Part shown: piece after piece, positions 1 through 39,237 of the stretch
How positions within the stretch are numbered: the first letter of the stretch is position 1
Layout of the letters: every line of letters starts with the position of its first letter
Origin: Synechococcaceae cyanobacterium SM2_3_1
GTDB taxonomy: Bacteria; Cyanobacteriota; Cyanobacteriia; Thermostichales; Thermostichaceae
Reading direction: 5' to 3'
Length of the DNA stretch: 39,237 nt
Assembly (NCBI GenBank): GCA_012030715.1
Contig: JAAUUJ010000018.1
Span: 1-39,237, forward strand
The notes under the pieces: model-generated
Seen by the model: only the letters and a program-made list of their open reading frames with translations
Databases searched by the model: none
Told to the model about the DNA's origin: nothing
Program-made: the position numbers and the translations under genes

Positions 1-863
1 AGGCCCAGCTGGTCAGCAGGGATCCCGAGCGCCAGACCCACCAGTTGAGGTAGGTGCAATACAGGGAGATGTAATGGGTGACCGATCACTTTCTCGATTT
101 CCGGTTGCCGTGATTCCAGATTGAGATGGCAGAGGGGGCAGGGGGTGACCATACAGTCTGCACCAGCCTCCAGCGCTGCTTTGAGATGACGACCCGCCAT
201 CAAAAAGGATTGTTCTGGGGCATAGCTGGAGATCGGCCAGCCACAGCACTGGGTGCGTCCCGAGTAGTCAACGGCGGTGGCTCCCACTGTGGTAAATACC
301 TGCTCTAGCGTCTGGGGATTGTTGGCCTGATCAAACGCTTCAATTGGGTAGGCTCGCAGGAGATAGCAACCGTAGAAGGCAGCACATTTAAGATTGCTTA
401 GGGGACGTTTCACCTTTTCTCGTAATTGATCCAGGCCATAATCTTGCACTAGCACCCAGAGCAGATGCCGCACTTCGGCGGTGCCCTGATAGCGTTCCCG
501 GCAACCACTGTTCTGGCAGAGATCATGGATTTGATCCAGATACTCAGGCTTGCTGCTTTGAGCTGCTTTGAGTTTGTGATTGACCCGCCCCAATACCCCC
601 TGACAGGTACTGCAATGGGTAAGCATGGGCAGCCCCAGGGCCTCGGCCAACGCCAGATTGCGAGCGTTGACACTGTCCTCCAGCAACTCAGATTCCTCTT
701 TGAAAGTGCCGGATCCACAGCAGGTGGCTTGTTTTAGTTCCACCAGTTCGATACCCAGATGACGGCTCACCTGATCTGTAGAGTCATACAGTTCGCGACA
801 GGCCCCCTGAGCAACACAACCAGGATAGTAGGCATACTTGAGGGCAGAAGTGGAGGCTAGCAT
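1..863 (-). CDS. HdrB-like CCG-domain Fe-S protein, 3' end beyond left edge
   Basis: The reading frame starts at ATG 863 and stays open to base 1, giving about 287 residues without a stop; the C-terminus lies outside the window. It has the two cysteine-rich (CCG) domains of heterodisulfide reductase subunit B and the SdhE/SdhC-like subunits. The first runs YPGC, then ATCCGSG near residue 48, then HCSTC. The second runs FYGC, then TQCCGW, then TPCPLC. In the family these cysteines bind an unusual Fe-S cluster and act in thiol/disulfide or quinone-linked electron transfer. Cyanobacteria lack methanogen coenzymes, so the real partner is unknown, and the database label 'CoB-CoM heterodisulfide reductase' would be misleading. 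A GAGGAGG lies about 20 nt upstream of the ATG, farther than usual, so the start could be slightly different. It is divergent from the next gene. Confidence 0.8.
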   Translation of the reverse strand, partial: MLASTSALKYAYYPGCVAQGACRELYDSTDQVSRHLGIELVELKQATCCGSGTFKEESELLEDSVNARNLALAEALGLPMLTHCSTCQGVLGRVNHKLKAAQSSKPEYLDQIHDLCQNSGCRERYQGTAEVRHLLWVLVQDYGLDQLREKVKRPLSNLKCAAFYGCYLLRAYPIEAFDQANNPQTLEQVFTTVGATAVDYSGRTQCCGWPISSYAPEQSFLMAGRHLKAALEAGADCMVTPCPLCHLNLESRQPEIEKVIGHPLHLPVLHLPQLVGLALGIPADQLG

Positions 864-1063
864 TAGAGTCAGGGAAAGAATACACCTCCTCATCTTAGGG
901 GTGATCAATACTGTCAGCGGTACATTTGCATAGGATCAGCTCACATCACACTTGATTCCGCATGGATGGAGTTGAACAGCCCTTTAACGATCTCCTGACA
1001 TTTGCTGCTTTACATTTCAGGACTTGAAAGCTATTCTCTATCTTGAGGTTCAAGGGAGATCCT

Positions 1064-1819
1064 ATGAGATTATTCATGGTACTGATGATGCTTTCTCTGA
1101 TAGGTTTGTCCAGAGCCTCTGTGGCACAAGAAACTCAGATTGATCAGCTTTCAGATCAGTTAAATCAGTTGCTGGAGCAACGACAGTGGGCTGAGGGTAT
1201 TCCCCTTGTGGATCAGCTGGCCACACTGGATTCAGAGAAGCGCAAGGAATATCAGCTACTGAAAGCACTCCTGCAGAATCTGAGTTCCGGACCCGTCGAA
1301 ATTCCAGATCCTCCCGCTTCGATTCGCCAATTCCAGCGGCCTACTGAGATCAAAGGCTGTGAAAGCGATCCTGATTGTTTCCGTGCAGCAGCCCAGCAGT
1401 GCCAGCCCAGTCGATTCACCTATATTCAGAGTACGAATATATTTGGTGTGATCTCGACCTGCTTTCATGTTGTTGAGATCTGGGGAGAAACCGAGAATCA
1501 ATGTATTACCCTCGAAACCTGCCCGATCAATCAGGTGGGTTTATCTGACGAGATGGAGGCCATGATCCGTCAGCAGGGGGATCCAGCATTTATTGAGGAG
1601 CTTAAAAGCTATGTTAGTGATGAAACTGTCGAGTACATCTGTCGCTATCCAGGCAGTGACAATATTGGTAAGTTTCATACTAGACAGGGAACTGTGGGGT
1701 ACAGTCCTGAGGTGGCTGCTTTTGGTGAAATCATGACTACTGAGTATTTGCTGGATGATGAAGTTGTTGCCAACTGTGAATCTGTTGAGCCAGCAGCTGA
1801 GCCTCCGATCATGCAGTAG
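1064..1819 (+). CDS. exported cysteine-rich protein of unknown function
   Basis: I do not recognise the family. ATG 1064 is preferred over the in-frame ATG at 1043 because AGGGAGA ends 7 nt before it and because it starts directly with a hydrophobic signal segment (MRLFMVLMMLSLIGLS, predicted cleavage after ASVAQ). The mature part is about 230 residues. Residues about 25-70 are rich in Q, L and E and look helical. A central stretch has several paired cysteines (KGCESDPDC, QQC, STC, QC, ETC) suited to disulfides outside the cytoplasm, and the tail is acidic and proline-rich. Likely periplasmic or secreted. It opens a lower-GC accessory block that continues to about 4.95 kb and lies about 65 bp before a Uma2-family gene on the same strand. 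Confidence 0.65.
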   Translation: MRLFMVLMMLSLIGLSRASVAQETQIDQLSDQLNQLLEQRQWAEGIPLVDQLATLDSEKRKEYQLLKALLQNLSSGPVEIPDPPASIRQFQRPTEIKGCESDPDCFRAAAQQCQPSRFTYIQSTNIFGVISTCFHVVEIWGETENQCITLETCPINQVGLSDEMEAMIRQQGDPAFIEELKSYVSDETVEYICRYPGSDNIGKFHTRQGTVGYSPEVAAFGEIMTTEYLLDDEVVANCESVEPAAEPPIMQ

Positions 1820-1883
1820 GATCGTTCTTTGCATCTGCTAATCTAATTTTTCTAATCTGATCAAGAAATTGACAGTAGAAATC

Positions 1884-2582
1884 ATGTCCGAATTCTCTCC
1901 AAAACCATTGCTGCTTCAGATCCTACCCCTAGAAAGTGGTGATCGACTTAACCGCTATCAATTTGAGCGGCGCTACAATGCTATGCCTCATCTCAAGAAA
2001 GCGGAGCTTATCGAAGGAGTGGTTTACATGCCCTCAGCTTTACGCTTTAGAAGTCATGGGCAGCCTCACGCACATGTGATCTCATGGCTGGGTGTATATG
2101 CCAGTGCAACGCCAGGGCTCGCCGTCGGAGATAATCCCAGCGTTCGCCTGGATCTGGATAATGAGCCTCAACCAGATGCTGTCCTGATTATTGAGGAACA
2201 ATCGGGTGGGCAAACTCATTTGAGTGAAGATGACTACATTGAGGGAGCCCCTGAGCTAGTTGCAGAAATTGCTGCCAGTAGCGCATCCATTGATCTAGGA
2301 GATAAGAAGCGTGCCTACCGTCGCAATGGAGTAAAAGAGTACATTGTCTGGCAGGTTTTTGACCAAAAGCTGGATTGGTTTTACTTACAGGATGGTGATT
2401 ACCTGCTACTACCTATTGATGAAGATGGGATCATTCGTAGCCGTGTATTTCCAGGCTTGTGGCTGTCAGTTTCAGATCTCTTGTCAGGAAATATGACTCA
2501 GGTGCTCTCAGTTTTGCAGGAAGGGATTCGATCGGATACGCATGAGTCATTTATTCAGGCACTGATAAAATCAGATGAGTAG
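1884..2582 (+). CDS. Uma2 family (DUF820) putative PD-(D/E)XK endonuclease
   Basis: About 232 residues, typical for Uma2 proteins, which are greatly expanded in cyanobacteria and have a PD-(D/E)XK restriction-endonuclease fold; their biological role is unsettled. The family pattern is visible in order: an early acidic Y..RY/AELIEG segment, then PQPDAVLI with the metal-binding Asp near residue 105, then ELVAEIAASSAS with the catalytic Glu, then DLGDKKRAYRRNGVKEYIVW with a basic residue after the active strand. ATG 1884 is chosen; an in-frame TTG at 1869 is possible, and neither has a clear ribosome site. Its stop is 32 bp from the SMI1-LRR gene start, so the two may be co-transcribed. It is one of three Uma2 loci in this window. 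Confidence 0.82.
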   Translation: MSEFSPKPLLLQILPLESGDRLNRYQFERRYNAMPHLKKAELIEGVVYMPSALRFRSHGQPHAHVISWLGVYASATPGLAVGDNPSVRLDLDNEPQPDAVLIIEEQSGGQTHLSEDDYIEGAPELVAEIAASSASIDLGDKKRAYRRNGVKEYIVWQVFDQKLDWFYLQDGDYLLLPIDEDGIIRSRVFPGLWLSVSDLLSGNMTQVLSVLQEGIRSDTHESFIQALIKSDE

Positions 2583-2614
2583 TAAAGTTCAACTTCACCT
2601 CAGGAGATTCATCA

Positions 2615-4096
2615 ATGTCTACTATTTCAGAAGCTCTCTTCCGAATTGAGTCCTGGATCAAGAGTAATCATCCAGAACCAAATGGCATTGAGTTTTTGAG
2701 GTCTGGCTTGACTCATGCAGAGATTGATGATCATGTTGGCCCATTGAATCTCCCTCAGGAATTTTATGATTTATATCAGTGGAAAGGAGGTTCTTATCAT
2801 CCTGTTGGCTTTCCTCTTTTCTTTGGGGCCGATTTCCTAAACTTAGGATCTCCTTATGTTGATCTATTAGAGTTTGCGAACGAACATGATCTGATCTGCT
2901 TGTTCAGTCTAGGTGAGTATAGCCTTGTCTTGGATCTGAATAGATGGAGGCAGGGTGTATCTAATGTTCTTCCAGTAGCTTATCTGTATGCTAACTCAGA
3001 GGAAATTGAAGTTGAGGAAGTAGCATTTAGAAGCTTAACTGATATGATGTTGACTCTAGCTGAATGCCTAGAGCAAGGAGCTTGTTGGCTTGATGAAGAT
3101 AACATCTTGACAGGCAACTCTGATCAGATAAAAAATATTCATCGTAAGTATAACCCTGGATGTGAAGATGGTTTCTTAGAATGGATTCAGGTATGGCTAG
3201 AGGATGAAGATGATCAAGAGAACCCTGCATGGGCAACTGCTCATGATGCTCTAGTTTCCGATCAAGATTCAAACCTAATACAGGCTGCTATTCAGGCTGG
3301 ACGTGATGAAAAAGAGCTTGCCCTTCCCCAAGCCAATCTATCTCAAATTCCTCTGGAGATCATGGGGTTATCGACATACTTGAGGGGCCTTTATTTATTT
3401 GAAAATCAAATCATCTTTGTTCCTCACGAGATTAATCAACTGAAAGGACTAAGAATTTTATCTCTACATGACAATGAAATTGATCGCCTCCCATCTGAGA
3501 TAGGAGACTTACAAAACTTAAGCGAGTTAGTACTTTATAACAATCAATTAATAGATATTCCTAAAGAGATCGGAAGACTCTCTAAACTAAGTGAGTTATA
3601 TCTTGGGAATAACCAACTGACTTCATTGCCTATAGAAATTGGCTGCTTAAGTAATCTTAAAATCCTAACGCTAAACCAAAATAAGTTGAGCTCTCTTCCG
3701 GAGGAGATAGGCCAGTTGATTAATCTAAAAGAGCTTTCTATAGCCGATAACAACTTAACTGAAATACCATTGTCAATCGGAAGGCTGAAGAGACTAGAGA
3801 CATTAAACATTTCAGGCAATCAGCTAGAATCAATACCTCCGCAGATTGGGGAACTTAAAACTCTGGAGGAACTCAATTTAGCAAATAATCGCATCACTCA
3901 ACTTCCTAGTGAAATAGGAGGATTAAAGAAGTTAAGGATCTTAAGCTTACGAAACAACCAACTTGCCTCACTTCCCAGGGAAATAGGAAGCATGAGAAAC
4001 CTAACTCAATTATCATTTTCTGGTAATCCACTGCCAGACGATCTCATTGGGAAAAGCACTCAGTTTGTAAAATCCTACCTTCTGAAACAATCATAA
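2615..4096 (+). CDS. SMI1/KNR4 (SUKH) domain fused to leucine-rich repeats
   Basis: 493 residues preceded by a good ribosome site (CAGGAGA). Residues about 1-160 resemble the SMI1/KNR4 (SUKH) fold: a W..SNHPEPNG start, GLTHAEID, LPQEFYDLYQWKGG and a central aromatic/acidic stretch. Residues about 235-470 are roughly ten 23-residue leucine-rich repeats of the pattern LP.EIG.L..L..L.L..N.L, the type found in Ras-associated and plant PIRL proteins. SUKH proteins are often immunity proteins against contact-dependent toxins, and LRRs are protein-binding scaffolds, so a protein-recognition role is inferred; no catalytic motif is seen. GC is about 35 % in two 60-base lines I counted, far below the roughly 60 % of core genes here, which suggests horizontal acquisition. 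It converges with the next gene only 15 bp away. Confidence 0.82.
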   Translation: MSTISEALFRIESWIKSNHPEPNGIEFLRSGLTHAEIDDHVGPLNLPQEFYDLYQWKGGSYHPVGFPLFFGADFLNLGSPYVDLLEFANEHDLICLFSLGEYSLVLDLNRWRQGVSNVLPVAYLYANSEEIEVEEVAFRSLTDMMLTLAECLEQGACWLDEDNILTGNSDQIKNIHRKYNPGCEDGFLEWIQVWLEDEDDQENPAWATAHDALVSDQDSNLIQAAIQAGRDEKELALPQANLSQIPLEIMGLSTYLRGLYLFENQIIFVPHEINQLKGLRILSLHDNEIDRLPSEIGDLQNLSELVLYNNQLIDIPKEIGRLSKLSELYLGNNQLTSLPIEIGCLSNLKILTLNQNKLSSLPEEIGQLINLKELSIADNNLTEIPLSIGRLKRLETLNISGNQLESIPPQIGELKTLEELNLANNRITQLPSEIGGLKKLRILSLRNNQLASLPREIGSMRNLTQLSFSGNPLPDDLIGKSTQFVKSYLLKQS

Positions 4097-4111
4097 AGCT
4101 AATTCTCTAGA

Positions 4112-4942
4112 CTAATAAGGTGCTTCTATCTCTCGAAACTCCAGATCATTGCAGTCATAGAGTAACTGCGGCTCCGCCAATCCCGATCCTGACTTGATCG
4201 AGCAGGCATATAAACATCCTCCAGTCGCCCAGAGGATCCGTTTCTGATCCCAGTCTGCCCATTCCCAATCAGGATGTTCTAGAATTTCACCACTGCGACT
4301 GATCAAGAGATGTTCATCCCAATAGCAGCCTTTTCCAACCGGAGAATCTGTTTGGGCATGTGCTCGTTTTCTGAGGATCCAGTCTTTAGGAAGTTGTTTC
4401 TCAAAGACAAAGGTCTTATTCCAGTGATCAATATTTTGGATGTCTTTGATTTCCCAACCATCTCTCTGTAGTCGCAGATAGTACACTCCTGGACATTCTC
4501 CCCCATAATTTGCTTCTGGAATATAAGTAGTTGACGCTCTGACCTCACTGGTTTGTCTCAAGATCTGATGCCCACATCGATCATTAAGCCAATAAGTGCG
4601 TCGGTCTAGAAACAGCCCCCCTCCATGCCAGCAGTCCCCTTTTGCAAACAAAGCAATCGCTTTCATCCAGGGACTTCTTGAGATCGCAGTCCAGGCACCT
4701 TTTGCTTCCGAGTCCCATCTCCCATTCATAGCAAAATAAATCAGATAGCGACCATCAGGAGAAAGATCTGATCGCCTTTCGTAAATTCTTCCCTTTAGCC
4801 ATTGGGTGGGCTCAAACGTATCAGTTCTGCGATTCCAGCCTATGAAACACACTTGCTTGGAAGGACCTCTTCTAATTACCACTGCATCTTGAGAGTCCCG
4901 AGCTAACAGAACATGGATCCTGGCGGGATATTGATCTTGCAT
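4112..4942 (-). CDS. hypothetical protein with beta-propeller-like repeats
   Basis: 276 residues, not assigned to a named family. It has no signal peptide or membrane segment, so it is probably cytoplasmic. Several stretches look like WD/TolB-type propeller blades: DLSPDGRYLIYFAM near residue 60, DEHLLISRSGEIL, DWDQKRILWATGG and GCLYACSI. It is rich in Trp, Tyr and Arg. The start at ATG 4942 has GAAGG about 8 nt upstream and a stronger AGGAGG further away. It belongs to the same lower-GC accessory block as the SMI1-LRR gene, with which it converges. Proteins of this type are often encoded near toxin/immunity or other contact genes, but nothing in the sequence shows a function. Confidence 0.65.
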   Translation of the reverse strand: MQDQYPARIHVLLARDSQDAVVIRRGPSKQVCFIGWNRRTDTFEPTQWLKGRIYERRSDLSPDGRYLIYFAMNGRWDSEAKGAWTAISRSPWMKAIALFAKGDCWHGGGLFLDRRTYWLNDRCGHQILRQTSEVRASTTYIPEANYGGECPGVYYLRLQRDGWEIKDIQNIDHWNKTFVFEKQLPKDWILRKRAHAQTDSPVGKGCYWDEHLLISRSGEILEHPDWEWADWDQKRILWATGGCLYACSIKSGSGLAEPQLLYDCNDLEFREIEAPY

Positions 4943-5158
4943 GATGACTGGCCTTCGTCCTCCTGAGGATTAAACTCTGGATGATCTCAACATGAAGTCG
5001 ATCCATCTGGCGAATCCAGCAGCGATCTATCCACTGTAGTATTAAAAATCTCTCATTTTCTGTATACAACTGGATTGTCAAGGCGAAGAATTACTGTAAT
5101 TCAGGTCGTTGCTTTGATAAGCTCTATGATGTTAGCAGTTCGGCTTGGGTACTCCCTG

Positions 5159-5809
5159 ATGATTAAAAAAGCTGTTGGATGGGCACTACTCCTGTCTCTC
5201 ATTCCCTCCACTTCTTTACAGGCTCAACCGATCACAAGCGCAGAAGTCATTGATATTCCTCGTGACCCCGTTTTTGCCTGGCAAGCCCCCGGACCAGAAC
5301 AGCCAGCAGAGGTGGGCATGCGGGTGCAAGAGGGAGGATACCTGCGCACAGTGGCTCCGGGTAAAGCTCAGGTTAAGCTCAGTAATGGTTTGTTCTTTCG
5401 GCTGGGTGGGGACGCCACTCTCCAGATCACACCCTCTTTAGATCTGAAACGGGGTCAGATCATTGCCTGGGGAGAACAACCCAGCGCTGAACTGCGACGC
5501 ATTGAGACCCCAACCGCCACGGCTGCTATCCGAGGAACCACAGTCTTTATTGAAACAGAACCGCAGTTTGTCCGTTTTTTTTGCTGGGAAGGTGAGGTAC
5601 TGGTCTCGCTACCGGATGGATCGGAAACCGTCACTCTCCTGGAGGGGGAGCAGATCATTGTTCCCGTGGGAGCCACCAGCCTGCCGGAGCCCACAAAACT
5701 AAGTCAGTCAGAGTTGCAGGAGCAATTTGACAACAGTGTCCTGCTCAATGACTTCACCGCCCCCATGAAAACCATGCCCCAGATCCGGCAGATGATCAGT
5801 AACTCCTAA
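5159..5809 (+). CDS. FecR domain protein, exported
   Basis: About 216 residues from ATG 5159, chosen because it begins a classic signal peptide (MIKKAVGWALLLSLIPS, cleavage near LQAQ). The frame is open upstream to a TTG at 5075, but that would bury the signal peptide. The FecR domain is residues about 45-165: VGMRVQEGGYLRT, AQVKLSNGLFFRLGGDATLQI, LKRGQIIAW, ETPTATAAIRGTTVFIE and LLEGEQIIVP. In classical FecR the domain transmits signals across the envelope. In cyanobacteria such proteins frequently sit beside CHASE2 cyclases or kinases, as here: the next gene starts 7 bp after this stop. A periplasmic ligand-binding or anchoring role for the cyclase is inferred. Confidence 0.8.
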   Translation: MIKKAVGWALLLSLIPSTSLQAQPITSAEVIDIPRDPVFAWQAPGPEQPAEVGMRVQEGGYLRTVAPGKAQVKLSNGLFFRLGGDATLQITPSLDLKRGQIIAWGEQPSAELRRIETPTATAAIRGTTVFIETEPQFVRFFCWEGEVLVSLPDGSETVTLLEGEQIIVPVGATSLPEPTKLSQSELQEQFDNSVLLNDFTAPMKTMPQIRQMISNS

Positions 5810-5816
5810 AAACAGT

Positions 5817-7722
5817 ATGAAGGCACGGCATTCTCCCCTGATGGTGGGCGCTGGGGTCAGTGCCCTGGCTGCCTGCGGGTATCTTCTCAATCCCTGGTCC
5901 CTGCCCGATACCCTGCTCTACAGTCAGTTCTTTCGCTGGCGAGGAGCGCGCCCCCCACATGAAGATCTGGTGATCCTGGCCATTGATGACGATTCTCTGC
6001 GGGTCGGGGAACTGTTTGAACCGGAGGAACTGGCGGAGTTGCCAGAACTGGCACAGCTGCAAACCTGGCCCTGGCCTCGTGCGGTCTATGGTATGGCCCT
6101 CGAGCAATTGATCCAGGCAGGGGTGCAACAGGTGGCCTTTGATCTGATCTTTACCGATCCCAGCCCTTTTGGCCCTGAGGATGATCAGGTGTTTCGGCAG
6201 GCTCTGGAGCGGCACGCGGAGCAGGTCACTCTGGGCATGAAGCCGCAGGTGTTTCGCTCAGCCCAGGTGGAAGGGGTAACGGCAGAAGTGGTGGAAACCG
6301 GATTGCCCCTGGCAGATCTGCGGGTGCCGGGGTTGAAATTAGGGCATGTGGATATGGTGATTGCTCCCAATCAAGAGTTGTTGCTTTTGCCTCAACCCCT
6401 TGCTCAAGAAAACTCGTTACTGCCGCCCTTTGCTGCTGCGATTGCGGATCGCCTTCCCCCCGCCTCCCCCTACGGGAATCAATTACCGGGGGCCTTCTCA
6501 GACGGTGCCCACCTACTCCTTCTGGATGTTGTTTGAACCCAGCTTCTGGCAGTTCAATCTGGATTCTGGAGCGGTGTTTCGGGACAAGATCGTGCTGATT
6601 GGGGGAACCACCGAGCTGGCTCAAGATATTCACAGTACCCCTGTGGATGTGCGCATGCCCGGTGTGGAGGTGCAGGCCAATGCTGTCGCCACCCTGCTGG
6701 AAGGTGATGGGATCCGCTGGCTGCCCCGTGATCTGGCGGTGTCCCTGATCCTGGGACTGGGTGTGGGCATGGGAGGGTTGTTGTTCACCCAAAAACAGGT
6801 GGGGGGCAAACTGGGGCTGACGATTTTGGCCGGACCTCTGATCCTGGGAGGGAGCTATATCGCCTTTCTGCAAACCTGGATGGTTCCGGCCACCGCCCTC
6901 CTGAGCACCGTTCTGGTGACAGGATTGATCGACACCACCGCTCTGGGGATCCGCGAGCAGCTGGATCGATTACGGTTACGCCGGATTCTGGCCAAACGCG
7001 TGTCTGCTGCGGTTTTGGACGAGATCCTTAATCAACCGGAGACTTTTGCCCAGTCTCTGGGGGGAAAGGTGAGCCAGGCGGCCATTCTTTTCTCAGATAT
7101 TCGAGGATTCACCACGCTTTCTTCCCAGATCGATGCCCAGGCGCTGGTGGCGCTGCTCAACCGCTACTTTGCCTGCATGGTCACCCCCATTCTGGAACAA
7201 CAGGGGATCATTGATAAATTTATTGGCGATGCGATCATGGCTGAATTTGGCGTGCCGCTAATGCGGGATGAACACTCCGAAGCCCTGGCAGCCGTTCATG
7301 CAGCCCTGGGGATGCGGCGGGCCCTGAGTGACTTACGGACTCAACTTCAAGCGGAAGGCCAACCCCTGATCTTTCACGGCATTGGCATCAATATTGGCGA
7401 GGTGGTGGCAGGTAACCTGGGCTCACCGGAAAAATTGGAGTACACCGTGATCGGGGATGCGGTGAATGTGGCTTCGCGGATCGAAGGACTGACCAAAGAG
7501 CTCCAGTTTGACATTATTATTTCCCAGTCGGTTTATGAGCTTGTCCAGGAGGAGATCCAGGCCATCTGTCTGGGAACTTATCCGATCAGAGGAAAACGGG
7601 AGCCTGCTACCCTTTACGGGGTTGTGGACACGCGCTCGGGGGATGGCAAGCTTTGTCAGCAGGTGCGAGAAGAGTTCAGTGCCTATCAGATGCTGATTGA
7701 AACGACCGTGAGCAAGTCTTAA
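5817..7722 (+). CDS. CHASE2-domain adenylate cyclase, frame broken near 6455-6475
   Basis: One gene read in two frames. The first frame covers 5817 to about 6470 and gives a signal anchor, then CHASE2 ([29 protein letters not shown]). The second resumes with [16 protein letters not shown], three hydrophobic helices at about 6725-6945, and a class III nucleotidyl cyclase domain to 7722. Joining needs one base removed from the C-rich stretch around 6455-6475, giving about 634 residues, the usual size. The cyclase domain keeps both metal aspartates (FSDIRGFT near residue 427; [10 protein letters not shown]), the adenine-specifying Lys (IDKFIGD) and Asp (VIGDAVN), and the Asn/Arg pair (NVASR). 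ATP to cAMP is therefore expected, with CHASE2 sensing on the periplasmic side. It probably shares a transcript with the FecR gene. The break is most likely a sequencing error. Confidence 0.85.
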
Positions 7723-7761
7723 GATTGCCGAAGAAGTGCCGGAGGTAATTAACTTCCTCTC

Positions 7762-7767
7762 TATACT
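7762..7767 (+). promoter_or_regulatory. possible -10 box for chlB
   Basis: TATACT matches the sigma-70 -10 consensus at five of six positions and lies 40 bp before the chlB ATG. No convincing -35 hexamer is found at the right distance, so this is tentative. An imperfect inverted repeat around GGAGGTAATTAACTTCC lies immediately upstream. Confidence 0.3.
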
Positions 7768-7807
7768 GAGGCAAAGCAGCACGAATCGACCCCTGGGAGA
7801 GTTTTTC

Positions 7808-9332
7808 ATGAAGTTGGCTTACTGGATGTATGCAGGCCCAGCCCATATCGGCACCCTGCGAGTGGCCAGTTCCTTTAAAAATGTTCATAGTGTCATGCAT
7901 GCCCCGCTGGGGGATGACTATTTCAATGTGATGCGCTCCATGCTGGAACGGGAACGCAACTTTACGCCCGTGACCACCAGTGTTGTAGATCGGCATGTGC
8001 TGGCCCGTGGCTCCGATGCCAAGGTGATCAACAACATCACCCGCAAGGATACCGAAGAAACCCCTGATCTGATTGTCCTGACCCCCACCTGCACCTCTAG
8101 TATTCTGCAGGAGGATTTGAACCACTTTGTCTCCCAAGCCCAGATGATCAGTCAGGCGGATGTATTGCTGGCGGATGTCAACCATTACCGCGTCAATGAG
8201 TTGCAGGCAGCCGATCGGACCCTGCAGCAGATCGTTGAGTTCTACATTGAAAAGGCCCGCAAGCAGGGATCGTTAATCACCGCAAAAACCGCCACCCCCT
8301 CCTGCAATATCCTGGGCATGACCACCCTGGGCTTCCATAATCGCCATGATCTGCGGGAGCTGCGCCATCTGCTTGCGGATCTGGGGGTTCAGGTTAATCT
8401 GGTGATCCCGGAAGGGGCAACGGTTCACGAACTTTCTAGACTGGGTCAGGCATGGTTTAACCTGGTGCCCTATCGGGAAGTGGGTCCCATGACCGCGACT
8501 TACCTGCAGGAGCAGTTTGCTACCCCTGCCGTTGAGATTACCCATGGGGGTGGTAGAAACCGCTCGCTTTGTGCGTCGCCTTCAGGATCTCTTGCGGGAT
8601 GGCGGTGTCGAGGCAGACTTTGAGTCTTACATTGAAGAGCAAACCCTGCATGTGTCTCAGGCGGCCTGGTTCTCTCGCTCGATTGACTGCCAGAATCTGA
8701 CGGATAAAAAAGCCGTGGTCTATGGGGATGCCACTCATGCGGCTGCCATTACCAAAGTGCTTTCCCGCGAAATGGGGATCCATGTGGTCTGGGCCGGAAC
8801 CTACTGTCTCTATGACAAAGACTGGTTTCAGCAGGAGGTGGCCGAATACTGTGATCAGGTGCTGATCACTGAAGATCATGCTCAGGTGGGGGATGCGATT
8901 GCCAAGGCTGAACCGGCTGCGATTTTTGGCACCCAGATGGAACGGCATATTGGTAAGCGTCTCAATACCCCCTGCGGCGTCATCTCTGCCCCCATCCATA
9001 TTCAGGATTTCCCCATCAGTTACCGCCCTTTTCTGGGGTATGAAGGCACCAATCAGATTGCCGACCTGATCTATAACTCCTTCACCCTGGGCATGGAGGA
9101 TCACCTGCTGGAGATCTTTGGCGGGCATGACACCAGTGAAGTCGTCACCTCATCTCTGACCACCGACTCCGAACTGCGCTGGGATGCAGAAGCCGGTCAG
9201 GAACTGCAGAAGATCCCCGGATTTGTGCGGGGGAAAGTCCGGCGGAATACAGAAAAATTTGCCCGCGCACGGGGCTTTGAGGTGATCACGCTGGAAGTGC
9301 TCTACGCGGCTAAGGAAGCAGCAGGTGCTTAG
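7808..9332 (+). CDS. chlB: light-independent protochlorophyllide reductase subunit B, frame broken near 8538
   Basis: ChlB pairs with ChlN. With electrons from ChlL, the complex reduces ring D of protochlorophyllide in the dark. ATG 7808 follows GGGAGAG and gives the family N-terminus [20 protein letters not shown]. Asp36 in APLGDDYF is the known Asp ligand of the NB-protein 4Fe-4S cluster. Further family motifs are [67 protein letters not shown] and [13 protein letters not shown]. The frame changes at about 8538: VEIT is followed in another frame by [13 protein letters not shown]. Two missing bases (restoring ITPMGVVE and 508 residues, the normal length) or one extra base would repair it. 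chlN and chlL are not in the window. The break is probably a sequencing error; if real, it would remove dark chlorophyll synthesis. Confidence 0.93.
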
Positions 9333-9469
9333 GTTCGACTGCGAGAGATCTCTGCCAGAAATTGCTTCTGGTACTTGAGAAAGGCGGAGTGCCATTCCTG
9401 AAAGCGGCGCTGGCCGTCCCGCACCAGCATACGGCGGTAGTCTTCTGAGGAGATATATTTTTTGCTCAT
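9329..9469 (-). CDS. small basic protein, unknown
   Basis: 46 residues from ATG 9469, preceded by a weak GGGA; an in-frame ATG at 9529 would add 20 residues of unlikely composition. The product is highly charged ([20 protein letters not shown], then [12 protein letters not shown]), probably one or two helices, with no signal peptide. Its stop overlaps the chlB stop by a few bases in convergent orientation. I do not recognise the family. It is supported only by its amino-acid composition and position between two real genes. Confidence 0.45.
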
Positions 9470-9584
9470 CTGGATCCCGAGCGCTATTGCCAGACTAGCA
9501 CAGTCCTGGTTACTGCCCCTCACCTCCATGATCCCGGTATTTCAGGTAGGGTAATACATATCCCGTAACATTCCTGGCATTTCT

Positions 9585-11136
9585 GTGGATCAAGTGCATT
9601 CTTCCTCTTCTCTTTCCCAGCCGTCGCTGGATGCAGACGTGATCGTGATTGGCTCGGGTATCGGGGGGCTGGTCACGGCCACACAACTGGCTGCCAAAGG
9701 GATCCGGGTACTGGTACTGGAAAAGTATCTGATTCCCGGCGGCAGTGCTGGCTACTTCCAACGGCCAGCTCCCACGGGCGAGGGCAGCTACCACTTTGAT
9801 GTGGGGGCCTCCATGATCTTTGGTTTAGGCAGCCAGGGCACCACCAACCTGCTGACTCGGGCACTGGCGGCAGTGGATCAAGTCTTGGAGTCGATTCCTG
9901 ATCCGGTCCAGATTGCCTACCATTTGCCCCATGGGTTGCAGCCTCGGGTGCATCGGAATTACGAAGCCTTTCTCACGGAACTGGGGAGTTACTTTCCCGC
10001 AGAGCAGCAGGGGATCCGCCGCTTTTACGATGAAGCCTGGTCCATTTTTAACAGCCTGAATGCCATGGAGTTGCTCTCTCTGGAGGAACCCCGCTATCTG
10101 TTGCGCTCGTTTGTTGGCAATCCCCTCGGGTGTTTGACGCTGGCTCGCTATTTGCCCGTGAATGTAGGACAGGTGGCGCGCTGGCATCTGCAGGATCCTC
10201 AACTCCTGAAGTTTATTGACATGGAGTGTTATTGCTGGTCGGTGGTGCCTGCCGCGCAAACCCCCATGATCAACGGCGGCATGGTTTTCAGTGATCGCCA
10301 TTACGGGGGGGGTGAACTATCCGAAAGGGGGAGTGGGTCAGATTGCCCAGAAACTGGTGCAGGGATTAGAGCAAAAGGGAGGAGAGATCCGCTACGGAGC
10401 CCGCGTGACTCGCATCTTGCACCAGAACGGCCAAGCGATGGGGGTGGAACTGGCAAGTGGAGGGTGCCTGCACGCCCATAAAATCATCTCTAACGCCACC
10501 CGCTGGGATACCTTCAACCAGCTCTGGTCGGATCAGCCCCTGCCCAAAGCTGAGCAACGCTGGCAGCAGCGCTATGTCCAGTCCCCCAGCTTTCTTAGTC
10601 TGCATCTGGGCGTCCGTGCAGAGGGTCTGGCGGGAGAACAATATTGCCACCACATCCTACTGGAACATTGGGACGAGATGGAGGCAGAACAGGGAACCAT
10701 TTTTATCTCCATTCCCACCCTTCTGGATCCTGATCTGGCCCCGCCTGGACGGCATATTTTGCATGTGTTTACCCCCAGTTGGATGCAGAACTGGCAGGGC
10801 TTAAGTTATCAGCAATACCAGGAAAAGAAGCAGATCACTGCGGCTCAGCTGATCCAGAGATTGGCAAGCCTCTGGCCCGCACTTTCGGAGCATATCGAAC
10901 TCCAGGAGGTGGGCACCCCTCGCAGTCATCGCCGCTTTTTGGGGCGAGTGAATGGCACCTATGGACCGATCCCTTCCCACACCCCCTGGGGTTTGCTGGG
11001 CATGCCCTTTAACCGCACTGCCATTCCCAACCTCTACTGCGCAGGGGACAGCACCTTCCCCGGTCAGGGACTGAATGCAGTTGCCTTTTCCGGCTTTGCC
11101 TGTGCTCACCGAGTGGCGGTTGATCTGGGGAAATAA
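9585..11136 (+). CDS. crtH: cis-carotene isomerase (CrtISO), frame broken at a G run near 10306-10313
   Basis: The flavoprotein converts poly-cis lycopene precursors to all-trans lycopene, the step needed for carotenoid synthesis in the dark. The GTG 9585 start gives a short leader, then the FAD-binding [14 protein letters not shown] near residue 20 and the CrtISO-typical [38 protein letters not shown] and [14 protein letters not shown]. After FSDRHYGG the frame shifts at a run of eight G. Removing one G restores [17 protein letters not shown] and gives 516 residues, the family length. The C-terminal part has [20 protein letters not shown], the second FAD contact. It lies 250 bp downstream of chlB, so two dark-growth pigment genes are adjacent. 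The indel is very probably a homopolymer sequencing error. Confidence 0.92.
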
Positions 11137-11143
11137 TTCAGGA

Positions 11144-11533
11144 TCAAGACTTGCCAGAATCCTCAGGACCCTGTAGACGAGTGGTACGATAAATGGCTTT
11201 GGCATCCGGCCCAAAGGAGACCACATCCCCGGGCTTGAGCTGGTGGGCGGTCATTTTCTGGCCATTGATCACCAGACCATTGGTGCTGGGTTTCCCTTCC
11301 AGATCGCCATCAAGAATGCGATAGAAGTAATCCCCTTCCTTATCCGCAGGCACCCGCAGCAACATGGCATGGTAGCGAGAGGCAAACTGAGAATTGAGGC
11401 AAATATCATTGGCCAGATCGCGCCCGATGAAGTACTTCGGTGAACTGAGGGCATGGGTCCGCCGCCCATCCCGATCTTCCACGATCAAGAGGTGCTGATA
11501 AGGACCTGGGTTAGCGGAATTGGGATCAACCAT
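11144..11533 (-). CDS. FHA domain protein (paralogue of the 21338 gene)
   Basis: About 129 residues from ATG 11533, almost entirely one forkhead-associated domain, a phosphothreonine-binding module. The motif order is right: HLLIVEDRDGRR, FIGRDLANDICL (the GR and N of the binding face), FASRYHAMLLR (conserved S-R and H), KPSTNGLVINGQ (N-G) and LKPGDVVSFG. No catalytic domain is fused, so it probably acts as an adaptor for a Ser/Thr kinase; one such kinase is encoded at 34525-35556, but a link is only inferred. It converges with crtH (7 bp between stops). It is clearly similar to the single-domain FHA protein at 21338, pointing to a duplication. Confidence 0.85.
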   Translation of the reverse strand: MVDPNSANPGPYQHLLIVEDRDGRRTHALSSPKYFIGRDLANDICLNSQFASRYHAMLLRVPADKEGDYFYRILDGDLEGKPSTNGLVINGQKMTAHQLKPGDVVSFGPDAKAIYRTTRLQGPEDSGKS

Positions 11534-11725
11534 AGTCACTGGCTAGAACACATCTCTCCCGAAGAGAGCAGGGCATTCATCCGGCTGAAAATCAGAGGGA
11601 GAACACTAGTTGCAAATCATATCTCAAATATACTGCTTCTCTGCCCAGGAAACCTACGACTGATCCGGGGAGAGCAAAAATCATCACTGCGTTAGCTACA
11701 GTACGATAGCGGGGTCAAGAGGTAC

Positions 11726-12550
11726 CTAGCGTGCCGATGTCTGCAGAAAGGTGGTCAGGAGATCAGGGAAGAATTTATAGGCCCCGATGGCCAGTTGAGC
11801 TGTTCCCACCACCACATCGGTCTTATGGTGCACCGCTGCATCCACAATGGCGGCGGCCACCTCGTCTGGCTGGTTCACGAAGATTCCCTCCAGGGCAGAC
11901 TGCATGCGCTGACGACCGGAAGAGATCACGGAATTTGCTGGCTCCCTACTGTTGGTTTCCTCCACAAAGACAGCCCGTTTTAAGAAATCACTGTTGACCA
12001 CTCCGGGGTGGACACCGATCACTTCGATTCCCTGAGGCTGCAACTCCAATCGCAGGGCTTCGGTGAGTCCGGTAACCGCAAATTTGCTGGCCGAGTAGGC
12101 GGTCATCAGGGGTAGAGGCATTTTGCCACCGAAGGATCCCACATTGATGATCTGACCCCGATGGCGCTCCAGCATAGAGGGCAGCACCGCCTGGATCATG
12201 TGGATGTAGCCCCAGAAGTTGACGGCCATAAGCTGCTGCCAGTGTTCCAGGGTGGTGGCAGTAAAGGGGCCACTCATGCATAGGCCCGCATTATTCACAA
12301 GAATATCGATGTGCTGGAACCGCTCCAGAGCTTGATTTACCAGGCTCTTGACCTGATCCGGCTGGGTGACATCTGTGGGCACCACCAGGATCTCTGCATC
12401 CAGGTCCTGCTCCAGATCAATCGCGGTTTGTTTCAACGTTGACTCTGTGCGCGCGGCCAGAACCAGCTGTGCACCTCGACTAGCAAAGGCATGGGCGGTT
12501 GCCCGTCCAATCCCCTCAGAGGCTCCGGTAATCAGGACAATTTCAGGCAT
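11726..12550 (-). CDS. short-chain dehydrogenase/reductase (SDR)
   Basis: 274 residues from ATG 12550, which is preceded by TGGAGA; a longer frame upstream has no family similarity. It is a classical SDR with Rossmann motif TGASEGIGRA near residue 8, a DVTQPDQV acidic turn, NNAG near residue 85, the catalytic Ser in INVGSFGG, and YSASK with the catalytic Tyr and Lys near residue 152. HPGVVNSDF follows, and the C-terminal 80 residues include VDAAVHHKTDVVVG. The A-R at the end of beta-2 (LVLAARTE) suggests NADP preference. The substrate cannot be read from sequence; related cyanobacterial proteins are annotated only as SDR oxidoreductases. It stands alone between the FHA gene and an exported barrel-like protein on the same strand. 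Confidence 0.88.
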   Translation of the reverse strand: MPEIVLITGASEGIGRATAHAFASRGAQLVLAARTESTLKQTAIDLEQDLDAEILVVPTDVTQPDQVKSLVNQALERFQHIDILVNNAGLCMSGPFTATTLEHWQQLMAVNFWGYIHMIQAVLPSMLERHRGQIINVGSFGGKMPLPLMTAYSASKFAVTGLTEALRLELQPQGIEVIGVHPGVVNSDFLKRAVFVEETNSREPANSVISSGRQRMQSALEGIFVNQPDEVAAAIVDAAVHHKTDVVVGTAQLAIGAYKFFPDLLTTFLQTSAR

Positions 12551-12644
12551 AGATCTCCAGGGACGCTGATCCCGCGACAGTGCTCTTACTACCTTAATCC
12601 TGGAGTGGGTCGACTTTGTACTGGGGTAAGTCGCGGCAGAGAAT

Positions 12645-13373
12645 CTAAGGGATCCATTCCAGAACCACGCCGAAGGTTCCATCCTGGCTGATGGTGCTGT
12701 TTCGCCGCTGGTAGCGAGCCGCAATCCGGGTGGAAGGACTGAGGGCATAGGCTGCTGTGATGGTGGCTAGGGTAGCGGTATCCACTCCCACTTCCTTGGG
12801 TGTCAGCCAGCTGTAGCTGAGGGTGAGGTCGGCGGCCTGCGGTGCCAGCGCCAAGAGGACAAAAGCCCCGAACTGAGGACCACTCAGGGAACGGTCGGCC
12901 TCCTGAATAGCACGATAGCCCACCTGGGGAGCCAGATTCATTCGTGAGCCGCGGGGGGCAATGTAATACCGCAGCAGGGATCCATAACCCTGATCGGCGG
13001 AACGTTCTCGTGACTGCTGATAATCTCCGCTGAGGGTGAAACGATCTCCCAACCGCAGATCCTCTACCCCCAGACTCCAGGTGGTGCTTTGCAGAGAGAC
13101 CTGCAGCCGGGTGGGAACCACAGGAGTATTCCGGATTTCCTGCAAAAGATCAGGGGGCTCCTCCAGCCAGCGACGCAGCACCGGACTGTCGTGCACCAGA
13201 TCCTGATGCTGTCCCAGATCAAGCGCAGTGGTGGTGGAGGTCTCTAATTCAGCAGCAGGTTCAGCTTGAACAGGATGGAAATCATCCAGGACAGCAGTCC
13301 AGAAAAGACAAAGCAGGCTGAGACGAAAAAGCGAAATCCCGATGACCAACCTGGAGAATGCGACTTTGCCCAT
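12645..13373 (-). CDS. exported, probably beta-barrel protein
   Basis: About 242 residues from ATG 13373. A signal segment (LVIGISLFRLSLLCLFWTAV) is followed by a cleavage region near VQAEP. From about residue 90 onward the sequence alternates polar and hydrophobic residues in strands such as RLQVSLQSTTWSLGVE, RFTLSGDYQQSRER, MNLAPQVGYRAI, AADLTLSYSWL and TRIAARYQRR. It ends in FGVVLEWIP, close to the terminal aromatic strand of outer-membrane proteins. An outer-membrane or periplasmic location is inferred; the function is unknown. No ribosome site is obvious at ATG 13373 or at the in-frame TTG 13385. Confidence 0.6.
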   Translation of the reverse strand: MGKVAFSRLVIGISLFRLSLLCLFWTAVLDDFHPVQAEPAAELETSTTTALDLGQHQDLVHDSPVLRRWLEEPPDLLQEIRNTPVVPTRLQVSLQSTTWSLGVEDLRLGDRFTLSGDYQQSRERSADQGYGSLLRYYIAPRGSRMNLAPQVGYRAIQEADRSLSGPQFGAFVLLALAPQAADLTLSYSWLTPKEVGVDTATLATITAAYALSPSTRIAARYQRRNSTISQDGTFGVVLEWIP

Positions 13374-13539
13374 GTCATTGCCCAAAGCTCACCCGAGGAC
13401 ACTATCCATGCCCAGAGGTTAAACACCTGACCTCTGATCTGGAGAGGCTGGCTACAAAAGCCTCCCTCACTCTAGCTGGTTCGCTGACGCCTGGGTCAGG
13501 CCTCCTGAAAGTCGGCTAAAAACCGCAGCGGCATCGGGA

Positions 13540-13824
13540 TTAACCGTCCTCTGCACAGACCTCCTGCACCAGAGCTGGATCAATGCGCGGAAAGAGCGTG
13601 GCAAATTCTTCTAGGGTCCAGAAACCAGGACAAACATTTTTCTTGATGTGCCATCGGGCCAGAGCCTCCGGGGAAGCCTGAGATCCCCCTTCAGAGGGTT
13701 GCTCTGAGCCGTCACGCCGAAACTCAATCACAGATTGCGAGCCTGACTGTGCCCATGCCGAGGAACAAGGCACCACTCCCAGACAAACACAGAGCAAGGT
13801 CAACCTCAGAGATAACCGGAGCAT
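13540..13824 (-). CDS. small exported protein, unknown
   Basis: About 94 residues from ATG 13824 (an upstream in-frame ATG at 13848 would extend the signal peptide by eight residues). The N-terminus MLRLSLRLTLLCVCLGVVP with cleavage after SAWAQ is a clear signal peptide. The mature part is about 65 residues: a Ser/Gly/Glu-rich linker, then a compact C-terminal piece with two cysteines (NVCPGFWTLEEFATLFPRID and VQEVC) that could form one disulfide. I do not recognise the family. It is followed at close range by accB on the same strand, but a functional link is not suggested. Confidence 0.6.
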   Translation of the reverse strand: MLRLSLRLTLLCVCLGVVPCSSAWAQSGSQSVIEFRRDGSEQPSEGGSQASPEALARWHIKKNVCPGFWTLEEFATLFPRIDPALVQEVCAEDG

Positions 13825-13892
13825 GGCATCCACCCTGATCAGGATCATTCCAGCTGCTATTATTCCCGATCCTCTTCTTTCTGTCCCGCACC

Positions 13893-14390
13893 CTAGCCTT
13901 CGGGATCGATGCGCATCAGCACCTGGTCAAATTCTATTGGCTGGCCATTCTCCACCAGGATCTCCGCCAGTCGCCCCGCCACTTCTGCCTCCAGCTCATT
14001 CATCAGCTTCATCGCCTCGATAATGCAGAGGGTCTGGCCCCGTTGCACCCGATCCCCCAGATTGACAAAGTTATTTTCGCCAGGAGCCGGGGCACTGTAG
14101 AAGGTGCCGACCATGGGCGAGGTAATGTCAACTAGATGGGACACAGCATTGGGGGGCCCTTTTGGTTTTGGGGCTGTAGTTGGCGATCCGATGTCGTTTA
14201 GCAGGGGTTGAGGGGCAGAGGCACTGGCTTCCACAACCGCAGAAGTGTCGGCAACCGAGACCCCCAGCGATCCATTGGCTTTGCGAATCGTCAAGCGAAA
14301 GGAGTCATCTTCAATAATTAGTTCCACAACGCTGGTCTGATCAAGCGTCGTCAGGAGATGGCGAATTTCTTCCCAATTGATGGAATCCAA
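13893..14390 (-). CDS. accB: acetyl-CoA carboxylase biotin carboxyl carrier protein
   Basis: 165 residues. The C-terminal biotinyl domain has the lysine that receives biotin in EAMKLMNELEAE near residue 130, preceded by the SPMVGTFYSAPAPGE thumb region typical of bacterial BCCP. The N-terminal domain (INWEEIRHLLTTLDQ, then LTIRKANG) is the AccB helical dimerisation part, and an Ala/Pro/Ser-rich linker joins the two. It carries the carboxyl group between biotin carboxylase (AccC) and carboxyltransferase (AccA/AccD) in the first step of fatty-acid synthesis. It lies 169 bp downstream of efp on the same strand; efp-accB is a conserved cyanobacterial pair. Confidence 0.95.
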   Translation of the reverse strand: MDSINWEEIRHLLTTLDQTSVVELIIEDDSFRLTIRKANGSLGVSVADTSAVVEASASAPQPLLNDIGSPTTAPKPKGPPNAVSHLVDITSPMVGTFYSAPAPGENNFVNLGDRVQRGQTLCIIEAMKLMNELEAEVAGRLAEILVENGQPIEFDQVLMRIDPEG

Positions 14391-14559
14391 GCGGTACCCA
14401 GCCCTTTCCTAATACTGCAACATCCTGGCAACCCAGAGAGAGATCCAATCCCTCTCCTCCTGATCGATGCCCAGTGGTAGTCTCTCACAGAACGTGGCCA
14501 CGAACATCTCGACCCAAGAGCCAAATTGAGGTCTGTGCTTCAGATCCCCATCCACGTTC

Positions 14560-15117
14560 CTAGTCGCGCCCCAGGTAGGAATCGGTACGGGTATCAACTC
14601 GAATTTTTTCCCCCTGCTTAATGAAAAGGGGCACCTGGATCTCGGCTCCTGTTTCTAACTTGGCGGGTTTTGAACCTCCTGTGGCCGTATCACCCTTCAC
14701 GCCTGGATCCGTTTCCACGATCTCCAACACCACCGTATTGGGGAGCTCAACGTCAATGACCTGCTCATTCCATCGGAGGATGCTGGCCTCCATCCCTTCC
14801 TTCAGATATTTAATCTGAGTGCCGATTTGATCCTGGGTCAGGGGCGTTTGTTCATAACTTTCCATATCCATAAAGACATAGTTGTCCCCTTCCTGGTAGA
14901 GGTACTGCATATCCATTTTTTCGATGTTGGCAGAGGCGATCGTCTCTCCCGCTCGAAAGGTGCGTTCTTGAACACTGCCAGTCTGCATATTTTTAAGTTT
15001 TGTGCGGACAAAGGCAGCCCCCTTGCCAGGTTTAACGTGCAGGAATTCCACCACTTTCCAGGCATAGCCATCAAGCTCGATGGAAACCCCTGGACGTAAA
15101 TCGTTACTAGAAATCAT
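14560..15117 (-). CDS. efp: elongation factor P
   Basis: 185 residues, the normal length. ATG 15117 gives the family N-terminus [17 protein letters not shown]; a longer frame from 15150 begins at the putative transcription start and is rejected. Domain I carries the loop [17 protein letters not shown], whose lysine contacts the P-site tRNA end. Domains II and III follow, with [13 protein letters not shown], the [19 protein letters not shown] stretch and the terminal [16 protein letters not shown] relieves ribosome stalling at polyproline. It is the first gene of an efp-accB unit. Confidence 0.96.
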
Positions 15118-15151
15118 AGTGAGGTCCCATGACTGGTGCTTATTCGACATG

Positions 15152-15157
15152 ATTGTA
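15152..15157 (-). promoter_or_regulatory. probable -10 box of efp-accB
   Basis: On the minus strand TACAAT (five of six to TATAAT) lies 34 bp before the efp ATG at 15117. Transcription would start near 15145, leaving a short leader and ruling out the longer 15150 start. The -35 region is weak, around TTCCGA. Confidence 0.45.
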
Positions 15158-15198
15158 CCCTGCAGGCTGATCGGTTTCGGAACTTGCCTGCTTTCTCT

Positions 15199-15897
15199 TC
15201 AGTCGGCGGGGGGCTTGGGCGGAGAGGGAGCCTTCAGGGCTCCACTGTCAATCGGGGGTTGACGCAGATACTGCGGCAGAATATCAGACCAGGTGGAGAG
15301 TTGTCCGCTGGCATAAGCTTTGTAAGCCAGGGTGGCCACAGCCTGCACAGGTGGATCTGCCAGGGCCGTGCCGTCCACAATTTCTAGCGAGCAGGGTTGC
15401 GCTTGCAGTAGGTGCAGTTGTGCTTGCCAGCTGGAGGTAGACCAGAGCTGCTCCGGTACAACAACGCTCAACTGGTCGGTTGCCTGTGCATATCGGTAAA
15501 CCGCTCCATACCAGTCCCCCCGCTGGGCATCCAGCTGCACCGCTAGCAGGGAAACAGGATCGGTTTCGATTCGGGCATAGGCCAGAGCCGCCAGACTGGA
15601 AACCCCATAAACAGGGAGACACAACCCCTGCCCCAGGGTGCGGGCGACGGTTACCCCCAGACGAGATCCTGTAAAGCTCCCCGGTCCTACAGCCACCCCG
15701 ATCCCCACCAGATCGGACCACTGCTGGGGGGGCAGAAAATTTTCTAAGCGAGGGTGCAACTGCTGGGCCATCTGCCGCCCCAACGACCAGGTCTGAGATC
15801 GTTTCATCTGCGACCCAGACACAGGTTGCATAGCTAGCCCCAGGGTGGGTGTGGTGGTGTGGATCCCCAGGAGCCATCCCTGCATGGGTTTACTCAT
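15199..15897 (-). CDS. tsaB: tRNA threonylcarbamoyladenosine synthesis protein TsaB
   Basis: 232 residues. TsaB is the pseudo-kinase partner of TsaD in the complex that makes t6A37 in ANN-decoding tRNAs. The ASKHA-fold N-terminal half is present: GWLLGIHTTTPTLGLAM, RQMAQQLHPRLENFL and the diagnostic GVAVGPGSFTGSRLGVTVAR near residue 70, then YGVSSLAALAY. The second half is the variable family tail. Its start ATGAGTAA overlaps the lpxD stop by 8 bp, so it is translationally coupled to lpxD. A partial proline/serine-rich tail (PPSPPKPPAD) ends the protein. Confidence 0.9.
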   Translation of the reverse strand: MSKPMQGWLLGIHTTTPTLGLAMQPVSGSQMKRSQTWSLGRQMAQQLHPRLENFLPPQQWSDLVGIGVAVGPGSFTGSRLGVTVARTLGQGLCLPVYGVSSLAALAYARIETDPVSLLAVQLDAQRGDWYGAVYRYAQATDQLSVVVPEQLWSTSSWQAQLHLLQAQPCSLEIVDGTALADPPVQAVATLAYKAYASGQLSTWSDILPQYLRQPPIDSGALKAPSPPKPPAD

Positions 15898-16942
15898 CCG
15901 CTGTTAACCGGGCAGATGCTTCTAACTCCTGCAGCCGCTTCTCTAAATACCGGACCGTACGGAGCAGATCCGGCAACTGGCGCAGGGCGACCGACGATCG
16001 TTTCCACTGTGGGTGGGGTTGGTGGGGATAGCCAGCCACCACCTCTCCAGCAGGGACATGATTCGTAATGCCACTCTGTCCCACCGCAGTCACGTTATCC
16101 CCCAGATTCAAATGTCCGGCCACCCCGACCTGCCCTCCCAACACCACATGGCGACCCAGGGTTGTTCCTCCTGAAATACCCACCTGTGAGGTCAGCACAG
16201 AGTCGGGGCCGATCTTTACCCCATGGGCCACCTGCACCAGGTTATCGATTTTTGTGCCGCGGCCAATGCGAGTTTCTCCCACAGCAGGGCGATCGATGGT
16301 GGTATTGGCTCCCACATCCACCCCCTCCTCCAGGACCACCCGGCCCGACTGCAACATGCGATACCAGCTACCATCCGTGAGTGGCACATGCCCAAAGCCG
16401 TCATCCCCGATTACTGCCCCACTGTGAATCAGGCAGTGATCCCCAATCACACTGCGTTCATGAATTACACAGTTGGCAAACAGCTGGCAGTCACGCCCGA
16501 TCTGTACCTGTGGGTAGAGGGTGACGTTGGCATGGATCTGGGTATAGTCGCCAATGATGACACCGGATTCGACCACCACATGAGCAGCAATCGCCACTCC
16601 AGCGCCCAACTGCGCATCGGCTGCGATCACGGCAGTCGGGTGAATTCCCGCAGGTAATTGAAACGGCTGATAAAACAGTTCAATCGCTTTGGCGAAACTG
16701 AAGCGGGGATAGGAACTGTGCACTGCGGCTAGCCCAGCAGGAACTGGACAGTTAGGTTTCACCAGCACAGCACTGGCATGGGTTTGCTCCAGCAGGGGTA
16801 GGAATTTGGACTCACTGACAAAGCTCAGATCCCCCGGTTTTGCTTCCACCAGTGCCGCCACCCCCTGAATCTCTAAATCTGGATCCCCTTCAAAGGGACA
16901 GTGCAGGGCATGGGCAAGAGCGTGCAATTTCACCAATGACAT
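15890..16942 (-). CDS. lpxD: UDP-3-O-acylglucosamine N-acyltransferase
   Basis: 350 residues, normal for LpxD. The N-terminal uridine-binding domain (residues about 1-100: GDLSFVSESKFLPLLEQ, SAVLVKPNCPVP) is followed by a long left-handed parallel beta-helix of hexapeptide repeats (GVAIAAHVVVESGVIIGDY, VQIGRDC, SVIGDHCLIHSGAVIGDDGFG). The catalytic histidine lies in LVQVAHGVKIG, and the C-terminal helix ends LRTVRYLEKRLQELEA. The enzyme adds the second acyl chain to UDP-glucosamine in lipid A synthesis. Cyanobacteria keep lpxA-D although their lipid A is simplified. Coupled to tsaB downstream; divergent from the PPTase gene with only 40 bp between the starts used here. Confidence 0.94.
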   Translation of the reverse strand: MSLVKLHALAHALHCPFEGDPDLEIQGVAALVEAKPGDLSFVSESKFLPLLEQTHASAVLVKPNCPVPAGLAAVHSSYPRFSFAKAIELFYQPFQLPAGIHPTAVIAADAQLGAGVAIAAHVVVESGVIIGDYTQIHANVTLYPQVQIGRDCQLFANCVIHERSVIGDHCLIHSGAVIGDDGFGHVPLTDGSWYRMLQSGRVVLEEGVDVGANTTIDRPAVGETRIGRGTKIDNLVQVAHGVKIGPDSVLTSQVGISGGTTLGRHVVLGGQVGVAGHLNLGDNVTAVGQSGITNHVPAGEVVAGYPHQPHPQWKRSSVALRQLPDLLRTVRYLEKRLQELEASARLTADE

Positions 16943-16982
16943 CTCCCAACGGCAGAACCTGAGTCTCCATCGATTCTATAGT

Positions 16983-17840
16983 GTGGAGCTGAAGGTCCAT
17001 GCTCTCTTTCCCTGCCGCCCTCAGATGTTGACTCCAGTTCTGCGCCCCGATCATGTTCATCTCTGGCTGACCTGGCCGGATCAGGTTCAAGATCCAAAGC
17101 TCTTACGGTCCTATCTCGAGATTCTGGATCCTCAGGAACGGGATCGCCATGGGCGGTTTTACTTTGCCAAACATCGGCATCAGTATCTGGTGGCTCATGC
17201 CCTGGTCCGGTGCTGTCTTTCCCGGTACGCACCGCTGGCTCCTGAAGCCTGGCGATTCCAGTCCAATGCCTATGGCCGTCCGGAACTGGATCCTACCTGT
17301 GGACAGGATCTGCCTCCCTTGCGGTTTAACCTTTCCCACACGGATGGACTGGTGGCCTGTGCAGTCACCCGATCTCGAGATATTGGTGTGGATGTGGAGG
17401 CAACCCAACGAGGGGGGGCGCTGCTGGAGATTGCCGAACGGTACTTTGCCCCCGAGGAATTTGCTGATCTCAAACGCCTGCCGCTTGCCGCCCAGGTGAA
17501 TCGGTTCTTTGACTACTGGACCCTGAAGGAAGCCTATATCAAGGCTAGAGGTATGGGGTTAGCCCTTTCTCTGCAACACTTTAGCTATCAGTTAGAGCAG
17601 CAACGGATCAACATCCGGTTCAGTTCAGCACTTCAGGATCAGGCAGCGGTCTGGCAGTTTCTGCTCCTGGCTCTAGATCGCGGCTACCGTGTAGCACTGG
17701 CTGTGCACAACGAAAGTAAGGTCCCCTTGCAGCTTGGGGTGTGGCAGACTATCCCGATGCAGGATACTCAGCCCCTGAACTGGTCTAGTCAACTGCTAGC
17801 CCAGGGGCCAATTCCATTTCTAGAGGCGGAACCGCTCTGA
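16983..17840 (+). CDS. 4'-phosphopantetheinyl transferase (HetI/Sfp type)
   Basis: Up to 285 residues from GTG 16983; ATG 17025 is an equally possible start and would leave about 271. It transfers phosphopantetheine from CoA to acyl or peptidyl carrier proteins. Sfp-type motifs are all present: LRFNLSHTDGLVACAVT near residue 118, DIGVDVEATQRG with the Mg-binding Asp and Glu near residue 132, and FFDYWTLKEAYIKARGMGLAL near residue 180. Two-lobed architecture fits HetI/Sfp rather than single-lobe AcpS. No polyketide or peptide synthetase cluster is adjacent, so activation of the fatty-acid carrier protein is the likeliest job. The 3' end overlaps the convergent lipoprotein gene by 21 bp. Confidence 0.92.
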   Translation: MELKVHALFPCRPQMLTPVLRPDHVHLWLTWPDQVQDPKLLRSYLEILDPQERDRHGRFYFAKHRHQYLVAHALVRCCLSRYAPLAPEAWRFQSNAYGRPELDPTCGQDLPPLRFNLSHTDGLVACAVTRSRDIGVDVEATQRGGALLEIAERYFAPEEFADLKRLPLAAQVNRFFDYWTLKEAYIKARGMGLALSLQHFSYQLEQQRINIRFSSALQDQAAVWQFLLLALDRGYRVALAVHNESKVPLQLGVWQTIPMQDTQPLNWSSQLLAQGPIPFLEAEPL

Positions 17841-18329
17841 GACTCCATTGACATTGACATTGTAAATCCCTCTTTCCGTAAAGGTGCCCAGCGGAATCGT
17901 CTCTTCAAATTCCACCAGTACCTGAGTGCAGATCAGATCTGTGCGGGTAATGGCGGGTAGATAAACCCGAATACGGTTGCGCACCTGCCGGATCCGCGGA
18001 GTGCCCAGACGGTAGCAGGGGTTAGGTAGGAATCCTCGTGCCACCACCCGAACCCGAGGGGGGAAGGATTCGAGAATCTCAACTTCGATATCCTCGACAT
18101 CGGCGGGGATCACATCAATAGGCGGAGGCAAAGGAACGACAGAAGGCTCCGGCTCCGGTAAAGGCAGGGAAGTACAGGTTGTACTATTGCAGGCAATCGC
18201 TGTTTGGGCGCTGGTGGACTCGGAACTGTCCAGGCTGATCACCCCCGGGGTCTGGCTAGAACAGGCGGCGGTGAGAGCAATCGCAACAGCGGATCCCATC
18301 CAGGACATCCGTCCCCATAAATTTTTCAT
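17820..18329 (-). CDS. putative lipoprotein, proline-rich
   Basis: 169 residues from ATG 18329, chosen because GAGGAGG lies at ideal distance and the protein then begins with a signal peptide (MKNLWGRMSWMGSAVAIAL) ending in LTAAC, an acceptable lipobox with Cys as the lipid site. A Ser/Thr linker with two nearby cysteines (IACNSTTC) and a proline-rich stretch (LPEPEPSVVPLPPP) follow. The C-terminal 95 residues look like a compact beta domain (VEVEILESFPPRVRVVARGFLPNPC and later strands) with two more cysteines. I do not recognise the family; similar all-beta lipoproteins occur in cyanobacteria. Convergent 21-bp overlap with the PPTase gene. Confidence 0.7.
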   Translation of the reverse strand: MKNLWGRMSWMGSAVAIALTAACSSQTPGVISLDSSESTSAQTAIACNSTTCTSLPLPEPEPSVVPLPPPIDVIPADVEDIEVEILESFPPRVRVVARGFLPNPCYRLGTPRIRQVRNRIRVYLPAITRTDLICTQVLVEFEETIPLGTFTERGIYNVNVNGVSERFRL

Positions 18330-18494
18330 GAAGGCCTCCTCACAACACTGAAAATCGTTGAATGACAGCAAAGCTTCAGCTTCCGCTAACACCATACCGT
18401 CCAGCTACGGGAAAAGGAACCGTGTAGATCAAGTTCTTAGCAAAAACCGTTCACAATTTCTAATCCTCACAAAATTCCTGAGTTTCTGCAGCCA

Positions 18495-19304
18495 TCAAGC
18501 CAAAGCGCTTGCACCCACACCCAAAATCTGGAGGGCATCTCCCACCTGGATCTGTTTGCCTGCCTCTGTGGAGGGGATGGTGGTATTCACAGCCACCCGA
18601 TAAAAGTGGTGAAAGCGATCAGCCACGGTCCAAGTGGGCAAGGTTTGCTGCCGCTGCTGCGTAAAGATTTTTGGGAAGTTGGGAATGGGTGCGCCTGTCA
18701 GAACGTCACGACTGGGGACAACACAGCGCTGACAGGGATTGATCCCCTCCACAATGACCTCCCCAAGTTGAAAGCGCACACAGGTGCCCACCTGACTAAA
18801 GAGCTGATCCTCCCAGAAAGGGGGCACCCCATCAATCTCGATGTTAGTGCGCAGTCGTTGCCGCAAATCCTCCACCGTAAGAGTGGGATACCAGGAGGCT
18901 AGAGTTTCCAATGTCGCGGTACTGATCAGGGTGGGGCCATTGGCATTAAGATCATCCGGAAACCCGGTGTCAGGATTCTCCTGTAGGGTCACCGGAAATC
19001 CAAAAAAATCACTCAACCACCTGTGTATCGCCTCCCGATCCTGTTCCAGATGGCCCGAGAAGACTTGATCGCAATCCTGGAGCTTGAGTGCAATCCTATG
19101 GGTGTCCAGATCGATTCGACAGCGGATCAGATGCACCTTGGGCTGGCGTTTGCCATTGACGAAGCGCTGATCGCTATCGAAAAGCGCAAATTCGCGATCA
19201 TGCTGCAGGGCTCCGCTAGGTAGAATCTTGACCTGAGTTAGCGATTGACCCTCCAGGGACTTGATCGGGAAAATCGAGAGTCCGGCAACTTTTGCAGAGA
19301 TCAT
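18495..19304 (-). CDS. MOSC domain protein (molybdenum cofactor sulfurase C-terminal type)
   Basis: 269 residues. N-terminal MOSC beta-barrel domain (residues about 1-120: VAGLSIFPIKSLEGQSL, LQHDREFALFD, NGKRQPKVHLIRC), then the MOSC domain with the cysteine region EGINPCQRCVVPSRDVLTG near residue 200 and the end RVAVNTTIP...GKQIQVGDALQI. This arrangement is that of the mARC/YcbX group, molybdenum-dependent reductases of N-hydroxylated bases, though no ferredoxin domain is fused. Cofactor binding by the central Cys is known for the family, not shown here. It stands alone, divergent from the transaldolase-like gene. Confidence 0.88.
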   Translation of the reverse strand: MISAKVAGLSIFPIKSLEGQSLTQVKILPSGALQHDREFALFDSDQRFVNGKRQPKVHLIRCRIDLDTHRIALKLQDCDQVFSGHLEQDREAIHRWLSDFFGFPVTLQENPDTGFPDDLNANGPTLISTATLETLASWYPTLTVEDLRQRLRTNIEIDGVPPFWEDQLFSQVGTCVRFQLGEVIVEGINPCQRCVVPSRDVLTGAPIPNFPKIFTQQRQQTLPTWTVADRFHHFYRVAVNTTIPSTEAGKQIQVGDALQILGVGASALA

Positions 19305-19423
19305 GAGTAGGGTTAAGATTTTCTGCCCTCAGATTACTGGGCCAAACAGGGATAAAGTAGATGCTTGACAGCGAGCATCAGGAATAAACTGCAAGCTGGA
19401 TGTTGAGGTGTGAAAGGTGGGCC

Positions 19424-20095
19424 ATGCAGCTTTATCTTGATTCAGCAGATCTAAAGGCCACAGAAACCTGGCTCAGTAGCGGATTCTTCTATGGTGTTAC
19501 CAGCAATCCTCTACTTCTGGATCGGGCTGGATTGAGCAATACGTTGGCGACCTTAAAGTCATTGATGCACGCCTGGCAGCAGATGGAAGCTCAGGAGATC
19601 CAGGTGCAAGCCTGGGGAGAAGATCCTGATGAATTACTCGCTTGTGCCCAGTCCCTTCTGGAGGAAGCCGATCAGCTCGGGGCTCGGGTGGTGATCAAGC
19701 TGCCTGCCACCATAGATGGCCTGATTACCACACGGCGATTGATCCAGCAGGGGCGAATGGTAACTCTCACCGCGATTTACGCTTCCCAACAGGTGATCCC
19801 TGCCCATGTCATTCGAGCAGATTATCTGGCTCCCTATCTGGGACGCATGCAAGATCAGGGCATCGCTGGGGTAGAGGAAATTCAGATCATGCAGCAGATC
19901 CTGAATCGGCATCAGAGTTCCACGCGGATCCTGGCAGCGAGTCTGCGGCATCTAGATGACATTTTGACACTGGCGGCAGCAGGAGTTTCTTGCTTTACCC
20001 TTTCTCCTTGTCTGGCGGAACATCTCTTTTCCCATCCGCTGACCCAGAGCGCCGCCGAGGAATTTGAAGCGATTGCAGCCCGAGGTGGTTCGTGA
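19424..20095 (+). CDS. transaldolase-family protein (TalC/FSA-like)
   Basis: 223 residues from ATG 19424, preceded by AAGGTGG at the right distance; an in-frame ATG at 19400 has no such site. Short transaldolases of the fructose-6-phosphate aldolase group are about 220 residues. Visible motifs are MQLYLDSADL at the N-terminus, GVTSNPLLLD near residue 30, VVIKLPAT with the Schiff-base Lys near residue 90, TLTAIYASQQ, YLAPYLGRM and ILAASLRHLDD. It should cleave or form a ketose phosphate, probably fructose 6-phosphate or sedoheptulose 7-phosphate. The stop overlaps the start of a PfkB-family sugar kinase by 4 bp (GTGA), so the two products likely act in one small sugar pathway. Confidence 0.87.
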   Translation: MQLYLDSADLKATETWLSSGFFYGVTSNPLLLDRAGLSNTLATLKSLMHAWQQMEAQEIQVQAWGEDPDELLACAQSLLEEADQLGARVVIKLPATIDGLITTRRLIQQGRMVTLTAIYASQQVIPAHVIRADYLAPYLGRMQDQGIAGVEEIQIMQQILNRHQSSTRILAASLRHLDDILTLAAAGVSCFTLSPCLAEHLFSHPLTQSAAEEFEAIAARGGS

Positions 20096-21012
20096 TCGTG
20101 ACTGCAGGGGAAGCCATTATAGATTTTACCCCCCGCCAATGGGGTTCAGAATCGGGGTTTTTGCCTCGTCCCGGTGGATCCCTGTTTAATGTTGCCATCG
20201 GTCTCGCGCGGCTGGGTATTCCCACAGGCTTTTTGGGTCGCTTATCTACAGATTGCTTCGGGCAACATCTTTACCAATACCTGCAGGAAAATCAGGTGGA
20301 TCTCACCTACGTTCAGCAGGGTCATGAACCCACAGCACTTGCCTTTGTGAATTTGAGGGAAACTGGAGTCCCAGAGTATGCCTTCTACGGAGATCAAACG
20401 GCCGATTCCCATCTCAAGCAGGGCGAGATCCCTCCCCTCGATCAGAGCGTATGCGCCCTCCACTGCGGATCCATTGCGCTGGTGCGCGGACCGGGCGCGG
20501 TGGTTTATCAAGAACTGATGCAGGTGTATGCCAGTAAGCGCTTTCTTTCGCTTGATCCCAATATTCGGCCAGCCTTTATTCCTGATCGAGATAGCTATCG
20601 ACACCAGTTAAGCCAGTGGATCCAATGGGTTGATCTGGTGAAAGTCAGCCAGGAAGATCTGCAGTGGCTTTTTCCAGGGGGATCGATTCAGGAGACAGCC
20701 AGACGCTGGGTACAGTTGGGAGCAGGCATGGTGGTGGTCACCCTCGGATCTCAGGGAGCGGTTGCATTTATGGATGAACACGAGATCGTGGTGGGAACCG
20801 AATCAATTCAGGTGGTGGATACGGTCGGGGCTGGAGATGCCTTTATGTCTGGACTTCTTGCTTTTCTCTATCAACAGGATCTCCTGAGAAGCCCTCTGGC
20901 TGATCTATCTTTACCTCTAATCGAAAAGTTGCTAATCTTTGCCAACAAAGTGGCTGGATTGACCTGTCAACAGGCTGGATCAAACCCTCCTCGACTCTCA
21001 GATTTGATTTAA
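20092..21012 (+). CDS. PfkB-family carbohydrate kinase, probably fructokinase
   Basis: 306 residues from GTG 20092, overlapping the preceding stop as GTGA. PfkB/ribokinase fold: N-terminal IVTAGEAIIDFTP, substrate region RPGGSLFNVAIGLARLGIPTGFLG, central GSIALVRGPGA and SLDPNIRPAF, VVTLGSQGAVAF, and the ATP-site signature DTVGAGDAFMSGLLAF near residue 245 with the catalytic Asp. The PNIRPAF stretch and RPGGS pattern favour fructokinase over ribokinase or adenosine kinase, but the exact sugar is not proven. It is the second gene of an operon with the transaldolase-like gene. Confidence 0.88.
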   Translation: MIVTAGEAIIDFTPRQWGSESGFLPRPGGSLFNVAIGLARLGIPTGFLGRLSTDCFGQHLYQYLQENQVDLTYVQQGHEPTALAFVNLRETGVPEYAFYGDQTADSHLKQGEIPPLDQSVCALHCGSIALVRGPGAVVYQELMQVYASKRFLSLDPNIRPAFIPDRDSYRHQLSQWIQWVDLVKVSQEDLQWLFPGGSIQETARRWVQLGAGMVVVTLGSQGAVAFMDEHEIVVGTESIQVVDTVGAGDAFMSGLLAFLYQQDLLRSPLADLSLPLIEKLLIFANKVAGLTCQQAGSNPPRLSDLI

Positions 21013-21337
21013 TTAACAAGTCAATCACCAATTCAGGGGATCATTCCTGTGGCCCGTTCCTTTCATCGAACGTGTGCAACCGTTGATCCAGAAACCTGAA
21101 GAGATGTAGGAACTGACGGTGGTTTTTCTAATTCACGTGATTCGGGGGAAAGACTCTCCTGACAACACGACCTGTCTCATCTACAACATCATAAGGCTGT
21201 GTCTGAAGCTCTTCAAACAAGATAGCAACTGCCAGGATCTAGCTGGACGGGATCACCGCCGACCCCCGACGGAAATCACTGAGGAGGATAGCGACTCACG
21301 CCACTATTGAGGTAATCAAGTTTACCCGCAGCTGATC
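21013..21337. other. 325-bp intergenic stretch without a convincing gene
   Basis: Between the sugar kinase and the FHA gene. A 63-codon GTG-started frame exists at 21119-21310 but has no family features and no ribosome site. A weak hairpin (CGTTC...GAACG) lies near 21057-21073 without a following T run, so it is not a good terminator. The FHA gene promoter is presumably here, but I see no clear -35/-10 pair. Confidence 0.5.
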
Positions 21338-21814
21338 ATGCCTACCGCTTCCCTGTCTACCCCCGTTCTGCCTCAAGCCAGCCAGCAACAACAGCACTTT
21401 CTTCTGATTGAGGATGAAAAAGGCCGCCGGGTAGTGAATCTCGATGCTGCCGCTTACTCTCTGGGCCGCGATACCACCAATAGCATTCGCCTTCAGTCAA
21501 GTTCAGTTTCTCGTCAGCACGCCCTGTTACTGCGCATTCCTGATCCCACGACGCGTCAGTATCGCTATCAGATTATGGATGGTAATGCCAGCGGACAACC
21601 CAGCCGCAACGGTTTATTTGCCAATGGGCAGCGGACTCGGCTGCATGAACTGCATAATGGCGACTGCCTGAACCTGGGCAAGCAGGTGCGAATTTCCTAC
21701 TTTGTTCGCTCCGGACTTTCTCCCCAACAGCAACAATCTCTGCCCCCGGTTCAGTTTCGCAGCATCAAACAGCGACACACCGATCCGCTGGGAACCCGAT
21801 GCTTTGGTGGTTGA
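21338..21814 (+). CDS. FHA domain protein (paralogue of the 11144 gene)
   Basis: 158 residues. After a Gln-rich leader the FHA domain spans about residues 20-125: HFLLIEDEKGRR, SLGRDTTNSIRLQ, VSRQHALLLRIP (the S-R and H of the phosphothreonine site), QPSRNGLFANGQR and LHNGDCLNLG. A 30-residue basic, Gln-rich tail follows. It is similar along its whole domain to the FHA protein at 11144, including the spacing of the DG..SGQPS.NGL segment. The next gene, a TPR membrane protein, starts 81 bp downstream on the same strand, so both may belong to one signalling or assembly unit. Confidence 0.87.
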   Translation: MPTASLSTPVLPQASQQQQHFLLIEDEKGRRVVNLDAAAYSLGRDTTNSIRLQSSSVSRQHALLLRIPDPTTRQYRYQIMDGNASGQPSRNGLFANGQRTRLHELHNGDCLNLGKQVRISYFVRSGLSPQQQQSLPPVQFRSIKQRHTDPLGTRCFGG

Positions 21815-21895
21815 TCCCCAGGGTTAAGGTCAGGATGGGAACACGCACCGCAGGGGACCGCGATATAGTTTTACAGAACGGTCTTGCACAGACAT

Positions 21896-22669
21896 ATGAC
21901 CTGGCTCTCCTTTCTCTCAACCACCTTCTGGGCTGTATCCACCGGATTCTGGATCTGGATGCTGATCGACTGTGCCCGCAATGAACGGGAGACCTATTGG
22001 TTTTTTATTATTCTTTTCTTTCCAGGGGGCGGAGCTCTCATTTATTGTCTTGTCCGGTATCTCCCCCGCTTCAATCTCTCGACGTTACCGGCGTCATTTC
22101 AGCTCAAGCGATTCACCCGCAAACAAGATCTGTGGAACGCCCAGGCGGCGGCTCAAACCATTGGCAAGGATCACCAGTATCTGGAGCTGGGTAATGTCTA
22201 CTTTGATATGGGCCGATTCCAGGAGGCTGCCGCAGCGTATCAGACGGCACTGGACAAAAGCAACCAGACCAATACTCAGGCCCTCTGGGGCTTTGCCCAA
22301 ACCCAGATCCTGCTGAAAAACTTTAGAGAAGCGCGCGAGACGCTGGAAACCCTATTGAAACTTGATCCTGATCATAAATTTGGAGATGCCTCCGCGGCCT
22401 ATGGTCAGGTTCTTTTTGAGCTGAAGGATCTGGAAGCAGCCAGAACCCACCTGGAGCGCCACCTGAAACGCTGGACCAGTCCAGAAGGGCGCATGATCGT
22501 GGCCGAAATTGCCATCCAGCAAGGCGATCCTGAAACAGCCCGCACCCAATTGCAAACCATGATCACCAATCTCAGGGGAGGTCCCCAGTTTCATTACCGC
22601 CAGCACCGCCATCTGATCCACAAGGCGGAACGCATGCTCAGAATGCTCAAGGCGCTGCCCTCCTCCTGA
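21896..22669 (+). CDS. membrane-anchored TPR protein
   Basis: About 257 residues from ATG 21896 (an in-frame ATG at 21884 adds four). The N-terminus has two closely spaced hydrophobic helices (LSTTFWAVSTGFWIWMLIDC and YWFFIILFFPGGGALIYCLV) resembling the PLDc_N membrane domain. A soluble part follows with about four tetratricopeptide repeats from residue 95 to 230 (YLELGNVYFDMGRFQEAAAAY, LWGFAQTQILLKNFREARETL, AYGQVLFELKDLEAARTHL, IVAEIAIQQGDPETARTQL). It should sit in the inner or thylakoid membrane with the TPRs as a protein-docking surface. No enzyme motif. Between an FHA gene and the DUF255 gene on the same strand. Confidence 0.82.
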   Translation: MTWLSFLSTTFWAVSTGFWIWMLIDCARNERETYWFFIILFFPGGGALIYCLVRYLPRFNLSTLPASFQLKRFTRKQDLWNAQAAAQTIGKDHQYLELGNVYFDMGRFQEAAAAYQTALDKSNQTNTQALWGFAQTQILLKNFREARETLETLLKLDPDHKFGDASAAYGQVLFELKDLEAARTHLERHLKRWTSPEGRMIVAEIAIQQGDPETARTQLQTMITNLRGGPQFHYRQHRHLIHKAERMLRMLKALPSS

Positions 22670-22706
22670 GACCCTGATCCCAGAAGCGTTGTTGAGGGCC
22701 GTCTAT

Positions 22707-22766
22707 CTCAGAACTGTTCTGAGGATCCCCTCACACGTTAAGGTGATAGAACAGGGTTCTGAGGAT
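22707..22766 (+). promoter_or_regulatory. paired AGAAC/GTTCT inverted repeats before the DUF255 gene
   Basis: 22707-22723 is a perfect 8+1+8 palindrome, CTCAGAACTGTTCTGAG. 22748-22760 is a second inverted repeat, AGAAC-AGG-GTTCT. The 11-mer GTTCTGAGGAT occurs at 22716 and again at 22756, exactly 40 bp apart, and the second copy includes the likely ribosome site (GAGGAT) of the ATG at 22769. Two spaced copies of one palindromic half-site fit a dimeric regulator's operator. They could equally be RNA hairpins controlling translation. No known regulator is assigned. Confidence 0.5.
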
Positions 22767-22768
22767 TT

Positions 22769-24901
22769 ATGACTAACCGCTTAGCTGCTTGCCACAGTCT
22801 CTACCTGCGCAAACATGCCGAGAACCCGATTGATTGGTGGCCCTGGGGGCCTGAAGCTCTGGCCAAGGCCCGTGAAGCGGATCGACCGATTTTTCTCTCG
22901 ATTGGCTACTCCAGCTGCCACTGGTGCACAGTCATGGAAGGGGAGGCCTTCTCTAATTCAGCGATTGCTGAGTTCATGAACCGGCATTTTTTGCCGATTA
23001 AAGTTGATCGTGAAGAACGCCCTGATCTAGATAGCATTTACATGCAGGCCCTGCAATTGATGAGTGGTCAGGGGGGCTGGCCTTTGAACGTTTTTCTCAC
23101 CCCTGAAGATCTGGTCCCTTTTTACGCTGGCACCTATTTTCCGGTTGAGCCTCGCTTTGGACGACCGGGGTTTCTGGAGGTTTTACAAAAAATTCAGCAG
23201 TTCTACAAGCGAGAACGAGACTCCATTACCAGACATAAGACCCAGCTCCTGGAGGCCCTCAGCACCCTCAGCCAGCACACCCCCAAAAACCACCTCGCCC
23301 CCGATCTGCTTCTGCATGGGTTCAGCAAAAATCTGCCCATCGTCTCCAATTCAGGCATGGGTCAGCAGTTCCCGATGATGCCCTATGCTCAACTGGTGCT
23401 GCGAGTCATTCGCCTATCCACACCCATTCCCATGGATGAGGTTTTGATACTGGAGGGATCAGATGCTCTGGCACGGGTACAACAGCGGGCGATGGATCTG
23501 GTGCTAGGGGGCATTTTTGACCATGTGGCCGGGGGGTTTCACCGCTACACTGTGGATCCCACCTGGACGGTTCCCCATTTTGAAAAGATGCTCTACGACA
23601 ACGGTCAGATCCTGGAGTTTCTGGCAGATATCTGGGCCGCAGGGGTGCAGGATCCAGCGATCGAGCGGGCTGTGAACCTGACGGTGGGCTGGTTGCGCCG
23701 CGAAATGACGGCCCCAGATGGGTATTTCTACGCCGCTCAGGATGCCGATAGTTTTGTGGATGCTCAGGCGGTTGAGCCCGAAGAAGGAGAATTCTACGTT
23801 TGGCAGCCGGATACCCTGCATGACGCTCTCACGGGAGAGGAATTTGATCAGCTGGAAAGAGCCTTCAACATCGCTGCTCAGGGAAACTTTCCAGATCGAC
23901 CCGGGTATCTGGTGCTGCAGCGGCTGGTGGGAGGAGACCTGGATCCACTGGTAGAGCAGGCCCTAACCCAGAAGCTGTTTCAGGCGCGCTACGGCCTTGA
24001 TGCAGAAGCTCACTTTCCTCCAGCCCGCACTGCTCAGGAGGCAAAAGAGACCCCCTGGCCGAGCCGGATCCCCCCCGTGACAGACACCAAAATGATCGTG
24101 GCCTGGAACAGCCTGATGATCTCGGGGCTGGTGCGGGTGTACCAGGTGTTTGGCTGGGAATCCTGTTTGAACATGGCAGTGAAAGCGGCAGACTTCATTC
24201 TCAAATCCCAGTTTTCCGATGGCATCCTGATGCGGCTCAATTATGACGGGGTGGCGACGGTGGCGGCAAAATCCGAAGACTATGCCCTCCTGATCAAGGC
24301 CCTGCTAGATCTGCAGCAAACCTGCCTCCCTCTGGTGGGGGAACCCTCGGCCCAGGACTGGCTTGCCCAAGCTAGCAGCCTGCAGGCCCAGATGGATGAA
24401 CGACTTTGGGATACCACTAACGGGGGCTATTTTGTCAGTGATGACAGTTGTGGTTCCGAGCTGCTGGTGCGGGAAAAAGAATTTCAAGATCACGCTACGC
24501 CTGCTGCTAATGGCATTGCTCTGACCAACTTAACCCGTCTAGCGTCTTTAACTGGGGAACTGGACTACCTGGATCGAGCGGAACAGGGATTAAAAACCTT
24601 TGGGGAAATGATGTCTACCCAGCCTCGCTCCTGCCCCAGTCTTTTTGTAGCTCTGGACTGGCACCGCAACTTTCTCAAGGTCACCACCCTCACGGATCAC
24701 CTGTCGATACTGCAAAAAGAATTCTGGCCCACAACCGTTTTTGCCCCTCCTGATGATCCAACCGCTCCTTTACCTGCTGATCACGCAGGCATGGTCTGTG
24801 TTGGACTCAAGTGTCTGGATCCGGTCAACACGTTCGAAGAAGTGCGCAACCAGCTGGTGACCGGACAAAACCGTTTTCTGGGCCATCGGTCTGGCAGTTG
24901 A
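22769..24901 (+). CDS. thioredoxin-fold DUF255 protein (YyaL/SPATA20 family)
   Basis: 710 residues, normal for the family. The N-terminal 160 residues are the thioredoxin-like DUF255 domain: [41 protein letters not shown] with the C-x-x-C near residue 51, [10 protein letters not shown] and [16 protein letters not shown]. The rest is an alpha/alpha six-barrel like glycoside hydrolases and epimerases, with [33 protein letters not shown] and [12 protein letters not shown]. The family is widespread and highly conserved but its reaction is unproven; the barrel suggests a carbohydrate or N-acyl substrate and the CHWC suggests redox or metal chemistry. GAGGAT precedes the ATG and overlaps the inverted repeats described at 22707-22766. 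Confidence 0.92.
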
Positions 24902-24958
24902 TTTTCAAATCCAGCAATTCGTTCGTTAAGCTGGAGATCCTGTTCTCCTCTGCATGCT

Positions 24959-25423
24959 ATGGCCCAGACCCTGACTGGTAAAGTGATCATTGATAATCGT
25001 CGTGCCCGTCACGAGTACGAGATCCTGGAAACCCTGGAGGCAGGGCTGGAGTTGACTGGCACTGAGGTGAAATCGATCCGCGCAGGTAAGGCTAATCTGC
25101 AGGATGCCTTCATTCTCATCCGCGAGGGCGAAGCCTGGCTTTTGAACATGCACATTTCCCCCCACAACACCGCCAGTAGAGTCTTCAACCATGATCCCAC
25201 CCGTCGTCGGAAGTTGTTGCTGCATCGCCGCGAGATCAACCGCCTGCGGGGAACTATTGAACAGAAGGGACTGACCATGATCCCGTTGAAGCTGGTGCTG
25301 AGTCGGGGCTGGATCAAGGCGCATATTGCCGTGGCTCGTGGTAAAAAGCTCTATGACAAGCGGCAGTCTCTGAAGGAGAAACAGGTGAATCGTGAGGTGC
25401 AGCGGGAATTAAAGGCGCGTTGA
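24959..25423 (+). CDS. smpB: SsrA-binding protein SmpB
   Basis: 154 residues, the usual size. SmpB binds tmRNA and brings it to stalled ribosomes. Motifs: VIIDNRRARHEYEILETLEAGLEL, LTGTEVKSIRAGKANLQDAF, HISPHNTASRVFNHDPTRRRKLLLHR, and the C-terminal tail GKKLYDKRQSLKEKQVNREVQRELKAR that folds into the decoding site. The gene for tmRNA is not seen here. It marks the left border of the mobile-element scar that follows. Confidence 0.95.
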   Translation: MAQTLTGKVIIDNRRARHEYEILETLEAGLELTGTEVKSIRAGKANLQDAFILIREGEAWLLNMHISPHNTASRVFNHDPTRRRKLLLHRREINRLRGTIEQKGLTMIPLKLVLSRGWIKAHIAVARGKKLYDKRQSLKEKQVNREVQRELKAR

Positions 25424-25518
25424 GATCAGATCAGATCTAGACACAGCCTGGAAAGAAGCTCTGGATCTCTATTTCGAGCCTTCCTCTCCCCAGAAGCTCA
25501 TGCCGCTATCAACTGGGA

Positions 25519-25851
25519 TCAGTCGGTTGAGTTCAGATCTCGCAGCAGAGAGTAACCGATCACCTCCTTGGATAACACCATCAGATCCGGGATTCGTACC
25601 GTGGCCCGCCGCCCACTCACCACCACCTCAGTCTTCATCCTCAAGCAAGCAAACAGAACCCCAGCCTGAAGAAAAGAAGCAAACAGAAATGAAGCGATCA
25701 GGACATTGATCTCACTTTCTGTGGGCATCAGCCGTAACTCCCCGTCCTCAAGCTCATAGAAGGCATCCGTTCCATCATCAAATTCAAGGAACGCCTCCAA
25801 AGTCATCGGCTGCGACACTACCAAGTCACTAACCGGCAGCAGATTCGCCAT
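25519..25851 (-). pseudogene. truncated Uma2-family gene
   Basis: 110 codons from ATG 25851, about half the normal Uma2 length. The N-terminal half is well preserved: MTLEAFLEFDDGTDAFYELEDGELRLMP, VLIASFLFASFLQAG, and VRIPDLMVLSKEVIG with the metal-binding Asp. The region with the catalytic Glu (usually VVEVVSP) is missing, and the frame ends after a short unrelated tail. Only 95 bp separate it from smpB, too little for the lost half, so this is a deletion rather than a point frameshift. It lies directly beside the decayed tnpB element, which may have caused the loss. Confidence 0.7.
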
Positions 25852-25892
25852 AGCTATTCACTCGCTAATAGCACTCAGGAATGATCGCTATC

Positions 25893-25926
25893 TTGACACT
25901 TCCCACCGCATAGGCGGATGGGAATT
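25893..25926 (-). repeat. right-end hairpin of the tnpB element (copy A)
   Basis: Element-strand order is GAATTCCCATCCGCC, loop, GCGGTGGGAAGTGTCAA, then flank. In TnpB elements this hairpin is also the 3' end of the omega-RNA, and the bases beyond it (here GATAGCGATCATTCC on the minus strand) form the guide. Related copies lie at 26695 and 34000. It is unlikely to be functional because the nuclease gene is broken. Confidence 0.6.
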
Positions 25927-26015
25927 CTTGGTTCACTGCCTAACCGTAACCCCGCAGGCTTGCTCCAACGAGGCTAGAGGGTCAGACTCCCCAAGCATAT
26001 ACGTTCCCGTATGCC

Positions 26016-26584
26016 CTACGGTACGCAGTCCCTAATGAAATACTTGAGACCGAGATCCAACCCTACAATCTTTCCGGTTGGTTCCACGTCAATCACTAGA
26101 TCAACCCTAATGCAGCACTGTCCATAGTATCCATCGGCTCTTTTGAGGAGTCGAACTCGCTTGACATCCTTCAGGTCATAGAAATTAAGATCTCGCGTCC
26201 CCTTGAGTTTCAGGGTGCCGATATGATTACCATCGGTGAAGGTGATGCTCTTGCGGTTCTTTGAAAACTTATACCCACTGGACTTGTACTCAACCGAGCG
26301 GCAATGCTTCTTGAATTTGGGATAGCCCTTCTTGCCCAAAAACTTCTGCTTGCAGTTGTCGTGAAAGCGTGAAATCGCGCTCCATCCTGTTCAACTCATT
26401 GGCAAAGGGGAACTCGAAGGCCAGCACTGCGCAGTATTTGTTGAGGTCGTATTTCGACACACCACCGTTATCCCTCCAGTACCGCAGACATTTGTTCTGG
26501 ATGGAATTGCCCAGTGCGTATCGCCTCGTCAATGGCGCGATATTGGCTCGCTTTGGCGCAAGCCTTGAATTCTAAAACGAGCAT
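26016..26584 (-). pseudogene. tnpB: tnpB remnant, frameshifted and C-terminally deleted
   Basis: TnpB is the RNA-guided RuvC-type nuclease of IS200/IS605 elements. Reading from ATG 26584: MLVLEFKA and QYRAIDEAIRTGQF in one frame; an extra base near 26490, then IQNKCLRYWRDNGGVSKYDLNKY and CAVLAFEFPFANELNRM in a second; then a deletion of about nine codons near 26385, after which WSAISRFHDNCKQKF, GKKGYPKFKKHCRSVEYKSS, RADGYYGQCC and VGLDLGLKYF continue in a third to 26016. The first RuvC aspartate (GLDLGL) is kept, but the zinc ribbon and the two later catalytic acids are gone. It is inactive. Confidence 0.82.
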
Positions 26585-26694
26585 GATTTCGACCGAATCA
26601 CGATGAACTTGTGCTAACACGTTCAGCATAAGATGAGTTGATGTTCTTTCTGCGTTGATATTTTAGAGATTGGCACTATCGAGCCGTCGCGATC

Positions 26695-26740
26695 CATCCC
26701 CAGCGCATAGGCGGATCGGGTATTCCGCGAAAAAGAGATA
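26695..26740 (+). repeat. solitary IS605-type end remnant (copy B)
   Basis: Shares GCATAGGCGGA and, after two mismatches, TATTCCGCGAAAAAGAGAT with copy C at 34000. The outer part (the TTGACACTTCCCACC side) is degenerate. A start codon ATG at 26744 follows directly and opens a 30-codon frame to 26836 with no recognised features; I do not call it a gene. Confidence 0.55.
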
Positions 26741-26860
26741 ACAATGCCTTTAGCTCACCCGATTCCTGTTGAGAAGGGATCCTGCTCCAGAACTGGCGCT
26801 CCACGGATCGTGAAGGCAAAGAAACTGGGCAGGTGATGGTGGACTAACATCGGAAATTCA

Positions 26861-26933
26861 TGGAGCTTAGCGGATTCGAACCGCTGACTTCTTCAATGCC
26901 ATTGAAGCGCTCTACCAACTGAGCTAAAGCCCC
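26861..26933 (-). tRNA. tRNA-Ala (anticodon GGC)
   Basis: 73 nt, a full cloverleaf on the minus strand. The acceptor GGGGCTT pairs with AAGCTCC and includes the G3:U70 pair that marks alanine tRNAs; the discriminator is A73. The D arm is GCTC...GAGC, the anticodon stem CTTCA/TGAAG with loop ATGGCAT (anticodon GGC), and the T arm AGCGG-TTCGAAT-CCGCT. The 3' CCA is not encoded. It reads alanine codons GCC and GCU. It lies between the mobile-element scar and the phosphoglycerate-mutase-like gene. Confidence 0.97.
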
Positions 26934-26972
26934 GCATCGGCCAAAAAGGCTGGCAAAAACTGCGCGGATCTC

Positions 26973-27002
26973 ATTATCTAAAACCCCCCAGTAGCTTGTC
27001 AA
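26973..27002 (-). promoter_or_regulatory. promoter of tRNA-Ala
   Basis: On the minus strand a perfect -35 TTGACA (26997-27002) is followed after 18 bp by GATAAT (26973-26978, five of six). Transcription would begin near 26966, about 33 nt before the mature tRNA 5' end. It is the best sigma-70 match I see in the window. Confidence 0.8.
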
Positions 27003-27098
27003 CCTTTATGACTCAGTTCCCGATCTGCAGCACTTCCTCAGCAGGGGTAACCGAGAGGACAGGAGAAAGGCACCTTTAGGGGTAGGCTAGAGGGTGTT

Positions 27099-28391
27099 GT
27101 GGCTGGGGGAACGACCTTGACTGTACGGATTGTGCTCGTCCGCCATGGAGAAAGCACCTTTAATCTCACAAAACGGATTCAAGGCCGCACAGATGAATCT
27201 TTGCTGACCGAACGGGGCCGCCAACAGGCGATCTGTGTCCAGACCATCCTGGCCGAGATGGAATTTCGCCAGGCCTACACCAGCCCCCTGCAACGCGCCT
27301 ACGACACCGCTGCGCAGATTACGGCCACCAATTCTACCCCCTTAATTTCCTCGCCTCTTCTTCAAGAGATCGATCTTTCTGCCTGGGCTGGTATGACTTT
27401 TACAGAGGTAGAAACCACCTATCCCGAGGGTTACCGTTGCTGGCGCGAAACCCCGGATCAAATTGCCATGTCTGGTCGTTATCCTGTCCAGGATCTGTGG
27501 CAGCAGGCCAGGGAGTTTTGGGCTTTTCTCGGGCAGGATCACCCCGATTGTCTGGAGCATCAACCCAGTGATGACGTGAGCACCTTTCTGGTGGTGGGGC
27601 ACAGTGGCATCAATCGCGCCCTGATCAGCACCGCCCTGAGGATTCAGCCTCGCTTCTACCAGCGGATCGGGCAGGACAACTGCTGTATCAGCGTACTCAA
27701 TTTCCCGAAAGGGCTGAATCATCCTCCTCAACTGGAATCCCTGAATCTCACAGCCCATCTCGGGGCTGCCCTGCCCAAATCTAAAGGAGGGTTGCGGCTA
27801 CTCCTGGTTCGGCACGGCGAAACCCAGTGGAATCGAGAGCAGCGCTTCCAGGGCAAACGAGATATCCCCCTTAATGAAAAAGGAGAGGATCAGGCCCAGC
27901 AGGTGGCCGCCTTTCTGGCCTCGCAACCCCTGGATATTGCCTTTTCCAGTCCCCTAAAGCGATCCTGGGCAACCGCTGAAACCATCTGTGCTTATCAAAT
28001 CGCAGGACAGGCAGCCCACCCCAACCTGGATCTCAAGCCCATTCCCGAACTGCAGGAGATCTGCCACGGGCTTTGGGAAGGTAAGCTGCAATCGGAGATC
28101 GAGAGGGAATTTGTAGGGCAACTGGCAGCCTGGCAGACCGCTCCAGAAACGGTACAAATGCCGAAAGGAGAGAATTTGAACCAGGTGTGGGATCGCACTC
28201 GTCAGGGCTGGATCCGTGTTCTGGACACGATGGAGACTTTAGGATCCGATCTGATCGGGCTGGTGGCGGCCCATGATGCCATCAATAAAGCTGCGATCTG
28301 TCAGGTGTTTGATCTGGATCCGGCTTCTTTCTGGTGTTTTAAGCAGGGGAATGGAGCCCTCACCGTGATTGATTATCCGGAGGGCAAGTAG
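27099..28391 (+). CDS. two-domain histidine phosphatase / phosphoglycerate-mutase-like protein
   Basis: 430 residues with two complete histidine-phosphatase domains in tandem. Domain 1: LVRHGESTFN near residue 12, RIQGRTDESLLTERGRQQA, and the second catalytic His in VVGHSGINRALI. Domain 2: LLVRHGETQWNREQRFQG near residue 235, RDIPLNEKGEDQA, ELQEICHGLWEGK, and VAAHDAINKAAIC. Each keeps its Arg-His-Gly and later His, so both could be active. Two-domain members of about this length occur in cyanobacteria and are annotated as phosphoglycerate mutase, but many histidine phosphatases act on other phosphoesters, so the substrate is uncertain. GTG start with AGAGGG upstream. Confidence 0.85.
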   Translation: MAGGTTLTVRIVLVRHGESTFNLTKRIQGRTDESLLTERGRQQAICVQTILAEMEFRQAYTSPLQRAYDTAAQITATNSTPLISSPLLQEIDLSAWAGMTFTEVETTYPEGYRCWRETPDQIAMSGRYPVQDLWQQAREFWAFLGQDHPDCLEHQPSDDVSTFLVVGHSGINRALISTALRIQPRFYQRIGQDNCCISVLNFPKGLNHPPQLESLNLTAHLGAALPKSKGGLRLLLVRHGETQWNREQRFQGKRDIPLNEKGEDQAQQVAAFLASQPLDIAFSSPLKRSWATAETICAYQIAGQAAHPNLDLKPIPELQEICHGLWEGKLQSEIEREFVGQLAAWQTAPETVQMPKGENLNQVWDRTRQGWIRVLDTMETLGSDLIGLVAAHDAINKAAICQVFDLDPASFWCFKQGNGALTVIDYPEGK

Positions 28392-28477
28392 GGCGAGCCG
28401 GTGCTGCGGGCCATGAATATCACCAGTCACATGGAAGGCGGGATCCTGGACTGCACCGCAGCGGGAGCGCTTTAGGC

Positions 28478-29337
28478 TCAGGCAACACCGTGGGTTTCAA
28501 ACCAGGCCTGTAGCCGTTGCCAGCCATCCTCAGCAGCCTCCTGGCGGTAGCTGGGGCGGTAGTCGGCAAAAAAGGCATGGGGGCATCCGGATAGACCACG
28601 ATCTCGGAGTCTCCTGCGGCGGCTGCGATCGCGGTTCGCATGGCTTCCACGGTTGAGAGCGGGATCCCCTGATCCTCACCGCCGTAAAGCCCCAACACCG
28701 GAGCATTCAGTTCCGCCGCCAGATCTACAGGATGCGCAGGTGTTCTTTCGGTGGACTCTCCCACCAGGCGACCATACCAGGCCACCCCTGCCTGCACCGC
28801 CGGATTGTGGGCTGCATAGAGCCAGGTGATCCGTCCTCCCCAGCAAAATCCTGTGATCCCCAGCCGTTCCGGATCGGCAACCCCCTCCGCCGTGGCCCAG
28901 GCCACTGTGGCATCCAGATCGGTCATCACCTGTTGATCTGGTACTTTGGAGACCACTTCACCGATGATCTGTTGAATATCCGTAAGGCTGGAGACATCCC
29001 CCTGGCGCACAAACAGTTCAGGGGCCACGGCCACATAGCCCAGCTTGGCAAAGCGGCGGCAGATGTCCTGAATGTGTTCATGCACGCCAAAGATCTCCTG
29101 CACCACCAGCACCAGCGGGAAGGGACCGGCTCCCAAGGGCATGGCGCGGTAGGCCGGAATCTCTTCTTCCCCTACAGGAATCATCACGGCTCCTGCCACC
29201 AGACCCTCGCTATCGGTGCTGATCTGACTGGCGGCGAGGGGGTAGGCGGCCAGGGCAAACCCAGTGGCCAGGGCTGCGGTTTGCAAAAAGCCCCGTCGAC
29301 TTAAGGGGGGAACTCCGGTGGAGTGGGATAAGGTCAT
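28478..29337 (-). CDS. Tat-exported dienelactone hydrolase family protein, frame broken near 28578
   Basis: About 286 residues once one base is added. ATG 29337 follows GGAGGATCTG and starts a twin-arginine signal ([20 protein letters not shown]), so export through Tat is predicted. The alpha/beta-hydrolase domain has [19 protein letters not shown], a nucleophile elbow [17 protein letters not shown] with Cys as nucleophile as in dienelactone hydrolase, and the catalytic Asp in [11 protein letters not shown]. The frame breaks exactly at the catalytic His: YPDAP should continue [20 protein letters not shown] and end at 28478, but a C is missing from the run near 28578, and the uncorrected frame runs on to 28420. 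Substrate unknown; likely a sequencing error. Confidence 0.87.
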
Positions 29338-29424
29338 CAGATCCTCCTGCGGCAATGCATTGCTTCGGGCCGATTGTATGCCTTTTCCTGAGGGATTGAA
29401 TTGCGCGCTTTCTCAGGCTTCTCG

Positions 29425-30093
29425 CTAAATTTCTGACTGCAGAGGCGTGTCCTGTGGGGGGGGGAGGGCTTGAGTGGTGAGACGACCCTGTTTTAGGGAC
29501 CACTGCACATCCGCCAGATCCACCAGTTCCGCCGGATCGTGGGTGACCACCAGAATCGACCAGCTTTGCTTTAATTCCTGCAGAAGCCGAATGATCTGAC
29601 GCCGCACCGACCAGTCCAGTCCCGCTGTCGGTTCATCTAAAAGCAGGAGAAAGGGGCTGCGGATCAGTTGCACCGCCAGGGCCAGTCGCCGCTGTTGACC
29701 ACCACTCAACTGGGTGGGGGATTGATTGAGGGCGATCTTTTGCAATCCCACCTGTTGCAGTGCCTGTTCAATCTCTTGCTGGTGCAGCTCCGGATGCCCA
29801 AATCGTAATTCTTCCAGGACCGTCAGGCCACAGAAATGCCGTTCCGGAAACTGAAAGACCAGGCCAGCCATGGCCCGTAAACGGGAGGGCTGTAGGGGAG
29901 AGCCATTCCAGCAGATCTGGCCACGGGTGGGGGTTGCCAGCCCAGCCATCAGTTCCAGTAAAGTACTTTTGCCCGCCCCACTGGCCCCGACAATCAGCCC
30001 CAGTTGCTGAGGTCCCAGTTGCAGATAAATATCCTCCAGAATCGGATGAGGGCTGGCCGCAGGATGATAGGTAAGATGACTAACGTTGAGCAT
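29425..30093 (-). CDS. CbiO/EcfA-type ABC transporter ATPase
   Basis: 222 residues from ATG 30093; a longer open frame to 30348 lacks similarity and would overlap the divergent gene. All ABC ATPase motifs are present: Walker A VGASGAGKST near residue 38, Q-loop VFQFPERHF, signature LSGGQQRRLAL, Walker B LLLLDEPTAGLD and switch His VVTHDPAEL. The VFQFPE..F Q-loop is characteristic of cobalt and energy-coupling-factor ATPases (CbiO, EcfA). No membrane or substrate-binding subunit is in the window, so the transported compound is unknown. Divergent from hyuA with a 63-bp gap. Confidence 0.88.
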   Translation of the reverse strand: MLNVSHLTYHPAASPHPILEDIYLQLGPQQLGLIVGASGAGKSTLLELMAGLATPTRGQICWNGSPLQPSRLRAMAGLVFQFPERHFCGLTVLEELRFGHPELHQQEIEQALQQVGLQKIALNQSPTQLSGGQQRRLALAVQLIRSPFLLLLDEPTAGLDWSVRRQIIRLLQELKQSWSILVVTHDPAELVDLADVQWSLKQGRLTTQALPPPQDTPLQSEI

Positions 30094-30156
30094 GACCCAA
30101 GCGTAACCAGAAATCGCCTGTGTGCATTGTTTTTCTGAGCAATTCTGGGGGTGGCC

Positions 30157-32169
30157 ATGAATCCACCGGATGATCTGCCAACCCTTCTGGGGGTGGATAT
30201 AGGGGGGACGTTTACCGATCTGGTGGTGTTGCAGGGACAACGCCTGCTCACCGCCAAGGTCCTGTCCACGCGTTTGCCCGATGAAGGGGTCTTTACGGCC
30301 CTGGAGCAGGTGCGGATTCAGGATGACGCGGTGTCCGCATTTAATCATGGGATGACGGTGGCTACCAATGCCCTTCTGGAACGCAAAGGCGTGCCAACTC
30401 TGCTGCTGATCACGGCGGGCTTTCGGGATCTACTGGCCATTGGACGCCAAAACCGTCCGGCTCTTTATGCTCTGAGTCAACCCAAACCCGATCCCGTCAT
30501 CCCTGGCAGCCACTGTCTGGGAGTTAAAGAACGCTGTGGTCCCCAGGGGATCCTGGAACCCCTGACCGAGGTAGAGGTGGAGCGGGTGGTGCAGGAGGTG
30601 ACCAGATATCGATACACAGCAGACATTCAGGCGGTGGCTGTTGGTTTTTTGTTTGCCTTTCTCTATCCTCAGCATGAGCAGCAGATGGGATCGGCCCTGC
30701 GCTCCCGTTTTCCCGATCTGCATGTCTCTCTTTCCTCGCAAGTGGCTCCAGAATTGCGGGAATATGAGCGCATCACGACCACAGCGATCGATGCTTACCT
30801 CAGCCCCAGAGTTGCGGTTTATTTGCAGCGGCTAGCCCAGGGGTGCCAACAGCGCCAGATCCCGGTTCCTCAGATCATGCAATCCTCCGGTGGGGTAACC
30901 CCTGTGGAAACGGCGGCGGCTCATGCCTCGATGCTGCTCCTGTCTGGTCCTGCGGGTGGGGTGTATGGAGCCTCGGCGCTGGGGCGGCGGTGTGGGTGCC
31001 TGAATCTGCTCACCCTGGATATGGGAGGCACTAGTACCGATGTGGCCCTGATCCAGGAGGGGCAGCCCCAGGTCACAGCTCAGGCGGAGGTGTGCGGATT
31101 TCCGATTCTCCAGCCCCAAATTGATATTCACACCGTCAGTGCTGGCGGAGGATCCCTGGCCCGTCTGGTGGCAGGTGGGGGTTTAGAGGTGGGTCCGACC
31201 AGTGCTGGTTCTGATCCGGGTCCGGCCTGTTATGGGCGGGGGGGAACCGCTCCCACGGTCACCGATGCCAATCTCTGGTTGGGATATCTGCCGGATGGAG
31301 GGCTGCTGGGGCAGGACGTGCGTTTGCGTCGGGATCTGGCGGAAGCAGCGATTGCGCGTGTGGCTCTTCCCCTGGGCCTCAGCTATCAGGAAACGGCGGT
31401 GGGGATCCGAACCCTGGCAAATCTCCACATGGTGCAGGCGCTGCGGGTGATCAGTGTCGAGCGCGGCCTGGATCCAGCCCACTTCAGTCTCATGGCCTTT
31501 GGGGGAGCAGGGCCGATGCACGCCTGTGATCTGGCCATGGCCCTGGGAATGCAGGAGATCTTGATTCCAGCTGCCTCTGGGGTCTTATCGGCTCTGGGGA
31601 TCGCGGTCTCGGAACGGCGGCGGGATTATCGGCGGGCTCTCCTCCGTCCTCTGACCGCTCTGGTAGAAAGCTGGAATTCTTTACTGGCGCCTCTGGTGCA
31701 GCAGGCCCAAGCGGATCTGAATTCCCCAGTCCTCTCCGCCAGTCTCGATCTGCGCTATCTGGGCCAGTCTTTTGAACTGAACCTGCCTCTCGACGGGGAG
31801 GAGTCTATCGCTGCGGTCCAGGAGCGATTTCAGGGCCTGCATCAGCAGCGCTATGGCTGGTCCGATCCCTCGCGAGGGATTGAGGTGATTCACCTGCGGC
31901 TCCAGGCACAGCAAGCCCAGCCGGATCTTCCCTGGCCCGTTCCTGAAGTGCATGGAGATCCCTGGTGGGGTGAACGACAGGTCTGGATCAAAGATGAGTT
32001 CCGTCCGGTGTCGGTGCTGGATCGCAGGGGGATGTCGGTCGGGATGTCGGTCAAGGGTCCTGTCATCATCCTCATGCAGGAGGCGACCGTGGTGATCGAT
32101 ACCCAGTGGCAGGGGAAAATTGATACCTGGGGCACCCTGGTCCTGACCCGCCAGGATGTTGAACTTTAG
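30157..32169 (+). CDS. hydantoinase A / 5-oxoprolinase family protein
   Basis: 670 residues from ATG 30157, preceded by GGGGGTGG. HyuA/OXP-A subunits hydrolyse hydantoins or 5-oxoproline with ATP. ASKHA-type motifs: [15 protein letters not shown] near residue 12, [113 protein letters not shown] and a C-terminal beta domain. The partner subunit HyuB is not adjacent, so either it is encoded elsewhere or this one acts alone. The downstream neighbour speD is unrelated and has its own promoter. Confidence 0.9.
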
Positions 32170-32193
32170 CCATTTCCGAAAAAGATAGGTTTG

Positions 32194-32202
32194 TGACATA
32201 AT
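32194..32202 (+). promoter_or_regulatory. probable extended -10 promoter of speD-speE
   Basis: TGACATAAT: CATAAT matches five of six to TATAAT, with TG one base upstream, the extended -10 form. The -35 region (TTTCCG) is weak, as is common for extended -10 promoters. Transcription would begin near 32209, so both copies of the 24-bp repeat at 32236-32301 would be in the mRNA. Confidence 0.45.
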
Positions 32203-32235
32203 GAGAAGCTCTTGTGCTGCCTTAGTGCTGCGCAT

Positions 32236-32301
32236 CTATCTGGCCAATTAGGGGATAGGAAGATGATGCATGCGTCACTATCTGGCCAATTAGGGGATAG
32301 G
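32236..32301 (+). repeat. direct 24-bp repeat, two copies, in the speD leader
   Basis: Identical copies at 32236-32259 and 32278-32301, 42 bp apart start to start (14 codons, so the frame is kept). Each reads CTATCTGGCCAATT followed by AGGGGATAGG. The ends CTATC and GATAG are inverted, so each copy can form a small hairpin that includes the ribosome-site-like GGGGATAGG. Copy 1 ends 3 nt before ATG 32263; copy 2 lies 12-18 nt before GTG 32314 and ATG 32320. A 7-mer, GTGCTGC, is also repeated at 32214 and 32225. Confidence 0.85.
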
Positions 32302-32739
32302 TCATTAGCTCCGGTGGGAATGCACTGCATTCTTGAGCTATACGACTGCCCGGCCAACCTCCTTAACGATCTGGAATATATTCAGCAAACGTTGCGCACC
32401 GCTGCTGAAAAAGCCTGTTCAACGTTACTGGGGGAAGTCGCTCACCAGTTCAACCCCCATGGGGTTACAGCCCTGGCGCTGTTGGCGGAGTCCCATATTT
32501 CTGTGCACACCTGGCCCGAGCTAGGGTATGTGGCTGCCGATGTATTTACCTGTGGCACCCACACTCAGCCAGAAACTGCCTGTGTCTTTATGATTACGGC
32601 CTTTCAGGCGGAACACCACTGTCTCTACAGCCTGCCGCGTCGCCCGGAGGGATCAGCTGCTGAATCTGCAGACTCGACTCCATCGGTGACAACTGCTGAT
32701 GCAGAAGGGGAACCCATGATGATTGGCAGAGGCAGCTAG
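32263..32739 (+). CDS. speD: S-adenosylmethionine decarboxylase proenzyme
   Basis: 158 residues from ATG 32263 (ATG 32266, GTG 32314 and ATG 32320 are alternatives; the catalytic domain begins at VGMHCILELYDCPANLLND). The enzyme makes decarboxylated SAM, the aminopropyl donor for polyamines. The self-cleavage site is LAESHISVHTWPELGYVAADVFTCG: the Ser of ESH becomes the pyruvoyl group, and His and Cys complete the active site. The C-terminal 30 residues are a low-complexity Ser/Ala/Glu tail. With the 32263 start, the second copy of the leader repeat is translated as SLSGQLGDRS. speE follows after 2 bp, so the two form an operon. Confidence 0.9.
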   Translation: MMHASLSGQLGDRSLAPVGMHCILELYDCPANLLNDLEYIQQTLRTAAEKACSTLLGEVAHQFNPHGVTALALLAESHISVHTWPELGYVAADVFTCGTHTQPETACVFMITAFQAEHHCLYSLPRRPEGSAAESADSTPSVTTADAEGEPMMIGRGS

Positions 32740-32741
32740 GC

Positions 32742-33668
32742 ATGGCCGAGAGCTCAGAACCGTTCCTCTGGCTGCGGGAGCGACATACCGATGGGGATCA
32801 ATATCTGCATGGGGTGAGCCGGATCCTGGCCCAAACTCGCACTGCCTGGCAGGAGATGCTCATCATCGAAACCCCAGTTTACGGCAAAGGTCTGATCCTG
32901 GATGGCCGCTGGCAGTCTTCCCTGGGGGATGAGTACCTTTACCATGAAGCGCTTGTGCATCCGGCCCTGATCTGTCATGGTTCTCCCCGTCGTGTCCTGG
33001 TTCTGGGTGGAGCCGAGGGAGCCAGTGTGCGGGAAGTGTTGCGCTGGACCACTGTAGAACAGGTGGTGATGGTGGATATCGATGCGGAAGTGGTGCAACA
33101 GTGCCGCCAGCATCTACCGGAAATGCATCAGGGCGCCTTTGCCGATCCGCGCACCGAGGTGGTGACCGTGGATGCTCAGGAGTATCTGAGTAACACCACA
33201 ACGGAGTGGGATGTAATCATCGCTGATCTCAGCGATCCTGTGGAGTCGGGTCCGGCCTTTCCCCTCTTCACCCAGGAGTTTTACCAACGGGTTTTCCAGG
33301 TGCTGTCACCCCAGGGATATTTTGTCCTGCAGGCGGGCTCTGTGGCTCCTCCTGAGATCGATATGCATGCACGGACCCTGAAGACGCTGGCATCTGTCTT
33401 TGCCCATGTGCTCTCCTATGTTACCTGGGCTCCCACCTATGGGGTGCCTCTGGGGCTAGCGCTGGCCTCCTCGCAGGCGATTCCCACCCGTCCCGATCCA
33501 GTGCAGGTGGATCAGGTGCTGGCCACCCAAACCCAGGGAACTCTAAGATTCATCGATGGCGTCACCCTGCTGGGATTACTGCAAACCCCCAAGCCGATTC
33601 GCACCGCGCTGGCTGCTGAAGAGAGCATCTATACTCTGGCCGATCCACCCCAAATTGCCCCTGGCTAA
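32742..33668 (+). CDS. speE: aminopropyltransferase (spermidine/thermospermine synthase family)
   Basis: 308 residues. Transfers the aminopropyl group from decarboxylated SAM to a polyamine. The N-terminal beta domain ends with WQEMLIIETPVYGKGLILDG and DEYLYHEALVHPALI; the Rossmann part has VLVLGGAEGASVREVLRW near residue 88, VVMVDIDAEVVQQC, and IIADLSDPVESGPAFPLFTQEFY. GGAEG and DPVESGP resemble the plant ACL5/thermospermine synthase group (GGGEG, DPVEGGP) more than ordinary spermidine synthases (GGGDGG, DPxGPA). The product could therefore be thermospermine or spermine-like; this is inference from motifs. Second gene of the speD-speE operon. Confidence 0.87.
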   Translation: MAESSEPFLWLRERHTDGDQYLHGVSRILAQTRTAWQEMLIIETPVYGKGLILDGRWQSSLGDEYLYHEALVHPALICHGSPRRVLVLGGAEGASVREVLRWTTVEQVVMVDIDAEVVQQCRQHLPEMHQGAFADPRTEVVTVDAQEYLSNTTTEWDVIIADLSDPVESGPAFPLFTQEFYQRVFQVLSPQGYFVLQAGSVAPPEIDMHARTLKTLASVFAHVLSYVTWAPTYGVPLGLALASSQAIPTRPDPVQVDQVLATQTQGTLRFIDGVTLLGLLQTPKPIRTALAAEESIYTLADPPQIAPG

Positions 33669-33748
33669 GACAGATCAAGAAGTTGAAACGGTTAATCATG
33701 GCAGATGGTAAAATCAGATGAAAACAAGCATATTAGGGGTGGAAGCAT

Positions 33749-33987
33749 ATGCCATTTAAAGAGAGAATATCAGGATGCTTTGGAATGGCGAGTTTGTTTT
33801 TTGCAAGCCATCTTGATGATAGGAAAAGAGCCAGAAAAATGCTTATAGAAGCATTAAGTGAGACAGAACTTTAGCTGAGTTTAAAGATGCTATTGCTGCT
33901 TATCTAAACGAAGCAGAACTTTCTGAAAATGATATAGATACACAGATACAAAGAGCTTTGAGTCTCAATTGCTACTTTGAGGATTAA
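33749..33987 (+). pseudogene. small AT-rich gene broken by a frameshift
   Basis: ATG 33749 follows a good ribosome site (GGGGTGGA). The first 41 codons (start MPFKERISGCFGMASLFFAS, end ALSETEL) stop at TAG 33872. One missing base there would join it to AEFKDAIAAYLNEAELSEND and a second half ending at TAA 33985-33987. The product would be about 79 residues, helical, unknown. GC is about 37 % in the 60 bases I counted, far below the neighbours, suggesting recent acquisition. It lies between speE and a solitary IS end. Confidence 0.55.
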
Positions 33988-33999
33988 CCAGCAGATATC

Positions 34000-34052
34000 T
34001 TGACACTTCCCACCGCATAGGCGGACGGGGTATTCCGCGAAAAAGAGATCAC
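34000..34052 (+). repeat. solitary IS605-type right end (copy C)
   Basis: Starts TTGACACTTCCCACCGCATA, identical to copy A at 25893, then continues GGCGGACGGGGTATTCCGCG and AAAAAGAGATCAC, matching copy B at 26695. The hairpin CCCACCGC/GCGGACGGGG is intact. On the minus strand it ends GTGTCAA. No transposase or nuclease gene is attached. It ends 2 bp before the start codon of the coiled-coil ORF, and its AAAGAGAT is the nearest purine-rich stretch to that start. Confidence 0.7.
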
Positions 34053-34054
34053 GG

Positions 34055-34345
34055 ATGACACCAGAAGAGATCCAAGCTGCATTTGCTGCACAGCTCCAGG
34101 TTAATGAGCAGATATTTAGATCGATTGAGGAGGAACGTCGGCTGGTTAGTGATCTCCGTTCAACTCAGGCTGAAGGGGATGTCAGGCTAGATCGTTTGTC
34201 GAGGATCGTGGAGCGCTTCATTGATGTTTCATCTCAACGCTTCTCGGAACATGAGGAACGGCTCCAGAGGCAGGAACAAATTGTGGAGCGGCTAGAAATG
34301 CTTCTCGAAAATCTCTTGCGGCAGCCACCAGCCACGGAGAACTAA
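34055..34345 (+). CDS. small coiled-coil protein, unknown
   Basis: 96 residues, almost entirely charged helix: EEIQAAFAAQLQVNEQIF, RSIEEERRLVSDLRSTQ, DRLSRIVERFIDVSSQRF and EEHEERL-like heptads to LEMLLENLLRQ. No signal peptide or cysteine. Short coiled-coil ORFs of this kind are common in cyanobacteria near mobile or Uma2 genes. It starts directly after the solitary IS end at 34000-34052, so its own promoter was probably replaced or supplied by that insertion. Function unknown. Confidence 0.6.
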   Translation: MTPEEIQAAFAAQLQVNEQIFRSIEEERRLVSDLRSTQAEGDVRLDRLSRIVERFIDVSSQRFSEHEERLQRQEQIVERLEMLLENLLRQPPATEN

Positions 34346-34524
34346 AGGTGAGATCCACTGAATCTCCAGGGCTAGCGTTGGTGATCCTGAGCTCTCCCGC
34401 TACGGGATAGTCATTGCAGGGATGATCAGCCCACTGACTCGTGGCACGGATAAGGCTAGTCTGATCTGAGAACATCACGACTCTTTGGCATGCCCATCAT
34501 TTCAGTCTGCCATCTGACCAAGAC

Positions 34525-35556
34525 CTATCCGGTTGCTGTTAAAGATCCGGGATACGTGTATCGGTGTGTGGATAAGCGCTGTTGAGCCCGTTGCAGATCC
34601 AGATCCAGATCAGTAATGGAGGCATAGCGCTGGTCTGAGTCTTTTTGCAGACACTTCAATATGATCTGCTGGACAAACTCAGGAATTTTGAGAGATTCAG
34701 GGAAAGGATCAGGGGGACGGGTAAGGTGGGCGTGTAACCATTGCTCGGTCGGCGTATCTTCCGGCAGCCCAAAACAATTGGTTCCCACCAGCATCTCGTA
34801 TAGAATCCCACCCAAACTGTAGATATCAGAGCGGCCATCGATCCGTTCCCCTCCCCGAAACTGTTCCGGCGAAGCGTAGGTGAGGGTACCCCAGAGAAGG
34901 CCACGGGTGACCAGCCCGCCGGTGTCAATCTCTCCCACAAATTTGGCCAGGCCAAAATCGCCTAGCTTCACGGTTTCTCGTCCTCGGGATCCCTCCAGGA
35001 CAAAAATATTGCTGGGGTTGAGATCGCGGTGCACCACCTGCACCACCTGCCCCTCCAGCATTACACCTGTGTGGGCCGCCCGCAGAGCGACACCGATATG
35101 ACGGGCCAATCGCAGCGTGCGGGAGACCGACAGACGTCCCTGCTCCGCCAGGATCCGCTCCAGGGTTGGGGCCTCCACATACTCCATCACCAGAAACGGA
35201 CTCCCCTGCCAGCCCTCCGTTAGTACAACCTCAGCAGATTCGTGAGCAGCCGGGGGAGGGGGGCCCCAGTGGATGGGAGTCAACCCGTGATCCAGCACCC
35301 GCACCACCCACTGATCCTGAAGATGGAGAGCAACTTCAACCTCTCGTTCAAAGCGGCTACAAGCCTCAGGATCCTGGATTAGGGACGCCAGCATGATTTT
35401 AATCGCCACATACCGCTGTCCGGTCGCTGTTGAGAGCTGCAGATCGACCGCACGATAGACCCTGCCCATGCCCCCCACCCCCAGCAATCCTTCCAGGCAG
35501 TAGCGGTCAGCCAGCAGCAACCCCGTCCAGGGATCAGGTGAAAGTGGGAAGGACAT
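34525..35556 (-). CDS. Ser/Thr protein kinase (PknB/Spk type)
   Basis: 343 residues, soluble, one kinase domain and a short tail without membrane helix. Glycine loop LGVGGMGRVYRA near residue 28, the ATP-binding Lys in YVAIKIML, alpha-C Glu in FEREVEVALHL, catalytic loop VVHRDLNPSNIF, KLGDFGLAKFV, and TYASPEQFRGGERIDGRSDIYSLGGILYEML. The usual Lys of HRDLKP is Asn here; the catalytic Asp and the metal Asn are kept, so activity is plausible but altered. An insertion of about 25 residues (PPAAHESAEVVLTEGWQG) lies between two N-lobe strands. The ATG follows GAAGG. It lies 103 bp downstream of pdhA on the same strand. FHA proteins elsewhere in the window are possible readers. Confidence 0.9.
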   Translation of the reverse strand: MSFPLSPDPWTGLLLADRYCLEGLLGVGGMGRVYRAVDLQLSTATGQRYVAIKIMLASLIQDPEACSRFEREVEVALHLQDQWVVRVLDHGLTPIHWGPPPPAAHESAEVVLTEGWQGSPFLVMEYVEAPTLERILAEQGRLSVSRTLRLARHIGVALRAAHTGVMLEGQVVQVVHRDLNPSNIFVLEGSRGRETVKLGDFGLAKFVGEIDTGGLVTRGLLWGTLTYASPEQFRGGERIDGRSDIYSLGGILYEMLVGTNCFGLPEDTPTEQWLHAHLTRPPDPFPESLKIPEFVQQIILKCLQKDSDQRYASITDLDLDLQRAQQRLSTHRYTYPGSLTATG

Positions 35557-35659
35557 CTGACCTTCAACTCCATCAGGAAGGGGGAGGATGACTTGAATCC
35601 ATGCTGTGTGATCTCCGCAGGTCCTACAACCCCACCCTCAGGGGGATAGGAACGGTAGA

Positions 35660-36664
35660 TTATTCGTCTTCGGCGAAGACAAAACGGTAAAGCTCATCCA
35701 CCGTCGGTTCTGGACTATCCAGCGCAAAGGCAACGGCATCTTCAATTTCGGCCTGGAGCTCCTTTTGAATGTGCTGGAACTCGGCTTCACTGACCAGCGC
35801 ATGTTCCAGTGCATACCGCTCCAGGGATTTGAGGGGATCTCGTTGCCGCCAGAACTCCTTATCCTCCGGCTGGCGCAGCTCATCGGGATCCGCCAGGGAA
35901 TGCCCCCGGAAACGGTAGGTAATGCATTCCAGCAACGTGGGGCCTTCTCCACGGCGAGCACGGGCAACGGCCTCCTGAGCTGCCTGTCTGACCGCCAGAA
36001 CATCCATGCCATCCAGCTGGTAGCCGGGCATGCCAAAAGCAGCAGCCTTTTCAAAGATCTCTTTTTTGGAGGTGGCCCGCTCATGAGCCATGCCAATCGC
36101 CCAGAAGTTGTTTTCCACCACATAAAGAATGGGCAGATCCCAGAGGGCTGCCATATTCAGGCATTCATAGAACTGGCCATTATTGCAGGCCCCATCTCCG
36201 AAGAAGCAGGCGGTCACCTGATCTGTGCCCCGATACTTGGCCGCGTAGGCAGCTCCGGTGGCCACAGGAATGCCTTCCGCCACAAAGGCAAACCCCCCCA
36301 GAAAATTGTGCTCGGCAGAAAACAGGTGCATCGATCCCCCGCGACCTTTGCTGCAGCCCGTGGCTTTGCCAAACAACTCCGCCATCACGGAACGGGCGGG
36401 CACCCCTGCACTCAGGGCATGCACGTGATCGCGGTAGGTACTGCAGACATAGTCATCGGGGCGCAGACTTTTAATCACCCCGGTAGACACAGCTTCCTGA
36501 CCGTTGTAGAGATGCACAAACCCAAACATCTTGCCGCGGTAGTACATCTCTGCGCATTTGTCCTCAAACAATCGGCCCAGAGTCATGTCATGGTAGAGCA
36601 GCAGCACCTCTTCTCGACTATGGTCGAGCGCAGGGGGTGCCGATATCACCTTGTCCTGAACCAT
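35660..36664 (-). CDS. pdhA: pyruvate dehydrogenase E1 component, alpha subunit
   Basis: 334 residues, standard length. With E1-beta it decarboxylates pyruvate using thiamine diphosphate and passes the acetyl group to E2. The TPP/Mg motif runs [17 protein letters not shown] to VVENN near residues 165-196. Family motifs include [29 protein letters not shown] near residue 105, and the loop [16 protein letters not shown] near residue 265. The E1-beta gene is not adjacent, as is usual in cyanobacteria. A clear promoter lies upstream at 36720-36749, and the Ser/Thr kinase gene follows on the same strand. Confidence 0.96.
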
Positions 36665-36719
36665 GGGGAAGTGCCTCTACGAGAATGGCCAAGCGAGTAG
36701 CTGCCTACCGTCGGAACGA

Positions 36720-36749
36720 TGTATAAACGCTAACGTCTGATCGTTTCAA
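36720..36749 (-). promoter_or_regulatory. promoter of pdhA
   Basis: On the minus strand TTGAAA (36744-36749, four to five matches to TTGACA) is followed after 18 bp by TATACA (36720-36725, four of six). Transcription would start near 36713, giving a leader of about 50 nt with GAGG 10 nt before the ATG. Confidence 0.6.
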
Positions 36750-36868
36750 CGCAACAGGGGATGCATTATTTGCTAGCATCTCAAAGTATCACAATGTTGG
36801 GTACCTGCGTCATCCTTGAGGGCTTTCGGACTTCCTTTGACTCGCGATCCCACTGATTCCACTGATGT

Positions 36869-37701
36869 ATGTCAATGCTGCCGTCACGCCTGATTAGTGG
36901 GATCGTTGCGATTATTTTTGCCCTGGGGGTCACCTGGTCGGGTGGCTGGGCCTTTACGGTGGCCATTGGTCTGATCATTCTGCTGGGGCAGCTGGAATAT
37001 TTCAGTCTGGTGGAGGCCAAAGGAACCGCTCCGGCACGGCGGACCACCATGGTTCTCAGTCAGGTGGTAGTTCTCTTTCAACACCTACAACCCGACTGGG
37101 TGGGTCCTGTGTTCACCGTCTGTGGTTCCGTGATCTGCTTTTACCTGTTGTTCAAGCCAGAGGTGGCCACGATTGCCGATGTTGCGACCTCGGTCCTGGG
37201 ATTTTTCTACTGTGCCTATCTGCCCAGTTTCTGGATCCTGGTGCGGTCGTTGCCGTTTGCAGATCAGAGTGGGGAAGGACTGGTGGTAACGCTGCTGGCC
37301 TACACCTGCATTATTGCTGCGGATGTGGGGGCTTATGGGATGGGACGGGCGATCGGCAAAACCAGCCTCTCGATCATCAGTCCGCGGAAAACCGTGGAAG
37401 GAGCTGTAGCTGGCATTCTCCTCAGCACCTCCCTTGCCATGACCGGAGCCTTTTATTTACAGTGGCCCCGCTGGTGGTTCTGGGGGGGGATTATTGGCGT
37501 GCTGATCGGGATCACCAGCCTGTTGGGGGATCTGACGGAGTCGTTTGATGAAGCGGGATGCTGGGGTTAAGGATTCGGGTCATCTGATTCCCGGACATGG
37601 GGGGGATTCTGGATCGGGGAGATAGCTATGTCTTTACTGCTCCCCTGGTGTATTACTTCATGGTATTGATGCGCGCCATTGCCGAAGGGGAACTCTGGTA
37701 G
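36869..37701 (+). CDS. cdsA: phosphatidate cytidylyltransferase, frame broken at 37543-37546 and 37599-37605
   Basis: Makes CDP-diacylglycerol, the precursor of phosphatidylglycerol. Multi-spanning membrane protein with hydrophobic helices (LISGIVAIIFALGVTWSGGW, TVAIGLIILLGQLEYF and others). The conserved C-terminal signature is spread over three frames: LTESF stops in the first frame; MKRDAGVKDSGHLIPGHGG is in a second; ILDRGDSYVFTAPLVYYF and the end GELW are in a third. Removing one T near 37544 and one G from the seven-G run at 37599-37605 restores SLLGDLTES, MKRDAGVKDSGHLIPGHGG, ILDRGDS and 276 residues. Because this enzyme is normally essential, the two indels are almost certainly sequencing errors. 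Confidence 0.9.
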
Positions 37702-37720
37702 ATAGATCTCCAGGCTATCC

Positions 37721-38146
37721 ATGCAGAAAAAACAGACGGAGACGGGAGTCAAAGCCTACCAGCGTCAGGATCAGGAATGGCGTAGCAAACCTTATTCCGA
37801 CTGGCACCGTACCCTGGATCGGCGGCTGTTGATGACGGATGTGGATTTTATCGAATGGCGCTATCGCCAGGGAGAGCTGGTGGCTGTGGCGGTGATTGAA
37901 GTCACCCGTGTGGATCGGGGGAAAACCGTCAATTCGGCTTACCTGCAGGCGATCATTGCGCGGTTTGAAACTCGGGATATGCAGGCCAAGGCGGCGAGAA
38001 AGGTGGCCACAGCTCTGGGGGTATCCGCCTACATTGTGTTGTTTCGTGAGGACTGCAGTCAATTTTGGGTGTACAACCTAAGCCATCCCCAGGACTGGCA
38101 AATGTTTGATCCGCTGCAGATGGAGCAATTTTTACTCAAACTTTAA
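37721..38146 (+). CDS. putative PD-(D/E)XK nuclease-like protein
   Basis: 141 residues. The core is MTDVDFIEWRYRQGELVAVAVIEVTRV (residues about 38-64): an Asp on one strand, then a hydrophobic strand ending E-V-T, like the D...(E)xK hairpin of restriction-endonuclease folds, although the usual Lys is Thr. A helix (ARFETRDMQAKAARKVATALG) and an SAYIVLFREDCSQFWVYNL strand follow. Similar small proteins occur in cyanobacteria and are usually unnamed. Nuclease activity is inferred only from the pattern. It starts 20 bp after cdsA and converges with a Uma2-family gene 14 bp away. Confidence 0.6.
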   Translation: MQKKQTETGVKAYQRQDQEWRSKPYSDWHRTLDRRLLMTDVDFIEWRYRQGELVAVAVIEVTRVDRGKTVNSAYLQAIIARFETRDMQAKAARKVATALGVSAYIVLFREDCSQFWVYNLSHPQDWQMFDPLQMEQFLLKL

Positions 38147-38159
38147 GGGCTAGGAAATT

Positions 38160-38888
38160 TTACAGATCGGCTGGATCAATGCCCAGTTCTAGTAATTTAG
38201 CAGCTAGTTTCTCCGCTTTTAGTCGTTCCTGGTCAGCCCTTTGTCGTTCCTGTGCTGCTTTCTGCTCTTCCTGTTCTGCGGCTTCCACGGGGGTGGGGAT
38301 CAACTGACTTTCAGGGGTGAAGAAGCGCAGTTGCTGGTTGTAGACCCCTAAATAAAGGCCCAGCTGCTGACTCCAGAGATGGCCCCGTTCATTGGCCTCC
38401 AGAGATTGATACAGACCATCCACCAGGTGAAATCCCTGCAATTCATGGGGGGGCTCGGGATCAAACCAGAAATAATCGGGGGTGCGCCAGATATCCTGGT
38501 AAATCTGTTTTTTGAGACCTCGATCCGTATTTGCAGTCGATTCTGAGAGAACCTCGATCACCACATTGGGATAACGCCCCTCTTCTTCCCACACCACCCA
38601 GCTTTTACGGGGCTTGCGCTCGGTTCCCAGCACGACAAAAAAGTCGGGGCCCCGAAAGAATTCTGACTTGCGCTGCCGCGGACTGTAATAAACCGTGAGG
38701 TTGCCACAGGCATAAAAATCCTGGCGATCCCGCCACCACCACTCCAGACACTGGATCAACAGGATCAATTGCCGCAGGTGCTGTTCTGTTTCCAAGGGCG
38801 GTTCATCACTGTAGAGATCACCAGGCGGAAAAAGGCTGACCAGGGCAGGATCTGACTCAATAGTTTTCTGATCTGAGGCTAGGGTCAT
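38160..38888 (-). CDS. Uma2 family (DUF820) putative endonuclease with charged C-terminal tail
   Basis: 242 residues from ATG 38888; an upstream frame to 39008 would read through the end of the tnpB gene and is rejected. Uma2 core: LYSDEPPLETEQHLRQLILL, GPDFFVVLGTERKPRKSWVVW with the metal-binding Asp, YPNVVIEVLSESTANTDRGLKK with the catalytic Glu and a following Lys, then YQDIWRTPDYFWFDPE. The last 45 residues are a Glu/Gln/Arg/Lys-rich helix (EEQKAAQERQRADQERLKAEKLAAKLLELG), a frequent Uma2 tail. Role unknown. It converges with the PD-(D/E)XK-like gene and begins only about 25 bp from the end of the second tnpB element. Confidence 0.85.
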   Translation of the reverse strand: MTLASDQKTIESDPALVSLFPPGDLYSDEPPLETEQHLRQLILLIQCLEWWWRDRQDFYACGNLTVYYSPRQRKSEFFRGPDFFVVLGTERKPRKSWVVWEEEGRYPNVVIEVLSESTANTDRGLKKQIYQDIWRTPDYFWFDPEPPHELQGFHLVDGLYQSLEANERGHLWSQQLGLYLGVYNQQLRFFTPESQLIPTPVEAAEQEEQKAAQERQRADQERLKAEKLAAKLLELGIDPADL

Positions 38889-38913
38889 AGTGCTGGGATT
38901 GCACAACCACCTA

Positions 38914-38952
38914 TTGTGACATCCTCCAGACACCGACCCTAGCGGGTACGGT
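38914..38952 (-). repeat. probable right end of the second tnpB element
   Basis: On the plus strand TTGTGACATCCTCC at 38914 resembles the outer ends of cyanobacterial IS200/IS605 elements (compare TTGACACTTCCC in copy A). A hairpin ACC..CCC-TAGC-GGG...GGT follows at 38932-38952 and overlaps the tnpB stop, the place where an omega-RNA 3' end would be. The boundary is inferred by analogy. Confidence 0.45.
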
Positions 38953-39237
38953 AGTGGATTCCCAAGATCGCTCTTGAGGCTTCCTGCTTCATCGGGGTTC
39001 CCAGGCAACCATCCTCCACAGGCAGGATCACCGTCTGTCCAACGGCTACAAGACCTCGCTGTTCCACGACTTGAGCAGCAGCAACATCTCGATCAGTTAC
39101 ATATCCACATTCATCGCAATGATGCACTCGTTCACTCAGTTTCTTTTTACCAGTGTGCGCTCCACAATCAGGGCAAGTTTGACTTGTGCCATTAGGGTCA
39201 ACCTTGGCAAAGTAGACACCCCGTTTCCAACCCCGAC
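38939..39237 (-). CDS. tnpB: TnpB C-terminus (IS200/IS605), 5' part beyond right edge
   Basis: 98 residues are in the window; the gene enters from the right. The sequence reads GWKRGVYFAKVDPNGTSQTC, then the zinc ribbon CPDCG...CDECG, then GYVTDRDVAAAQVVEQRG carrying the last RuvC aspartate (DRDVAAA), and ends near HYRTR. TnpB is the RNA-guided DNA nuclease of these elements, cutting next to a short transposon-adjacent motif using an RNA made from the element's own right end. This part is intact, unlike the remnant at 26016-26584. Whether the whole gene is functional and whether tnpA is present cannot be told here. Confidence 0.88.
   Translation of the reverse strand, partial: RGWKRGVYFAKVDPNGTSQTCPDCGAHTGKKKLSERVHHCDECGYVTDRDVAAAQVVEQRGLVAVGQTVILPVEDGCLGTPMKQEASRAILGIHYRTR

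Follow-up and report, generated by a model that had tools for sequence, protein, structure and literature searches.

The speD locus and its duplicated leader unit

The window, that is the whole stretch of 39,237 nt analysed here, carries speD for S-adenosylmethionine decarboxylase and, beginning 2 nt past its end, speE for spermidine synthase (Table 1); judging from this arrangement the two genes are probably co-transcribed. The speE gene also lies downstream in most of the element-bearing genomes described below, while no recognisable speE was found within the flank examined in G015, G017 and G063. S-adenosylmethionine is assumed to be the substrate of this SpeD, and the adjacent speE speaks in favour of it; ornithine or arginine decarboxylases also occur among SpeD homologues (PMC10407285). 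A different architecture is present in family f13 (L030, L031, L033), in which SpeD is fused to a spermidine-synthase-like domain, giving proteins of ~430 aa without the N-terminal tail. Upstream of the locus, near the 3' end of a hydantoinase-like gene, there is also a perfect 12-bp tandem duplication, GGGATGTCGGTC, at 32029-32052.

Table 1. Positions of genes and sequence features at the speD locus of the window.
Feature	Position	Strand	Remarks
-10 box CATAAT, possible	32197..32202	+	weak, recognised by eye; would imply a leader of ~55 nt
speD-leader unit, copy 1 (CTATCTGGCCAATTAGGGGATAGG, 24 nt)	32236..32259	+	5' untranslated, holds the Shine-Dalgarno AGGGG
Proposed start-codon hairpin, copy 1 x copy 2	32236..32300	+	from pair counts and folding
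Shine-Dalgarno AGGGG	32250..32254	+	within copy 1
speD start codon ATG, most likely	32263..32265	+	sits in the loop of the proposed hairpin
speD, S-adenosylmethionine decarboxylase	32263..32739	+	AdoMet_dc, Pfam PF02675, E=1.3e-37
speD-leader unit, copy 2 (CTATCTGGCCAATTAGGGGATAGG, 24 nt)	32278..32301	+	encodes LSGQLGDR, codons 6-13 counted from ATG 32263
speE, spermidine synthase	32742..33668	+	Pfam PF01564, E=6.3e-42

As the initial annotation had noted, a 24-bp unit is perfectly duplicated at the start of speD, with a start-to-start distance of 42 nt, and both copies begin with CTATC and end in AGGGGATAGG; including its flanks, the repeat extends over 31 nt at 90% identity. When up to 3 of the 24 positions were allowed to mismatch, the 4.44-Mb assembly contained no further copy of the unit, and the idea of an interspersed repeat is ruled out by the speD pair being the sole genomic occurrence. 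The decamer AGGGGATAGG by itself is frequent, occurring 21 times in the genome; what counts is therefore the complete unit and the fact that it is duplicated. The duplication is not a matter of chance, since the unit has no other genomic copy and 16 genomes from five families show the pair where speD begins.

By comparison of sequences, speD most likely starts at the ATG right after copy 1, either at 32263 or at 32266, the latter being a second in-frame ATG that aligns with the start of the relatives' speD. A scan for promoter and terminator consensus sequences gave nothing, with no full sigma-70 site present. Possible starts had been reported after both copies, and ATG 32263, GTG 32314 and ATG 32320 are indeed present; however, the two that follow copy 2 are unique to this genome, the relatives having ATA, ATC, ACC, GTT and others at that position. 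Since these starts are not conserved and copy 2 is coding sequence within SpeD, the suggested choice between two SpeD N-termini is not supported. The AdoMet_dc domain begins at residue 21, which places copy 2 within an N-terminal tail, outside the SpeD fold; residues 1-15 are predicted to be disordered (pLDDT < 50), and the tail is absent from solved bacterial SpeD structures.

Conservation among cyanobacteria and selection on nucleotides

A pattern search of 390 cyanobacterial genomes found near-copies of the unit in 17, nearly always paired at speD. The lone match in G145 lies away from its speD and was taken as chance, while G132, G165 and G255 had one pattern match each at speD, where reading of the sequence shows both copies. 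Both copies are therefore located at the speD start in 16 of the 390 genomes, belonging to five families: all eight genomes in the family of this genome, then G025, G015, G158 and G165, as well as G082, G241, G255 and G132. Comparison with the leaders of relatives, the check suggested at the outset, shows the duplication to be conserved. In three further genomes (G017, G063 and G313) copy 2 is kept and copy 1 is degraded. Searching with a sequence model built on this region recovered 19 genomes at E<=5.3e-17, with the next match at 2e-4 and none between. A wider scan, covering 84,980 species, looked for pairs of TGGCCAR...GGGG cores separated by 12-42 nt and gave 79 stretches; the matches at speD are exclusively cyanobacterial, including Synechococcus sp. 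M44_DOE_062, Petrachloros mirabilis, Thermosynechococcus sp. WC_1 and filamentous cyanobacterium CCP2, and the remaining ones look like chance or low-complexity repeats.

In the SpeD tree, the element bearers are located on several long branches, and their proteins share 54-65% identity with the SpeD of this genome, indicating that the element did not spread recently. From these sequence comparisons, the element is conserved across several deep cyanobacterial branches. Relatives without it, among them G018, G037 and the picocyanobacteria, have unrelated SpeD N-termini. In the picocyanobacterial SpeD (L191-L207, L209, L228, L229), another N-terminal segment, LHPNPGW, is conserved; its codons, CATCC.AACCC.GGATGG or variants of this, make up a small hairpin sequence that may be a comparable element.

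The position of the copies relative to the start of speD is similar among the bearers. The GGGG of copy 1 ends 4-10 nt 5' of the ATG in nearly all relatives, G002 with 14 nt being an exception, and most of them have the beginning of copy 2 at codon 5. The start-to-start spacing ranges from 36 to 42 nt and is not always a multiple of three, so that several families (G025, G015, G165, G241) have copy 1 out of frame with speD; in G132 and G082 it is in the speD frame yet contains a stop, while in this genome and in the genus of G001 and G003-G007 both copies share one frame.

Among the eight distinct sequences with intact copies, from five families, the noncoding copy 1 has 18 of 23 positions invariant, and the regions flanking the copies are not conserved. 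Within copy 2, the LSGQLGD residues are conserved in nearly all members, and the codons TCT, GGC and GGG are never swapped for synonyms. Same-codon identity at matching residues reaches 0.88 in the LSGQLGD window across eleven lineages, while 117 other SpeD windows average 0.39 (sd 0.08) and do not exceed 0.55. This freezing of synonymous codons points to selection acting on the nucleotides, and together these patterns support an element over the speD ribosome site that acts at the nucleotide level. The SpeD N-terminus thus appears to be constrained by a nucleotide-level function, and its conserved tail would be misread as a protein motif.

Probable pairing between the two copies

Blocks of the unit are complementary to one another or to themselves (CUAUC to GAUAG, UGGCCA to itself, and CCAAUU to AAUUGG), and consequently copy 1 and copy 2 can fold together into a single long hairpin with bulges. 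In a first register, this consists of an outer CUAUC/GAUAG stem (copy 1 positions 1-5 with copy 2 positions 23-19), a middle UGGCCA/UGGCCA stem and an inner GAUAG/CUAUC stem (copy 1 positions 19-23 with copy 2 positions 5-1), with two equal 7-nt bulges, AUUAGGG, and the ATG in the loop. A second, competing register, CCAAUU/AAUUGG, has similar support and is the minimum-energy fold in G025, G015, G158, G241 and G132. Positions A12 and U13 are invariant though unpaired in one register, which is expected for a protein site too.

Pairs were counted in ungapped alignments of copy 1 plus copy 2, because a MAFFT alignment displaced copy 1 of G017 and G063 by one column. In the eight intact sequences, 95% of the copy 1 x copy 2 cells are paired and there are 3 double-sided changes, which are three cells in two pairs, two of them within one genus. 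One is in G015, where U-A replaces C-G at the outer end of the hairpin; the A-U pair at position 3 becomes U-A or U-G in G082 and G241, where the copy 2 change is also Asp to Glu. The covariation score of the eight sequences was reached by 5 of 500 shuffles, which ignore relatedness, and by none of the slid controls; with G165 and G017 added, no shuffle of 500 reached the score, these two rows not being cleanly homologous in copy 1. Most hairpin pairs never vary and are therefore uninformative on pairing.

Folding energies point in the same direction. All 18 genomes have a segment energy lower than the mean of dinucleotide shuffles, although individually the differences are modest; in this window the segment has a z of -1.2 (p 0.12), and the z-score of the whole leader is not significant by itself. 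The weakest folding corresponds to G165, with an interrupted copy 1, and G255, with a deletion in copy 2. In G017 and G063, copy 1 has become GUCCUACUGAUUGGGGAUAA and the repeat is lost, yet it still pairs with copy 2 over ~22 bp (MFE about -18 kcal/mol). Taking pair counts and folding models together, pairing of the copies in the speD mRNA is likely.

Other foldings were found at some of these loci. Copy 2 can also pair, through CCAAUUGGGGG, with a downstream GCUCCCGUUGG (codons A-P-V-G), forming a hairpin that is strong in G165, G025 and G082 and weak or absent in most of the family of this genome; L163, L168 and L176 were noted for it. Additionally, a GCUGUGC-loop-GCAUAGC type of hairpin lies ~10-40 nt upstream of copy 1 in L162, L164, L165, L167, L170 and L175, close to the probable 5' end; within the genus it shows what look like compensatory changes, and the segment z is about -2 to -3.

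Some natural variants alter the element. In G165 (L176), copy 1 is split between TCTGGCCAATTA and AGGGGATAG by a transposon-like insert of 95 nt, which has inverted ends (ATAGCG/CGCTAT) and contains a long palindrome; the Shine-Dalgarno is retained and most of the copy-copy pairing is gone, so relaxed control of SpeD would be expected there. In G255 (L184), copy 2 is one G short (TTGGGGAT), so that the frame opened by the upstream ATG no longer continues through speD; this may reflect an assembly error, a pseudogene or frameshifting. Short, well bounded and with exact coordinates in 16 genomes, the element is made directly testable by such variants (the insertion, the degraded copy, the losses).

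Proposed control of translation initiation and related systems

Given its overlap with the Shine-Dalgarno, its position on both sides of the ATG and its selection at the nucleotide level, the element is most economically read as a control of initiation. Here it is proposed, with about even confidence from sequence comparison and folding models, that it is a cis-acting RNA element of the speD mRNA whose two copies pair over the start codon and control translation initiation. The copies flanking the start codon would pair antiparallel into a bulged hairpin whose loop contains the ATG, the Shine-Dalgarno being located in the inner stem or in a 7-nt bulge. The closed hairpin, whose existence in cells and blocking of the ribosome we infer, would hinder the 30S subunit, and the open one would allow translation of speD and probably also of the co-transcribed speE. 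In other organisms, polyamine synthesis is under tight feedback control. The signal is guessed to be the end product spermidine, leading to feedback repression, which is plausible from the identity of the genes and from precedent: spermidine stabilises bulged double-stranded RNA over the Shine-Dalgarno/AUG in the hairpins of the E. coli polyamine modulon (PMC7177335), and speD-type genes are governed by a spermidine riboswitch of different build (PMC10853860). The broader idea, that this is an undescribed pseudo-twofold-symmetric RNA device dating from early cyanobacterial diversification, with self-complementary copies that clamp the start codon shut on polyamines and a downstream half read as the disordered tail, is tentative and rather doubtful as a whole.

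Among the alternatives, the one that survives best, though it is considered unlikely, is that the copies are tandem sites for an RNA-binding protein, possibly dimeric, or for a ligand reading UCUGGCCAAUNRGGGGA, the first covering the Shine-Dalgarno and the second lying shortly after the start of the gene; bound sites would block the start codon, as with two-site repressors like CsrA, and intramolecular pairing would be secondary. Conservation of the primary sequence of both copies far past the needs of a hairpin, unpaired bases included, fits such sites, as does the location of the copies at both edges of the initiation footprint with a spacing that varies; however, at paired positions the two copies change in a correlated way, copy 1 of G017 and G063 retains the complementarity and not the site, and no candidate protein has emerged.

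Two further explanations are both improbable. Tandem, palindrome-containing direct repeats close to the likely transcription start, as are typical of operators, could be DNA sites for a transcription factor just downstream of the promoter, but a centre spacing of 36-42 bp shifts the helical phase, the position is fixed relative to the Shine-Dalgarno and the ATG, with copy 2 mostly at codon 5, and further sites are lacking, both in this genome at up to 3 mismatches and, as exact matches, in seven relatives. Similarly, LSGQLGDR could be a functional N-terminal motif, either a regulatory tail or a nascent-chain arrest sequence, with copy 1 as the relic of a duplicated start, consistent with the conserved residues and with the single frame shared by the copies in this genome and in the genus of G001 and G003-G007. 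Against it, the codons are frozen beyond what the residues would need, copy 1 is off-frame or stop-interrupted in other families yet equally conserved, and the tail is predicted to be disordered and is missing from solved structures; selection on the peptide only is rejected by the frozen codons together with the noncoding copy.

That the copies serve as two identical seed sites for an antisense RNA acting in trans, which a pair of identical targets over the ribosome site would suit, is very improbable, given that no perfect or single recurring near-perfect complement was found elsewhere in this genome and seven relatives and that the 2-mismatch matches differ from genome to genome. The least probable is the original idea that each copy folds on itself through CTATC-GATAG and masks its own ribosome site as a two-step switch or to yield two N-termini: the isolated 24-mer can form a 6+2 bp hairpin of -6.1 kcal/mol, but its probability in full leaders is mostly near zero (at most 0.17), its pairs are lost in G082, G241, G132, G002, G158 and G015, several of the eight distinct sequences being affected with zero compensation, and no start is conserved after copy 2. 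On the evolutionary evidence, pairing between the copies fits better than self-hairpins.

The start-codon hairpin proposed here was compared with known systems. A search of Rfam 15 with 31900-32500 gave no match up to E=5, SAM-I included, nor did the leaders of seven relatives at gathering scores, and in the literature searched there was no account of translational control of speD or of a speD-leader element in cyanobacteria, in agreement with the earlier remark that no such element had been described. The spermidine riboswitch, a variant of SAM-I, controls genes of the speD/speE/speB type in cis, with spermidine as the repressing signal, by means of a large SAM-I-type aptamer that acted through transcription termination in the reported tests; cyanobacteria are unmentioned in the main text (PMC10853860). 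The speD element resembles it in its cis position at speD/speE-type genes and differs from it in having neither a SAM-I match nor a P1-P4 aptamer at the leader, which, with a likely length of ~55 nt, is too short for a SAM-I aptamer.

Guanidine-II (mini-ykkC) riboswitches consist of two small, tandem, near-identical interacting units upstream of or over the ribosome site, with ACGR-loop hairpins that both precede the start. In the speD element, by contrast, one unit is coding, the pairing proposed is copy-to-copy and no Rfam match was found. In eukaryotes, AMD1 is controlled at translation by the peptide of an upstream ORF, MAGDIS. An arrest peptide in the C-tail of AMD1 is also described (PMC13025110). 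Both cases involve translational cis-control of an S-adenosylmethionine decarboxylase gene; however, that of AMD1 is eukaryotic and peptide-based, whereas in the speD element there is no conserved upstream peptide or reading frame, the frames of copy 1 differing or carrying stops across families, and selection falls on nucleotides.

In the mRNAs of the E. coli polyamine modulon (oppA, rmf and others), spermidine changes a bulged Shine-Dalgarno/AUG hairpin and thereby initiation, and an excess represses; no conserved duplicated unit is described for them and speD is not listed (PMC7177335). A bulged hairpin over the Shine-Dalgarno and the AUG is predicted for the speD mRNA as well, with partial support from compensatory changes, while the speD element is distinguished by a strictly conserved paired repeat that extends into the coding region.
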